64,000 bases of DNA from the NCBI RefSeq assembly GCF_040802235.1, contig NC_133169.1:44337034-44401033 (forward strand), in the 5' to 3' direction. Origin of the DNA: Manis javanica. Lineage: Eukaryota > Chordata > Mammalia > Pholidota > Manidae. Position numbers and translations under genes: made by a program. Below, piece by piece: positions 1 through 64,000 of this stretch (the first letter of the stretch is position 1; the number at the start of each line of letters is the position of its first letter). Under the pieces are notes generated by a model that saw only the letters and a program-made list of their open reading frames with translations, did not search any database and was not told where the DNA came from.

Positions 1-443
1 GACAAAGAAAAGCAAGTGGCTTTTTGTATTTCTTTTTGTGAGTGCTTTTTGGAAGTCTTAAAGGGACAAGCAACCCAACACCAGATGGAAGCATCCTAGG
101 ACACTTAGCAGCAGGGAATCTGGGGACCTCTGGGCACTCTAAACTCCTGGGCAGCAGGGAGTACAGAGGCCCCTCAAGGAGACAAATAGCCTCCAAGCCA
201 ATCACCCTACAACGCGGCTCCACCATATCGGAGCAGCAGACCGAAGCAAGCCACACCCACAGCAACAGCAGAGATACACTCCATGGCAGCCAGGCAGGAA
301 TCAGAATCCCTGTCTGCACATAACTGCCCAGGACAAGCCACTAGAGGTCGCTGTTCACCCAGGAGAGGAAGGCCACAAACCAACAAGAAGGAAAGCTCTT
401 CCAGCTGTCACTCGTGCCACCTCTGTAAACTATCTCTATCACC

Positions 444-1302
444 ATGAAAAGGCAAAATTACAGACACACAAAGATCACAGAGTCAACACCTGAGGAAGAG
501 ACAGACCAAACGAGTCTCCCTGAAAAAGAATTCAAAATACAAATCATAAACATGCTGACAGAGATGCAGAGAAATATACAAGAGCTAAGGGGTGAAGTCC
601 AGAGGGAGATTACAGATGCCCGGAAGGAGATTACAGAAGTAAAAGAAACTCTGGAAGGATTTATGAGCAGAATGGATAAGATGCAAGAGGCCATTGATCG
701 AATAGAAACCAGAGAACAGGAATGCATAGAAGCTGACATAGAGAGAGAGAAAAGGATCTCCAGAAATGAAACAATATTAAGAGAAATGTGTGACCAATCC
801 AAAAGGAACAATATCCATATTATAGGGGTACCAGAAGAAAAAGAGAGAGAAAAAGGGACAGAAAGTGTCTTTGAAGAAATAATTGCTGAAAACTTCAGCA
901 AACTGGGGGAGGAAATAATCAAAAAGACCACAGAAATACACAGAACTCCCAACAGAAAGGACTCAAGGAGGACAACACCAAGACATATAATAATTAAAAT
1001 GGCAAAGATCAATGACAAGGAAAGAGTTTTAAAGGCAGCTAGAGAGGAAAAAGGCCACCTATAAAGGAAAACCCATCAGGCTATCATCAGACTTCACAAA
1101 AGAAACCTTACAGGCCAGAAGAGAATGGCATGATATATTTAATGCAATGAAACAGAAGGGCCTTGAACTAAGGATACTGCATCCAGCATGATTATCATTT
1201 AAATATGATGGAGGGATTAAACAATTCCCAGACAAGCAAAGGTTGAGGGAATTTGCCTCCCAAAAACCACCTCTACAGTGTATTTTAGAGGGAATGTTCT
1301 AG
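444..1302 (+). pseudogene. L1 ORF1p pseudogene (copy 1)
   Basis: ORF1p is the L1 RNA-binding chaperone that coats L1 RNA. The ATG at 444 opens with MKRQN, the usual start in this L1 lineage. Residues of about 40-100 form a long charged coiled coil. The RRM/C-terminal hallmarks follow (NIHIIGVPE near residue 130; TPRHIIIKMAK near residue 180). The frame closes at 1062-1064 through a frameshift; the conserved C-terminal domain continues in other frames (EWHDIFNAMKQKGLE-like segment about 1125-1165) to a stop at 1300-1302. A second in-frame stop occurs near 1189. The frameshift and this stop identify a pseudogene. Confidence 0.9.
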
Positions 1303-1598
1303 ACGGGAGCACTCCTAAGACTAAACAGATGTCACCAGAGAAAATAAAATCACAGCAAAGAAAGCAGACCAACCAAATACTAATTAAAGGCAAAAAATAA
1401 AATCAACTATCCACTAAAAGCAGTTAAAGGAAACACGAAAGAGCAAAGAATAAAACAACCCACATATAAAGAATGTAGGAGGAGGAATAAGAAGGAAGAG
1501 AAGAAAAGAATCTCTAGACAGTGTATATAACGGCTCAATAAGTTAGCTAAGTTAGGCAGTAAGATACTAAAAAGGCTAAACTTGAACCTTTGGTAACC

Positions 1599-4500
1599 AT
1601 GAATCTAAAGCCTGCAATGACAACAACTACATATCTTTCAATAGTCACCCTAAATGTAAATGGACTGAATGCACCAATCAAAAGACACAGAGTAATAGAA
1701 TGGATAAAAAAGCAAGACCCATCTATATGATGCTTACAAGAAACTAACCTCAATCCCAAAGACATGCACAGACTAAAAGTCAAGGGATGGAAAAACATAT
1801 TTCAGGCAAACAACAGAGAGAAGAAAGCAGGGGTTGCCATACTAATATCAGGCAAAATAGACTTCTAAACAAAGAAAGTAACAAGGGATAAAGAAGAACA
1901 TTACATTATGATAGAGGGCTCAGTCCAAAAAGAGTATATAACCATTCTAAACATATATGCACCCAACACAGGAGCACCAGCATATGTGAAAAAAATACTA
2001 ACAGAACTGAAAGGGGAAATAGACTGCAATGCATTCATTTTAGGAGACTTCAACACGCCACTCACCCCAAAGGATAGATCCACTGGGCAGAAAATAAGTA
2101 AGAACATGGAGGCACTGAACAACACAGTAGAACAGATGGATCTAACAGACATCTATAGAACTCTACATCCAAAAGCAACAGGATATACATTCTTCTCAAG
2201 TGCACATGCAACATTCTCCAGAGTAGACCACATACTAGCTCACAAAAAGAGCCTCAGTAAATTCCAAAATACTGAAATTCTACCAAACAACTTTTCAGAC
2301 CACAAAGGTATAAAACTAGAAATAAATTCTGCAAAGAAAAAAAAACGCTCACAAACACATGGAGGCTTAAGAACATTCTCCTAAATAATCAATGGATCAA
2401 TGAACAAACTAAAATAGAGATCAAGGAATATATGGAAACAAATGACAACAACAACACAAAGCCCCAACTTCTGTGGGAAGCAGCAAAAGCAGTCTTAAGA
2501 GGAAAGTATGTACCGATCCAGGCACACTTGAAGAAGGAGGAACAATCCCAAATGAATAGTCTAACATCACAATTATCGAAACTGGAAAAAGAAGAACAAA
2601 TGAGGCCTAAAGTCAGCAGAAGGAGGGACATAATGAAGATCAGAGAAGAAATAAACAAAATTGAGAAGAATAAAACAAGAGCAATAATTAATGAAACCAA
2701 GAGCTGGTTCTTTGAGAAAATAAACAAAATAGATAAGCCTCTGGCCAAACTTATTAAGAGAAAAAGAGAATCAATACAAATCAACAGAAACAGAAATGAG
2801 AATGGAAAAATCACGACAGACTCCACAGAAATACAAAGAATTATTAAAGACATCTATGAAAACCTATATGCCAACAAGCTGGAAAATCTAGAAGTAATGG
2901 GCAACTTCCTAGAAAAATACAACCTTCCAAGACTGACCAAGGAAGAAACACAAAAGTTAAACAAACCAATTATGAGCAAAGAAATTGAAATGGTAACCAA
3001 AAAACTACTGAAGAACAAAACCCCCGGGCCAGACAGATTTACCTCGGAATTTCATCAGAAACACTGAGAAGACATAATACCCATTCTCCTTAAAGTTTTC
3101 CAAAAAAAAGAAGAGGAGGGAATACTCCCAAACTCATTCTGTGAAGCCAACATCACCCTAATACCAAAACCAGGCAAAGATCCCACCAAAAAAAGAAAAT
3201 TACAGACTAATACCCCTGATGAATGTAGATGTAAAAATACTCAATAAAATATTAGCAAACCGAATTCAACCAAAAGGATCATACACCATGAACAAGTGGG
3301 ATTCATCCCAGGGATGCAAGGATGGTACAACATTCAAAAATCCATCAACATCATCCACCGCATCAAAAAAAAGAAAGACAAATACCACATGATCATCTCC
3401 ATAGATGCTGAAAAAGCATTTGACAAAATTCAACATCCATTCATGATAAAAACTATAAGAAAAATGGGTATAGTGGGCAAGCACCTCAACACAATAAGGG
3501 CCATATATGATAAATCCACAGCCAACATCATACTGAACAGCGAGAAGCTGAAAGCTTTTCTTCTGAGATTGGGAACTAGACAGGGATGCCCACTCTCCCT
3601 ACTGTTATTTAACATAGTACTGGAGGTCCTAGCCATGGCAATCAGACTAAACAAAGAAATACAAGGAATCCAGATTTGTAAGGAAGAAGTTGAACTGTCA
3701 TTATTTTCAGATGACATGATATTGTACATAAAAAACCCCAAAGACTCCACTCCAAAACTACTAGAACTGATATCAGAATACAGCAAAGTTGCAGGATACA
3801 AAATTAAAACACAGAAATCTGTGGCTTTCCTATACACTAACAATAAACTAATAGAAAGAGAAATCAGGAATACAACTCCGTTCACAATTGCATCAAAAAG
3901 AATATAATACCTCAGAATAAACCTAACCAAAGAAGTGAAAGACCTATACCCTGAAAACTACAAGTCACTCTTAAGAGAAATTAAAGGGGACACTAACAAA
4001 TGGAAACTCATCCCATGCTCATGGCTGGGAAGAATTAATATCGTCAAGATGGCCATCCTGCCCAAAGCAATATACAGATTAGTTGCAATTCCAATCAAAC
4101 TACCAGCAACATTCTTCAACAAACTGAAGCAAATAGTTAAAAAATTCATATGGAAACACCAAAGACCCCGAATAGCCAAAGCAATCCTGAGAAAGAAGAA
4201 TAAATTAGGGGGGATCTCACTCCCCAACTTCAAGTTCTACTACAAAGCCATAGTAATCAAGACAATTTGGTAATGGCACAGAAACAGAACCACAGACCAG
4301 TGGAACAGATTAGAGACTCCAGACATTAACCCAAAAATATATGGTTAATTAATATTTGATAAAGGAGCCATGGACATACAATGACAAAATGACAGCCTCT
4401 TCAACAGATGGTGCTGGCAAAACTGGACAGCCACATGTAGGAAAATGAAACTGGACCATTGTCTAACCCCATACGCAACAGTAAATTCAAAATGGATCAA

Positions 4501-4612
4501 AGACCTGAATGTAAGTCATGAAACCATAAAACTCTTGGAAAAAAACATAGGCAAAAATCTCTTAGACATAAACATGAGTGACCTCTTCTTGAACATAGCT
4601 CCCCGGGCAAGG
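1599..4612 (+). pseudogene. L1 ORF2p pseudogene (endonuclease-RT), copy 1
   Basis: ORF2p nicks target DNA and reverse-transcribes L1 RNA. The canonical ATG is present at 1599 (MNLKPAM), but a TGA near 1728 cuts it early. The endonuclease is readable at 1908-2384, with the DFN catalytic pair, the RVDH motif and the final SDH triplet. The RT is readable at 3296-3907. Its active site reads FSDD instead of FADD, with the two aspartates retained. A further ORF2 block runs 3935-4273. The 3' end, including the Cys-rich C-terminus, is missing at about 4612. Known from the family: L1 endonuclease and non-LTR RT; seen: several stops and frame changes. Confidence 0.92.
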
Positions 4613-4629
4613 AGAGATTTTTGAATTTT

Positions 4630-5650
4630 TGAATCTATGATTTTTCTTCTTTCAGTAAATTCTTTGTTATGTGGTATTTACATTTTTAGCTTTTTGAGGA
4701 ACATCCATACATGCAGTGGCTGCATTAATGAAAATTCCCACCGGCAGTGTCAGAGGACACCCTTTCTTAAACATCCTCACCAACAGTTGTTATTTCTTGT
4801 CTTGTGGTTGATGGCCATTCTGACTGGTGTGAGGTGATATCTCATTGTGGCTTTGATTTGCATTTCACTGATGATTAGAGATGTGGAGCTTTTTTTCATG
4901 CACCTGTTTGCCATCTGTAATGTCTTCCTTGGAAAAATGATTAGTTATGTCCTCTGCCCACCTTTTAATTGCCTTACCTGCTTTTTTGTTGTTGAGTCAT
5001 ATGAGTTCTTTTTACATATTTTCCATTTTAACCCCTTATCGGATATATCTCAAATATATTCTATCATACTGTAGGTTCCATTTACATTTTGTTAATGGTG
5101 TCTTTTGCTTTACAGAATCTTCCAGTAAGATGGAGTCCCACTTGTTTATTTTTACCTTTGTTTACTTTGTCCTGGGACACATGTCCAAAATAAAAATTAT
5201 TCATGCTTATGTTCAAGAAATTTTTGTACAATTTCTTCTAAGTGTTTTGTGGTTTAATGTCCTGTACATCTTTAAGTGATTTGAGTTTACATTTGTGGAT
5301 GATGTTAGACAGTAAACCAGATTCATTGTCTTGCAGGTAACAGTCCAGTTTTCTCACTTATTGAAGAAACTGTCTTTTCCCCATTGTATACCCTTGCCTC
5401 TTTTGTCATATATTAATTGACCATACATATGTGGGTTTATTTCTGAGCTCTCTGTTCTTTTCTCCTGATCTATGTGTTTCTCCTTTTATCAGTGTCATAT
5501 TGTTTGATTACTATAGCTTAGTCACATAGCTTGAAATGAAGGCATTTAATACCCCCAGCATTATTTATCCTTTTGAAGAATTGCTTTGGGTATTTTGGGT
5601 GTTTTGTTGATCCATATAAATTTTAGAAGTATATATATTTTTTTAGAACT
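4630..5650 (-). mobile_element. Old L1, left (3') half of a split element
   Basis: Read on the minus strand, this is the 3' part of ORF2 of a diverged L1. It has the conserved block encoding '[14 protein letters not shown]' at about 4835-4880 and then the upstream ORF2 blocks. No long frame survives. The reading stops at about 5650, where a poly(T) run begins, and resumes in register at 12165. The two halves are therefore one element interrupted by L1 copy 2. Its own 3'UTR is missing at the 4.62 kb junction. Confidence 0.85.
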
Positions 5651-5666
5651 TAAGTTTTTTTTTTTT

Positions 5667-6139
5667 GTGAGAGGGCATCTCTCATATTTATTGATCAAAT
5701 GGTTTTTAATAACCATAAAATCCTGTATAGGGGACTCAATGCTCAATGTACAATCATTAATCCACCCCAAACCTAACTCTCATCAGTCTCCAATCTTCTG
5801 ATGCATAACAAACAAGTTCTTACATGGTGAACAAATTTTTACATACCGTATCTTAGTTCATTTTCTGGGTAGCCCAATTAGGTGTTGATCCTCTGTATAA
5901 ACACAAACAGACCCTTTGCCCACACTTTGATATGCCCTTTATACCATTGTGTAGAACTCATTGGAGGTCACCACACAGGAACTGCTTTTTTTTTTCTAGA
6001 GAAAGGAATATTATCAGAAAAATATACCTCCATAGCTGATCATCTGACACCCATTAAGTGATCAAAATTAAGGATATTTAAAGCATGCATTAATCATTGA
6101 TTTACAATTAGTTTTATCCTATTAGGGAGTACTCCCCCA
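5667..6139 (-). mobile_element. Retrovirus-derived 3' tail of L1 copy 2 (deleted form)
   Basis: This segment is homologous to parts of the tail of L1 copy 4 (52883-54634). Its lower-coordinate part (5667 to about 5840) matches the U3-R-like end, including AATAAA (minus-strand reading of 5687-5692) about 20 nt before the poly(A). The rest (about 5845-6139) matches the integrase-end-like portion. The block between them in copy 4, which holds Env TM, the polypurine tract and most of U3 (about 53042-54345), is absent here. The junction to ordinary L1 3'UTR is an A-rich stretch at 6139-6165, the same place as in copy 4. Confidence 0.75.
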
Positions 6140-6489
6140 TTTCTTTCTTTCTTTATTTTTTGTTATCATTAATCTACACTTACATGAAGAATATTATATT
6201 TACTAGGCTCTCCCCTATACCAGGTCTCCCCTATAAACACCTTTACAGTCTCTTTACATCAGCATAGCAAAATGTTGTAGAACCACTTGTCTTCTCTGTG
6301 TTGTACAGCCCTCCCCTTTCTCCCACCCCTGCTTTATGCATGCTAATCTTAATACCCCCTTTCTTCTTCCCCCCCCTTATCCTTCCCTACCCACCCATCC
6401 TCCCCAGACCCTTTCCCTTTGGTACCTGTTAGTCCATTCTTAGGTTCTGTAATTCTGCTGCTGTTTTGTTCCTTCAGTTTTTCCTTTGT

Positions 6490-9400
6490 TCTTATACTCC
6501 ACAGATGAGTGAAATCATTTGGTATTTCTCTTTCTCCGCTTGGCTTATTTCACTGAGCATAATACCCTCCAGCTCCATCCATGTTGCTGCAAATGGTAGG
6601 ATTTGCCCTCTTCTTATGGCTGAGTAATATTCCATTGTGTATATGTACCACGTCTTCTTTATCCATTCATCTACCAATGGACATTTAGGTTGCTTCCAAT
6701 TCTTGACTATTTTAAATAGTGCTGCGATAAACTTAGGGGTGCATCTGTCTTTTTCAAACTTGATTGCTGCGTTCTTAGGGTAAATTCCTAGGAGTGGAAT
6801 TCCAGGGTCAAATGGTAAGTCTGTTGTGAGCATTTTGAGGAACCTCCATACTGTTTCCACAATGGTTGAACTAATTTACATTCCCACCAGCAATGTAGGA
6901 GGGTTCCCCTTTCTCCACAACCTCGCCAACATTTGTTGTTGTTTGTCTTTTGGGTGGTAGCCATCCTTACTGGTGTGAGGTGATACCTCATTGTAGTTTT
7001 AATTTGCATTTCTCTGATAATTAGCGATGTGGAGCATCTTTTCATGTGTCTGTTGGTCAACTGTATTTCTTTTTTGGAGAACTGTCTGTTAAGTTCCTCT
7101 GCCCATTTTTTAATTGGCATTTTTGTTTTTTGTTTGTTGAGGAGTGTGAGCTCTTTAAATATTCTGGACTTCAAGCCTTTATCGGATCTGTCATTTACAA
7201 ATATATTCTATCATACGGTACGGTACCTTTTTGTCCTATTGATGGTGTCTTTTGCTCTACAGAAGATTTTCAGCTTAATATAGTCCCACATGTTCATATT
7301 TGCTGTTGTTTTCCTTGCCCGGGGAGATATGGTCAAAAAGAGGTCACTCATGTTTATGTCTAAAAGGTCTTTGCCTATGATTTTTTCTAAGAGTTTTATG
7401 TTTTCATGACTAACATTCAGGTCTTTGATCCATTTTGAATTTACTTTTGTGTAGGGGGTTAGTCACTGGTCCAGTTTCATTCTCTAACATGTAGCTATAC
7501 ACTTTTTCCAGCACCATCTGTTGAAGAGACTGTCATTTTGCCATTGTATGTCCATGGCTCCTTTATCAAATATTAATTGGCCATATATGTGTGGGTTAAT
7601 GTCTGGAGTCTCTAATCTGTTAGACTGGGTTGTGGCTCTGTTCTTGTGCCAGTACCAAATTGTCTTGATTACTATGGCTTTATAGTAGAGCTTGAAGTTG
7701 GGGAGTGAGATCCCCCCCAAGTGATTCTTCTTTCCCAGGATTGCTTTGGCTATTCAGGGTCTTTGGTGTTTCCATATGAATTTTTGAACTATTTGTTCCA
7801 GTTCATTGAAGTATGTTGCTGGTAATTTGATAGGGATTGCATCAAATCTGTATATAGCTTTGGGCAGGATGGCCATTTTGACGATATTAATTCTTCCCAG
7901 CCATGAGCATGGGGTGAGTTTCCATTTGTTAGTGTCTCCTTTAATTTCTCTTAAGAGTGACTTGTAGTTTTCAGGGTATAGGTCTTTCACTTCATTGGTT
8001 AGGTTTATTCCTAGGTATTTCATTTTTTTGATGCAATTGTGAACAGAATTGTTTTCTGATTTATCCTTCTATTGGTTCATTGTTAGGGTATAGGAAAGCC
8101 ACAGATTTCTGTGTGTTAATTTTGTACCCTGCAACTATGCTGTATTCCAATATCAGTTCTAGTAGTTTTGGGGTAGAGTCTTTCGGGTTTTTTATGTACA
8201 ATATCATGTCATCTGCAATTAGTGACAGTTTAACTTATTCTTTACCAATCACAAATCCTTGTATTTCTTTGTTCTGTTTAATTACCATGGCTAGGACCTT
8301 CAGTACTATGTTAAATAACAGTGGGGAGAGTGGGCATCCCTGTCTAGTTCCCGATCTCAGAGGAAAAGCTTTCAACTTCTCGCAGTTCAGTGTAATGTTG
8401 GCTGTGGGTTTGATATATGGCCTTTATTTTGTTGAGGTACTTGCCCTCTATACCCATTTATTCTGAGAGTTTTTATCATGAATGGATGTTGAATTTTGTA
8501 AAATGCTTTTTCAGCATCTATGGAGATGATCATGTGGTTTTTATTTTTCTTTTTGTTGATGTGGTAGATGATGTTGATGGATTTTCGAATGTTGTACCAT
8601 CCTTGCATCCCTGGGATGAATCCCACTTGGTCATGGTGTACAATCTTCTGATGTATTTTTGAATTCGGTTTGCTACTATTTTGTTGAGTATTTTTGCATC
8701 TACGTTCATCAAGGATATTGGTCTGTAGTTTTCTTTTTTGGTGGGGTCTTTGCCTGGTTTTGGTATTAGGGTGGTGTTGGCTTCATAGAATGAGTTTGGG
8801 AGTATTCCCTCCTCTTCTATTTTTTAGAGAACTTTAAGGAGAATTGGTATTGTATCTTCACTGTATGTCTGATAAAATTCCGAGGCAAATCCATCTGGCC
8901 AGGGGGTTTTGTTCTTTGGTAGATTTTTGGTTACCGCTTCAATTTCATTGCTTGCAATTGGTCTGTTTAGATTTTCTGTTTCTTTTTGGGTCATTCTTGG
9001 AAGGTTGTGTTTTTCTAGGAAGTTGTCCATTTCTCCAAGGTTTCCCAGCTTGTTAGCATATAGATTTTCATACTACTCTCTAATAATTCTTTGTATTTCT
9101 GTGGGGTCCATCGTGATTTTTCCTTTCTTGTTTCTGATTCTGTTGATTTGTGTTGACTCTCTTTTCCTCTTAATAACTCTGGCTAGAGGCTTACATATTT
9201 TGTTTATTTTCTTGAAGAACCAGCTCTTGGTTTCATTGATTTTTCATTAATCTTCTCAAATTTATTTATTTCTTCTCTGATCTTTATTATGTCCCTCCTT
9301 CTGCTGACCGTAGGCCTCATTTGTACTTCTTCTTCCAATTTAAATAATAGTGACATTAAACCATTAATTTGGGATTGTTCTTCCTTCTCTAAATATGCCT

Positions 9401-10334
9401 GGATTGCTGTATACTTTCCTCTTAAGACTTCTTTTGCTGTATCCCACAGTAGTGGGGCTTTGTGTAGTTGTTGTCGTTTGTTTCCATATATTGCTGGATC
9501 TCCATTTTGATTTGGTCATTGACCCATTGATTATTTAGGAGCATATTGTTAAGCCTCCATGTGTTTGTGAGCCTTTGTACCTCCATGTGTGTGCTTTCTT
9601 TGTACCATTTATTTCTAGTTTTATGCCTTTGTGTTCTGTAAAGTTGGTTGGTAGGATTTCAATCTTTTGGAATTTACTGAGGCTCTTTTTGTGGCCTAGT
9701 ATGTGGTCTATTCTGGAGAATGTTCCAAGTGCACTTGAGAAGAATGTGTATCCTGTTGCTTTGAGATGTAGAGTTCTGTAGATGTCTATTAGGTCCATCT
9801 GTTCTAGTGTGTTGTTCAGTGCCTCTGTGTCCTTACTTATTTTCTGTCTTGTGGATCTGTCCTTTGGAGTGAGTGGTGTGTTGAAGTCTCTCAGAATGAA
9901 TGCATTGCAGTCTATTTCCTCCTTTAGTTCTGTTAGTATTTGTTTCAGATATGTTGGTGCTCCTGTATTGGGTGCATACATATTTATAATGGTTATATCC
10001 TCTTCTTGGACTGAGCCCTTGTAATGTCCTTCTTTATCTTTTGTTACTTTCTTTATTTTGAAGTCTGTTTTGTCTGATACTAGTATTGCAACACCTGCTT
10101 TTTATCTCTGTTGTTTGCATGAAATATCTTTTTCCATCCCTTGACTTTAAGTCTGTGCATGTCTTTGGGTTTGAGATGAGTCTCTTGTAAGCAGCATGTG
10201 GATGGATCTTGCTTTTTCATCCATTTCATTATTCTGTGTCTTTTGATTGGTGCATTCAGTACATTTACATTTAGGGTGATTATTGAAAGGCTTGTACTCA
10301 TTGCCATTGCAGGCTTTAAGTTTGTGGTTACCAA
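6490..10334 (-). pseudogene. L1 ORF2p pseudogene, copy 2
   Basis: All ORF2 domains are present on the minus strand but scattered over several frames. The endonuclease is in 10334-10080 and 9981-9535 (DFN, RIDH and a final TEH in place of SDH). The RT palm is around 8712-8180, with the catalytic pair preserved in a LIADDM context near 8207-8220 instead of LFADDM. The C-terminal segment with the CWRGCGE..H..WEC Cys/His pattern is at 7174-6788. The usual start codon position reads ACA, so the initiator is lost. It ends near 6490 with the ISLICGV terminus typical of this lineage. Confidence 0.9.
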
Positions 10335-10454
10335 AGGTTCAGGGTTAGCTTCTTTACTATCTTACTCTATAACTTAACTCGCTTGTTGAGCTATTATAAA
10401 CATGGTCTGATGATTCTTTATTTCTCTCCCTTCTTATTGCTCCTCCTCCCTTTT

Positions 10455-11361
10455 TCATATGCTGGGTGTTTTGTGCTGTGCTCTTTTTAGGAGTGCTCCC
10501 ATGTAGAGAAGTCCCTGTACGATGCCCTGTAGAGGTGGTTTGTGGGAGGCAAATTCCCTCAACTTTTGCTTGTCTGGGAATTGTTTAATCCCTCCTTCAT
10601 ATTTAAATGATAATCGTGCTGGATACAGTAGTCTTGGTTCTAGGCCCTTCTGTTTCATTGCATTAAGTATATCATGCCATTCTCTTCTGGCCTGTAGGGT
10701 TTCTGTTGAAAGTCTGATGATAGCCTGATGTGTTTCCCTTTGTAGGTGACCTTTTTTTCTCTCTTCCTGCCTTTAATACTTTGTCCTTGTCTTTGATCTT
10801 TGCCATTCTAATTATTATGTGTCTTGGTGTTGCCCTCTTTGGATCCCTTGTCATGGGAGTTCTCTGTACCTCTGTGGTCTGAGAGGCCATGTCCTCCACT
10901 ACTTTTGGGAAGTTTTCAGCAATTATTTCTTCAAAGACACTTTCTATCCCTTTTTCTCTCTCTTCTTCTTCTGGTACCCCTATAATGCCGATACTGTTCC
11001 GTTTCTATTGGTCACTCAGCTCTCTTAGAATTCTTTCATTCCTGGAGATCCTTTCATCTCTCTCTGCATCAGCTTCTCTGCATTCCTGTTCTCTGTTTTC
11101 TAGTCCATTAATGGTCTCTTGCATCTCGTCCATTCTGTTTTGAAGTCCTTCCAGAGCTTGTTTTATTTCTGTATTCTCCTTCCTTAGTTCTTGCATATTT
11201 CTCTGCAAGTCCATCCGTATGGTTATAACTTTTGTTTTGAATTCTTTTTTAGGAAAACTGGTTAAATCTATCTCCCCAGGTTCCTTCTCAGGGGAAGATG
11301 TAGCAGATGCTGAAGCTGTCTGGGTTAGTCTTGTCTGGATCAAATTTTTTTGCCTTTTCAT
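10455..11361 (-). pseudogene. L1 ORF1p pseudogene, copy 2
   Basis: ORF1p is the coiled-coil RNA chaperone of L1. The start is the ATG at 11361 (MKRQKN). A heptad-rich coiled coil fills roughly residues 40-115. A stop at about 11005 ends the first frame; the RRM-like part continues in another frame at 10899-10672 (TPRHIIIRMAK) and the C-terminal domain at 10658-10455 (MKQKGLEPRLLYPARLSF). Order and spacing match ORF1 of copies 1 and 3. The stop and frameshifts make it a pseudogene. Confidence 0.9.
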
Positions 11362-12163
11362 TTTTTCATGTTGGTAGGTGCTATTGACTGTCAGCTGGGA
11401 GATCCAAACCTTCCACTTGCTACTGTCCTTTCTGTACTGGGACAACTGCGACCCCTAGTGGCTTGTGTTGGGTAATAGCATGTAGACTGGGTCTTTGTGT
11501 CTTGCCCGGCCCATATGTAGGAAGCTCCCTTGCTAACAGCATGGCCAGCCGCAGGCTGCTTCTCTGCTATAGCCATGTCCTTGAGGGGTAGTGGACGGGG
11601 GGCTGTTTGGCTGTTTACCTCTGTGAGGTGTCTCAGAGCTGTTGCCCAGGGGGTTAGTGTGCCCGGGTTTCCCTGAAATTTCCAGCTTCTGGACTGTGAC
11701 ATGGGTTGTTTCCTTCCAGCTGTTGCGTCCCTGCCCCTTTATGACTTTCAAAAAGCACTCGCTTTTCTTTGTCACTTGGGCATCAGCTTCGAGACCCGCT
11801 CAGATGTCTTGCTGCCCTGTTTCCCTAGTTTTCAGCCCTCCATGCATGCACTGTGTCTGCGCTCTGGTGCGGATGTCTGGGGCTGGGTGTTTAGCAGTCC
11901 TGGGTTCCCTCTCCCTCCCCGCTCTGACTCCTCTCCTCCTGCTGGTAGCTGGGGTGAGGGGCGCTCGGATCCTGCCAGGCCGGGGCTTATATCTTACCCC
12001 TTTCACCAGGCCCTGGGCTCTCACATGTGTGGATGTAGTCTGGCAGTTGTCCTGTGTCTTCTGGTCTCTCTTTTAGGATTAGTTGTACTTCCAAAAATAC
12101 ATATGTTTTGGGGAGGAGATTCACACTGTCCTACTTATGCCCCCATCTTGGCTCCACCTCTGG
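11362..12163 (-). promoter_or_regulatory. 5'UTR / internal promoter region of L1 copy 2
   Basis: This GC-rich, CpG-containing block lies upstream of L1 ORF1. In L1 sense it begins near 12163 with GGAGCCAAGATGG, the kind of start seen in L1 5'UTRs, and the same start is seen for copy 4 at about 57580. L1 5'UTRs carry an internal RNA polymerase II promoter. Long open frames here on both strands are a composition effect, not genes. Confidence 0.7.
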
Positions 12164-12164
12164 T

Positions 12165-12885
12165 GTATTTTTGTTAGTTCACTGAAAACTACCATTGGTG
12201 TTTTGATAGGGATTGCATTGAATTTCTAAATTGTTTGTGCAGGATGGCCATTTTGACAATATTAATCCTTTCTATCCATGAGCATAGGATAGATTTTCAT
12301 GTACTTATGCCTTCTTCTATGTCTTTCATAAATATCTTACACTTTTCACAGGTTTTCACCTCCTTGGTGAGATTTATTAATAGATATTTTATTCTTTTTT
12401 GATGCAGCTGTAAATGAAATTGAATTTTTGATTTCTCTTTGTACTAGTTCATTGTTAATATATAGGAATGCAATAGATTTCTCTATATTGATTTTGTACC
12501 CTGCACCTTTACTGAATCCAATTATTATCATGGCTTTTTGGTGAAATTTAGGGCTTTCAGTATAGTATCATATCATCTACAAATGGAGACAATTTTACTT
12601 CTTTACAATTTGGATGCTTTTTATCATTTTCTCTTGTCTGAACACCATGGCTAGGACTTCTAGTACTATGTGGAATAAAAGTGGTGAAATTTGCAACCCT
12701 GTCTTGTTCCTGATCATAGAGTCAAATTCTTCAGATTTTCAACATTGTATATAATGTTAGCTATGGGTTTTTCATATGTGGCTGTTCTTATGTTGAGATA
12801 TGTTCCCTCTTTACCCATTTTGTTGAGAGTTTTTAACCTAAATCAGTGTTGGATTTCCTCTGAACTATTCCACAATTCCTGAAAG
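12165..12885 (-). mobile_element. Old L1, right half of the split element
   Basis: This continues the minus-strand ORF2 begun at 4630-5650. It picks up at the block coding for the 'LP...AIPIK' region and runs through the RT region (the position of the FADD box is at about 12570-12590, strongly decayed) to about 12885. No intact frame remains. It proves that the 5655-12163 L1 is a nested insertion. Confidence 0.83.
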
Positions 12886-13912
12886 ACAATTAATATTCTT
12901 GTATTATTTTCCCAAAAATTATGTTTCATAGGTCAGGATTATCTAGCTAATGAAAATGCAGGATCTTTCTACTCTTCCCATGAGGTAGAGTTTGAAATGA
13001 TCAGATTTCATAATGTTGTTTCTTTGATTTATTTCTATATTTTAATTATTATTTTTAAAACATTCATTTTATATTCCCAATTGTTAAAAAAATGAGATAT
13101 TTATGAGATGATAGAAATTATAGTACTTTACATTTTACTAGTTTTATGATGTGAGGTGTTTATTTCCTGAAAAGTATCAAGGACTATTATATCTTTATTT
13201 CCATTAACCTGGAACTGAATTCTCTGAATTGGGAGTCATAACCATTTCTAAGAAAAGAATAATTCCTTGGGATTTTCAACTTGCTTACTTAAAGTAATTT
13301 AATTTACCTAAAGTAAAAGAATTAGGTATCTACCCCAGAATTCTCTTTTTTTTTAAATTCATATGTCTCCCATCCCAAGGTGGTTCTTCAGTCTCAGAGG
13401 GTGATTTAAGCTTAGGGTCTCATAATTTTGAGACTGTATTTAGAGCAGATTGGTTTCTTTTTGGAATAAACTCCATTTCACGTTTCTTTTAACATCAGTA
13501 AACAGTGGAAATTAAAGTTTGATATATTTGCAGGCTACCATTTGAACGATACTACATTATGCTCAGCATTTACTTCCAAGCATTTTAGAGATATATAATG
13601 ACTACAAAAAAATAACTGGAGAGGAACATGCATTGGATCTATGTTAACTGTGAAAGCTGAGAATTATAGAGATAAGCTCCATTGTGGTGTCTTACAAAAA
13701 CCTCTTTTATAGGAAATACAGCATGGTGGAAAAGATTCATATCATTATTTTTCTAATGTAAGTGGAAAAAACCTAATGCCTAATGTCGCATGAACCCCTG
13801 GAAAACAAATGCTTTCATTCTCTAAACAAATGGCAGTGTACCCTTTCCACAGAACTTATTTACAAACGTTACGTACAATTACATCCAAATCCCAGTGCTA
13901 AGAGCACCAGTG
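12886..13912. other. AT-rich intergenic stretch, no feature recognised
   Basis: This is about 1 kb of AT-rich sequence between the old L1 and the OR2-like pseudogene. I see no repeat family, coding frame or RNA gene. It would contain the former upstream exon or promoter of the OR if one existed, but nothing identifies it. Confidence 0.5.
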
Positions 13913-14874
13913 ATGGCAAACAAGAGCGACCCAGGGGGCTTCATCCTCCTTGGTTTATCCGAATGGCCTGATTGGAAAATTGCTCTCTTCTGGGATGTGA
14001 TCCTCTTGTTCACCATGATCATCCTCTCCAACTCAGCCATCATCCTGCTCTCCTGCATGGACCCTCATCTCTACATCCCCATGTACTTCTTCCTCAGCAA
14101 TCTCTCCTTCCTAGATCTCTGCTACACCACAGCTGCTGTGCCCCAGATGTTGTCCAACCTGTGGGGGCCAGACAAGAGCATCACCCACACAAGATGTGTC
14201 ATCCAACTGTGTGTGTAGCTCTGTCTCAGTCCCACAGAAGTTGTCATGTTTGTGGTGATGGCCTTTGACCACTACGTCGCTATCTGCCAGCCCCTGCACT
14301 ACAACGTCATCATGCATCAACAGTTTTGTTGGAAGCTGGTGTTCATGGCCTGGCTGTCAGGCCTGATGTTATCTGTGGTCCAACCTCCCATCACATTCCA
14401 GCTGCCTCTCTGTGCCCACCACCGCCAGGATGACATTCTTTGTGAGGTTCCTGCCTTCCTACGCCTGGCATGTGGATACACCTCTGCTAATGAGTGGCAG
14501 ATGACCATCTCTGCTGTTCTCTTCACCATCGTGCCACTGGGGTTGATTCTGACTTTTATGTCTACACAGCTCAAGTCTTAGGGAAAATCCAGTCTGAGGA
14601 GGGAAGGCAGAAGGCCATCACCACCTGCTCCTCCCACCTCACCATGGTCGTTGTATTTTATGGGACAGTCGCTACAGTGTACACAGACCCTAAAAATGAC
14701 TTTGCTTCAAAAAACGGCAAGTTCTTCACCTTCTTCTACACCATGGTCACACCATTGTTGAACTCTCTCATCTACACCTTGAGGAACAAAGAAGTGAATG
14801 GTGCCCTGCAAAGACTTCTCAGCAAGGCGATCAACACAGCAAAAAATAGAAGTTGGCCTTTTGAAACATTTTGA
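13913..14874 (+). pseudogene. Olfactory receptor pseudogene, class II, OR2-like
   Basis: This is a seven-transmembrane odorant receptor of the olfactory epithelium; OR coding regions are a single exon of about 310 codons, as here. The ATG at 13913 starts a short extracellular N-terminus containing GFILLGLSEWP. TM1 carries the GN-like motif as SNSAII, followed by LYIPMYFFLSNLSFLDLCY (TM2), MAFDHYVAICQPLHY (end of TM3; DRY reads DHY), KAITTCSSHL (TM6) and NSLIYTLRNKEV (TM7). An in-frame TAG at 14216-14218 interrupts TM3. A one-base frame change near 14550 shifts TM5-TM7 into another frame, which runs to a stop at 14874. Assignment to OR2 rests on the LSNLSFLDLCYTT and VPQML style only. Confidence 0.9.
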
Positions 14875-15756
14875 ACCGGAAGTTGTGTTGAAAAATCATG
14901 CCATTCACACTCTCTCCATTTGAGAGTTTTGAATTGTCACTTAAAAGTGTTGATTTCAGTTTAAGGGCAGTAATTTCTGGCTTATTCTTCATTCCTGTAA
15001 TTTTACATGTTATTTTGTGAAAAAAGAAATCTACAAATGCAATGTCAGTTTTCATCAACTAAAAAGAATTCAAACTATATTTTCCCAGGTAGGAATACTA
15101 TTTGCTGAGTTAATATTTGAAGAACATATATTATTAATTTTTAAACAACATAAGCCTCATGAGTTAGATTTGTTTTAAAAAACAATAAATTATCTATTAT
15201 TCATTTTTTAATTAAAAAATCTATGTAAAAATGTATATTATATTATGTTTTCTTCTGAACAAGTATGCATGGAAAGAAATATCCGTAGAGTTTCCCTAGT
15301 TTCCTAACACACATGAAATCTTTTCTTTTTCATTTCACTATATGTGAAATCTTGGGTGTAAGCAAGAAATTCTAGCTGGACATACTGTGATATATTCTTC
15401 AATTGGAATTTCAAGGAAATGAATCCATGACAGTGAGTTGCCTCAGAGGCATATAAACACAGGAGAGGTGTGGGCTTCTCATTTCATGAGATACTTAGGT
15501 CTCTGGTTGTTATTCATGCTTAACTTAACCTCCATTTGACTGCAAATAAATTTACCATTATCCACATTTGATTACCACACATTTACTCAATCACAAGTAA
15601 TTTCCTATTCAAATATATTTTTGTAACCACCTAAAATGAGGGCCATTTAAAAATTATGCAAATAATTATAAAAATGCAAAGTACATCATTGATTCTGTTA
15701 TCTGCTTTGTTATTATATTGCACAAACACAACTCTGCCCGAACCCAAGTGAACTTA
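14875..15756. other. AT-rich stretch, nothing recognised
   Basis: Very AT-rich sequence follows the OR pseudogene. I see no coding frame with a family signature and no clear repeat boundary. Confidence 0.5.
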
Positions 15757-15816
15757 TTCTAATGGAACTAACACATGAAAGAATGCTCCTGGAACTACAG
15801 TGCAATAAATTGAGAT
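15757..15816 (+). repeat. Dispersed ~60-bp repeat, copy 1
   Basis: The segment starts TTCTAATGGAACTAA and contains GCTCCTGGAACTA and CAATAAATTGAG. It matches 17226-17286 at most positions. The family is unknown to me; it could be part of an old LTR or DNA transposon. Confidence 0.6.
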
Positions 15817-16079
15817 GGAAATGTCCAATGAGTTTCTTGAAATTGTCCAGACCCTTGTACTATCAGAAATAGCAATGACACTGCACAGTTTGTGAGACAT
15901 GTCTGTTCTCTGATTTATCTCCAGCTTTTGGGGCGGCAGGGGTGTCACACATCATTACCAAGAGTGCAGATAGAGTTCTGTGAGTGATGCTCAGGACAAC
16001 ATGCATGGAAGACATTCTGCTTAGAGCTGGAGGCTGGAGGTATTACTACATAAACAAGAACCTTGTAAAGGTCCCAATG

Positions 16080-16620
16080 ACATTTGCACCAGAATACATA
16101 TGAGGACAACAAGGTAATCGCCTTAACCAACAGCCTGCATTTATACCTTGCACATTGGAATTCCAGAGTGGGAGCGCCTGGCTCTGGGGCAGTGCCCTAT
16201 CCTTGTAGGTTTCACATTCTAAGCTGCTTTGTACTTAGTGTGTCTGCATTCCTACTCCCATGGAAGAGACGACAGGCCCGAGGGACCAGCCCTGAGAGCT
16301 AGATGTTTCCTCCTGGAGGTGATTCTTGTCACCTCTTCTCATGCCTGCTGGGTCTCAGCAAGTCAGGGGGCCAGATCTAACTCCAGGCGGGCAGGGCTGA
16401 GTATGTCCTGCATCTTCAAATGTGAAACAAGGGTGGGTGTTGGGGAGTAGTATGCATGCCAGTTACATGGACTAAGGATAAGAGGGAATCGGCTGAAGAT
16501 GGGAAGGAGGACCACGTTCATTAGTGAAGCCTTGGGATAAACAGGAGTTCTTTTCTCTAAGCAGTTGTACGTAGTGGGTGGTTCTGTAGGGGATGAAGAA
16601 AACATCCATAAAGGAAGAAT
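16080..16620. other. GC-richer unclassified block
   Basis: This block is clearly richer in G+C than its flanks. The short frames on both strands show no family signature. It may be an old LTR or unique sequence; I cannot assign it. Confidence 0.3.
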
Positions 16621-17225
16621 TGCAGAAATAACTGGTTGTTATAAGTCACCTGATGAAGTGGTATCTGCATGCTTAATTTTTTAATTTTTTTCTTCTCACT
16701 ACATCACACTTTTCACTTTTTATCTTCCCAGTACTCATGTAATTCTTCTTTTGATATAACTTTTATTATTTAGTGCACTTTTTCCATTTTTAAATGGTTC
16801 CTTTTCCAATAGTGTGCCACTGGCTGTCAGTCCTGTTACCTCTGTAAAATAATGCTCTTGAGATGCCCTCTGTCACTGTCATCAGAGTGAGAAACTTTAA
16901 TAGCCACAAGATGCAGATTAAGGGTTAAAGTTGCTCAGCAGATGGAGTGTTAATTATTATCATCGCTATTTCAGGCATAGTCTTAGTTTGCAATGTGCCC
17001 TAAAAAGCCTTTTGCATATTGCACTGATATTTTCATAATGAAAATCTCAAGAGAGAGAAAACCAACTCTCAACTAAAATAAATGAATGAAAGTAAGCCTT
17101 CCATTATGCAGGCTGAGAGAATAATATAGGTAGAAGACTCTACCCAAAAACAATAGAAAATAACTTTTAAACACCAATAAACATTCATTGACAGACCATA
17201 TCCCAGATTATAAAATAAGATTATT
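16621..17225. other. Intergenic, nothing recognised
   Basis: AT-rich, with no coding or repeat signature that I can name. Confidence 0.4.
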
Positions 17226-17286
17226 TTTCTAATGGAACTAAAACAACAAAAAGTGCTCCTGGAACTATAGCACAATGAATTGAGCC
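17226..17286 (+). repeat. Dispersed ~60-bp repeat, copy 2
   Basis: This is the second copy of the repeat at 15757-15816, same orientation, about 1.47 kb downstream. The shared core includes TTCTAATGGAACTAA and GCTCCTGGAACTA. Confidence 0.6.
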
Positions 17287-18159
17287 TGATATTTAACATT
17301 TAAGGTAAGTGAAATTACACATAGTGTGTCATCATAAAATAATGGTACCTAAGTAGACATCAATGCCATAAAAAATTAACATTTTAGGACAATCTCCAAG
17401 CCTTTGGAAATAAGCAATGTACTGGGAAACAAAGAGGAAGGATTTAAAATGATACTGAGAGAATAAATCTATCAAGCCTGAATTGTAAATTCATGTAAAT
17501 TGTCATTCAAAACTAAGTGTAAGTAGAAACATTTTTAAAGGCATTTTCATATATTGTTTAGATCTGAGTGTTTACTGCTTAATATAGAAACTATTAAATT
17601 AAATCCATAATTTCACAACCAAAATGTTGAAAAAGAAGAGAACAGCAATACAATTTTGGAAGGTGGAAAAAAAGAATACTCAAGTTTTGGCATATTAATT
17701 CTAAGAAGGTAAAAAAAATTTTCATTCAAAAATTATGTGGTTATTTTTGTAGCAATAAAAATACACTATCAGTTCATAAACTGGAACATTTAGCATAGGA
17801 GGGAAGCAAATGAAACAAGAGGTCAGGTCTAATGAGGTAAGAAGTAATATTTCAGACACTGGATGAAAAAATCTTTAAAGAAGGAAGATGTAATCAAATG
17901 TGCCAACCGCCAATTACATTGAGAATTGAGTCAACCTTTATATTTAATATTATTATGTATGCCCCCATTATCCCTGCTAATTTTCTTTCTTTGAAATCAG
18001 ATATGCATTAATAATTTAGTCTGTTATTAATATAACTATTCCAGGTTTATATTGTTACAGTTAACAGCATGTCACTTTTTAGTGGATTTATTGACATAAC
18101 ATCAATATGTAAAAATTTTATGTAATTTTTACAACTTGGTTTTTTATATCAAATCTTTT
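17287..18159. other. AT-rich intergenic, nothing recognised
   Basis: AT-rich sequence with no supportable gene or repeat call. Confidence 0.4.
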
Positions 18160-18845
18160 CATCATGTTGATATTGGTATTTTTGGTGCATTGTGGCTTCA
18201 TCACCACAACTGGATGGTTAACCTGTCACCTCTACGTAGTTACCATTTGTGTGTCTATGTTGAGAAGGTTTAATTTTAACAACAGTTCTTTCAGACAAGA
18301 TTCAGGTTTACATCATAGTATTGCTTACTATTGTCATAATGCTGTACATCAGATTTTGATAACTTACTCCAATTGCTTGACTGCAGCTTGGTACCCTATG
18401 ACTGATATTACCCCATTTCCCCCTTCCTCAGCTCCTGGCAACCCCCATCCCACTTGCAGCTTATGAGTCATACTCTGAGGTCCAACTATTTGTGAATTCG
18501 TGCAGTATCTCTATTTGTCTTACTCTTTTTCTCTTAGTATAAAGTTCTCCAGCCCCACCCATGTTGTTGTAAATGGAAGTATTTTGTTATATTTTCATTT
18601 CTAAAATTTAATATGATTCTGTTTTCTTCATCTGCTCAAGAGCACTTAGGATGTTTCCATAATTTCACCACTGGGAGTAATGATGCAGTGAACATGGATG
18701 CACAAATGATCCCCGTGGTCCTGATTCTAATTTCTTTGTATGTTTGCATTTAAGGCTTTAGTACATTTTGAGTTGATTTTTGTTTATGATCTGAGATAAG
18801 GGTAAAGTTTCATTCTTTTGCAAATGGCTATACAGATTTCCCAAA
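18160..18845 (-). mobile_element. Ancient L1 (L1M-type) fragment
   Basis: On the minus strand this resembles the 3' part of an old L1: the 'CACCCATGTTGTTGTAAATGG' neighbourhood at about 18555-18580 is the reverse of the conserved C-terminal ORF2/3' region. A piece of ORF2 farther 5' follows at 18640-18840. It is highly diverged and internally deleted. Confidence 0.6.
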
Positions 18846-18849
18846 CCCA

Positions 18850-19345
18850 TTGTTTGTTATGTTTATTTATATTTTTATCATTGAAGTGTAGTTAATATGT
18901 AATATCACACTGGTTTCAAGTGTACACAACAGTGATTCAACAGTGAAATGCATTATTAAATTCTTACCCCAACTAGTCCAGTTAGTGCCAACACAGAAAT
19001 ATGTTACAGAACCATTGACTATATTCTCCATGCTGTACTTACATCCTTGTGACCAAACTTACGTTATTGAAATTTTGTTCCTCTTTAACCCCTTCACCCA
19101 CCCCAATGCTCCCCTATAGTAACCACCAGTCACTTCTCAGTGTCTATGAGTCTATTGCTATCTTGTTCATTTTATTTTGTTTCTGGATTCCATGTATATA
19201 AATGAGATCATATGGTAGCTTTCTTCACCTAGTTACTTATTTCACTTAGCGTAATACCATCTAATTCTACCAAGTTTATCACAAATGGCAGGATTGTTTT
19301 CTTTCTTAAAACTGAATAATATTGCACTGTATATATGTACCATAT
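18850..19345 (-). mobile_element. L1 3'-end fragment
   Basis: Minus-strand L1 3'UTR and the last part of ORF2. The tail motif (TTGAAGTGTAGTTAATAT, then GATTCAACAGTGA) and the block ending in the 'ACTTCTCAGTGTCTATGAGTC' region recur at 19360-19700, 37440-37690 and 61150-61385, so they belong to one L1 3'UTR family. Confidence 0.75.
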
Positions 19346-19349
19346 CTTT

Positions 19350-19970
19350 CTGGTTGTTGTTGATATATTTTTATTGAAGTACACTTGATATACAGTATTG
19401 AATTGCCTTTAAGTATACAATGCAGTGATTCAACAGTTATGCACACTATTAAATCCTCACGCCAACTAGTGTAATTACTGTCAACATAGAAGGATGTCAC
19501 AGAATTACTGACTATATTATCTGTGCTGTACTTTCATCCCTGTGGTAAATTTATATTATGATTGAGATTATGTGCCTCTTTACTCCTTCACTGATATCTC
19601 CTACCCACCCCAATCCCTCCCTCCATGGTAAGCACCAGTCACTTCTCAGTGTCTATGAGTCTACTGCTCTCTTGTTCATTTCTTGTTTTGTTTTAAAATT
19701 CCATATATAAGTGAAATTTGGTATTTATCTTGCTCTTCAAGGCTTATTTCACTTAGAACAATACCCTCTAGGTCTATCCATGTGGTTACAAATGGCAGAA
19801 TTTCTTTTCTATGGCTGACCAGTGTTCAATTGTGTATATGTACCACATCTTCTTTACCCAGTCATCTATTTATGGTCACTTTGGTTGCATCCATACCTTG
19901 TCTATTGAAAATAATGCAGTGATAAAAAACTGGGGATACACACCTTTTCAAATCAGATTCACTGCTTGGC
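19350..19970 (-). mobile_element. L1 3'-end fragment joined to a 5'UTR
   Basis: A second minus-strand copy of the same 3'UTR plus the ORF2 C-terminal end, immediately beside the previous one. At about 19970, in L1 sense, it is joined directly to 5'UTR-like sequence (19971-20825), skipping essentially all of ORF1 and most of ORF2. Confidence 0.75.
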
Positions 19971-20825
19971 CAAGTGTGATAGGCAGGATGGGCACACTGT
20001 GCACCACTGGAGTTGAGCCAGCGGGCCAGATGGAGAGTTTAAAGATGGCTCCTGCATGCATCTGGCATTCTCCTTGCCATCCTACTTCAGCTGAGGAAGG
20101 TCTCAAGAGCTGGGAAAGTGTAGTTCATCCTCTTCCTTTCTGTCAGCCACTTGGAGCCCTGCTGGTCTGAGCATGCCAGGTGGGGTACGGATGCAGGGGA
20201 TGCACCCATGGGGATGATCTGCCAGTGGAGGGCATGGAGGATTTTGGAGCTGGCTTCCACAAGTGCAGACCAGCTGGGTTTAGAAAGTTCTGGAAGAATA
20301 TTGTCTGATGGCCCTTTCTCTTTCAGAGAGAGCTCTTTCCAACCCCTGCCCTCCTGGCAGACTTCCCACTCCTGGTAAATTTTGAAATACCACCTCTGTG
20401 CTGGTTCTCAGTGGGACCAGCAGAGGGTTCCTGTCCTCCACAAGTGACAGGTGACTCAGACCCCCAGAGTGCTCAACTTTCCTGGGTGTCCAGCCCTTTT
20501 CATCACCGAAACCCAGTGCAGAGTGGATGCCAATTCCTGGAGTAGATGTCTGGGGCCAGAAGTGCCAGAATCTGGAGTGTTTACCCCTTAACTAGTCTGT
20601 TCCTCTCCCTCCCACTTATGGGCTGGAGAGGGGGGAAGGGCTGACCCTGATCAACGTGGCTCTCCCCCTTTACCCTCTCAAAGTATTTCTCTCATTTTCA
20701 GCAGGTGTAGATGGTCTGCTTTGCACTCTTCATGTCGTTTTGCAGGGTTAGCTATACTGGCAGTATCTGTTTCAGCGGTGTGGACTTGGCAGGAGGTGTT
20801 TTCCTACTCAGCCATCTTTTCAATG
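19971..20825 (-). mobile_element. L1 5'UTR-like segment
   Basis: In L1 sense this begins near 20825 with AAAAGATGGCTGAGTAGGAAA, an L1 5'UTR-type start, and continues as GC-rich noncoding sequence. It ends at 19971 where 3'-end L1 sequence starts. No ORF1 is present. Confidence 0.65.
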
Positions 20826-21285
20826 TCCCAGTTACAAATACCATTCTTCTTGAAGTTACATAAACATTCAGGCCACATTCAATGAAAACTATGTTCTTGT
20901 AATAAGATTATTCTAACACTGATTATTTTCAATCAAAATGGGTGTGAGTGGAGATTATTATTTATGATGCAATGAAAAAACAAGCACTCATTTGTATGGT
21001 ATCACATTTTAGCCCTGTTCATTGTCTCTGAGATCTTATCCTCTTGTAGTTTAACAGAAGACTGTTACCATGAATATTCTGCCACTCCTTACCAAACCCA
21101 CAATTATAATTTCCTTTAATATCTGGCCACTACTCTCCAAGTTGATGTTACCAGTTTTTCTCCATCCTCCATGATTTATCAACAGTTTGAACTAAAGCCT
21201 GAATGCTTGTACCCTTTATGGAACTCAGACTGCACTCTGTCTTTCTTTTCCCTAGCATCTGAAAAAACCCTACACATAAGAAGAT
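20826..21285. other. Intergenic, nothing recognised
   Basis: About 460 bp between two L1 copies, with no coding or repeat signature. Confidence 0.45.
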
Positions 21286-21907
21286 TAAAGATGGCAGTGT
21301 GAGAGGAGAGAGAGAGGCTTCCTCCTAAAACTGGATAAAATTAGAAAATACAGTTGGCGCAACTAATCCTGAGAGAGCAACAGGAAAGATGATGGCACCA
21401 GACTGCAAACACCTGCAGAAAAGAGCAGACCTCACCGAACGGGGTAACGTACCAGAGCTGTGGCTCTGTGGGACCCGAGCCCTTCTTCCACCCCAGCTCA
21501 CTGGTGGGAGGAAGAGAAACTGAGAAGAGAGGGAGTGGAAGGCTTGGGACTGCTGAATATGTAGCTCCAGAGATCTGCACTGGGAGCACATTTCATGGTG
21601 CTTTCATAAGACTCACATGACTACTGGGTTGGAAAGTAATACAGGCAGAGTCCCTGGGGAGACTGGGATTCCGGCCACTTCTGGAAAGCAGGGATCCATA
21701 TTCGGCTGCTCTGGGTCAAAAACTTATACCTGCGTACCCGGACCACTGACTCAGGCAGTGGAGACAGGCACAACAGCTGGGAGGCGGGGAACATCTCTTT
21801 TCTACCGCCAGGCACAAGTACCACTCCCTTGCGACCCCCGACATTGCTTCAGGGGCTGAGCAGCTCCAGAATAGAGCTTCTGGACACTAGAGGGTGCCAT
21901 ATACAAA

Positions 21908-22789
21908 AATGAAATGCCAAAGGAACCTTGTCCAGAGTAAAATTATTAATACAACTACTGAGAAAGATTTAAATGATGTGGACCTTGTGACACTTCCTGA
22001 AAGGGAGTTCAAAATAAATAAATCAAAATTCTAATGGAGGTACAGAAAGACATCCAAGAACTCAGGAATGAAATCAGGTCAGAGATCCAATCATTGAAGA
22101 GCACCATGGAGGGTATTACAAGCAGGTTGGATACAGTGGAGGAGAGAGTAAATGAAATAGAAACTGAGAAGAGGAATACATAGATGCTGAGGCACAGAGA
22201 GAAAAAAGGATCTCTAAGAATGAAAGAATATTGAGAGGACTGTGTGACCAATACAAGCAGAACAATATTTGCATTATAGGGATACCATAAGAAGAAGAAG
22301 AGAGAGAAAGGGATAGAAAGTGTCTTTAAGGAAGTAGTTGCTGAAAACTTCCCCAATCTGGGGAAGGAGATAGTATCTCAGGCCATGGAGATCCACAGAT
22401 CTCCCAACACAAGGGACCCAAGGAAGACAACACCAAGACACATAGAAATTAAAATGGGAAAGATCAAGGATAAGGACAGACTGTTAAAAGCCACCAGAGA
22501 CAGAAATAAGAATAAATACAAAGAAAAGCCCATCAAGCTAACATCAGACTTCTCAGCAGAAACCTTACAAACCAGAAAGGAGTGGCATGATGTATTTAAT
22601 GCCATGAAGCAGAAGGGCCTGGAACCAAGATTACTTTATCTGGCAAGATTATCATTTAAATTTGAAGGAGGGACAAAACAATTTCCAGATAAGCAAAAGC
22701 TGAGAGAGTTTACCTCCCACAAACCATCTCTGCAGTCTATCTTGGAGAGACAGAGAGACTGCTATAGATGGAAGTGTTCCTATGGTTGA
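21908..22789 (+). pseudogene. L1 ORF1p pseudogene, copy 3
   Basis: The start is ATG at 21908 (MKCQRN, one substitution from MKRQRN). A stop appears after about 40 codons, and the coiled-coil part is spread over frames. The RNA-binding C-terminal half is open at 22385-22789: TPRHIEIKMGK, then EWHDVFNAMKQKGLEPRLLY and KQFPDKQKLREF. The protein would be the L1 RNA chaperone; this copy cannot make it. Confidence 0.9.
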
Positions 22790-23050
22790 ATAGCTGACAC
22801 CAGAGGTAAGAAAACCACAGTAAAGAACATAGAACAGCTAATTATGATGTAAATACAAAATTAAATCAACTATCCCCAAAATCATTCAAGGGATAGACAA
22901 AAAGTACAGAATTTGATACCTAATATATAAAGAATGAAAGAGGAAGAAAAAGGAGGAGAAATAGAAAAGAACCTTGAGATTGTGTTTGTAACAGCATACT
23001 AAGTGAGTTAAGTTAGACTCTTAGATAGCAAGGAAAATAAACTGGAACCT

Positions 23051-26000
23051 TTGATAATCACGAATCTAAAGCCTGAAATGTCAATAAGTACATACCTATC
23101 GATAATCACAGTAAATGTAAATGGAATGAATGCACCAATCAAAAGACATAGAGTCACTGAATGGATTAAAAAACAAGAGCCATCTACATGCTGCTTACAA
23201 GAGATTCACCTCAAACCCAAAGACATGCACAGACTAAAAGTCAAGGGATAGAAAAATATATTTCATGCAAACAATAGGGACAAAAAAGCAGGTGTTGCAG
23301 TACTAGTATCAGACAATAGACATTAAAACAAAGAAAGAAACAAGAGATAAAGAAGGACACTATATAATGATAAAGGGCCAAGTCCAACAAGAGGATATAA
23401 CCATTATAAATATATATGCACCCAACACAGAAGCACCAGCATATGTGAAACAAATACTAACAGAACTAAAGGAGGAAATACAATGCAATTAGTTCATTTT
23501 AGGAGACTTCAACACAACATTCACTCCAAAGGACAGATGTGCCAGACAGAAAATAAGTAAGGACACAGAGGCACTTAACAACACACTAGAACAGATGGAC
23601 CTAATAGATATCTATAGAACTCTACATCCAAAAGCAACAGGATACACATTCTTCTCAAGTGCACATGGAACATTATCCCGAATAGACCACATACTAGGCC
23701 ACATAAAGAACCTCAGTGAATTCCAAAAGATTGAAATTCTACCAACCAACTTTTCAGACACAAAGAAATAAAACTAGAAATAAATTGTACAAAGAAAGCA
23801 AAAGGGCTCAGAACACATAGAGGCTTAACAACACGCTCTTAAATAGTCAATGGATCAACGATCAAATTAAAATGGAGATCCAGCAATATATGGAAATAAA
23901 TGACAATAACAACACAAAACCCAAACTTCTGTGAGACGCAGCAAAAGCAGTCTTAAGAAGAAATTATATAGCAATCCAAGCATATTTAAAGAAGGAAGAA
24001 CAAACCCAAAAGAACAGTCTAACATCACAATAATCAAAATTGGAAAAAGAAGAACGAATGAGGCCTAAAGTCAGCAGAAGGAGGGACATAATAAAGATAA
24101 GAGAAGAAATAAATAAAATTGAGAAGAATAAAACAATAGAATAAAATCAATGAAACCAAGAGCTGGTCCTTGAGAAAATATACAAAATAGATAAGCATCT
24201 AGCCAGACTTATTAAGAGAAAAGGAGAATCAACACACATCAACACAAGAATCAGAAACGGGAAAGGAATCATCATAACAGATCCAAAAGAAATAAAAAGA
24301 ATTATTAGAGACCACTAAGAACACCTATGTGCTAAGAAGCTGGAAAACCTAGAAGAAATGGACAACTTCCTAGAAAAATACAATCTTGGAAGGTTGCATT
24401 TTTCTTGGAAGGAAGAAACACAAAATCTAAACAAACCAATTACCAGCAAAGAAATTGAAGCGGTAATCAAAAAACTACCCAAGTACAAAACCCCCAGGCC
24501 AGAAGGACTTATCTCGGAATTTTATCAGACAGACAGGGAAGACATAATACCCATTCTCCTTTAAGTTTTCCAAAAAATAGAAGAGGAGGGAATACTCCCA
24601 AAGTCATTCTATGAAGCCAACATCACCCTAATACCAAAACCAGGCAAAGACCCCACCAAAAAAGAAAACTACAGACCAATATTCCTGATGAACATAGATG
24701 CAAATATACTCAACAAAATATTAGGAAACCGAATTCAAAAATATATCAAAAGGATCGTACACCATGACCAAGTGGGATTCATCCCAGGGATGAAAGGATG
24801 GTACAACATTCGAAAATCCATCAACATCATCCACCACATCAACAAAAAGAAAGACAAAAACCACATGATCATATCCATAGATGCTGAAAAAGCATTCGAT
24901 AAAATTCAACATCCATTCATGATAAAAACTCTCAACAAAATGAGTATAGAGGGCAAGTACCTCAACATAACAAAGGCCATACATGATAAACCCACAGCCA
25001 ACATCATACTGAACTGTGCAAAGCTGAAAGCTTTTCCTCTGAGATTGGGCATAAGACAGGAATGCCCACTCTCCCCACTGTTATTCAACATAGTACTAGA
25101 TGTCCTAGCCATGACAATTAGACAAAACAAAGAAATGCAAGGCATCCAAATTGGTAAAGAAAAAGTTAAACTGTCACTATTTGCAGATGACATGATATTG
25201 TACATAAAAAACCCTAAAGACTCCACTCCTAAACTACTAGAACTAATATTGCAATACAGCAAAGTTGCACAATACAAAATTAACACACAGAAATCTGTAA
25301 TTTTCCTGTACACTAACAATGAACTAATAGAAAGAGAAATCAGGAAAACAATTCCATTCACAATTGCATCAAAAAGAATAAAATACCTAGGAATAAACCT
25401 AACCAAAGAAGTGAAAGACCTATACCCTGAAAACTATAAGACACTCTTAAGAGAAATTAAAGAAGTCACTAACAAATGGAAACTCATCCCATGCTCTTAG
25501 CTAGGAAGAATTAGTATAGTCAAAGCAATATACAGATTAGATGCAATCCCTATCAAATTACCAATAACATTCTTCAACAAACTATAACAAATAGTTCAAA
25601 AATTCATATGGAAACACCAAAGACCCCAAATAGACAAAGCAGTCCTGAGAAGGAAGAATAAAGTAAGGGGGACCTCGCTCCCCCACTTCAAGCTCTACTA
25701 CAAAGCCACGGTAATTAAGACAGTTTGGTACAGGCACGGAACAGAGCACAGACCAGTGGAACAGAATAGAGACCCCAGATATTATCCCAAACATATATTG
25801 TCAATTAATATATGATAAAGGAGCCATGGACATACAATGGGGAAATAACAGTCTCTTCAACAGATGGTGCTGGCAAAACTGGACAGTTACATGTAAGAAA
25901 ATGAAACTGGATCACTGTCAAACCCCATACACAAATGTAAATTTGAAGTGGATCAAAGACCTGAATGTAAGTCATGAAACCATAAAACTCTTAGAAAAAA

Positions 26001-26888
26001 AACATAGGCAAAAATCTCTTGGACATAAACATGAGCAATTTCTTCATGAACATATCTCCCCAGGCAAGGAAACAAAAGCAAAAATGAACAAGTGGGACTA
26101 CATCAAGCTGAAAAGCTTCTGTACAGCAAAGGACACCATCAATAGAACAAAAAGGTACCCTACAGTATAGGAGAATATATTCATAAATGACAGATCTGAT
26201 AAAGGGTTGACATCCAAAATATATAAAGAGCTCACTCACCTCAACAAACAAAAAGCAAATAATCCAATTAAAAAATGGGCAGAGTAGCTGAACAGACAGT
26301 TCTCCAAAGAAGAAAGTCAGATGAACAACAGACACATGAAAAGATGCTCCACATTGCTTGTTATCAGAGAAATGCAAATTAAAAGCACAGTGAGATATCA
26401 CCTCACACCAGTAAGGGTCACCAGCATCCAAAAGACAAACAAGGACAAATGTTGGCGAGGTTGCGGAGAAAGGGGAATCCTCCTACACTGCTGGTGGGAA
26501 TGCAAATTAGTTCAACCATTGTGAAAGCAGTATGGAGGTGCCTCAAAAAGCTCAAAATAGAAATTCCATTTGACCCAGGAATTCCACTTCTAGGAATTTA
26601 CCCTAAGAATGCAGCAGCCCAGTTTGAAAAAGACTGATGCACCCCTATGTTTATTGCAGCACTATTTACAATAGTCAAGAAGTGGAAGCAATCTAAGTGT
26701 CCATCAATAGATGAATGGATAAAGAAGATGTGTTACATATACATAATGGAATATTATTCATCCATACGAGGAAACCAAATACTACCATTTGCAACACATA
26801 CATGGAGCTAGAGGGTATTATGCTCAGTGAAATAAGCCAGGCAGAGAAAGACAAGTGCCAAATGATTGCACTCGTATGTGCTATATAA
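23051..26888 (+). pseudogene. L1 ORF2p pseudogene, copy 3
   Basis: The usual initiator is ACG at the position of ATG. The N-terminal endonuclease begins TYLSIITVNVNGMNAPIKRH and meets a stop near 23250. The RT is well preserved at 24688-25500, with NILDVLAM-type palm residues and the catalytic LFADDMILY at about 25180-25200. Later blocks are at 25826-26170, 26321-26524 (CWRGCGE, the Cys-rich C-terminus) and 26449-26637. The protein end is the stop at 26886-26888. Confidence 0.92.
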
Positions 26889-27235
26889 GAACAAAGAAAA
26901 ACTGAAGGAACAAAACAGCAGCAGAATCACAGAACCCAAGAATGGACCAACTGTTACCAAAGGGAAAGAGACTGGACAGGAGGGGTGGGAAGGGAGGGAT
27001 AAGGGCAGGGAAAAAGAAAGAGGGCCTTACAATTAGTATGTATAATGTGGGGGGGACATAGGGTGGTATGTGCAACACAGAGAAGACAAATAGCAATTCT
27101 ACAGCATCTTACTAAGCTGATGGACAGCGACTGTAATGGGGTTTGTGGGGGGGCCTTGGTGAAGAAGGGAGCCTAGTAACCATAATGTTCTTCATGTAAT
27201 TGTATTAATGATAGTAAAATGAATAAAGAAAATTT

Positions 27236-28239
27236 ACCCCACATTAAACCTGAACATTACTCAAATTGGTATAAACTCCAAATAATTCATTACAATTACA
27301 AATCATTTATATGTGGACTTTGTTACTGGAGCTGCTCCTAGATGGACCACTCAGAAAGTCTTTTAGATATTTCACAATTTCAATCAGTGATGTACTGTAG
27401 AAAATAACAAAAATTGTAACACAAATATTTCCACCATTTGCACAAACATTCAACCTATAAACAGGAAATATTAGATTGACATTACCATCCTTACTCTATT
27501 ATGTAAAGACAGAACTTTATAGCAAGAAGTCTGTCCTCTGGACTAGTGAACTTGGTCTACAGTCTATTGTGAACAGTAATCATTGCATTTAGTTTTGTTT
27601 CCAGAGTGATGCCAGCCATTAAATGCCTGATCATTCACACCAACCTGTAATTCCCTCCAGTACCAAATCTCAGAATGGTTTAGGTGGTAGTTAGTATTCA
27701 AAAGTTAATCGAATAAGATGGATTTATATTAGTCAGAAAAAAGAAGAATGTCTTTTCTTTCATTAAGCAAGAGTGGGTCTAAAAAATACACTCTTCTTGA
27801 CCAAAAGCTATCCAGCCTCCTGTTGAGACCTCTTCTTAACATGACCTATCATTACTTGATCAAAACATAGTTTCTAACACTTCAAGGACACAACAAGTGT
27901 ATGATCCCAAACTCCCTTTTTGGCCTTGCCTAAGAAAAAATAAAACTGTTGAGAAGAAACTGGGTTCAAAGCCACAGGGAAGTCAGGTAAAGTGGAAGTG
28001 AAACCAAAGTCAGGAAAGTTAAGAAAGCAAGCAAGTTTCTTACACTCTAATGGAGCAGGCCCGACTTAATGTCAGACAGGCTCAAAATATTCAGGGAGAG
28101 ATCCTTTTTACTGGTTTTTCAAGGGGTTTTTAGGAGGGGTAGTGTTATGTAAATAAGTGTTGATTGACAGGCTGGCAATGATGTAAGCTAATTATTACTG
28201 CATATGCTCTTTCCCAAGGTGGGTGCGGGTAAAACAGCA
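27236..28239. other. Intergenic, nothing recognised
   Basis: About 1 kb between L1 copy 3 and the ERV. No coding signature. The last part (28050-28239) may already belong to the ERV LTR or leader, but I cannot align it. Confidence 0.45.
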
Positions 28240-28390
28240 ATATTTACAGATACTGTCACCTGGCTTTAGTACATCTCCATATCAACAGGTGTTTCCAAGG
28301 GGTGGAGAGAACTAGTCCATCTCTATGTCAGTGGGTAATTATATGGGCCAGAGAGGGCTTATCTGGACCAGAGAGGTTGTGTGGGGAGGA
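28240..28390 (+). repeat. LTR-like segment of the plus-strand ERV
   Basis: The sequence TCACCTGGCTTTAGTACATC through CCAAGGGGTGGAGAGAACTA matches, in reverse complement, the LTR-like segments at 58440-58560 and about 50880-50960. It lies directly upstream of gag-like sequence, as a 5' LTR should. The end points are uncertain. Confidence 0.55.
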
Positions 28391-29400
28391 GGAGGAAAGT
28401 GCAGTGCCTTCATCCCCAGATATGGTGGAAGGCAGAGCGGGGGAGAAGATGAGGAGGCGGGGAGGCGGGGCCAAGGGCTGATCTGCTGCTGAGGCCACTG
28501 CCCTAGGCACCAGCCTCTTAGGTACTAAAGGCCCACAGGGCTGTAATTAAAAAAATTAAACAAAACAACCATGGGCTCCTCATGGGGAGGAGCCGCCCCC
28601 TCCTCAGATTGTGGAGCTCTCCATACCCCACCCCTATACCCAGGAGGAGCTAGTGGACATGAGCGTCCAGAAGCCATCATAACTTCTGCCTATGTTGCTT
28701 TTTACATCTCTGGGATATGGGGGTGGAAAACATTGTAATGAAATGAGTAAACTGGCTTTCCTGATGACTCACCCTTCCCTCCAGAAGCGGTTATAAAGTG
28801 CCCATCATACTTCAGGGAATCAGTTGCTTATGGAATGGCTGACAGCTGCCATCAGGGCAGTATGGCTTTATAACAATGATGTACCATATTTACCCACTAG
28901 CTGGAAAACATATGCAAATATAGACCCCCAGGGCCCCAATGAGGAGTTGTTCACTGTAAGAATGAGAAATCTGGGGCACCGTACAGCTTCCTGTCTCTCC
29001 TTGGGTCCCTAGTGAATACTCTTGCCCCCACATAGGGCAAACCATAAGTGAGGCTATTCAAATTTTAGCAGATCTGGGGGAGGTTGAAACAATAAGGACA
29101 CAGAGGGAAGTAAGGGCCACGACTGAAAAGAGAAGTGCCAAAGGCCCCGTGAAGGTCTAGGGGACCCAGATGTGAGTTGATTTGATAAAGGCCGGGGTAG
29201 TGAAAGAAAAACTCCATGTGCAGCCCAATAGAATATTGTTAGAACTGTGGCACCAATTAAAGCCACAGCAGCAGTTCCAGCCTCTGAAGTCCAGGACACA
29301 GAAACCAGAGTCAAGGCCTCATGTCTGGCCTGTGTCCCTGCAAAACTTCCTGGGGGACAGTACTCAGGCTCCGCCTGGGCCCTCACCCCCACAATAGGAT
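28391..29400 (+). pseudogene. ERV gag remnant
   Basis: This is decayed gag of an endogenous retrovirus, the structural polyprotein gene. 28570-28800 matches the gag segment of the minus-strand ERV (52572-52838): both have a Pro-rich stretch, then a 'QGELVEMS'-like and a 'DVEVENT'-like block. 28824-29012 (TSWKTYANIDPQGPNEEL) and 29182-29397 (GVVKEKLHVQPNRILLEL) are open pieces in line with gag before protease. No zinc knuckle is visible. Frames are repeatedly broken. Confidence 0.6.
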
Positions 29401-29940
29401 GGTTGGGCATTGTGGTTTGACTGAGCAGGGGGTCAACGTCCCCACCTTGGGGGACATATTGGGGACCAGAGGCCACATGTAGAATTAGCAATTCATTGGT
29501 CCTCTGTGAATGTACAATGTGTCCTTGCCCTGGTGGACAAAGGAGCTGAGCGTTCTCTGATTTACGGCAACCCTGAGCGTTTTCTTGGGACCCCCAGTGT
29601 GATAGATGGCGATGGGGATAAAGCAAGTAGAGTGAAGAAAACCCAAATCTCATTGATAGTATGGTGTTTACCCCCAAAGAAGTATACCATGTACATTTCT
29701 CCCATCCCTGAGTATATTTTGGGTGTAGATACCCTGCAGGGCCTGTGGTTACAGACCACCGCAGGTGAGTTCAGACTGAGGGTACATGTGGCGAAGGCCG
29801 TTCTGAGGGGACCTGCTAAGCACCCACCTGCAGCTCTGCCTGTACCTCAGTGGGTGACAAGTACTAAGCAGTATAAATTGCCCGGCGGCACAGGAAATGG
29901 AGAAACTCTACAGAAGTCGAAGAAGGGGGGCATCATATAG
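29401..29940 (+). pseudogene. ERV protease remnant
   Basis: This corresponds to the retroviral aspartic protease. The active-site triad reads LVDKGAERSLIYG at about 29535-29570, with DTG changed to DKG, so it would be catalytically dead. A later block ISPIPEYILGVDTL fits the C-terminal protease hallmark. The open stretch ends at 29938-29940 just before RT sequence, with the linker PQWVTSTKQYKLPGG. Confidence 0.7.
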
Positions 29941-30480
29941 CCCACTTACAGTGCTTTTAATTCCCCAGTGTGGCCAGTGAAAAAGCAGATGGCTCCTGGT
30001 GTATGACTGTGGACTACAGGGAACTGAATAAAGTCATATCCCCTTCTCATGCTGTTGTCTCCTCTATAGCTGCCATTCTGGACATAGTCATGAGCTGGGC
30101 ATTATGTTGTGGATCTTGCCAATGCTTTTTTCTCTATTGGCATAGCACAGGAAAGTCAGGAACAGTTTGTCTTCATATGGGAAGGCTGGCAGGGTACATA
30201 CACTGTCCTTCCACAGGGATACCTCCACAGTCCCACCATCTGTCATGGAATTATAGTCCAGGACTTCGCCACATGGAAGAAACCACAAATGGTGTGGCTA
30301 TGTCACTACATTGATGATATCATGCTCATGTCTGATTTTCTTATAGATTTACAAAGGGCAGTTCCTAGATGGCTGCAACATCTACAGGAAAAAGGATGGG
30401 CTGTGAACAGCACCTGGTTTGGCTATAAAATTCTTGGGGGTTGTCTGATCAGACAAAGCTTAAGTTATTCCTGAAGCAGT
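29941..30480 (+). pseudogene. ERV reverse transcriptase remnant
   Basis: Retroviral RT is recognisable from MTVDYRELNKV (about 30004), [19 protein letters not shown] (about 30112), [14 protein letters not shown] (about 30210) and the catalytic box YIDD at 30307-30318. The frame changes at least once between the first two blocks. YIDDIM instead of YVDD/YMDD hints at an ERV-L-like (class III) pol, but this is only an inference from a short motif. Confidence 0.78.
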
Positions 30481-31435
30481 CATAGACAAGGTCCAGGCTT
30501 TCCCTGCTCGTACCACTGTGGCAGTATTACAAGAGTTTTTGGGTCTTTTAGGCTAATGGAGAGTGTTTATCCCACACTTGGCACAAATTCTGAAGCCCTT
30601 ATACCAATTGGTATGAAAGGGCACCATATGGGACTGGGATAAGACATGTGCAGCTGCTTTTACTGCTGCCAGGCAGGCAGTCAAGGCTGTGCAGGCCTTG
30701 AATGTAATGGACTCATCAAGCCCTGTGAGCTAGATGTTCATGTAACCAAAGATGGCTATGGATGGGGTCTTTGGTAGATGCTTGAGTGGACCTGCCAACC
30801 TATTGGATTCTGGTCACAAATGTGGAAAGAAGCAAAGGGCCGGTACACCTTGATAGAGAAGCAACTGGTTGCTGTGTCCCACGCCTTGCTGGCTACTGAA
30901 CCCATCACCGGAACAGCTCCAACCAAGGTAATAACCACCTATCCCATCGTGAAGTGGGTGTGAAAACGGACCCAAAGGCCATGGAGTGGCATAGCATAGA
31001 TGCCTGCACTGGCCAAATGGGGTGCATATTTACAGCAAAATAGAGCCCTCCCTACTAGCCCCTTAAGTGGAGAACTCCAATGCTTATTGGGGACAGTGAC
31101 CTATACCAGTGGAAAGCAGGAAGAACTTGCTTTTGAGCCATTGGTAGCCGAGACTCCTTATCAGGAGGGAAAAGCCCCTAGACCTGAAGACGTTTGATAC
31201 ACAGATGGCTCCAGTCATGGCCAACCCCTGAAGTGGAGGGCTGTGGCTTTCCATCCTAACACTGAGATGATATGGATGGAGGATGGAGTGCAGAAGAGCA
31301 AGTAATGGGCTGAGATGCAGGCAGTGATCACCCAGGAGCCCTCCCCTATAGTTGTTTGCATGATACAAATGCATGCTTTTATCAATGTCATCAAATGCCA
31401 CAATAGTAATATCAGGCTGTGTGGGAGAATGACCT
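30481..31435 (+). pseudogene. ERV RT connection / RNase H remnant; integrase absent
   Basis: 30778-30963 (PIGFWSQMWKEAKGRYTLIE) is the RT connection region. The RNase H starts at the in-frame YTDGSS at 31198, directly after a stop, and WAEMQAV (about 31307) carries the second catalytic acid. ERV similarity fades at about 31435. No zinc-binding HHCC or DDE integrase motif follows, so pol is 3'-truncated, and no second LTR is seen. Confidence 0.68.
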
Positions 31436-32039
31436 CCAGTGTAGAAAATGAAGCAGGGTGATAACTGTCCTTTGTTCTGTTTACACTGATTTGAAAATTC
31501 TCATTTTTAAGTAACTTTTATGTATTGTGTGTTTAGAAAATGCAAAACAGTATGCACGCAGATGAGACTAAGGAGAATATTATCATTATAGCCAACAATA
31601 ACATGTTAAATTGTGATATATCCCAAAACATCTTCATGTTCTATACAAATTTACAAAATTGACTAGTTTACAATATTCTGTGGGGCTGGCTTCCCTTCCT
31701 TCAAGCATGTGTAAAGACATTTTCACTAATGGAAACTTTGGCGATTTGCTTATTATCTGCCCTTTTTGGAATTTCTGGTCTATCTGGAATATTTTCTTTA
31801 AAAAAAAGAACCTTAACATAATAACCATTTCAACTAAGATTTAAGTGACATTCACAATTATCAGGAAGATTAAAGAAGGCTAAATAATCAATCAGTTACC
31901 TAAAAGAACACTAGTCTTTTTCCTTAAAAATGATTATTTGAATTATTTTTCAACTCTATTTAGTGTTCAACAGAAACTTTAAATTAATTTTGATAAGATA
32001 TTATTGGTTATAGAACAAACATAAAGGGACCTGCTGTTT
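31436..32039. other. AT-rich intergenic, nothing recognised
   Basis: No coding or repeat signature that I can name. Confidence 0.4.
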
Positions 32040-32199
32040 GTGTTCTCACCTGCGTCACCTCTGTATTCCAGGTGGGTCCCCTTTGCCTGCCCTCCGGAGC
32101 TGACAGCAGAATCACCCCAGGCTGCCGGCTCTCCTCGCGAGAGGACCGCCTTCCTGGAGGCCCCCATGAGGGTCGCGTGGCCAGGCCTGACCGCTCACA

Positions 32200-32490
32200 G
32201 ATAGGAACTTGGAAAGCACATGTGTTTCCAGAGGTTCTAAAGAGCCAGTTAAAAAGCGGTTTTCTGAGGAAAATGTGGCTAATGTGGGAAGATTCTAGAA
32301 ATGGAAAAAAGCACCTGGGGAGCAAAATAACCATTTAGGCCCCTCACAATGTTTGGCTGGTCAGAGCATCTTCAGAAGTGGCATGAATTGTAAGGCCAAA
32401 AAGTGTAATTAGGACTTAGACATCTCTCTGAAATAACCATTGCAGAAGAGAAAAAATTAAACTGAACTGAAAATTATCAACAGGAACGAG
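32200..32490 (+). repeat. Segment duplicated upstream of an OR14-like copy (copy 1)
   Basis: This segment aligns with 42080-42370 in the same orientation. Both have CTTGGA-A-CACATG--TTTCCAGAG, an AATGTGG-TAATG block, and a gapped -TAAAAAGTGTAAT-like block. Each lies 1-3 kb upstream of a plus-strand OR14-like reading frame, so it probably moved with the OR duplication. Confidence 0.6.
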
Positions 32491-32636
32491 ACAGATTTCC
32501 TAGGCATAGCGACCCAAGCCTTTCTTTAGTGGGTAAAGCGCTGAGCAGAACATTACAGTCCAGGGCAGCAGGGCTGGGAGGGAAGCGGCACCAACTGATG
32601 AGCAGGATGAGGACGAAGATGACTGACAGACCGACC

Positions 32637-33090
32637 TTATGATTTTAATCTGGATATCATGTCATCTGCAGAGAGTGACAATTCTACTTCTTCCTTACCA
32701 ACTTGCAGGCCTTTTATTTCCTTTTGTTGGCTGGATGCTGTGAGTAAGACGTCCAGTACCATGTGGAATAAAAGTGGTAAGAGTGGGCGTCCTTGTCTTA
32801 TTCCTGATCTCAGAGGAAAAGATTTCAGCTTTGACATAAAGATGTCAGTGTGTTGAGATATGTTTTCTCTATTTTCACTGTGTTGAAAGGTTTTAGTGTG
32901 AGTGGATGCTGAATTTTTGTCAAATGCTTTTACAGCATCTATGCAGGTGACCATATGGTTTATATCCTTTCACTAATGTGCTCTATCCCATTGATTCATT
33001 TATAAATATTGTACCATCCTTGCATCTCTGGAATAAATTGCACTTGATCATGATGATGATCCTTTTTATGTATTTTTGAATATAGACCAT
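32637..33090 (-). mobile_element. L1 ORF2 (RT) fragment
   Basis: Minus-strand frame 32954-32637 encodes the L1 RT palm: IDAVKAFDK, LRSGIRQGRPLLPLLFHMVLDVL and the catalytic LSADDM (FADD reads SADD). Matching noncoding L1 sequence continues to about 33090. It is a diverged internal fragment without L1 ends. Confidence 0.85.
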
Positions 33091-33552
33091 ATTTAAAAGA
33101 AGACAAAAAATCCTCCATAGTATATCAACATCTGGGCCAAATTTCATGTGCAACTTTTAATAACATTTAATAAGTGTTACTGAGAACTTAGTTGAGGGAA
33201 TTGTACATCTGAAAATTATTCCTAAGGTTTCATTAAATTTATTAATAATTTAATATTACTATAAAACCTCACAAGGTGAATGTTATCATGGATTGTCAGT
33301 AAGACGACCACGTGTAGAAAATGAGATAAGAGAAGTATTCTTAACATTCTACCACAGAATGTCTGCAGAAGTAGCAGTGAGTGAAGCTGATTCAAGGACC
33401 TATGTATGGCAGGCCTTTCTTACATAAAGAAACCGACTGTATAAAATATAAGAAATATGTTCTGGGAAAATATTCAGGGGACTTTATTAATTTATACTTC
33501 ATATGTTTTATGGCTCCATCCCTTTTTTTACATGTTCCTGCATTTCCAGGAA

Positions 33553-34466
33553 ACGGCCAATTCCACCATGGTGACAAAGTCTCTCCTCACGGGCTTTGCT
33601 CATGAGTGGAGTCTGAGGCTCCTGCTCCCATGTTATTCCCAGTGATGGACTTGCTACTCTATTAGGGGATGTCCTCATCGTCTCTGCCACCACCCTAGAG
33701 CAAAGCCTTCACACACCCATGTACTTCTTCCTCAGGAACCTGTCCATCTTAGACATGTGCTACATTTCCATCACTGTCCCCAATGCCTGTGTCAACTCCC
33801 TCACTGACAACAGGGCCATTTCAGTGGCTGGCTGTGCAGCTCAAATCTTCCTTGTGGTTTGGCTCTGTTACAGAGCTTCTGTTCCTCACCATCAAGGCCC
33901 ATGACCACTAAGTGGCCATCTGCCAGCCCCTCCACTACCCCGTCATCATGAACCAAAGATTCTGTGTTCACATGACACTGGCCTCTGATCTTTGGCCTTG
34001 TCTATGCTGCTGTGCACACAGGTAACACATTCTGGCTGCCATTCTGTCAGTTCAGTGTGGTCCATCAGTTCTTCTCTGATGTCCCCTCCATGCTGAGACT
34101 CTCCTGTTTTGACACATTTAGCAATTTTCTCAATTCTTTTCCTATAGTAGTGTATGGCATTGGCTGCTTAGCCTTCATTAAAATGTCCTGTATTCGTGTA
34201 TTTTCTACTGTGCTCAAATCCCCAGCTGGAGAATGAGGTAAAGCCTTTTCCACCTATGTCCCTCACATGCTGGTGGTGCCTGTCCTCCTCAGTTCTGGCA
34301 TCGATGTGTACCTAAGGTGTTCTCTAACCTCTGGAACATCTCAGGACATGGTTCTTTCAGTGTTTTATACCATAATTCTGACATTCTTGAATCCTATCAT
34401 CTACAGTCTTAGAAACAGATAAAGGAAGCCGTTAGGAAAATAATGTTTAAAAAGCATTATTCTAAA
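33553..34466 (+). pseudogene. Olfactory receptor pseudogene, OR14-like (copy A)
   Basis: This odorant receptor gene has family hallmarks HTPMYFFLRNLSILDMCYIS (TM2), NPIIYSLRNR (TM7) and the TM5-6 loop STVLKSPAGE. The start codon position reads ACG (33553), with a later ATG at 33568. Lesions include a frameshift in TM1 near 33640, frame changes around 33860, a stop inside the DRY motif (DH followed by TAA at about 33910), and a TGA at 34234-34236. A pyrimidine tract and CAG (about 33528-33550) precede the start, as in the other two copies, and look like the acceptor of the coding exon. It is very similar to 44916-45843. Confidence 0.9.
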
Positions 34467-34559
34467 AATACAAAATATGAATCACTAAAGATTATATGCT
34501 CTTATGATTTAACAAATATTAAGTAATATAAAAATGCTTCAATAGGCACATTAAAAATT

Positions 34560-35110
34560 AATATGGAGATGATCTACATGCCCTGTGTGCTGAGAAACAG
34601 CCATTCTGAGTGGCTGCCAAGGCGTTTTACAATATGACGACTGTGCTCACACCCAGAGTCCACACACTTTGAAAGACCCAGACTTAGGACTCCTCTCACA
34701 AGTTCCCAATTTATTTTTCTTGTGAAACCTTTTAAAATAATCAGATTTGAGCCTTTGGAAACTTAGTGACTGATTCCCCAGTGATTTTATGAGTGGTCAG
34801 TGCCAGCTGTCCTGCTCTCTATCTTTTGCTTGCTCCAGACCTGGGGTGGAGGACTGCCTTTCCCCAGCACACTGGGGGCCATCGGGGACCTGTCACTAAT
34901 AAAGCTGATAACTTTACTTCATTCTTGTGAATGTATTGAAATTGTGCCTTCAGTCAAAATGGCCACAGATTTTTCACTTTCTCAAAGTGCAATCTCAGAT
35001 GCCAAAGGACCTCCTTCCAATCACATGTGGGTGGCCTGTGCCCTTCATTCAGCAGGTCCTAATCTGCACGCTCCTAACACACCAGCTCCAGGGTTTTCAA
35101 CCCACCACAG
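34560..35110 (+). other. Unclassified block with AATAAA, LTR-like
   Basis: Moderately GC-rich segment downstream of OR14-like copy A. It contains AATAAA at 34898-34903 followed by a T-rich stretch, the layout of an LTR R/U5 boundary on the plus strand. No second LTR or primer site is visible, so solo-LTR status is only a guess. Confidence 0.25.
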
Positions 35111-35160
35111 CATCTGACTTTAGCTAATAAAGTGGAAAAATTATATATATTATACCAAAT

Positions 35161-35222
35161 TAAGTTAATATGGTATCCAATTAAAGCTAATTAAGTTAAT
35201 ATGGTATCTAATTACATAAAAA
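35161..35222 (+). repeat. Short tandem duplication (~31-bp unit, 2 copies)
   Basis: Two neighbouring units share TAAGTTAATATGGTATC-AATTA. Low-copy tandem repeat in AT-rich DNA. Confidence 0.7.
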
Positions 35223-36519
35223 ATAAGGTAACTGGAATTTGCTAAATATCTATAATCAAAATTAGTATGGTAATATAAGAAAAACATATTTACAAAATTA
35301 GAAATAGAAAAATTGTACTTTTAGCCTTCTTTTCTGTGTGATACTGTAATTTCTCATTGAGGCAGTTAATTGTCATCATTTTAGCGAATCCATGAAGAAT
35401 CATCTATTATCAGGAAATAAAACTATGATCAAAGCTACAAGTCAGTTATTTTACTGCTTATTCTCATGTATGTCACTTCTTATATATATTTCTGACTAAA
35501 GGATCATGTTTGAAAATTATGAAAAGATGAGCCCTCATTGTATGGCCTAAGTATTATTAACCCATGCAGATTTGATTATTTCTTTCAGTGTGCATCACTC
35601 TATGATATAACATCTATCTATATTAGTATCATTATATCTTGTATAAATATTCTCTTATCTTAGGCCAGATTAATCACCCTAATTATATTTTATTTATTTT
35701 TCAAACTGGGAAACCTTTTTGCATCATTAATTCATAATAACTGTGTTATGAGATAACTGTGTTATGAGATAGGCTCCTATTAAATTTATTTCATAAATGT
35801 TGATGCAAAATGTAAAAAGAGTTTATATATAGCAATATGGGACAAATACGTAAGATTTTCAGAAAATAAACTTTTTCTTCAATTAATTCATTCTTAAAAA
35901 TATGTAAGACAAAAATTAATTTATTACTTATAAAATATAAAATACAACCTGAATATATGATATCAATTAATTTATTTTTAAATTAGCCAAGAGAATACTT
36001 GTTAATGAAAAATATACTGAGTGGTTAGCTTTTGGGGAAATTTAGGAATGACTGAGTGCTGAAAGTGAGCCATTGTTTGTTGTCGTGACACAGATCACCA
36101 GACCAGCGAGTTTCAATGGAAGAAGTGCTGATTTCATTGTTGTTTAAAACAAGTCCTGTTTGTGGATTTTCCAGTTAGGTCACATAAGAGTCTGAATTCT
36201 TGAGGCCAAAGTCCATGGATTTTTGTCTGTTTCAGCTTCTTAGAACTTGTGATGAAATACAATGGTGAGTTCTTATAGCTCCTTGGCAAAAGCTATATCA
36301 TGAAGACCTGTAACTTAAGACATGAGTATGTGATGAGGCAAGGGCCTTAGAGTAAGATATTAGAATGAGCATTATGGGGAATTTCTTCAAACATGAACAT
36401 TTGCATGTTGGTGGACCAAATGAACAAAATATCTGCTCAGGTACGTTCAATCATATCCATTTCCTTAGTAATGAGCAAAGTTATTAATGCATATGTAGTG
36501 AAAAAAAGCTAGAGCAACA
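35223..36519. other. AT-rich stretch, no gene
   Basis: Only a perfect two-unit 16-bp tandem duplication (ATAACTGTGTTATGAG, 35737-35768) stands out. 36040-36450 is less AT-rich but I cannot assign it. Confidence 0.5.
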
Positions 36520-36770
36520 AAACCTATACAAAATACACTTCTAAGCAAGGAATGTAACAAGAGACAAAGAAGAACATTACACAATGATGAAGGGATCAGT
36601 CCAGTAAGAGGGCCATTGTAAAATCTAGGCACCCCACATGGAAACGCCTCAATATTTAAAGCATATACTAACAGACACGAAGGGGAAATCTGACCATAAT
36701 ATAATTATCACAGGGAACTTACACATTTCCTACTTCTTCATATCAAGATCAGGATAATTTGCAAAAGAGA
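36520..36770 (+). mobile_element. L1 ORF2 endonuclease fragment
   Basis: A short plus-strand piece resembles the endonuclease region of L1 ORF2 (compare 1888-2060 of copy 1): AAGGAATGTAACAAGAGACAAAGAAG, then a GGACTTCAACAC-like block decayed to GGGAACTTACAC. No frame survives. Confidence 0.65.
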
Positions 36771-37440
36771 TACTGAATATTTCTATTTGTTGACTATTCT
36801 CTCAATCTCTCTCTCATTTTTTATATTTAAGGACATGAAAATTGGTAACTTTGTTAACACTTTTTCAACAATTTTTTACTTTTGTCAACTTGATGTACTA
36901 AATTCATAATGTATTAAAAAACTAGCTAATTTAAATAGTATGTATAATTATCTCTATAATACCGGCAGTTGTAGATTGGATAAAATTATATATTTTTATG
37001 AAAACATGTATTAAAATAGAGGAACTATATCAATCAGAGGCTATAATAAAGTGAGTGCTGGAATACAAAGAGTGTGGATTCAAAGCCTTGTTTCCTAAAT
37101 TTCATTAAAAAGTAGAAAAAAATAATAGCCACCTCTTAAAATTGTATGAGTATTAAACTAAGACATCATGATAATACTTCAATATAATTGCTTATTTGAT
37201 ATGGTAGTTAATGATAGTTTATGGATTTTAACTCTTTTATTCCCCATAACAATCCCATTTAACAATTAATAGGTGAACAAAATTGATGGCTGAGAATTAG
37301 GGGAAAAAACCTTGCTCAAGTCCATTTAGTTGCTAGATGAGAGATTTGGGAATTGATCCTTGGTGAAACGTCCCCAAGGAGTTACATCATTCTCTCTACA
37401 TTACACTGGCCTATAGTAACTAATCTACTTTGTTTTTGAA
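36771..37440. other. AT-rich stretch, nothing recognised
   Basis: No supportable coding or repeat call. Confidence 0.4.
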
Positions 37441-37690
37441 GATATTTTATCATCTTCATTTTATTTTTAAGTGTATTTTTATTAAACTATAGTTGATACA
37501 CAGTATTATGTTGGTTTCAGGTATACATCACAATGATTCAACAGTATGCACATTATTAAATCCTCATCCCAAATAGTGCAGTTACTATCTTTCAACATAG
37601 GAAGATGTTACAGAACCATGGACCATATTCTCCATGTTGCACTTCCATCCCCATGACCAACTTATATTATAATTGATATTTTTGTGTTTA
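37441..37690 (-). mobile_element. L1 3'UTR fragment
   Basis: Minus-strand L1 tail of the same family as 18850-19080 and 19360-19560: TATAGTTGATACACAGTATT and GATTCAACAGTATGCACATT blocks. Confidence 0.75.
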
Positions 37691-37989
37691 AAATGGATGG
37701 TTGCCTGCAATTTTTCAGAGTCAGGCTCCAGTCAAAAACCTATATGTGGTCTTTCAATCCAGTTACAGGAAATTGCAGGGCTCTACCTGGCAGGCCTCCC
37801 TGGGAAGAGCTGATGTCCTCACACCAACATGAAACACAGTGACATTACCTTCTCAGAAGGGTTTTGCAATAGGGATTCAGGCCTTTTAGGCCAGCTAAGT
37901 TTTCCATGAATTTCCACATTTTGGCATCATGGTTTCATGCAAAGTTTTCTTCTTCCTTTTTTTTTTTTTTTTGCATTATAGTAAAAAGA

Positions 37990-38395
37990 GAAGGTATGTA
38001 TACAATATGGAATATTATTCAGCCATAAAAAAGAAATCATGTCATTTGCAACAGCATGGGTGGATCTAGAGAGTTTTGTACTTAATGAAATAAGCCAAGT
38101 GGAGAAAGACAAATACCATATGATTTCACTTATTTGTGGATTCTAAACACAAAGCAAAACAGAATTAACAAAACAGCAGTAGAGTCACAGACACTGTGAA
38201 GGGATGGGTGGTACCATGGGGGAGGCACTGGAGTTGTTAGTGGGAGGTTGAGGGTGATAAAGAGGCACAAAAATTCTCCATCATAAGGTAGGCTGGTCAC
38301 GGAGGTAGTAGTACAGTATGGAGAATGCAGTCATGATTCTGTAACATCTTCCTATGTTGACAGACAGCAGCTGCACTTGTTGGGGGCAGATGCAG
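37990..38395 (+). mobile_element. L1 3'-end fragment
   Basis: Plus-strand end of ORF2 and 3'UTR: GGAATATTATTCAGCCATAA, ATGAAATAAGCCAAGTGGAG and the CATATGATTTCACTTATTTG block. It is 5'-truncated. A T16 run at 37957-37972 lies just before it and may be the A-tail of another, minus-strand insertion. Confidence 0.8.
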
Positions 38396-38399
38396 AGAT

Positions 38400-39130
38400 C
38401 TCTTTACGTGGAGTTTTCAGAGGAGGCTTCCTCAGGGACCTTTGCCAAGGCTCCTTCTGAGGAATATGGGACAAAATCTTCAAGTAAACTCTTTCCACTG
38501 TGACTCAGGGCTAAGGAATTCCTAGTCCCGCCCTCCCTTCTCTTACACCCACTGGCCGCAGGTCCATTATGCGGAAAGAAATTTTTCTTTCCAGCTCCCA
38601 GTCCTAGTATGCACTGCACATCTGTGCTGATCCATTGCACCCTGACCAGGGGGCCACACCAGGCAGGGAAATGTCCAGTCACAGTGAGTGACAAAGGCTT
38701 GCCTCACACTTTCCTTGTTGGCTTGTAGCTTTAAAGGACTTCTTAATACCTGCTGCTCAGCTCTCTCTCCAATTCAGTTGAACCCTGACCAAGTCCTCTC
38801 AATCTCTCTAAAAGCTGAATGGGACTAAAATAAGTTTACTATACTTACAGAGACAGTAATTGAGGTCGTGTCATTCATCCAGATCAAAGACAAGTCATCT
38901 GGGCTCCTTGGAATACATAATATTAAGTCTGAGTTTCTTGTACACGGCCTGCTGTAATTGGTCCCACTGACCTGCGCTGTGGAGATCATTACCTGCTGGG
39001 AATCACCCTTGGGAAACTGTCTCTGAATCATAGGGTCTATGTTCTCCAGGGGCTTAGAGCCTCTGGGGGCTTTAAAGTTGATGGCATAGGTTTGTCCACA
39101 TTTTTAGATAAAGCAAATCATGACCAGCCT
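38400..39130 (-). other. Unclassified block with minus-strand open frame
   Basis: This GC-richer segment stands out from its AT-rich surroundings. On the minus strand a frame of about 90 codons runs from about 39113 to 38825, contains two N-glycosylation sequons (NYS and NDT) and four cysteines, and has a stop just upstream. A second frame lies at 38694-38404. The sequons could suggest an extracellular or viral-envelope-like origin, but I recognise no family. It may be an old ERV or an isolated exon. Confidence 0.25.
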
Positions 39131-42079
39131 ATTCCACAACCTAGAAACCATGTTCTTTTCATCTAAGAAGTTCTCAAATTCTGCCTGCAAAGGAAAATTT
39201 GGTTAAGGTCATTTTAAGACCTTAATTTAGAATGAAGATAAATTTTTGTTTTCTCCAGGGTTAGAGGCCTACACTACTCAGGAGTAAGTATGTTGTGGTT
39301 ATTACTGAAATATCTTCTTCCCACCTTCTTTCCTTCCCTTCCATAATCTGATTTTCCTGCAATGTTTTTCTTCACTTCGGAATTTCATTTTGGTTTTAGA
39401 AATGAAGACGGATTTGAAAACAGTGTATGAAAGCAGTGGACCAAGAAACTTTATTCTGCATAACAATCTCATTGGAGGAATAAGTCAACCCAGTAATGAA
39501 GAGTTAATTCTTTCAATAAAATAGCAAGAACAAGGAATTTGCATCAGCTTTTTCTACCTTCTGTGCTTTCTATAACTACAGTGGTCATATCAGGGAGTGT
39601 GATGGACTCATGTGAAACATATAAAAATAAGCAGGAGTTGATAATTATTTATTATGCTATCACTCTTCATTAAAAATTTATTTTCCATATATTTGGAAAA
39701 CCCCTATAAATATGATAAAAATTTTTCAAAAGAGACTAAGAAAAACATCAATATTAAGCTGTTAAAAATATAAAACAGTTGGAATATATTTACAGCTGTA
39801 CAACCAAATGAAAAAATGTTGTATTAAAAACTTCAATACTTTAGAAATTGTTCCCTAGGATTAGCTTCACTTTAATCAACCTTAATAAAAAGCAAGGACA
39901 TTTTCAGTAAATGAGGAATATTTTTAAGATTTTGTTCAGGCTCTTCTCTTTTTGGCATTTCTGTTATATTTTAAATGAATTCTTAAGAAATCAATAAGCT
40001 CATGTAGTATTTATTTCAGTGGTAATGGAAGTGATATTCAAATATATGACATAGATTGAACAAATTAAGTAATCAACTATAAAACAGAATACAGATTTTA
40101 TGTTCTCTAATTTCCATCTTTGAATTTTCTTAACTATAGGCGCAACACTGGAAAACCCAAGTTCCTTAAATTGGACTTTCATTATTTAATCAACATCATT
40201 CATAGTGCCTGTGTGACTAACTTCAGTTGAAGTTGTCCAGATACTCTCATCTATATTGGGTCACCAGTGAGGAGAGCAGATGTACACAATAATCCAAACA
40301 TTCTGGTCAAATTGAAACACTGGGTGATGTATATTTGTGTTACTTGTAGCTTGACCATATGACTAGGTTGGGCATATAGGACTATTAAACAAATTTTAAT
40401 TATATATATCTGGATACCCATAAAATAAACATAGTGAACAATTACTGTCTGTTACTTAAGGCAAATTCATCAGAGAATCTGGGAACATTAAATGTTACTA
40501 CTACCCTCCAACATCATGTTGTCACCTACTTAAAAAATTGATTATAACCACTCATCCAATTTATCCAGAGCTTTACAAAATAATCTTTACATTTATTTAT
40601 GTGTGTGTGTGTCACCCATACATGCACAAATATGTATAATTTGAAATGTATGCAAATATCAAGGAACAATATTCAACAGCCCATCTAAAATTTCAACATA
40701 GTTATTTACCTCAATGTTTCTCAATGTTTTAATAAACATTGTCTATTAAATTCAAAAATTAACTATAATTTCTCAACTGCAATAATGTGCTTAAGTTTTG
40801 GAGATAAGTATTGTGCATTTCATTATTTAACAATAAACAACACACCATAGAAAGCATAAGTCCTCAGCACTTTAGTCTCAATATTTTTGAAATGTAGAGA
40901 TATTCCAATCTATCTTTTTAGTTACTTATCATTCATTTCCCTTTTATAATTTTAATTTACAAAATCACCTTTTTCACATGCAAATTCCACTTTAGTGATT
41001 TGTATACCTTATAAATCAGGTAGTTTTAATTCAGAGACAGTCTGAGATATTTACAGTTAATTTCTTCCAAAGTAAGAAAATGTCTTTTTTGAAAAAAAAG
41101 TTTTGCAAATTAATCTTTTTATTTGTTGAAATGATTGATGTCTGTAGTAATATTGTTTACATATTTCTTCTTTTCATAGTTCATTCTAACATAGCACTTC
41201 TGCTTCAGACTCCATAATCTACAGTCTCCCTGTGATAGTTATGCATGAAAAATAGTCAAATGAAAAAATATTTTCATATCATAATTTTCTCACATAAGTG
41301 AAATAGTGCATCAAATAATTTCAGTCAATTAATACTAGGGAACAATTTACTAACTACTGTGTGAGAGAAACAAATAGTCACTGGATTAATAAAAAAAGAA
41401 AGTTTATGTGCATCTATGCTGTCTTGCAGGTTTTAAATGGATTTTTACCTTTGACCTAAAAGTTTGAAAAAGGGAAAATGCTTAGAAATTTTCTATTTTT
41501 CTTGGGTTCTATTGTTCAGAGAGACAAAACATATCTGAATTTTTAAATATTTATTTGTGGTTTTAAGTATTATATTTTAACCTAACTGAAATCAAGCTCC
41601 TAAAAAGATAACATTTTCCTTTTCTCACTAAAACCCCAGTATCAGGAATAGTTTTTAAATGGCTGTGGGTGATCAGTGAAAAAAACAAATGTGGATAAAG
41701 ACCTTAGCTTGTGCTTAGCACATGTTTACAAGAGTTTTATTATTTTAGATCTATAAGGAATGTATTAATTGAAAGTGATTGATAAATAGCTAATCTCCTT
41801 TACATCTAGTTATCTGTAAATAATTGAGAATTGACCATTGAGAATAATGTTTGTAGCCAATGAATTACCTTAAAATATTTTTAACTAACTATGATATATG
41901 TACTTGGAAATAAAATACACTAATTTCTGGTGTATGTTGAATTTAAAAGGTCAATAAGGTGAGAGCTTTTGTATCATATATGGGCAGAAGGGAAATGGTC
42001 AGTATATAAGATCATGTAAACACAAAGTTACTTGAATTTCAGACTTTGGATGTTACGTATAATGTATAAGCTCCACATA
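39131..42079. other. Long AT-rich gene desert
   Basis: About 3 kb without a recognisable gene. A short (TG)n run lies near 40600. Open frames are shorter than 70 codons and show no signature. Confidence 0.55.
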
Positions 42080-42370
42080 TCATAAACTTGGAGAACACAT
42101 GCATTTCCAGAGATAATACAGAAAAATTAATGAGAAAAACAATTAATGTGGTTAATGTTCAGAGATGCTGAAAAGGGGGGAATTTTGGCAGGGCAGAGGA
42201 AATAACACAGTAGATTACTCACAGGCTTGTAATTTGTTAAGAGCTGTCCCAGAAATGGCAATTTGTAGTTCTAAAATGTGTAATAAATATAGATAATACA
42301 TTTCAATAATCATTATATAAATGGGAAAAAGAAAAATTAGTGAGAAGAATCAATAGCAAAAGGTCAAATC
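42080..42370 (+). repeat. Segment duplicated upstream of an OR14-like copy (copy 2)
   Basis: Partner of 32200-32490. It lies about 2.5 kb upstream of the OR14-like frame at 44916, in the same orientation as its partner has to the OR14-like frame at 33553. Confidence 0.6.
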
Positions 42371-43079
42371 AGTTTATAGAAAAAGAAATATAAGGTGTCA
42401 GAAGGCATTGAGACCAAATCTAATTCGTACATTTCATATGTAGACATTAGATGTTCCTGTACTGCGAAGTCATCCTCTAGAGCACCTGCACTGAACCATT
42501 GTTCGGGTTCTCATACTCAAAATGGTGATATTAAAATAGTAGCAACTGTGGAATTCAGAGAAGATAGGAAATTAAACCACAGGGGACTGGAAGAATGAAT
42601 TTAATATTATAATTTGTTAAAGAGAAGAAAAGATAAGCACAAGGAGTTATGTTTAAAATATTAAACTTCCATTTTAGTGTTATTGGATATGTTGCTTTCC
42701 TTCTGTCATCGGTGTTAAAATTAATTGTAAATTTAGACAGCAATGTAATTGTAAATGAAATTAAATTCCTAAACTGAAAATTACATCCAGAAGATATATA
42801 TGGAAAAATAACTAATTGTGTTACAGCCATATGAGATTTAAAACACTAACTTTAGGTATGGGAATGTAGACAAACCATTTACAAATTGTATCATAGTAAA
42901 ATTTGAGTTTATATCCTCATATAACATATAGAATTCCTCTCTACTGAAGTTAAATTCAGATCAAAAAGTGCTTTTTGAAAAAACTGTAGTGAAGACCATT
43001 TTATTTTTTGCAAGTTTTGTCTGAGTGATTCTTTTACAATAAATGAATTTCCAGAAAAATAATACTTCAAACTGAGATA
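42371..43079. other. AT-rich stretch, nothing recognised
   Basis: No supportable gene or repeat call. Confidence 0.4.
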
Positions 43080-44150
43080 TGAGAGACAGATGCGCTGATT
43101 CTACATACTACGTCGGAGTTGCCGGGCAGCTGCATCTAGGGTGGTCTCTCCCTGCACGTGAGGTGAAACCTCAGCCGGGACGGGGAGGGTTCTTGACTCT
43201 GAACAAGAAGGAATTCTTGAGCAGGTCGGACGAGTGTAAGGAAGGGATTCATTTGAGTGAGAGTAGATGTGAATGGCAGCAGCCTCGCAGGCGGCTGAGA
43301 ACAAGAAACTGTACAGGGACTGAGAAAGTTTGTCAAACATTATTTTGGTATAGGGCACATTCATTTGCCATCTCCAAAAGCCATCTCACTTTGCGTTTGT
43401 CTACCTGCATCTGCACTGCCTGGGGACCAGCCCCCAGTGTGGGGAGGCACAGAGGGCGGGATGGAGTGAGATGATGCTCTGAGAGCTTCCCAAAGGAAGG
43501 GGGTTTCCAGGCAGCTCCCGCAGCTGCAGCTCCATCCGGGTCACCCAGGAGATAGGGGCGCGCAGGTCCAAGTCTGAGCTCTCTGCAGCCCCTCAGTGCT
43601 TATCACTGGCAAAACAGAGACTAAGTGAGACTTAGAAATAGAATGAAGTAGAAAGAAACCGAGAGGCTTACCACTGGAAAAGCAGAGACAAAACACAATA
43701 AAGTTGAGCAGTGAGAAAGCTTTATTTAGTTATGTACTTAGAGAAAAGGTGTGGTGTCCTCAGACAGGAGGTGAGCTAAAAGACTGGGGTTTCTGTCTTC
43801 TAAGTATTTTTCAAGGTCTAAGGGGTATAGACTTGTAAAGTGGTCTCAATATGCTCATCTCTGGTGGGAGACATTAAGTCTTTTCTATTATCAGTCCTCC
43901 AGGTAATTCTACAAAATTAACACAAGATATTGCTCAGTTCCTCTTCAGGATACCAGCTTCTCTCTAGGAATATATCAATCAAGACCACCCACCCTACCCC
44001 CAAAGTGGATTGAGTTATTGTCTCTTTGCTAAAGAATATGTTAGGAATCTTACTTCCTAACTTCCTCACTTTTAAAATGGAATCTTAGCTTTAAAATGAA
44101 ATATTTCCTGCTCTTACTATACTGTTCATATCTCACAATAGGCAGGAAAA
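43080..44150 (-). repeat. LTR-like element (putative)
   Basis: A block with an abrupt GC-rich part (43100-43600) followed by moderately AT-rich sequence. On the minus strand AATAAAGC (reverse of 43719-43726) is followed by TTTCTCACTGCTC, a layout typical of retroviral LTR poly(A) regions. Part of it (43226-43295) is repeated at 44598-44666. Boundaries and family are unknown. Confidence 0.4.
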
Positions 44151-44339
44151 GTTAACCATGATGCTTGTCCCACATCCCTGCCTTACATCAATAGCATCAT
44201 TAAAGTTGAGATTAACAGCAGGGGAAGTCTTTAGGGTGATTTTGTGCTCAGTTTTGCAGGTCATTTTGAAGCAATTATGGGCTTTTGAAGCACAGGTCAT
44301 ATTTTAAAAAGCAATGAGTTAAATCTCAACTGTGTGTAA

Positions 44340-44460
44340 ATATACAGGATGAATATAATGTCCAACTCTTAATAAAGCATTTAACTACACTTATTGGGGT
44401 GAGCATTTAATAATGCAGATAACTGTCAAATCATTATGTTGTATAAATGAAACCAATAAA
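44340..44460 (+). mobile_element. L1 3'-tail remnant
   Basis: Plus-strand L1 tail: ATAACTGTCAAATCATTATG and TTGTATAAATGAAACCAATA, similar to 47330-47400 and 62330-62380. Confidence 0.6.
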
Positions 44461-44597
44461 ATATTGTATATCAGCTAGAGTTCAACAAAAGCTCATTGAA
44501 AATTTAATCTGCTTGAAGACTTTACATATATATGAACTAAATAAAACTTCAGTAAAATAATAAACCTTGTGAGCTGGATATTGCTTAGCACCATAAG

Positions 44598-44666
44598 ACG
44601 AGTGTAAGGAAGGGATTCATTTGAGTGATAGTGGAAGTGAATAGCAGCAGCCTTGCAGGTTAACAT
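44598..44666 (+). repeat. Repeat of 43226-43295
   Basis: GACGAGTGTAAGGAAGGGAT through GCAGCAGCC matches the LTR-like block at 43.2 kb in the same orientation with few differences, 1.37 kb downstream. Confidence 0.75.
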
Positions 44667-44871
44667 CATAATCCGACAGGGGGACTCAGCACTCCTGTCC
44701 ATACCACGTTCCATGTTAACTACTCAGTAGTGGTGATAAGCCGAGAAGACCAAGACTAATGACTGACCTTTCCTACACTTGGAGGGACAATTTTATGAAT
44801 TAGAAGAAAAACTGTTTCAAGGAAAATATTCAAGGTGATATCCTAAATGGTTTGGGGAATCATGTACTTCA

Positions 44872-44896
44872 TGGTTTACTCCTTTTGTTTTCCAGA
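44872..44896 (+). promoter_or_regulatory. Putative 3' splice site before an OR14-like coding exon
   Basis: A pyrimidine-rich run ending TTTTGTTTTCCAG at about 44884-44895 lies 20 nt before the ATG at 44916. Similar tracts precede both other OR14-like copies (33528-33550, and minus strand 60785-60775, TTTTCTAG). OR genes usually have a noncoding 5' exon spliced just before the coding exon, so the conservation is meaningful. Confidence 0.5.
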
Positions 44897-44915
44897 TCAG
44901 CCAGCATTTCAAGAA

Positions 44916-45843
44916 ATGGCTAATTCTACAGTGACTGAGTTTCTCCTCATGGGCTTTGCTGAGAAGAGGGAGATAAGGCTCCTGTTCTCCCTGCTATTCC
45001 TTCTGATGTACCTGGCCACCCTCACAGGGAACATTCTTATCATCAGTGCCACCACAGTTGACCAGAACCTTCACACGCCCATGTACTTCTTCCTCAGGAA
45101 CCTGTCCATCCTAGACGTGTGCTATGTTTCTGTCACTGTCCCCAGGGCCTGTGTCAACTCCCTCACTGACAACAGGGCCATTTCAGTGGCTGGCTGTGCA
45201 ACTCAGATATTACTGGTTATTTATTGTATGTATGTGGAGCTCCTGTTCCTCACCATCATGGCCTGTGACCGCTATGTGGCCATCTGCCAGCCCCTCCGCT
45301 ACCCCGTCATCATAACCCACCAATTCTGTGTCTGGACAACACTGGTCTCCCTGCTCAGTGGCCTCATCTATGCAGGTGTGCACACAGGGAACACATTCCG
45401 GCTGTCCTTCTGCAAGTACAATGTGGTCCTTCAGTTCTTCTGTGACATCCCTTCTCTGCTGAGCCTCTTCTGCTCTGACACCTTCAACAACTTTATATTA
45501 CTTGTTGTTTCTGCCATATTGATTGGTTGTGGTATTTTACATTTATCACTGTGTCATATATTTACATATTTTCCACTGTGCTGAAGTTTCCAGTCAAGGA
45601 GAGAGGAAAGGCCTTCTCCACCTGTGTCCTTCCCATTCTGGTGGTGTCTGTCTTCCTCAGTTCCACCAGCTCTGTGTACCTAAGGCCTTCAGGAGCCTCT
45701 GACATTCTCCAGGGAGTGGTTTTTACTCTATGTTATACAATAGTTCCTCCATTCTTGAATCCTATTATCTACAGTCTTAGAAACACACAGGTAAAGGAAG
45801 CAGTAATGAAAGTAATATTAAGGAAATATTATTCAGGAAGTTA
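44916..45843 (+). pseudogene. Olfactory receptor, OR14-like (copy B), one frameshift
   Basis: This odorant GPCR would be about 310 residues, normal for the family. The ATG at 44916 begins MANSTVTEFLLMGFAE, with an N-glycosylation site (NST). TM1 has GNILII; TM2 HTPMYFFLRNLSILDVCYVS; TM3 end MACDRYVAICQPLRYP with an intact DRY; the TM5-6 loop STVLKFPVKERGKAFSTC; TM7 NPIIYSLRNTQV. The frame breaks once, near 45530-45545 in TM5: the downstream part is open in the -1 frame to the stop at 45842-45844. Compared with the copy at 60.1 kb, one base appears to be missing. I see no other lesion, so this is either a very young pseudogene, a segregating null allele, or an assembly error. Confidence 0.88.
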
Positions 45844-45844
45844 G

Positions 45845-46189
45845 TACAGATCCATTTCAGGTTCATCCCGATGTCACTGAGATCCAAACATCTATAAAAT
45901 AACTGCTTGTCAAGGTTGTGTGTATTAGACTGTTTACTCCAAAATATCTATCTTGGTACCTGAGTAATTAATGTATAAATTTTTCATTTTGTGTTCTGTG
46001 TTACCCTTTCCACTTATCCTACATGACACAAAGTTTAACATGTAGGTGCCACCAAATTAGTTCAGAAAAAAAGTTACAGCATTTTTATTGTCCAATCACT
46101 TTGGAGCAAGCAGTGTTTTGTGAGTTTTACAAAAAAAACAGACTGGTTTTTTAATTGTCACATATCTATAACATTAAATGCACATTCAA
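45845..46189. other. Intergenic, nothing recognised
   Basis: AT-rich 3' flank of OR14-like copy B. Confidence 0.4.
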
Positions 46190-46570
46190 ACATTATTAAG
46201 TGTATATATTGGTACTGTTACTTAGATTCACATTATTATGCAACCGATACCCAGAACTTGAGCATGTTGCAAGACTGGAATTCTATATACCCATTAAACC
46301 ACTTCTTTCCATTTCCACCTTTGCTCTGTCCCTAGCAACAAACATTCTAATTTTTGTGTCTATGAATTTGACTACTCTGGGTACCTCATAAAAACAGAAT
46401 CACCTTTAGGATTTGCCTTTTTATGGCTGGCTTATTTCACTTAACCATAATGTTCTCAAGGTTCATCCATGTTGTAGGATGTGTTAGAATTCATTTGTTG
46501 AGGCCGAATAATATTCTGTTGTAGGTACATACCCATCTTTCTTACCTATTGTTCTCTCACTGGACACACG
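46190..46570 (-). mobile_element. Ancient L1 (L1M-type) 3' end
   Basis: Minus-strand 3' region of an old mammalian L1: TTTGACTACTCTGGGTACCT, then GGCTGGCTTATTTCACTTAA and GGTTCATCCATGTTGTAGGA are the usual conserved blocks. Confidence 0.75.
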
Positions 46571-47009
46571 GCTTAGTTCTATCTTTTGGTTATTTCCTTG
46601 TTTTAATTAATTGTGGTCTAATTAAATAACAGAAGTAACTGAAGACTTTCTACACCAAGGGAAATTCACTTTTTTATCAAGTTATTTTGAATGATTTAAC
46701 TTTATAGCATTCTGTTCATCCTTGATTGTGTTTTGCATCACAAAAGAGGAAATTAGAAAGATAATTCTCAGATGTCTCCTAGAGGATAAAAAATGTTTAA
46801 TTTTATTCAAGAGGAAAGTTTTAGGTACCATTGTTACAGAGACTTAGGGAGGAGACAAAGTTTAGCAATTACCAGGGGGGTGGTTTTGACAGCATGTATG
46901 GTCTACATTTATTATTTTATACTGAATAGAAAATTAGGTTATATTAACTCAGTAAGCATTTTCTTATATGTGTAGTTTCTGTCCCCATTTGTCTTTGTTC
47001 TTTAGCAGA
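46571..47009. other. Intergenic, nothing recognised
   Basis: AT-rich with no signature. Confidence 0.4.
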
Positions 47010-47425
47010 CATTATAGGAAGAGAATAATTGTTTGGTTAAATGCAACCTCTGTGGGGCACAATGAAAATGTAGAAATAAAATGAAACAAGCAGTAGACTC
47101 AAACACTGAGTAATGATAAGTGGTTCCATGGCAGAGGGGTTGGGGTGGGTGTGTGGGATTTATAGGGAAGATAAAGAGGCAGAAAATGTCAATCAAAATA
47201 TAGGTTGAAATAAATATACTTTGGTAATGGGGATGGAAGTGCACCATGGAGAATATAGTCAAGAGTTCTGTAATATCTTTCCCTGCTGACAGTAGCTACA
47301 GTAGTTGGGATGTGGGTTTAATATTTTATATAACTGTTGGATCACTTTGCTGTATATTGAAACCAATATAACATTGTATACCAACTATACTTCAATAAAA
47401 ATAAATGAATAAATACATAAATAAC
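47010..47425 (+). mobile_element. L1 3' end with A-rich tail
   Basis: Plus-strand L1 3'UTR: GGGAAGATAAAGAGGCAGAA, GGAGAATATAGTCAAGAGTT, then TTCAATAAAAATAAATGAAT and a decayed A-rich tail to about 47425. It is strongly 5'-truncated. Confidence 0.8.
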
Positions 47426-47469
47426 TAGAATTTCATACATATAAGGTACATGCATATATTTTTAAAGAG

Positions 47470-48310
47470 GACTTTACCAGCTTATCTAAAAATTAAATTA
47501 AATTAAAAACTCAAACAACCATATCAAAAAAAGGGCAAAAACTTGATAAAATGTTTAATCAAATTGGATGAATATTAACTATAATCACATGAAATACATG
47601 TTCAACAGCATTAGTGGTAAATTATCCAAATAAATATAATAAGGTGCCTCTGCACATGTACTGGCTCATAAAAATTATGGCTACATCAAATGAGGATGAA
47701 AATTTGGAATAAATATAATTCACTTGTTTTGCTGACTGACTGCACAATGGTATTCTGGGCTACATGCAATTTTGCTTGTTTCTAATAAATGTATACATAT
47801 AGCCACATATGGGCATAAATTTTGATTCCTGGGCTTTTATACTTAGAGAAGCAGTAATGTATGATCTCATAAAAACAGGAAAGTTCATAGCAGCTTTATT
47901 CACATCCATTAAGAAGAGGCAATTCAAATCTTCTCAACAGGTAAACAAATTGTAGTACAGCCACAGGATGGAATGAAAAGCAGGTTTTAAAAGAACTGGA
48001 GAGTGGCAGATTGGCTGAATCCCAAATATATTAATTAGCTGAGTGGAAAAAAATCCAATATCAATAGGCCACAGAGTATATTATTCCATTCCTCTGACAT
48101 TCTTGGAATAAATAGAATAGTGTTTTTAAAGGGTATAGGTGAAGGGAGACTGAGAACATAGCTGCAGGGATATGAAGTTTGGGAATTGTTATATGCTCTG
48201 TTCTGAACATTTGTAGTGAAAAATCTACATTTGTGTGAAAATGCATAAACTGTACAGTGAAAGCAATGAAATACATATGTGCTAATTTTTTAAATATGAA
48301 AATTATAAAC
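47470..48310 (+). mobile_element. Ancient L1 ORF2/3'-end fragment
   Basis: Plus-strand remnant of the ORF2 C-terminal region of an old L1: the AAATTATGGCTACATCAAAT area corresponds to the block before the poly-Lys Cys-rich end, and GGAATGAAAAGCAGGTTTTA to the 3' part. Highly diverged, no frame. Confidence 0.55.
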
Positions 48311-48384
48311 AAAAGTCTCCCATAAATAATCTCAAAATATATGTTAAGACACTAGTAAAAAGAGAAATTTAAACCCAGTGTTCA

Positions 48385-48525
48385 AAATTGCTTGATATTG
48401 TCCTAGGGAAGGCACCCCCCATCACACACACACACACACACCACACACACACACACACACACAAACACACAAACACACATGCATGTGTGAACACACATTG
48501 GAATCAGGTTTGGAATCAGGCAAGC
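48385..48525 (+). repeat. Interspersed-repeat tail with (CA)n, copy 1
   Basis: GTGTTCAAAATTGCTTGATA begins a segment that matches 49573-49690. The (CA)n microsatellite inside it at 48423-48479 has grown to about 57 bp, while in the other copy it is short and mixed with (GCAC). Confidence 0.75.
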
Positions 48526-49110
48526 ATAAGGAAGGAAATAATAAATGTAAATGTAAGAATTAATTATATAGGAAACATAAATAAAATAGAGAAAATTAAT
48601 GAAACCAAAATTGTTACTTTGAAACATCAAAAACATTGACAATCTTTGAAGTGAATATCCAAGGAAAAAACAGAAAGACACAATTATATATGAAATGAGA
48701 AAAGTGATATCATACTCTATAATGTTTTAAAGGATAATACAGAATATTATGAAGAAGTTTATGCCCACATTGAAAACTTCAGTGTGACACTGAGACATTC
48801 ATTGTGATGGATTCATCCTTGAAAGACTCAAACTACCAAAACTCACTTAACAATAGATATACAGCAAGTCCTTATAATTCTCAAATTAAATTATGTATAA
48901 AACATATTCACACAGAAGTGTCCAGATCTCATCAATTTCACTAGCAAAGTCCACAAAATATTAAGAAATACATACTATCAAATCCTATACAAACCAATTA
49001 AAAATGAAGGAATATTTTCCAAACCATTTTATAAGGTCAACATTGCCCTTATAGTGAAAAAGATAAAGCCATTACAATAACAGAAACTATGGACCAATAT
49101 CCTATGCAAT
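48526..49110 (+). mobile_element. Ancient L1 ORF2 fragment
   Basis: Plus-strand old ORF2 region: AAATAGAGAAAATTAATGAA (the 'INETKI' region) through the RT N-terminal blocks near 49000 (the 'AKHSIK'-like region). No frame survives. Confidence 0.65.
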
Positions 49111-49690
49111 GAGGTGCTCACAAAGCCTGTGAGAAGAGCAGACCCCTCTCTCTTGCGACCTGCCTGTCCATCGGAGAGCTCCCATGCCTGGGAGACCAGA
49201 GCACCGCTGCGGGCCACCGAAACAGGCCCTGAACTCCAGGAGGATAGAAGCTCCTTTATTTGGGACCTTCCCTATGTCTCTCCATCTGGCTGTTAACCTG
49301 CATCCTTTAAGGAATCCTTATTAGACTGCTACATGTGTTTCCCTGAGTCGTGTGAGCAGCTCTAGAAAGCCAATTGAGCATAAGGGGGAGGCTATGGGAA
49401 CCTCCAAAATGTAGCTGGTAGGTCAGAAGCATGGGTAACTGCCTGGGGCTTGTGACCAGCATGTGGAGTGGGGGGTGGAGGGCAGTCCTGCAGGATGGAG
49501 CCTCTACCTGGGGAATCGGGAGCTGTCTCTGGGCCAAAAGCATCAGAATAGAGTTGACTTCTCAGACACCATGCCAGTGTTCAAAATTGCTTGGTATTGT
49601 TCCAGGGAAGGTTACCCCCATCTCACACACACACGCACGCATGCGTGCATACACACTGGAATCAGATCTGGGAAACCAAAAGGAGTTCCT
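49111..49690 (+). repeat. Unclassified interspersed repeat (LTR-like), copy 2
   Basis: GC-rich block with CCTTTATTTGGGACCTTCCC, TTTCCCTGAGTCGTGTGAGC and GGGGGAGGCTATGGGAACCT, a pattern I associate with a dispersed mammalian LTR-type repeat whose name I cannot give with certainty. Its end (49573-49690) repeats 48385-48525. Confidence 0.45.
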
Positions 49691-49829
49691 CAGGAATACA
49701 CAATGTCGTGTTATTTTCATATTAGAAAATTGCTGTTTTTATTTCCTCAAGTGCCATTTGGGTTGTTTATACTCTTCGTGTCACTAGTTAACTTTAAGTG
49801 ACTCACTTGTTTTCTAATTGTAACATCTG

Positions 49830-50460
49830 CTTCTGGCTTACGTCTGTTTTCATTGATTTTTTTACTCACCACGTTTTGAATTTTTCTCCGTGTTTGAGTG
49901 CCTGATAATTGTTGATTGGGTGCCAGATATTGGGAATTTAACCATGTTAGTGTTATTTTGTATTCCACTAAAGATACCTTGCGTTGTTCAAGTGCACAAT
50001 TTAACCATTCAGAATCCCTTTATTGCCTTCCTGTCGTCCCTTGAGGTTTAGGAGATGGACTGGGAGAGGGTTATCCTGATGCAAATGTCTCCTGAATAGT
50101 CTACCGAGTGTCCTCTGAATGACGAGGTTTCCCATGTCAGCTATCAGGCACAGGCACAGTCCCCGGCCCGTGTTAGCACCTGGCACTCTGCTCTCATCCA
50201 GGTCGGTAGCCCCTCCACTGGCCTTTGGCAGTGCCCCCCAGTGCATGTGCAGATTTCCAGCAGCCTTATTCCCTGTAGACCACTACTACCTGGGATTCTG
50301 AAACATATCCAGCTTGATCTGCCCAGAATACAGCTTCCATCTCACCGAGTCATGACTTCAATGGATTCAACCAAGATCCCACTTCCCCCAAGGTTCTTCC
50401 AGAGGCACAGGCTTCTCACGGCCATCCGCTAGGGCAACTGTGGTCTTGACTCACTTGCCT
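49830..50460 (-). mobile_element. Putative old L1 5'-end region
   Basis: The run TTGAGTGCCTGATAATTGTT, TGGGTGCCAGATATTGGGAA and the GC-rich part to 50460 resemble what I remember of old mammalian L1 5' ends in reverse orientation. No ORF is present. Low certainty. Confidence 0.35.
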
Positions 50461-50639
50461 GAAGTCTCCTGAAAATGTAGTTAATTAACAACATGAAAAA
50501 CACATTTTTTAGTGCTGAAATATCCATGAATTGTGCCCCCATCAAATACTAAGAATATTTCTTCCCGTTAAAGTTGACTCATTTTTAGAATACAAGAACA
50601 GATAGACATATATGATGGAGAAAAACTTAAAAATTCTAA

Positions 50640-50990
50640 GGAGTTGACTGTAACTCCAGGGGGAAAATATGTTCCCAGCTGGGAGCAAATAAACCTTTGA
50701 AGCCAAAATTAGTCAAAAGGAGAAATAAAATTAAAAAACATTTTTATTGTGTACAGGCAGTCACCTACTCCTCCTCGCCCATGTCTCTCATGGCTTAGCT
50801 GCCAAGGACCCACCAAACCTCTCCAGTCCAGGTGCCTGCTTGTGTTCCACCCCTACCCACCTGTAATCACCTAGTTACATGAAAATGGACCACTTCTCCC
50901 CACTCCTCATAAATGCTTACTGATATGGAGATGCACAAAGGCCAGGTGAGAAATTCCAGAAATACTGCAATTTTACCTATAGTGCACCCC
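50640..50990 (-). repeat. LTR-like segment B of the minus-strand ERV
   Basis: This segment aligns along its length with 58250-58560 in the same orientation: GCCAAGG-CC-CACCAAACCTCT, AGGCCAGGTGAGAAATTC-(G/A)GAAATA. On the minus strand AATAAA occurs at about 50751-50745 in ACAATAAAAATG. Two such copies bracket gag/pol pieces, so they are probably the 3' and 5' LTRs of one provirus or two linked ones. Confidence 0.65.
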
Positions 50991-51016
50991 TCCAGAAATC
51001 TCACCTCACAATCTAT

Positions 51017-51199
51017 TCATTCCCCATCTTCTGCAATGGCCCCTTTGTGAGATAACTGGAGCACTGTAATCAGACTAATTACATACAATAACAACAGCAA
51101 TAAAATCATGATATTCCTCAAGCCAAAGGATTCACCAGGGGGTGGGTCCAGAACACAGAGACTATAAAGGAAAATAACTTTGAGGGTGATCAGATGCAT
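51017..51199 (-). pseudogene. Possible Env transmembrane-tail remnant
   Basis: A minus-strand frame of 60 codons contains one strong membrane helix (NIMILLLLLLYVISLITVLQ) followed by a short charged tail. It lies just upstream (in ERV sense) of LTR B, where env ends in a provirus. That position is the main support; no Env ectodomain is recognisable next to it. Confidence 0.35.
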
Positions 51200-51289
51200 T
51201 CTTTAATGACACCAGCATTGGCAAATCTTGTCCATCAGGTTGCATGAAAGAAAGTGGTCCTGTGGTAGGACTGTGACAGGAATTGGATC

Positions 51290-51800
51290 TCATCCTGGTT
51301 TAGATACAAAAGCCATGTAGGCAGAGGTTCCAAAGGCTTCTACCAAACCCAGGCTTTCAGCCCCGTCCCTGAGGGAGTTACAGATGGGTAACTGGTCCTA
51401 CAGGAAGTACATGCACTGGCCATTAAGACAAAATAAAAGTTCCCCACACCAAGTGACCTGGCTTTAACAGATGGCGAGGGATCTTGTTCCTTAGATCCAT
51501 CCTTTGAAATTAAATGTAAGCCATCCTTGAATAAAACTGGAATTTTTTATTTTAAATCCCCCACCATCTCCCGGGCTGAAGCCACTGCTCTCTCCTCCCC
51601 CTCCCCCACGGCCTCCTGCAGCACTGATCCTCCAGCTGCCTCCCCACTGACTGCTGACACATCTTCCAGGAGCGTGACCTGCCTTCTCAGTAACAGCCTC
51701 TCCTTCTCAAGGGCATCCCACAGGTCATCACCCAGCTCCTCCAAGTGACACTGAAGTGTGGCTCTCTCCTCAAAAACCCTTTCCAATAAGAGGATAATAA
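51290..51800 (-). pseudogene. ERV second gag-like segment
   Basis: The minus-strand frame 51786-51547 is rich in Glu, Leu and Arg and probably coiled coil (LEELGDDLWDALEKERLLLR). It is clearly related to 57997-57761 (LEELGNDLWDVLKKD). The piece at 51300-51350 matches the gag piece at 52675-52720 (AGCCATGTAGGCAG-GGTTCC). The segment therefore repeats, in the same order, gag parts already present between 58.0 and 52.6 kb. Confidence 0.6.
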
Positions 51801-51862
51801 GATGCTCTTATCTCCCAAATGTTTTGGTTACACTACTGTGATCTTTGGGGGCCATTTTACAG

Positions 51863-52564
51863 TTACTCCAGGAACACAGAAGAGGGAAGATTCCAGGCCT
51901 TTTCCCCAAGGTGCCAGGAGGGCCAGCCACTGCTGGTCCATGTGTCAGAATGTCCAGGGCCACATCCACTCAAGAGTCTCCAGGGTTTAACACAGTTGGG
52001 ATTGTCAGGAGGATGTAGCTCTGCTGGTAGGGTTATATGGTACATGAAACTTCCACTTTAATCCTGCTTGCTGGGCCCATTATTGTAATGCATGTCCAGT
52101 CTCAATCACTTGTGGCTGGCCATAGGCTGCAAAGAGACACTCTTGCAAAGAAACCCCTCTTGGGGGGTTTGCTGATCTGCATGACATCTAGGAAAAGCAA
52201 CCACCAGACCAATAACTGTGTTCACACAACTCATGGCATACTGATAGCCTTTTGATATGGGCAGAGGCCCAATACAGTCTATCTGCCACCTGACAAGGGG
52301 TATCAGCCCCTTTACTATTGTCCTATGTTGCTGTGGGACTCAGTGTAAGTCCCTCTTAGAGCACACAAGGCACTCCTTCCAGGATCTGCTGACTTCTTCA
52401 AAGGTCAGCTGCAAGCCCCACAGAAGGGCTACAGCCCACATTGTCTTTTGCCCTGCATGCAATAAATGGTGATATAACCATTGGGCCACATCAGAGGTGA
52501 GCTTTCCTTCCAGCCAGCACACCTGGGCCAATGTATCTGCTTCATCATTCCCTGGGGATGCCAA
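51863..52564 (-). pseudogene. ERV integrase remnant
   Basis: Integrase joins viral DNA to host DNA. Seen here are the N-terminal zinc site (HHLLH at about 52473-52455 and CLVC at about 52374-52354), then VRWQID at about 52290-52273 holding the first catalytic aspartate, and a core segment GLVVAFPRCHADQQ near 52230-52190. Later parts are broken. Upstream in ERV sense comes gag (52838-52572), not RT, so protease, RT and RNase H have been lost. Confidence 0.72.
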
Positions 52565-52571
52565 AAGCTCT

Positions 52572-52838
52572 TTACAACCACTGCCAGAGGAAAGGGTGAG
52601 ACGTCAGGGAAGCCAGTCTGCCCATTTCAGAAACCGACATAACAGTATTTTCCACCTCCACATCTGAGAGATGCAAAAGCCATGTAGGCAGGGGTTCCAA
52701 AGGCTTGTACCAAAACTGGATGCTCATTTCTACCAGCTCACCCTGGGTGTAGGAGTGGAGCATGGAGGGCTCCAGAGCCTGGAGAGGGGGTGGCTCCTCG
52801 TCTGGAAGAGCCACAGTTGTTGTGTTTTTATCTTCTTT
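52572..52838 (-). pseudogene. ERV gag remnant (minus ERV)
   Basis: An open minus-strand stretch with a Pro-rich start (EEPPPLQALEPSMLHS) and QGELVEMSIQFWYKPLEPLP, homologous to 28570-28800 of the plus-strand ERV. In ERV sense it continues from 57590 across the L1 insertion, and runs directly into integrase at 52564. Confidence 0.65.
52825..52837 (+). repeat. Target-site duplication, left copy (L1 copy 4)
   Basis: TTTTTATCTTCTT here is repeated exactly at 57582-57594, bracketing L1 copy 4. The host sequence on both sides is ERV gag in one orientation. Confidence 0.9.
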
Positions 52839-52845
52839 TTTTTTT

Positions 52846-52882
52846 ATTACATATGAGTAGAAGTAGTTCATTTATTTTTTTT
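52846..52882 (-). other. Putative short 3' transduction of L1 copy 4
   Basis: In L1 sense the first A-run (reverse of 52875-52882) is followed by AATAAATG and about 25 nt of non-L1 sequence, then the real terminal poly(A). This is the layout of a 3' transduction: transcription passed the first poly(A) site and used an AATAAA just beyond it. Confidence 0.55.
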
Positions 52883-53162
52883 GAGAGGGCATCTCTCATA
52901 TTTATTGATCAAATGGTTGTTAACAACAATGAAATTATGTATAGGGGACTCAATGCACAATCATTAATCAACCCCAAGCCTAATTCTCAACAGTCTCCAA
53001 TCTTCTGAAGCATAACAAACAAGTTCTTACATGGTGAACAGTGTAAGGGCAGTCATACCACAGAAACTTCCAGTTTTGATCACGCATCATGAACAATGAA
53101 CAATCAAGTCAGATATGATTATTCGTTTGATTTTCATACTTGATTTATATGTGAATCCCACA
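52883..53162 (-). terminator. U3-R-like segment with poly(A) signal
   Basis: 280 nt from the putative U3 start to the poly(A). AATAAA (reverse of 52901-52906) lies 18 nt before the A-run. It acts, or acted, as the poly(A) signal of the chimeric L1. The same end is found at 5667-5840 in copy 2. Confidence 0.65.
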
Positions 53163-53178
53163 TTTCTCCCTTATTATT
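53162..53178 (-). promoter_or_regulatory. Polypurine tract and U3 start
   Basis: On the minus strand AATAAGGGAGAAA (tract AAGGGAGAAA, 53172-53163) is followed directly by TGTGGGATTCACA (from 53162). A purine run abutting a TG is how retroviral plus-strand priming sites meet U3. It sits downstream of the Env TM remnant, as expected. Confidence 0.6.
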
Positions 53179-53789
53179 ATCATTATTATTTTAATAAAAT
53201 GCTGAAGTGGTAGGTAGATGCAAGATAAAGGTAGAAAACAATTTAGTGCTGTAAGAGGGCAAATGTAGATGATCAGGTCTCTGCCTATAGGCTAAATATT
53301 AATCCAACCTAGACTAGGGCAACAAAACATCCACGGATGCTGAAGATTGCTCTCAAAACAGGGGTGGTAGTGAAGTTCTAAGCCTCACCTCTGTTGATCC
53401 CCAATTTCTCATCTGATGGACCCCTGCAACTGTGCCTGTCTTAGGTTCTTCCTCCCTTGAGGAGTCTTACCCATCTCTGACTAACCAGTTGTCTTCCGGG
53501 GCCATACAGGGAAATGTAAAGTTGGTAAGTGAGAGAGAAGCAATATTGTTTGGAAAGGTTAGCTTTTTATTTCTTTGCAGATTTATGCCCTGTGGCTTCT
53601 ATGCCCAGCATTTGTCCTGAGGTATCTTTACCACTTGGAAGAATTATGATACTCAGTAATTTTCTATATGAGACACGAATTCTACTAAAGGGTTGTAATT
53701 AGGAAGGAAGAAGAAAAGCTATAGAAGTAGCAAACGGAAAAAAACATGGGAAGATTGATTATTTCTTTGACATATCTTCTTGTAGAGTA

Positions 53790-54256
53790 ACATAAGCATG
53801 TATAGGTTTTAACAAACTACTAATTAAATTGTGTATACCCATTAACAGAATAGGAATATAGATACATAACAAAAGCAGACCTACAATTACCAGTCATATC
53901 CAGTGAAACCAAGAAAACCAGTTAGGTACCCTAGGCATTTGTGAAAACTTATCAATGATATGATGGATATTGTCTAATTGAATTTGAATAGTTTGAGAAA
54001 AATCAGACAAATTAAAACAACACATTCCTGGGAACTGTTCACATCACATATGTTCTTTTAATAGTAGATAGTCTATAGTCACACGATTTCAGAGCACTTC
54101 AACTTGCACTTCTCCTAATTCTTGGTTGAGTTCTGACAACATAGATCCAGTCAAATTTGCTGTTTTACTGTATGCACAGGCCAGCTTAGATGTCTCCTTC
54201 TTCATTCCAATGGCAAGTCCAGGAACCAGTGGGATGAATGCAGCTACAACTGCAAC
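53790..54256 (-). pseudogene. Decayed retroviral Env TM subunit inside the L1 tail
   Basis: A single minus-strand frame, read through three TGA stops (54091-54089, 54046-54044 and 53896-53894), has the layout of a gammaretrovirus-type TM fusion subunit. It shows a hydrophobic fusion-peptide-like start (VAVVAAFIPLVPGLAIG), a heptad-like region (SELNQELGEVQVEVL), a C-x6-CC motif at 54043-54017 with the LLLKE-type run before it, a Trp-rich pre-membrane patch (NWFSWFHW) and a membrane helix at 53893-53822. All motifs are in register in one frame, which makes chance very unlikely. The stops and lack of SU mean it encodes no functional Env. Confidence 0.8.
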
Positions 54257-54641
54257 AGTGCCAGGATATTTGTTGAAGTATTTTGATGATCATCTTCTGG
54301 AATGACTCTTCCAGACGATGTTGATGTTGGAAGTTCTTCTACATATTGTATCTTAATTCGTGTTCTGGGCAGCCAAATTAGGCTTGGATCCTCTGTATAA
54401 ACACAAACAAAGCCTTTGCCCACACTTTGATGTGACTACTACAACATTGTGAAGAACCTATTGGAGATTATCACACAGGAACTGCTTTTTTTAAGGGAAA
54501 GAAATATTATCAGAAAAATGTACTTCCATAGCTGATCATTCAACACCGTATAAAAGATCAAAACTAAGGATATGTAAAGCATGCATTAATCATTTATTTG
54601 CAGTTAATTTTATCCTAGCAGGGAGTAATAACCCCTTTTTT

Positions 54642-55335
54642 GTTATTAATCTACAATTACATGAAGAATATTACATTTACTAGGCTATCCCCTACACCGA
54701 GACCCGCCACAAAACCCATTACAGTCACTGTCCATCAGCACAGCAAAATGTTGTAGAATCACTACTTGTCTTCTCTGTGTTGCACAGCCATCCACTTTCC
54801 CCTACCCCCCACATTATACATGCTAATCATAATACCCCCTTTCTTCTTCCCTGCCCTTATCCCTCCCTACCCTCCCATTCTCAACAGCCTCTTTCCCTTT
54901 GGTAACTGTTAGTCCCTTCTTGGGTTCTGTGATTCTGCTTTGGTTTTGTTCCTTCAGTTTTTTTCTTTGTTCTTATACTCCACAGATGAGTGAAATCAAT
55001 TGGTATTTGTCTTTCTCCACTTGGCTTATTTCACTGAGCATAATATCCTCTAGCTCCATCCATGTTGTTGCAAAAGGTAGGATCTGTTTTCTTCTTATGG
55101 CTGAATAATATTCCATTGTGTATATGTACCACATCTTCTTTATCCATTCATCTACTGATGGACACTTAGCTTACTTCCAATTCGTGACTATTGTAAATAG
55201 TGCTGCGATAAACATGCGGATGCATCTGTCTTTTTCAAACAGGAGTGCTGCGTTCTTAGGGTAAATTCCTAGAGGTGGAATTCTTGGGTCAAATGGTAAG
55301 TCTATTTTGAGCATTTTGAGGAACCTCCATACTGA
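54642..55335 (-). mobile_element. L1 copy 4: ORF2 C-terminal end and ordinary 3'UTR
   Basis: Minus-strand L1 with the conserved CACTGAGCATAATATCCTCT and ATTCCATTGTGTATATGTAC blocks, and a 3'UTR matching copy 2 at 6140-6850. The tail-free part ends at the A-rich junction. Confidence 0.88.
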
Positions 55336-55344
55336 TTTCCACAA

Positions 55345-56195
55345 TAGGTGAACTTCTTCAGTATGGAATCAGTATGGAGGTTCCTCAGAATGCTCAAAAT
55401 AGAAATACCATTTGACACAGCAATTCCACTTCTAGGAATTTACCCTAAGAATGCAGCACTCCAGTTTGAAAAAGACAGATGCACTCCTATGTTTATCGAT
55501 GCACCTAATGTTCATTTAAGCTCAGCAACCTAAATGTTCATCAGTAGATGAATGGACAAAGAAAATGTGGTACATATACACAATGGAATATTATTCAGCC
55601 ATAAGAAGAAAAACAGATCGTACCATTCACAACAACATGGATGGAGCTAGAGGATATTATGCTCAGTGAAATAAGCCAAGCAGAGAAGTACAAGTTCCAA
55701 ATGATTTCACTCATATGTGGAGTATAAGAACAAAGGAAAACTGAAGGAACAAAACAGCAGTGGAATCACAGAACCCAAGAATGGACTAATAGGATGAATA
55801 GAAATACCATTTGACCCAGGAATTACACTTCTAGGAATTTACCCTAAGAGTGCAGCACTCCAGTTTGAAAAAGACAGATGCACCCCTATGTTTATCACCT
55901 TTGTTACCAAAGGGAAAGGGACTGGGGATGACAGGTGGGAAGGCAGGGATAAGGGTGAGGAAAAAGAAAGAGGGCATTACAATTAGCATATATAGTGTGT
56001 GGGGGACATGGGGAGGGCTGCGCAACACAGAGAAGTCAAGTAGTGATTTTACAGCATCTTACTACGTAGATGGACAGTGACTGTGAAGGGGTATGTGTCA
56101 GGGACTTGGTGAAGTGGGGTACCTAGTAAACATAATGTTCTTTCTGTAATTGTATATTAATGATACCAAAATTGGAGAATTGATAAAGGAAAAAT
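55345..56195 (+). mobile_element. Inverted L1 3'-end inside copy 4
   Basis: Plus-strand ORF2 C-terminus plus 3'UTR, ending near 56195 with GAATTGATAAAGGAAAAATAAA. It is the ordinary tail-free type. It lies head to head with 54642-55335 and forms a long imperfect palindrome centred near 55340. A ~105-bp ORF2 segment (55380-55490) recurs at 55797-55900, where normally 3'UTR would be continuous. Confidence 0.85.
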
Positions 56196-56204
56196 AAACT
56201 CTGT

Positions 56205-56765
56205 CCTTGTCCTTTGTCTTTGCCATTTTATTTATTATGTGTCTTGGTGTTGTCCTCCTTGAGTCCTTTCTGTTGGGAGTCCTGTGTACTTCCATGGTCT
56301 GATCGATTATTTTCTCCCCCAGTTTGGGGAAGTTTTCAGCAATTATTTCTTCAAGGACACTTTCTATCCCTTTTTCTCTCTCTTCTTCTTCTGGTACCCC
56401 TATATTGTGGGTATTGTTCCTTTTGGATTGGTCACACAGTTCTCTTAATATTGTTTCATTCCAGGAGATCCTTTTATCTCTCTCTTTGTCAACTTCTATG
56501 CGTTCCTGCTCTCTGGTTTATATTCCATCAATGGCCTGTTGCAACAAAATCCTTCCAGAGTTTGTTTCTCTTCTGTAATCTCCTTCTGGACATCTGTAAT
56601 CTCCCTCCAGACTTCATCCCTTAGCTCTTGTATATTTTGCCTCATCTCTGTCAGCATGTTTATGATTTTTACTTTGAATTATTTTTCAGGAAGACTGGTT
56701 AGGTCTGTCTCCTTCTCAGATGTTGACTCTGTGATTTTTGTCTGCCTCAAATTTTGCCTTTTCAT
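56205..56765 (-). pseudogene. L1 ORF1p pseudogene, copy 4
   Basis: The start is the ATG at 56765 (MKRQNLRQTKITEST). The coiled coil is present, then the RRM with NIHNIGVPEEEE-like and HRTPNRKDSRRTTPRH (56295-56098 frame). It ends abruptly at about 56205 at KDKD, where the inverted L1 piece begins. A stop interrupts it near 56680. Confidence 0.85.
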
Positions 56766-57581
56766 GGTGATAGAGATAGTTTTCAGAGCTGGCACGAGTG
56801 ACGGCTGGAAGAATATTCCTTCTTTTAGGTTTGTGGCCTTCCTCTCCTGGGAGAACAGCCACCTCTAGTGGCTTATGCTGGGCAGCTATGTGCAGATGGG
56901 GCTTCTGTTTCTTGCTTGGCCACTATGGAGTTTATCTCTGCTGTTGCTGTGGGTGTGGCATGCCTCTTGCTGCTGTTCCCATATGGCGGAGTCTGTGTTG
57001 GAGGGGGAACAGCTGGGAGGCTGTTTATCTCCATGAGGGGCCTCTGAGCTGCCCTGCTATCCAGGGGTTTAGGGTGCCCAGAGTTCCCTTCTGCTGGACC
57101 AAGTGTCCTGGGATGCTTTCGTTTGGCTGTGGGGTACCTGTCCCTTTAAGACTTCCAAAAAGCACTCACTTTTCTTTGTCCCTGGGGCACTGGCTGCAGG
57201 GACCCCTGCACAGGTCTTACTGTCCTGTTTCCCTAGTATCCAGCACCCCACACATGCACTGTGTCTGCAGTCTAGTGCGGATGGCTAGGGATGGCTATTT
57301 AGCAGTCCAGGGCTCCCTCTCCCTATCTGCTCTGACTCCTCTCCTCCCACCAGGAGCTGGGGTGTGGGGTGCTCCGGACCTGCTGGGCTGCAGCTTGTAC
57401 CTTGCCCCCTTCGTGAGGCACTGGGTTCTCGCAGGTGTGGATGTAGTCTGGTTGTTGTCCTGTACCTTCTGGTCTCTCTTTTAGGAAGAGTTGTTTTTGT
57501 TGTATTTTCAAAAATATATGTGGCTTTGGGAGGAGATTTCTGCTGCTCTACTCACACTGCCATCTTGGCTCTGCCCCTCCT
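56766..57581 (-). promoter_or_regulatory. L1 copy 4 5'UTR
   Basis: GC-rich L1 5'UTR starting in sense at about 57580 with GCAGAGCCAAGATGG, close to copy 2's start. Long frames on both strands are composition artefacts. Confidence 0.7.
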
Positions 57582-57594
57582 TTTTTATCTTCTT
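57582..57594 (+). repeat. Target-site duplication, right copy (L1 copy 4)
   Basis: Exact repeat of 52825-52837 (TTTTTATCTTCTT). Confidence 0.9.
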
Positions 57595-57997
57595 AATTTC
57601 AACCAGAAAGACCTCTAATATGGGAGAGACTGGGTCCTCTGTTGGTTGCCTTAGCAACAATTCTGCCCTCAGCTTCACCATCCCCCCTCCCCCAATTCTG
57701 ATTCTCCAGCTGCCTCCTCCCTCACTGCTAACATACTTTCCAGGAGCATGAACTGTCTTCTCAGTAACTGTCTTTCTTAAGGACATCCCATAGGTCATTG
57801 CCCAGCTCCTCTAAGCAACACCAAAGTGTGTCTCTCTCCTTGATAACCCTTTCCAATATCTTGAGAAACAAACATCCCAGAATTCCAGCTGCCACAGGGC
57901 CACTCAGGGCCTCTATGCAGTCTCCTGTCTCACATGAGCTAATTTCATAGCTTGTGGTGTTCCCACTCTTCCCCAATTTTGAGGAAGCCCAACTCAT
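57595..57997 (-). pseudogene. ERV gag N-terminal-like segment
   Basis: A minus-strand frame with a small hydrophobic stretch (GPVAAGILGCLFLKILERV) followed by an acidic Leu-rich probable coiled coil. It lies downstream of LTR A in ERV sense and upstream of the gag piece at 52838, from which it is separated only by L1 copy 4. Related to 51786-51547. Function unknown; matrix-like by position. Confidence 0.5.
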
Positions 57998-58249
57998 CTA
58001 GGAGGTGCTTTTCCTTAGACAAGTTTCCCACTTGGGCTCCCCAAGAGGAAGCCCTGTGGATAGGGGGCTCCTGGATGAAGCTGCACCATCCACAGATGCC
58101 AGACGGAAGGGTGAGTTGTCATTCTCCACCACAGCAGCCACTGAGGGTTTTCCATGTATCTACCCACCATCTCTAGGGGCAGCCCACCCAAGGGTCACAC
58201 CCATGAAGGCAGATTTCAGGTTCAGGCACCTGCCGACTACCACCAGATG

Positions 58250-58590
58250 TAATTCTAGGGAGAAAAATAAGTTCCTAGCCCCAGGAAAATAACTCTTGAA
58301 GCTAAAATTAGTCAAAGAGAGAAATAAAGTGTGAGAAATCCATTTACTGCTTATAAGCAGTCATCTACTTCTGCTCACCTGTGTCTCTTGGGACCCGGCT
58401 GCCAAGGCCCCACCAAACCTCTCTTGTCCCAGTGCCCACTCACTCTCCACCCACCTTTTAACCACCTCTTGCTATGGAGCTGGACTACTTTTCTCCACCC
58501 CTTGAAAACACCTATTGATTTGGAGATACCCTAAGGCCAGGTGAGAAATTCTGGAAATATTTTAATTTTACCCTGATCTGGCAGAGACTT
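58250..58590 (-). repeat. LTR-like segment A of the minus-strand ERV
   Basis: Homologous to 50640-50990 in the same orientation and to 28240-28390 in reverse complement. By position it would be the 5' LTR of the minus ERV. Confidence 0.65.
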
Positions 58591-58599
58591 AGAAAAGAC

Positions 58600-59320
58600 A
58601 ACTAGGGATTATCCTCTTAATTGTCAGACATCACACTTTATTCAGAAAAATAAAGGAAAAATACATCAGAGAAGACAGCAGTAAGAAAACAGGCCCATAT
58701 GTAGTCTAGCAGCAAAGGTTCATTCCCCAAAAATGGGCCATCCAGCGTGGAGTGACTGAAATGGTGACAGGCTCAGTTAAGAGGGATAAAGGGATCTCCC
58801 ACAGGAACAGGGTTCTTCCATCACTCAAGTGGTGAGACCAACCAGTTACCTTAGTTCTCTTTCTGTGGACTAACACTTTCATTTTAGAGGTGGATTTGAG
58901 AACAAACAAAAGGGGTCTGAATCTCGGTGAGTGCCAGCTCTCTGGTTAGTACCCTTCTGCCAGTCTCTTGGGAGTGTTTGCAGCTCATAAGACTCCACCA
59001 AGCCAGACTGTAAGTAAGGGAAGTTATCACTTGAAGCAAGTAGGAGGAAAAAGGAATAGTTTTTCTTTCTGACAGCTTTTTTATAGGCACAAATAACAGT
59101 ACAATTCTGAAAATGGTGCATACATTATGCAAGGGGAATGAAAAAGTAAAATCCTGATTGGTCTTCAGAGGAGGGGTAAAGTTTGGCCACAGCTCTCAGT
59201 CCCTGGCTACAGGGAGGGGCCTCAAGGCAGCAGCAACAGGAGGTCTACAGTTGCAGATGCCAGTTTCTGTGCTGCCTGATATCTGCTCCTCTGGACCATC
59301 TTGTTTACAATGTAACTCAG
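58600..59320 (-). repeat. Putative solo LTR of another type
   Basis: On the minus strand a segment starts near 59316 with TGTAAACAAGATGG, has a CCAAT box (GACCAATCAGG at about 59164-59155) and AATAAAG at about 58645-58635, in the order of an LTR. No partner LTR or internal region is seen. Confidence 0.4.
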
Positions 59321-59884
59321 CAAAGAATGACAATTTTAACTCTAATTTCCACACTAATGCTTTTCACACTTCATTCAATATATGTATTAGATTAGCATTT
59401 CTCTGGGATTTCACTTATTTTTCAAAGTACTTAAATCACTTTAACTAAAGAACACATATTTATATAATTATTTCCCATTACACTGGATACATCAGGTAAT
59501 GAATCCTGTATATTACCCCTTTATCAATTTATTCAAATTTCCTTTGAAGCATTATCAATATTACTAAATACTGGATAAGGAATAAGCATAGCTATCCTAA
59601 AATAATTCTCAACAACTATATTGAGCTATATCTATTCATTAAAAAATATAATAACAAATATTTTTATAATAGGCCAGTGGAGGAAAGGGTAACGCAAAAT
59701 AGTTTCAAGATTGATTATGCAGGTCTCGATAGACTGATTTGGGAATGGATAATTTAACATAAAACCGATACAAGGAATGTGTTTTCTTTAACTTTGAATC
59801 TTAGTGATATCCTAGGACAAATCTGAAATAGATCTTTAAAATTTTCCTGAATAAAACCTTTATATAACTTTCTTCATAATTTTG
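59321..59884. other. AT-rich intergenic, nothing recognised
   Basis: No supportable call. Confidence 0.4.
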
Positions 59885-60763
59885 ATTACCTATTTGTTTC
59901 TATGACTGTAGATGTTAGGATTCAGAATAGAGGAACTGTGGTAGAAAACACATAAAGAATTATGTCTTGGAAGGTTTCAGAGTTTACTGAAGGCCTTAGG
60001 TACATGGAGGCAGCAGAAATGAGAAAGACAGACACCACCAGGAGGTGAGGGACACAGGTGGAAAGGCCTTTCCTCTCTCCCTGACTGGGAACTTGAGCAC
60101 AGTGGAAAATATGCGGATATATGACATGGTGATGTACACAAAGCAGCCACCACCAATCCCCATGGCTGGGACAAGAACTAAGAGGATGTTGTTGAAGGAG
60201 TCAGAGCAGGAGAGCCTCAGCAAAGAGGGGATGTCACAGAACTGGTGGACCACGTTGGACTGACAGAAGGACAGCCAGAATGTGTTCCCTGTGTGCACAG
60301 CTCCATAGGCGAGACCACTGAGCAGGGAGACCAGTGTCATCGGACACAGAAAAAGTAGTTCATGATGACTGGGTAGTGGAGGGACTGGCAGATGGCCACA
60401 TAGTGGTCACGGGCCATGACGGTGAGGAGCAGAAACTCCACATATATGCAGTAAAGGACCAGGAAGATCTGACCTGCCCAGCCAGCCACTGAAATGGCTC
60501 TGTTCAGGGAGGGAGTTGACACAGGCTTTGGGGACAGTAGCAGAAATGTAGCACATGTCTAAGATGGACAGGTTCCTGAGGAAGAAGTGCATGGGTGTGT
60601 GAAGGTTCTGGTCAAGAGTGGTGGCAGTGACAATCAAAAGAGTCCCTAACAAGGTAGCCAAGTACATCAATAGGAATAACAAGGTAAGTAGGAACCTAAG
60701 CTCCCAAACATCAGCAAAACCACTGAGGAGAAACTCAGCCAGCATGGTGGAATTTTGTCATTT
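59885..60763 (-). pseudogene. Olfactory receptor pseudogene, OR14-like (copy C)
   Basis: Minus-strand odorant receptor. The ATG in the canonical position (60761) is out of frame because of a one-base insertion; the next ATG (60745) opens MLAEFLLSGFADV. TM2 has HTPMHFFLRNLSILDMCYIS. A frameshift near 60510 splits TM3, which continues with VMARDHYVAICQSLHYP (DRY reads DHY). Another frame change occurs near 60340. TM5 and the loop are open at 60340-60050 (STVLKFPVRERGKAF). TM6-7 is decayed (NPNIYS-like, about 59905-59885). It is clearly related to copies A and B but in inverted orientation. Confidence 0.9.
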
Positions 60764-61112
60764 CCTGAAATGATCGCTTATCTAGAAAACAAAAACATTA
60801 AAAAGTAGAAATCATTAAAATAATAAGTTTAAACATTTTCCCTGACGGTGTTTATTTCTATTTTATACAGCTGGCTCCGTGTGTTTCTTTTGCACCACTC
60901 ACATTTTATATTATGTTTTAGTAGACACATTTTGTAGCAAGTTTTTAATAATAGGGATTTCCAATATAATTATGAGTATGATTACTAAATTTCTACAATA
61001 ATAGCATGAAGCTTATTGTTTTAAAGACAATGATTTTGACTAATGTATGGTGAACTCCTGAAATAGATTGTCTGTATCAGAGATCTCCAGAGAAAGAGAA
61101 CCAATAGGATAT
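60764..61112. other. Intergenic, nothing recognised
   Basis: 5' flank of OR14-like copy C. A TTTTCTAG acceptor-like tract at about 60785-60775 (minus) precedes the coding region. Confidence 0.4.
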
Positions 61113-61142
61113 CATATATATATATGTATATATATATAAAAT
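61113..61142 (+). repeat. (TA)n microsatellite
   Basis: About 30 bp of almost pure alternating TA. Confidence 0.9.
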
Positions 61143-61149
61143 ATGTCTT

Positions 61150-61385
61150 TTTAATCTACCTATTTTACCAACCCCAACACCTCCCCCATGCTAACCACCA
61201 GTCACTTCTCAGGGTCTATTAGTCTACTGCTGTTTTGTTCATTTTCCTTTGTTTATTTTTAGATTTTGCATATAAGTGAAATCATATGGTTTTGGCTTTC
61301 CCTGTTTGGCTTATTTCACTTAGCATAATACCCTCTAGGTCCATCCATGTTGTGACAAATGGAAAGATTTCTATTTTTTATGGCT
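61150..61385 (-). mobile_element. L1 3'-end fragment
   Basis: Minus-strand L1: ACCACCAGTCACTTCTCAGG, then TTGGCTTATTTCACTTAGCA and the CCATCCATGTTGTGACAAAT block. Confidence 0.8.
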
Positions 61386-62059
61386 ATTTGGTTTGTTGCA
61401 TAATTATTTGGCTTCATAAATTAGAGTTCACATCTATTCCTCTATTCCTCCTAAGAATTCCATAAGAACTTAATGTATCAGGCAATTTTATGCTGAAGCC
61501 AAGAAAGAAATATACAATGAATACATTTATTTTGAAATAAACAAAAACCAATTTTAGGGCATTTAATTTGAATTTCCTTGTAATAGCCAAATACAGTTGA
61601 AACAGAATTCAAAAAAGCAAATTTAGTGGAACTGTAAGTTTTATTATTTAGCTACATTACTGTTTAGCTCCAGTCAGCTTTATATATTTGACCATCATTT
61701 ATCTCTCTTGAAATGACTACATTAATATAATTTTAGAAAAAATTTTTTAATCTCTAACAAAAATGCCAAAAGGGAAATACTGAACAAAGTTCTGAAGGTT
61801 CTTTTAGTGAAAATCCCTTATACCGTGATTGGGGAAAAAAGGGAATCTGACTTTATAGAAATACTTCTCAGCAAGTCATCAAAAATTTTTATACAATTTT
61901 AAATTACTTTCATTGTGTGTTTATGTGTGTGTAGTGTGTGTATTCCAACTATTTTTATATTATTGTTGTGTATTTAATATTAATATCTTTAATCTTTTAT
62001 GGAAATTCAATACACAGAGATGTTTACATTTCTAAGTATATGGTACACAAAGAATTTTT
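61386..62059. other. AT-rich intergenic
   Basis: Only a short GT-rich run near 61913-61940 stands out. Confidence 0.45.
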
Positions 62060-62395
62060 TACTTTAAGACAAATACCATATGATTTCACTTAAATGTGGA
62101 ATTTAAAAACAAAGTAAAACACAAAGAACAACAGGCACAGACACTGAGAGTGACTGGTGGTTACCATGAAGGAGGGATTTGGGTGGGTAAAATAGGTAAA
62201 GGAAATAAAAAGACACAAAATCTCAGTCATAATATAAATTAGTCATGAGGATGAGAGTACAGCATAGAGAATACAGTCAATGTTCCGTAACATCTTTCTA
62301 TGTTGACATAAGTAACTACACTAATTGAGGTGAATATTTAATGTATATATATATAACTGTCAAATCGTTATGTTCTATACTTGGGTTCTTGTACT
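62060..62395 (+). mobile_element. L1 3'-end fragment
   Basis: Plus-strand L1: AAATACCATATGATTTCACT, GGTGGTTACCATGAAGGAGG, ATAGAGAATACAGTCAATGT and the ATAACTGTCAAATCGTTATG tail. Confidence 0.8.
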
Positions 62396-62639
62396 GACAC
62401 TATGTACATTCAACTCAAATTTCAATTTCATTTCCAAAACAAAAATTACATTCCAGAGTGAAGCAAGAGATTACAGGAAAGTCATAGTATAAATGAGATG
62501 GAAAGAAAAAGGAAGATAGTAATAATAGTAATCACAGAACACTTACTGCTAAGTAATCTGTGTTTTTAACCTAGAGATGAGAACAAAGCTTTCTTTCATG
62601 AAGTTCTTCAAATCTGCTGTAAACACAATTTAACCAAGA

Positions 62640-62845
62640 TTCCCTCTGCACACAGGACTTGAGTCCCGCCTCCCGACGAGCAGAGCGCTGCTCAGGCCCG
62701 TCACGTGCCGCCTCCTCTGAGCACGTGCATCGTCCACGCCTTCAGCTCAGAGACCCCGGGAGCACCACGCTCACTGCTCAGCAGCACCATGCTGCCTGCC
62801 GGCAGCTCATGGGAGGTGATGGTCTCCGGAGCACAGGTAAGGGAG
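62640..62845 (+). other. CpG-rich patch with a possible 5' splice site
   Basis: About 200 bp with many CpGs in AT-rich surroundings. It contains GAGCACAGGTAAGGGAGG at about 62828-62845, where CAG/GTAAGG would be a strong splice donor. An ATG at 62789 opens a short frame to that donor. No family is recognisable; it may be a cryptic exon, an LTR piece or chance. Confidence 0.25.
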
Positions 62846-62929
62846 GCCTGACTCAAGTGCAGGTGTGGATGCAAGAGTTGAATATTCTCGTCCTTAATCA
62901 CTCTTTCTGTAGACTACAGTATGTATAAA

Positions 62930-63115
62930 AAACTACATATATGTACATACATGTATCACATATACAAGCTGTATATGAATATATGATTATATATACCATA
63001 TATAAAACTGTATATAACTTCATATACTATACATATATATAATTTTATGAAGTGTTATATATATGCCATATATTCCTTATATGTATCTACATATACATAA
63101 ATACTTCTGACACCA
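62930..63115. repeat. AT/TA-rich low-complexity tract
   Basis: Imperfect TATATA/TACATA repeats over about 185 bp. Confidence 0.85.
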
Positions 63116-63689
63116 AAACTTACTTTACTGCAACCTCTGCATTATCAAACTTTTTTTATTTTTTATTTATACCTATTTTTTCTTTTGTATTTTATTACTC
63201 ATTTTTAATATCTACAGTATTTATACTTTAGTCAAATTGTGTAAATATAAATATATGTTTCTCTACATGTCTATATTATATGGAGAGAAATTAAGGAAAA
63301 TGTCTGGCAATCATTCATCTGAAAACTAAAAAAAAATAAAATGTTCATAAGGAAAATAGGTTTAGAATAAACTCTTCGTTCTCTAAGGTATTATGACATA
63401 GACGGTGATAGAGCGATTCCTTAGAGCCTATTTGCTTGGACTCATGTCCCAGACTTTCCACTGAGAAGCTGAAGGAATATGGATTTTTAAAAATTACTCT
63501 GAGCCTTCTCTTATTTTTTAATCACAGCTATTATGAGAATTATGTAAGTTAAAAATCTTTAAATAATGAAATGCCAAAAACTAACTACTGTAAAATACTT
63601 TCATAATGACTCGTTTAATATCCTTAAGTTTTAAGAGGAGGACATTAATGTTTGTACCTTTCCTGATACCCATCAGCTGAGGCCTTTGT

Positions 63690-64000
63690 AAGATCAATGG
63701 TATCATGCTAAGTGATGTATGTCAGAGAAAGACAGTTATCATATGATTTCATTTATATGTGGAAGCTAAAATACAAGCCAAATGAACAAGTAAAACAAAA
63801 CTCATAGATGCAGAGAACAGATTGGTGGTTAGCCATAGTAATAATAGTAATCAGAAGGGAAAGGGGTAGGAGGTGGACAGAAAGGGTAAAGGAAGTCAAT
63901 TGTATGTGGATGGATGGCAAGTAACCTTATGTAGTGATCTCTTTGCAGTGTATGCAAACACAGAATTATGAAGTTATACATCTGAAACTATGAAATAAAA
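63690..64000 (+). mobile_element. L1 3'-end fragment at the window end
   Basis: Plus-strand L1: ATCATATGATTTCATTTATA, ATTGGTGGTTAGCCATAGTA, then the TTATACATCTGAAACTATGA tail reaching AATAAAA at the window edge. Confidence 0.75.

Follow-up and report, generated by a model that had tools for sequence, protein, structure and literature searches.

L1 copies with a retroviral 3' end in the Malayan pangolin: a chimera mobilised as a unit and probably founded by read-through into a provirus

In L1 3' transduction, known from human and other mammals, a downstream flank is carried along when read-through extends to a later poly(A) site, with an A-run between the L1 and the flank and a target-site duplication (TSD) outside of the whole unit. 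Typically, such a flank is private to a few source loci and does not last long. The processed copies of HERV-W are reportedly retroviral RNAs that were copied by the L1 machinery and end at R with a poly(A); they are said to have no L1 joined to them and to have been mobilised in trans. SINE-R was derived from part of env and the 3' LTR of HERV-K10, and SVA is a composite with Alu-like and VNTR parts (available text of PMC3667099). In addition, mammalian L1 lineages recruit new 5' UTRs (available text of PMC5872511, PMC3600994). For pangolins, Pol with RVT thumb and IN_DBD_C domains has been described for ERV-Alpha-Mpen and ERV-Beta-Mpen, a CX6CC TM has been reported for gamma-type Env, and one gamma provirus contains an inserted L1; an L1-ERV chimera is not mentioned in the available text of that study, and the word 'chimeric' is absent from its main text (PMC12584738). 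The available parts of two further studies have no bearing on such a chimera (PMC9604959, PMC1764860). Among the literature matches listed, as far as their titles and the starts of their abstracts go, none concerned an L1 with a retroviral 3' end; an entry in Dfam or Repbase may exist.

The L1 copies described below resemble each of these systems in part. As in L1 3' transduction, the pangolin unit has a flank, an intervening A-run and a TSD outside, and one copy adds a second, ordinary small transduction; unlike in that system, the flank is a retroviral 3' end that has been kept by a lineage (9,647 exact junction-side 17-mers and 17,389 exact 3' ends). As in SINE-R and SVA, a retroviral env part and a 3' LTR with its poly(A) tail form a 3' module that is mobile; unlike in SVA, this module is joined to an L1, which has its full length in some copies, and not to an Alu-like/VNTR composite. 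As in the recruitment of 5' UTRs, a foreign regulatory end is found in a successful L1 lineage, but it is the 3' end and it is retroviral. In contrast to the processed HERV-W copies, the retroviral end is part of an L1.

The window analysed here is a stretch of 64,000 nt from Manis javanica (NC_133169.1, positions 44,337,034 to 44,401,033), and positions are given within it. L1 copy 4, on the minus strand, consists of the L1 5' end (56196–57581) and, with the L1 middle missing, the L1 3' end (54643–55354), both delimited by L1 comparison. As stated in the initial annotation, the copy continues past the L1 terminus, via an A-rich junction (54635–54642), into a retroviral tail (54634 to 52883, minus strand), which terminates with the R end. 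In sense, this tail contains the 3' part of integrase, including the C-terminal domain, and the start of env (54270–54634), after which SU is missing; an env TM remnant with a broken frame (53762–54289); the stretch from the env stop to the LTR (53163–53761; 84% to the provirus 3' end L030, see below); a polypurine tract abutting the LTR start (53163–53172); and U3-R of the LTR (52883–53162; 79–92% to the LTRs L029, L030, and L031), the AATAAA of which ends 18 nt before the A-run. By eye, the TM remnant has what we take to be a fusion-peptide-like and heptad stretch, a CX6CC motif, and a membrane anchor. The components named initially, that is, an integrase C-terminal-like patch, an Env TM, a polypurine tract abutting TG, and a U3-R end with its poly(A) signal, were all found again; in addition, the first ~140 nt of the tail are integrase as well (matching L032, see below), and the lack of SU had not been seen.

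In a window-wide comparison, the tail of copy 4 (54642 to 52883) matched one other place, namely L1 copy 2, in two pieces: 309 nt at 82% on the junction side and 165 nt at 89% at the 3' end. Copy 2, also on the minus strand, is a full-length L1 as judged by its 5' end (6146–12158, start approximate; L1 comparison and flank mapping), followed by the tail with its poly(A) (5655–6145; poly(A) 5655–5666). The alignment places the L1/tail junction at the identical point in both copies (about 6145 in copy 2), and the tail of copy 2 has the same 3' end as that of copy 4 (5669). This agreement had been described before, and the alignment adds an internal deletion of ~1.3 kb in copy 2, between tail positions 158 and 1455. 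Neither this gap nor the SU gap has GT..AG borders (by eye), and splicing was rejected as the cause of the gaps. Copy 3 and an inverted piece (55349–56195) are L1 3' ends without the tail, and tailed and tail-free forms are thus found side by side, as had also been pointed out. Over the last ~700 nt of the L1, 21 sites separate the tailed copies 2 and 4 from the two tail-free ends, compared with 2 and 4 sites for the other two splits; therefore, the tail belongs with one L1 3' subfamily. The inverted piece lies head-to-head in copy 4. Its first L1 position almost coincides with that of the minus-strand piece of this copy, and it has an internal 100-nt duplication (55398–55497 and 55797–55896, 95%). 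Elsewhere in the window, two open frames resemble, by eye, a retroviral protease remnant (29425–29940) and an olfactory receptor (44847–45584).

A strict pattern, the R end followed by a non-A continuation, occurs at three places genome-wide (L029, L030, and L031); because of the strictness of the pattern, there are at least this many LTRs. One of them, L029, stands alone as a solo LTR inside an L1, with GAGGG on either side (by eye). L030 is the 3' end of a provirus with TM, post-env part, polypurine tract, U3, R, and U5, and the arrangement of its polypurine tract matches that of copy 4. L031 is a 5' LTR followed by gag (Gag_p24, 1.6e-13); its positions 1–1500, LTR and gag with the p24 domain, represent, to the extent read, another provirus of the parent family. 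The initial annotation had proposed a search for proviruses with the same U3-R, and the provirus L030 and the LTRs are the outcome. In L032, upstream of L030, RVT_thumb (1.2e-32), RNase H (7e-13), and the integrase core (2.1e-7; 31.5 bits, slightly below the cut-off of 32.6) were detected, and the best PDB match of the reverse transcriptase was 7sr6 (E 1.6e-60), which we take to be HERV-K. The integrase piece of L032 had no match in Pfam and nine PDB matches at E up to 0.001, including 3jca and 7usf, both presumably MMTV, and 1c0m. From these domain matches, the parent provirus is read as probably resembling class II (alpha/beta-like) retroviruses. With its RVT_thumb and ASLV-like TM, it is similar to the pangolin ERV lineages described in the available text of PMC12584738.

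The tail of copy 4 is collinear with this provirus: it starts inside integrase, lacks env SU (a gap of ~0.9 kb relative to L032/L030), and continues with TM, polypurine tract, U3, and the R poly(A) site. The tract abuts TG, and the three full LTRs likewise start with TGTGGG. Profile searches with the window pieces gave far less. Ten sense pieces of the tail yielded two Pfam matches, IN_DBD_C at 0.025 and the unrelated ThrE_2 at 0.018, and ten antisense control pieces yielded one unrelated match (PAR1, 0.031). In the PDB, the integrase piece listed four sequences, three named integrase and one 'Pr160', with a best whole-sequence E of 0.013 and a best single stretch of just 0.98; two antisense pieces gave one unrelated protein at 0.49 and nothing retroviral. 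A 49-aa TM piece matched the ASLV TM weakly (E 0.018). A 66-aa TM piece had no structure match in the same kind of search and eight relatives, all unnamed ENA proteins. Among the ENA relatives, Pfam assigned TLV_coat to P0001 (0.052) and unrelated families to P0003 (ThrE_2 and Enas) and P0007 (IL10, 0.0078). Pfam scores at the level of the window pieces hence do not discriminate, and the window pieces alone are weak. However, the natural protein P0001, which is 70% identical to the 49-aa piece, matches the ASLV TM (5h9c/4jpr) at 1.6e-11. The retroviral reading thus holds mainly because of this match and of the same stretch in a provirus of the same genome; we regard the provirus alignment as firm evidence for a retroviral tail. 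An alternative origin of the first ~140 nt, as a separate earlier transduction with the A-run at 54484–54492 as its poly(A), was rejected, since both are integrase sequence in L032. Rfam and tRNA scans led nowhere.

The site at which the RNA ended can be read from the 3' ends of the copies. Past the R end, the three LTRs read AGCACC or AGTACC. In copy 4, the R end is immediately followed by an A-run (minus strand, 52875–52882), poly(A) is present at the 3' end of both window copies, and at least 8 A directly follow in 13 of 15 genomic loci with a recognised R end (of the other two, L022 is A-rich and L026 is not). This difference between the loci and the LTRs indicates that cleavage of the chimeric RNAs most likely took place at the retroviral poly(A) site. 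In addition, the tail stops at the R end instead of forming a full LTR with U5, TG..CA, and a short insertion-site duplication; since full LTRs elsewhere run into U5, it is derived from RNA and not from the insertion of an LTR. The L1's own terminal AATAAA is present in the tail-free copy 3, in the linker of copy 2 and, by eye, in the young locus L041. Copy 4 and 19 of 20 loci fetched from the genome lack it, and the one of L019 may be due to chance. A tentative reading, which we consider possible, is that a pangolin L1 lineage that is still active uses the retroviral end as its functional 3' UTR and terminator; the L1's own signal would have decayed after the capture and left the retroviral signal in lasting charge.

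How the chimera arose can be approached from the provirus. At the point that corresponds to the junction, L030/L032 contains no L1, and its sequence there, TTATTTATTAAAACGAAAAGGGGG, reads TTATTTATT-AAAACGAAAAGGGGG, with TT|AAAA where the L1 starts replacing it. TT|AAAA is the preference of the L1 endonuclease. According to the reading that we favour and regard as very probable, an L1 was inserted in a provirus, read-through extended to the retroviral poly(A) signal, and the chimera then gave rise to a lasting lineage of L1s that end in retroviral sequence. In detail, an L1 of the pangolin lineage would have landed in the integrase gene of an endogenous provirus, in the sense orientation; the L1's transcripts would have passed the L1's own 3' end and would have been cut at the retroviral R poly(A) site, resulting in an RNA of the form L1-(A)n-IN-TM-PPT-U3-R-poly(A), and env SU would have been lost before, or soon after, the capture. 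This RNA would then have been copied by the L1 machinery via target-primed reverse transcription, presumably in cis, and its descendants would form the lineage. Because the provirus is A-rich at the junction and the linker is short, the exact breakpoint is blurred.

The main competitor concerns the founding step. The L1 reverse transcriptase might have initiated on a retroviral RNA with a poly(A) tail and then switched templates to the poly(A) of an L1 RNA, with the product copied as a unit later on. The start of the retroviral part at an arbitrary point of integrase, behind an L1 3' end and an A-rich linker, would fit such a template jump, and a founding locus with an L1 inside the provirus was not found among the loci examined. 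However, the position of the junction next to the L1-endonuclease-like TT|AAAA in the provirus is predicted by an insertion and is unneeded for a jump. We therefore consider template jumping rather unlikely, and founding by L1 insertion and read-through probable. The initial annotation had proposed read-through into a provirus with use of the LTR poly(A) signal, and the poly(A) at the R end and the relative of the provirus in the genome support this part of the proposal; the founding event itself is one that we infer.

A tail could also be an independent element, SINE-R-like or a provirus fragment, that was inserted separately behind each L1, in which case TSDs would be expected at the junction, as had been pointed out at the start. 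Where TSDs were resolved, however, they lie outside of the whole unit, and none was found at the junction. Copy 4 has a perfect 13-bp TSD (52825–52837 on the 3' side and 57582–57594 on the 5' side, 13/13 identical; in sense AAGAAGATAAAAA, preceded by TT on the 5' side, site TT|AAGA), which lies outside of both the L1 5' end and the tail and the score of which was equalled by 4 of 2,000 random window pairs. Between the R end and the TSD, the first A-run is followed, on the minus strand, by ~27 nt of other sequence (52848–52874) and a second A-run (52838–52847); the first A-run and the adjoining TAAATG together create an AATAAA, which lies ~22 nt ahead of the second A-run. Judged from its sequence and the position of the TSD, this extension is a small second 3' transduction. 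Hence, the retroviral end at 52883 stands as annotated initially, and the inserted unit runs on to 52838. Copy 2 lies within an older L1. Its two flanks correspond to stretches of L1 copy 3 of which one ends at 25593 and the other starts at 25570, and the overlap of ~24 positions represents a decayed TSD. A direct comparison of the two flanks is weak because they are decayed (92 of 2,000 random pairs were equally good).

In the genome, the 3' flanks of 15 loci with an intact R end were scanned against the whole 6.9 kb upstream. A whole-unit TSD was found in seven of them (L009, L010, L011, L014, L017, L025, and L027). The best automatic match lay at the L1 5' boundary for six of these seven and for L016, which was left out of the count because both of its flanks are L1 sequence; for L010, a match of 13/14 at the L1 5' boundary was seen by eye, and the best automatic match was elsewhere. 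The remaining eight loci had no clear whole-unit TSD (L012, L018, L019, L022, L023, L026, and L028, plus L016, which was set aside). When scores at the L1 5' end and at the junction were compared, six of eight testable loci, including L016, reached at least 12 at the 5' end, with a score of 10 or less at the junction; the two exceptions were L019 and L023. A young 5'-truncated copy, L047 with L050, has a 15-nt whole-unit TSD. These results show that the unit is mobilised by the L1 machinery, and the shared junction and the whole-unit TSDs of copy 4, copy 2, and other loci bear out the earlier proposal that the chimera moved as a unit.

The junction itself recurs many times in the genome. A search with positions 54500–54750 through 2,559,957,944 bases on 63 contigs gave 3,657 first-look candidates, and all of the 40 best ones, which were scored and are those nearest to copy 4, cross the junction, the window being among them. 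Twenty of the 39 matches outside of the window were fetched. All of these share the A-rich junction and contain the L1 3' end, seg140, and sequence of the integrase/TM region (in L015 the first 307 nt of the latter alone); the post-env part is present in 18 and U3R in 17 of the 20. The A-rich linker is short in most copies read. The 5' ends vary, with frequent 5' truncation and some full-length copies; L010 and L027 reach the L1 5' end and have a TSD. Genome-wide, an exact 30-mer of the R end followed by A6 occurs 17,389 times (8,707 + 8,682; 0 for the reversed-pattern control), and the 17-mer AAAAGGGGGATTACTCC, which adjoins the junction on the ERV side, has 9,647 occurrences (4,721 + 4,926; controls 0 and 1), a count that may include proviruses with the same letters, as the 17-mer is on the retroviral side. 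On contig C1, 83 places of the 17-mer were listed up to 12.98 Mb; for 44 of these, the listed exact R ends include one 1,749–2,168 nt downstream on the same strand, and for none is there one upstream. The junction is thus not rare, as it would have been had the chimera been an isolated accident of one or two copies, the objection raised initially. In the available text of PMC11825179, repeats account for 1,260.92 Mb (49.25%) and SINEs for 0.96% of a Malayan pangolin assembly.

A separate set of 16 loci was taken by position, from the first 20 listed places of the exact R end with A6, on C1. The L1 junction is present in 12 of them, and four begin inside the tail, namely L035 and the duplicates L037, L039, and L046 of one locus, in which the same 15 nt flank the tail piece on both sides (by eye). 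Tail-only copies therefore exist, as expected of an independent element, but they begin at differing points, as expected from 5' truncation. Together with the identical junction in the tailed copies examined and the TSDs outside of the L1 in copies 2 and 4 and in eight loci elsewhere, this makes a separately inserted tail highly improbable. Some of the C1 loci share flanks (L037/L039/L046, L034/L048, and L040/L043, all in the first 4.6 Mb, which indicates segmental duplications or repeated assembly there), and L036 and L044 are near-identical; this flank sharing would fit a spread of a few chimeric loci by segmental duplication instead of retrotransposition, which is likewise highly improbable, since the other loci differ in flanks, 5' truncation points, and A-run lengths, and separate TSDs are found in eight genomic loci and the two window copies. 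Within this set, the tail of L045 has three U3R units ~370 nt apart, and L036 and L044 have a common repeated block of post-env and U3R in the tail.

The divergence of the copies was compared between the parts of the unit. In the set of sequences closest to copy 4, the medians of the pairwise K2P distances were 0.069 for the L1 3' end (14 sequences), 0.065 for IN-TM, and 0.074 for post-env plus U3R (16 sequences each); incomplete or rearranged loci were omitted (L013, L015, L019, L024, and L026, and for the L1 part also L014, L021, and L023). By this similarity, both halves look the same age. Between copies 2 and 4, the distance in the L1 3' end is 0.133. Six young copies that differ in their 3' flanks (L043, a duplicate of L040, and L045 were left out) have medians of 0.008 for the L1 3' end and 0.013 and 0.008 for the other two parts, with a maximum of 0.035. 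At a substitution rate of ~2.2e-9 per site and year, which is not pangolin-specific, these values span roughly 30 to 2 million years. The chimera has thus persisted as an L1 lineage, the youngest copies of which look recent, and the small distances suggest recent activity of tailed elements. Altogether, the unit is backed by the single shared junction, by TSDs around the whole unit in some of the copies, by the poly(A) that follows the R end, by similar divergence of the parts, by the many copies, and by a relative of the parent in the genome. The second small transduction of copy 4, the deletion of SU, and the scale and persistence of the lineage go beyond the initial annotation; the profile searches that it had proposed gave weak matches (IN_DBD_C, ASLV TM), and the retroviral reading is carried mainly by the provirus.

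L1s are known to swap their 5' UTRs, and a lasting retroviral swap at the 3' end would be a further route of fusion between two classes of retroelements. The retroviral end has been kept from copies 0.133 (K2P) apart to copies ~0.01 apart. The lineage provides a natural experiment on the 3'-end requirements of L1s and on the question of whether their spread is favoured by a viral poly(A) signal. For annotation, it is a warning that many fragments labelled 'ERV env/LTR' in the pangolin genome may be L1 3' ends. If the takeover of the terminator is true, L1 evolution would include the lasting capture of a virus transcription terminator.
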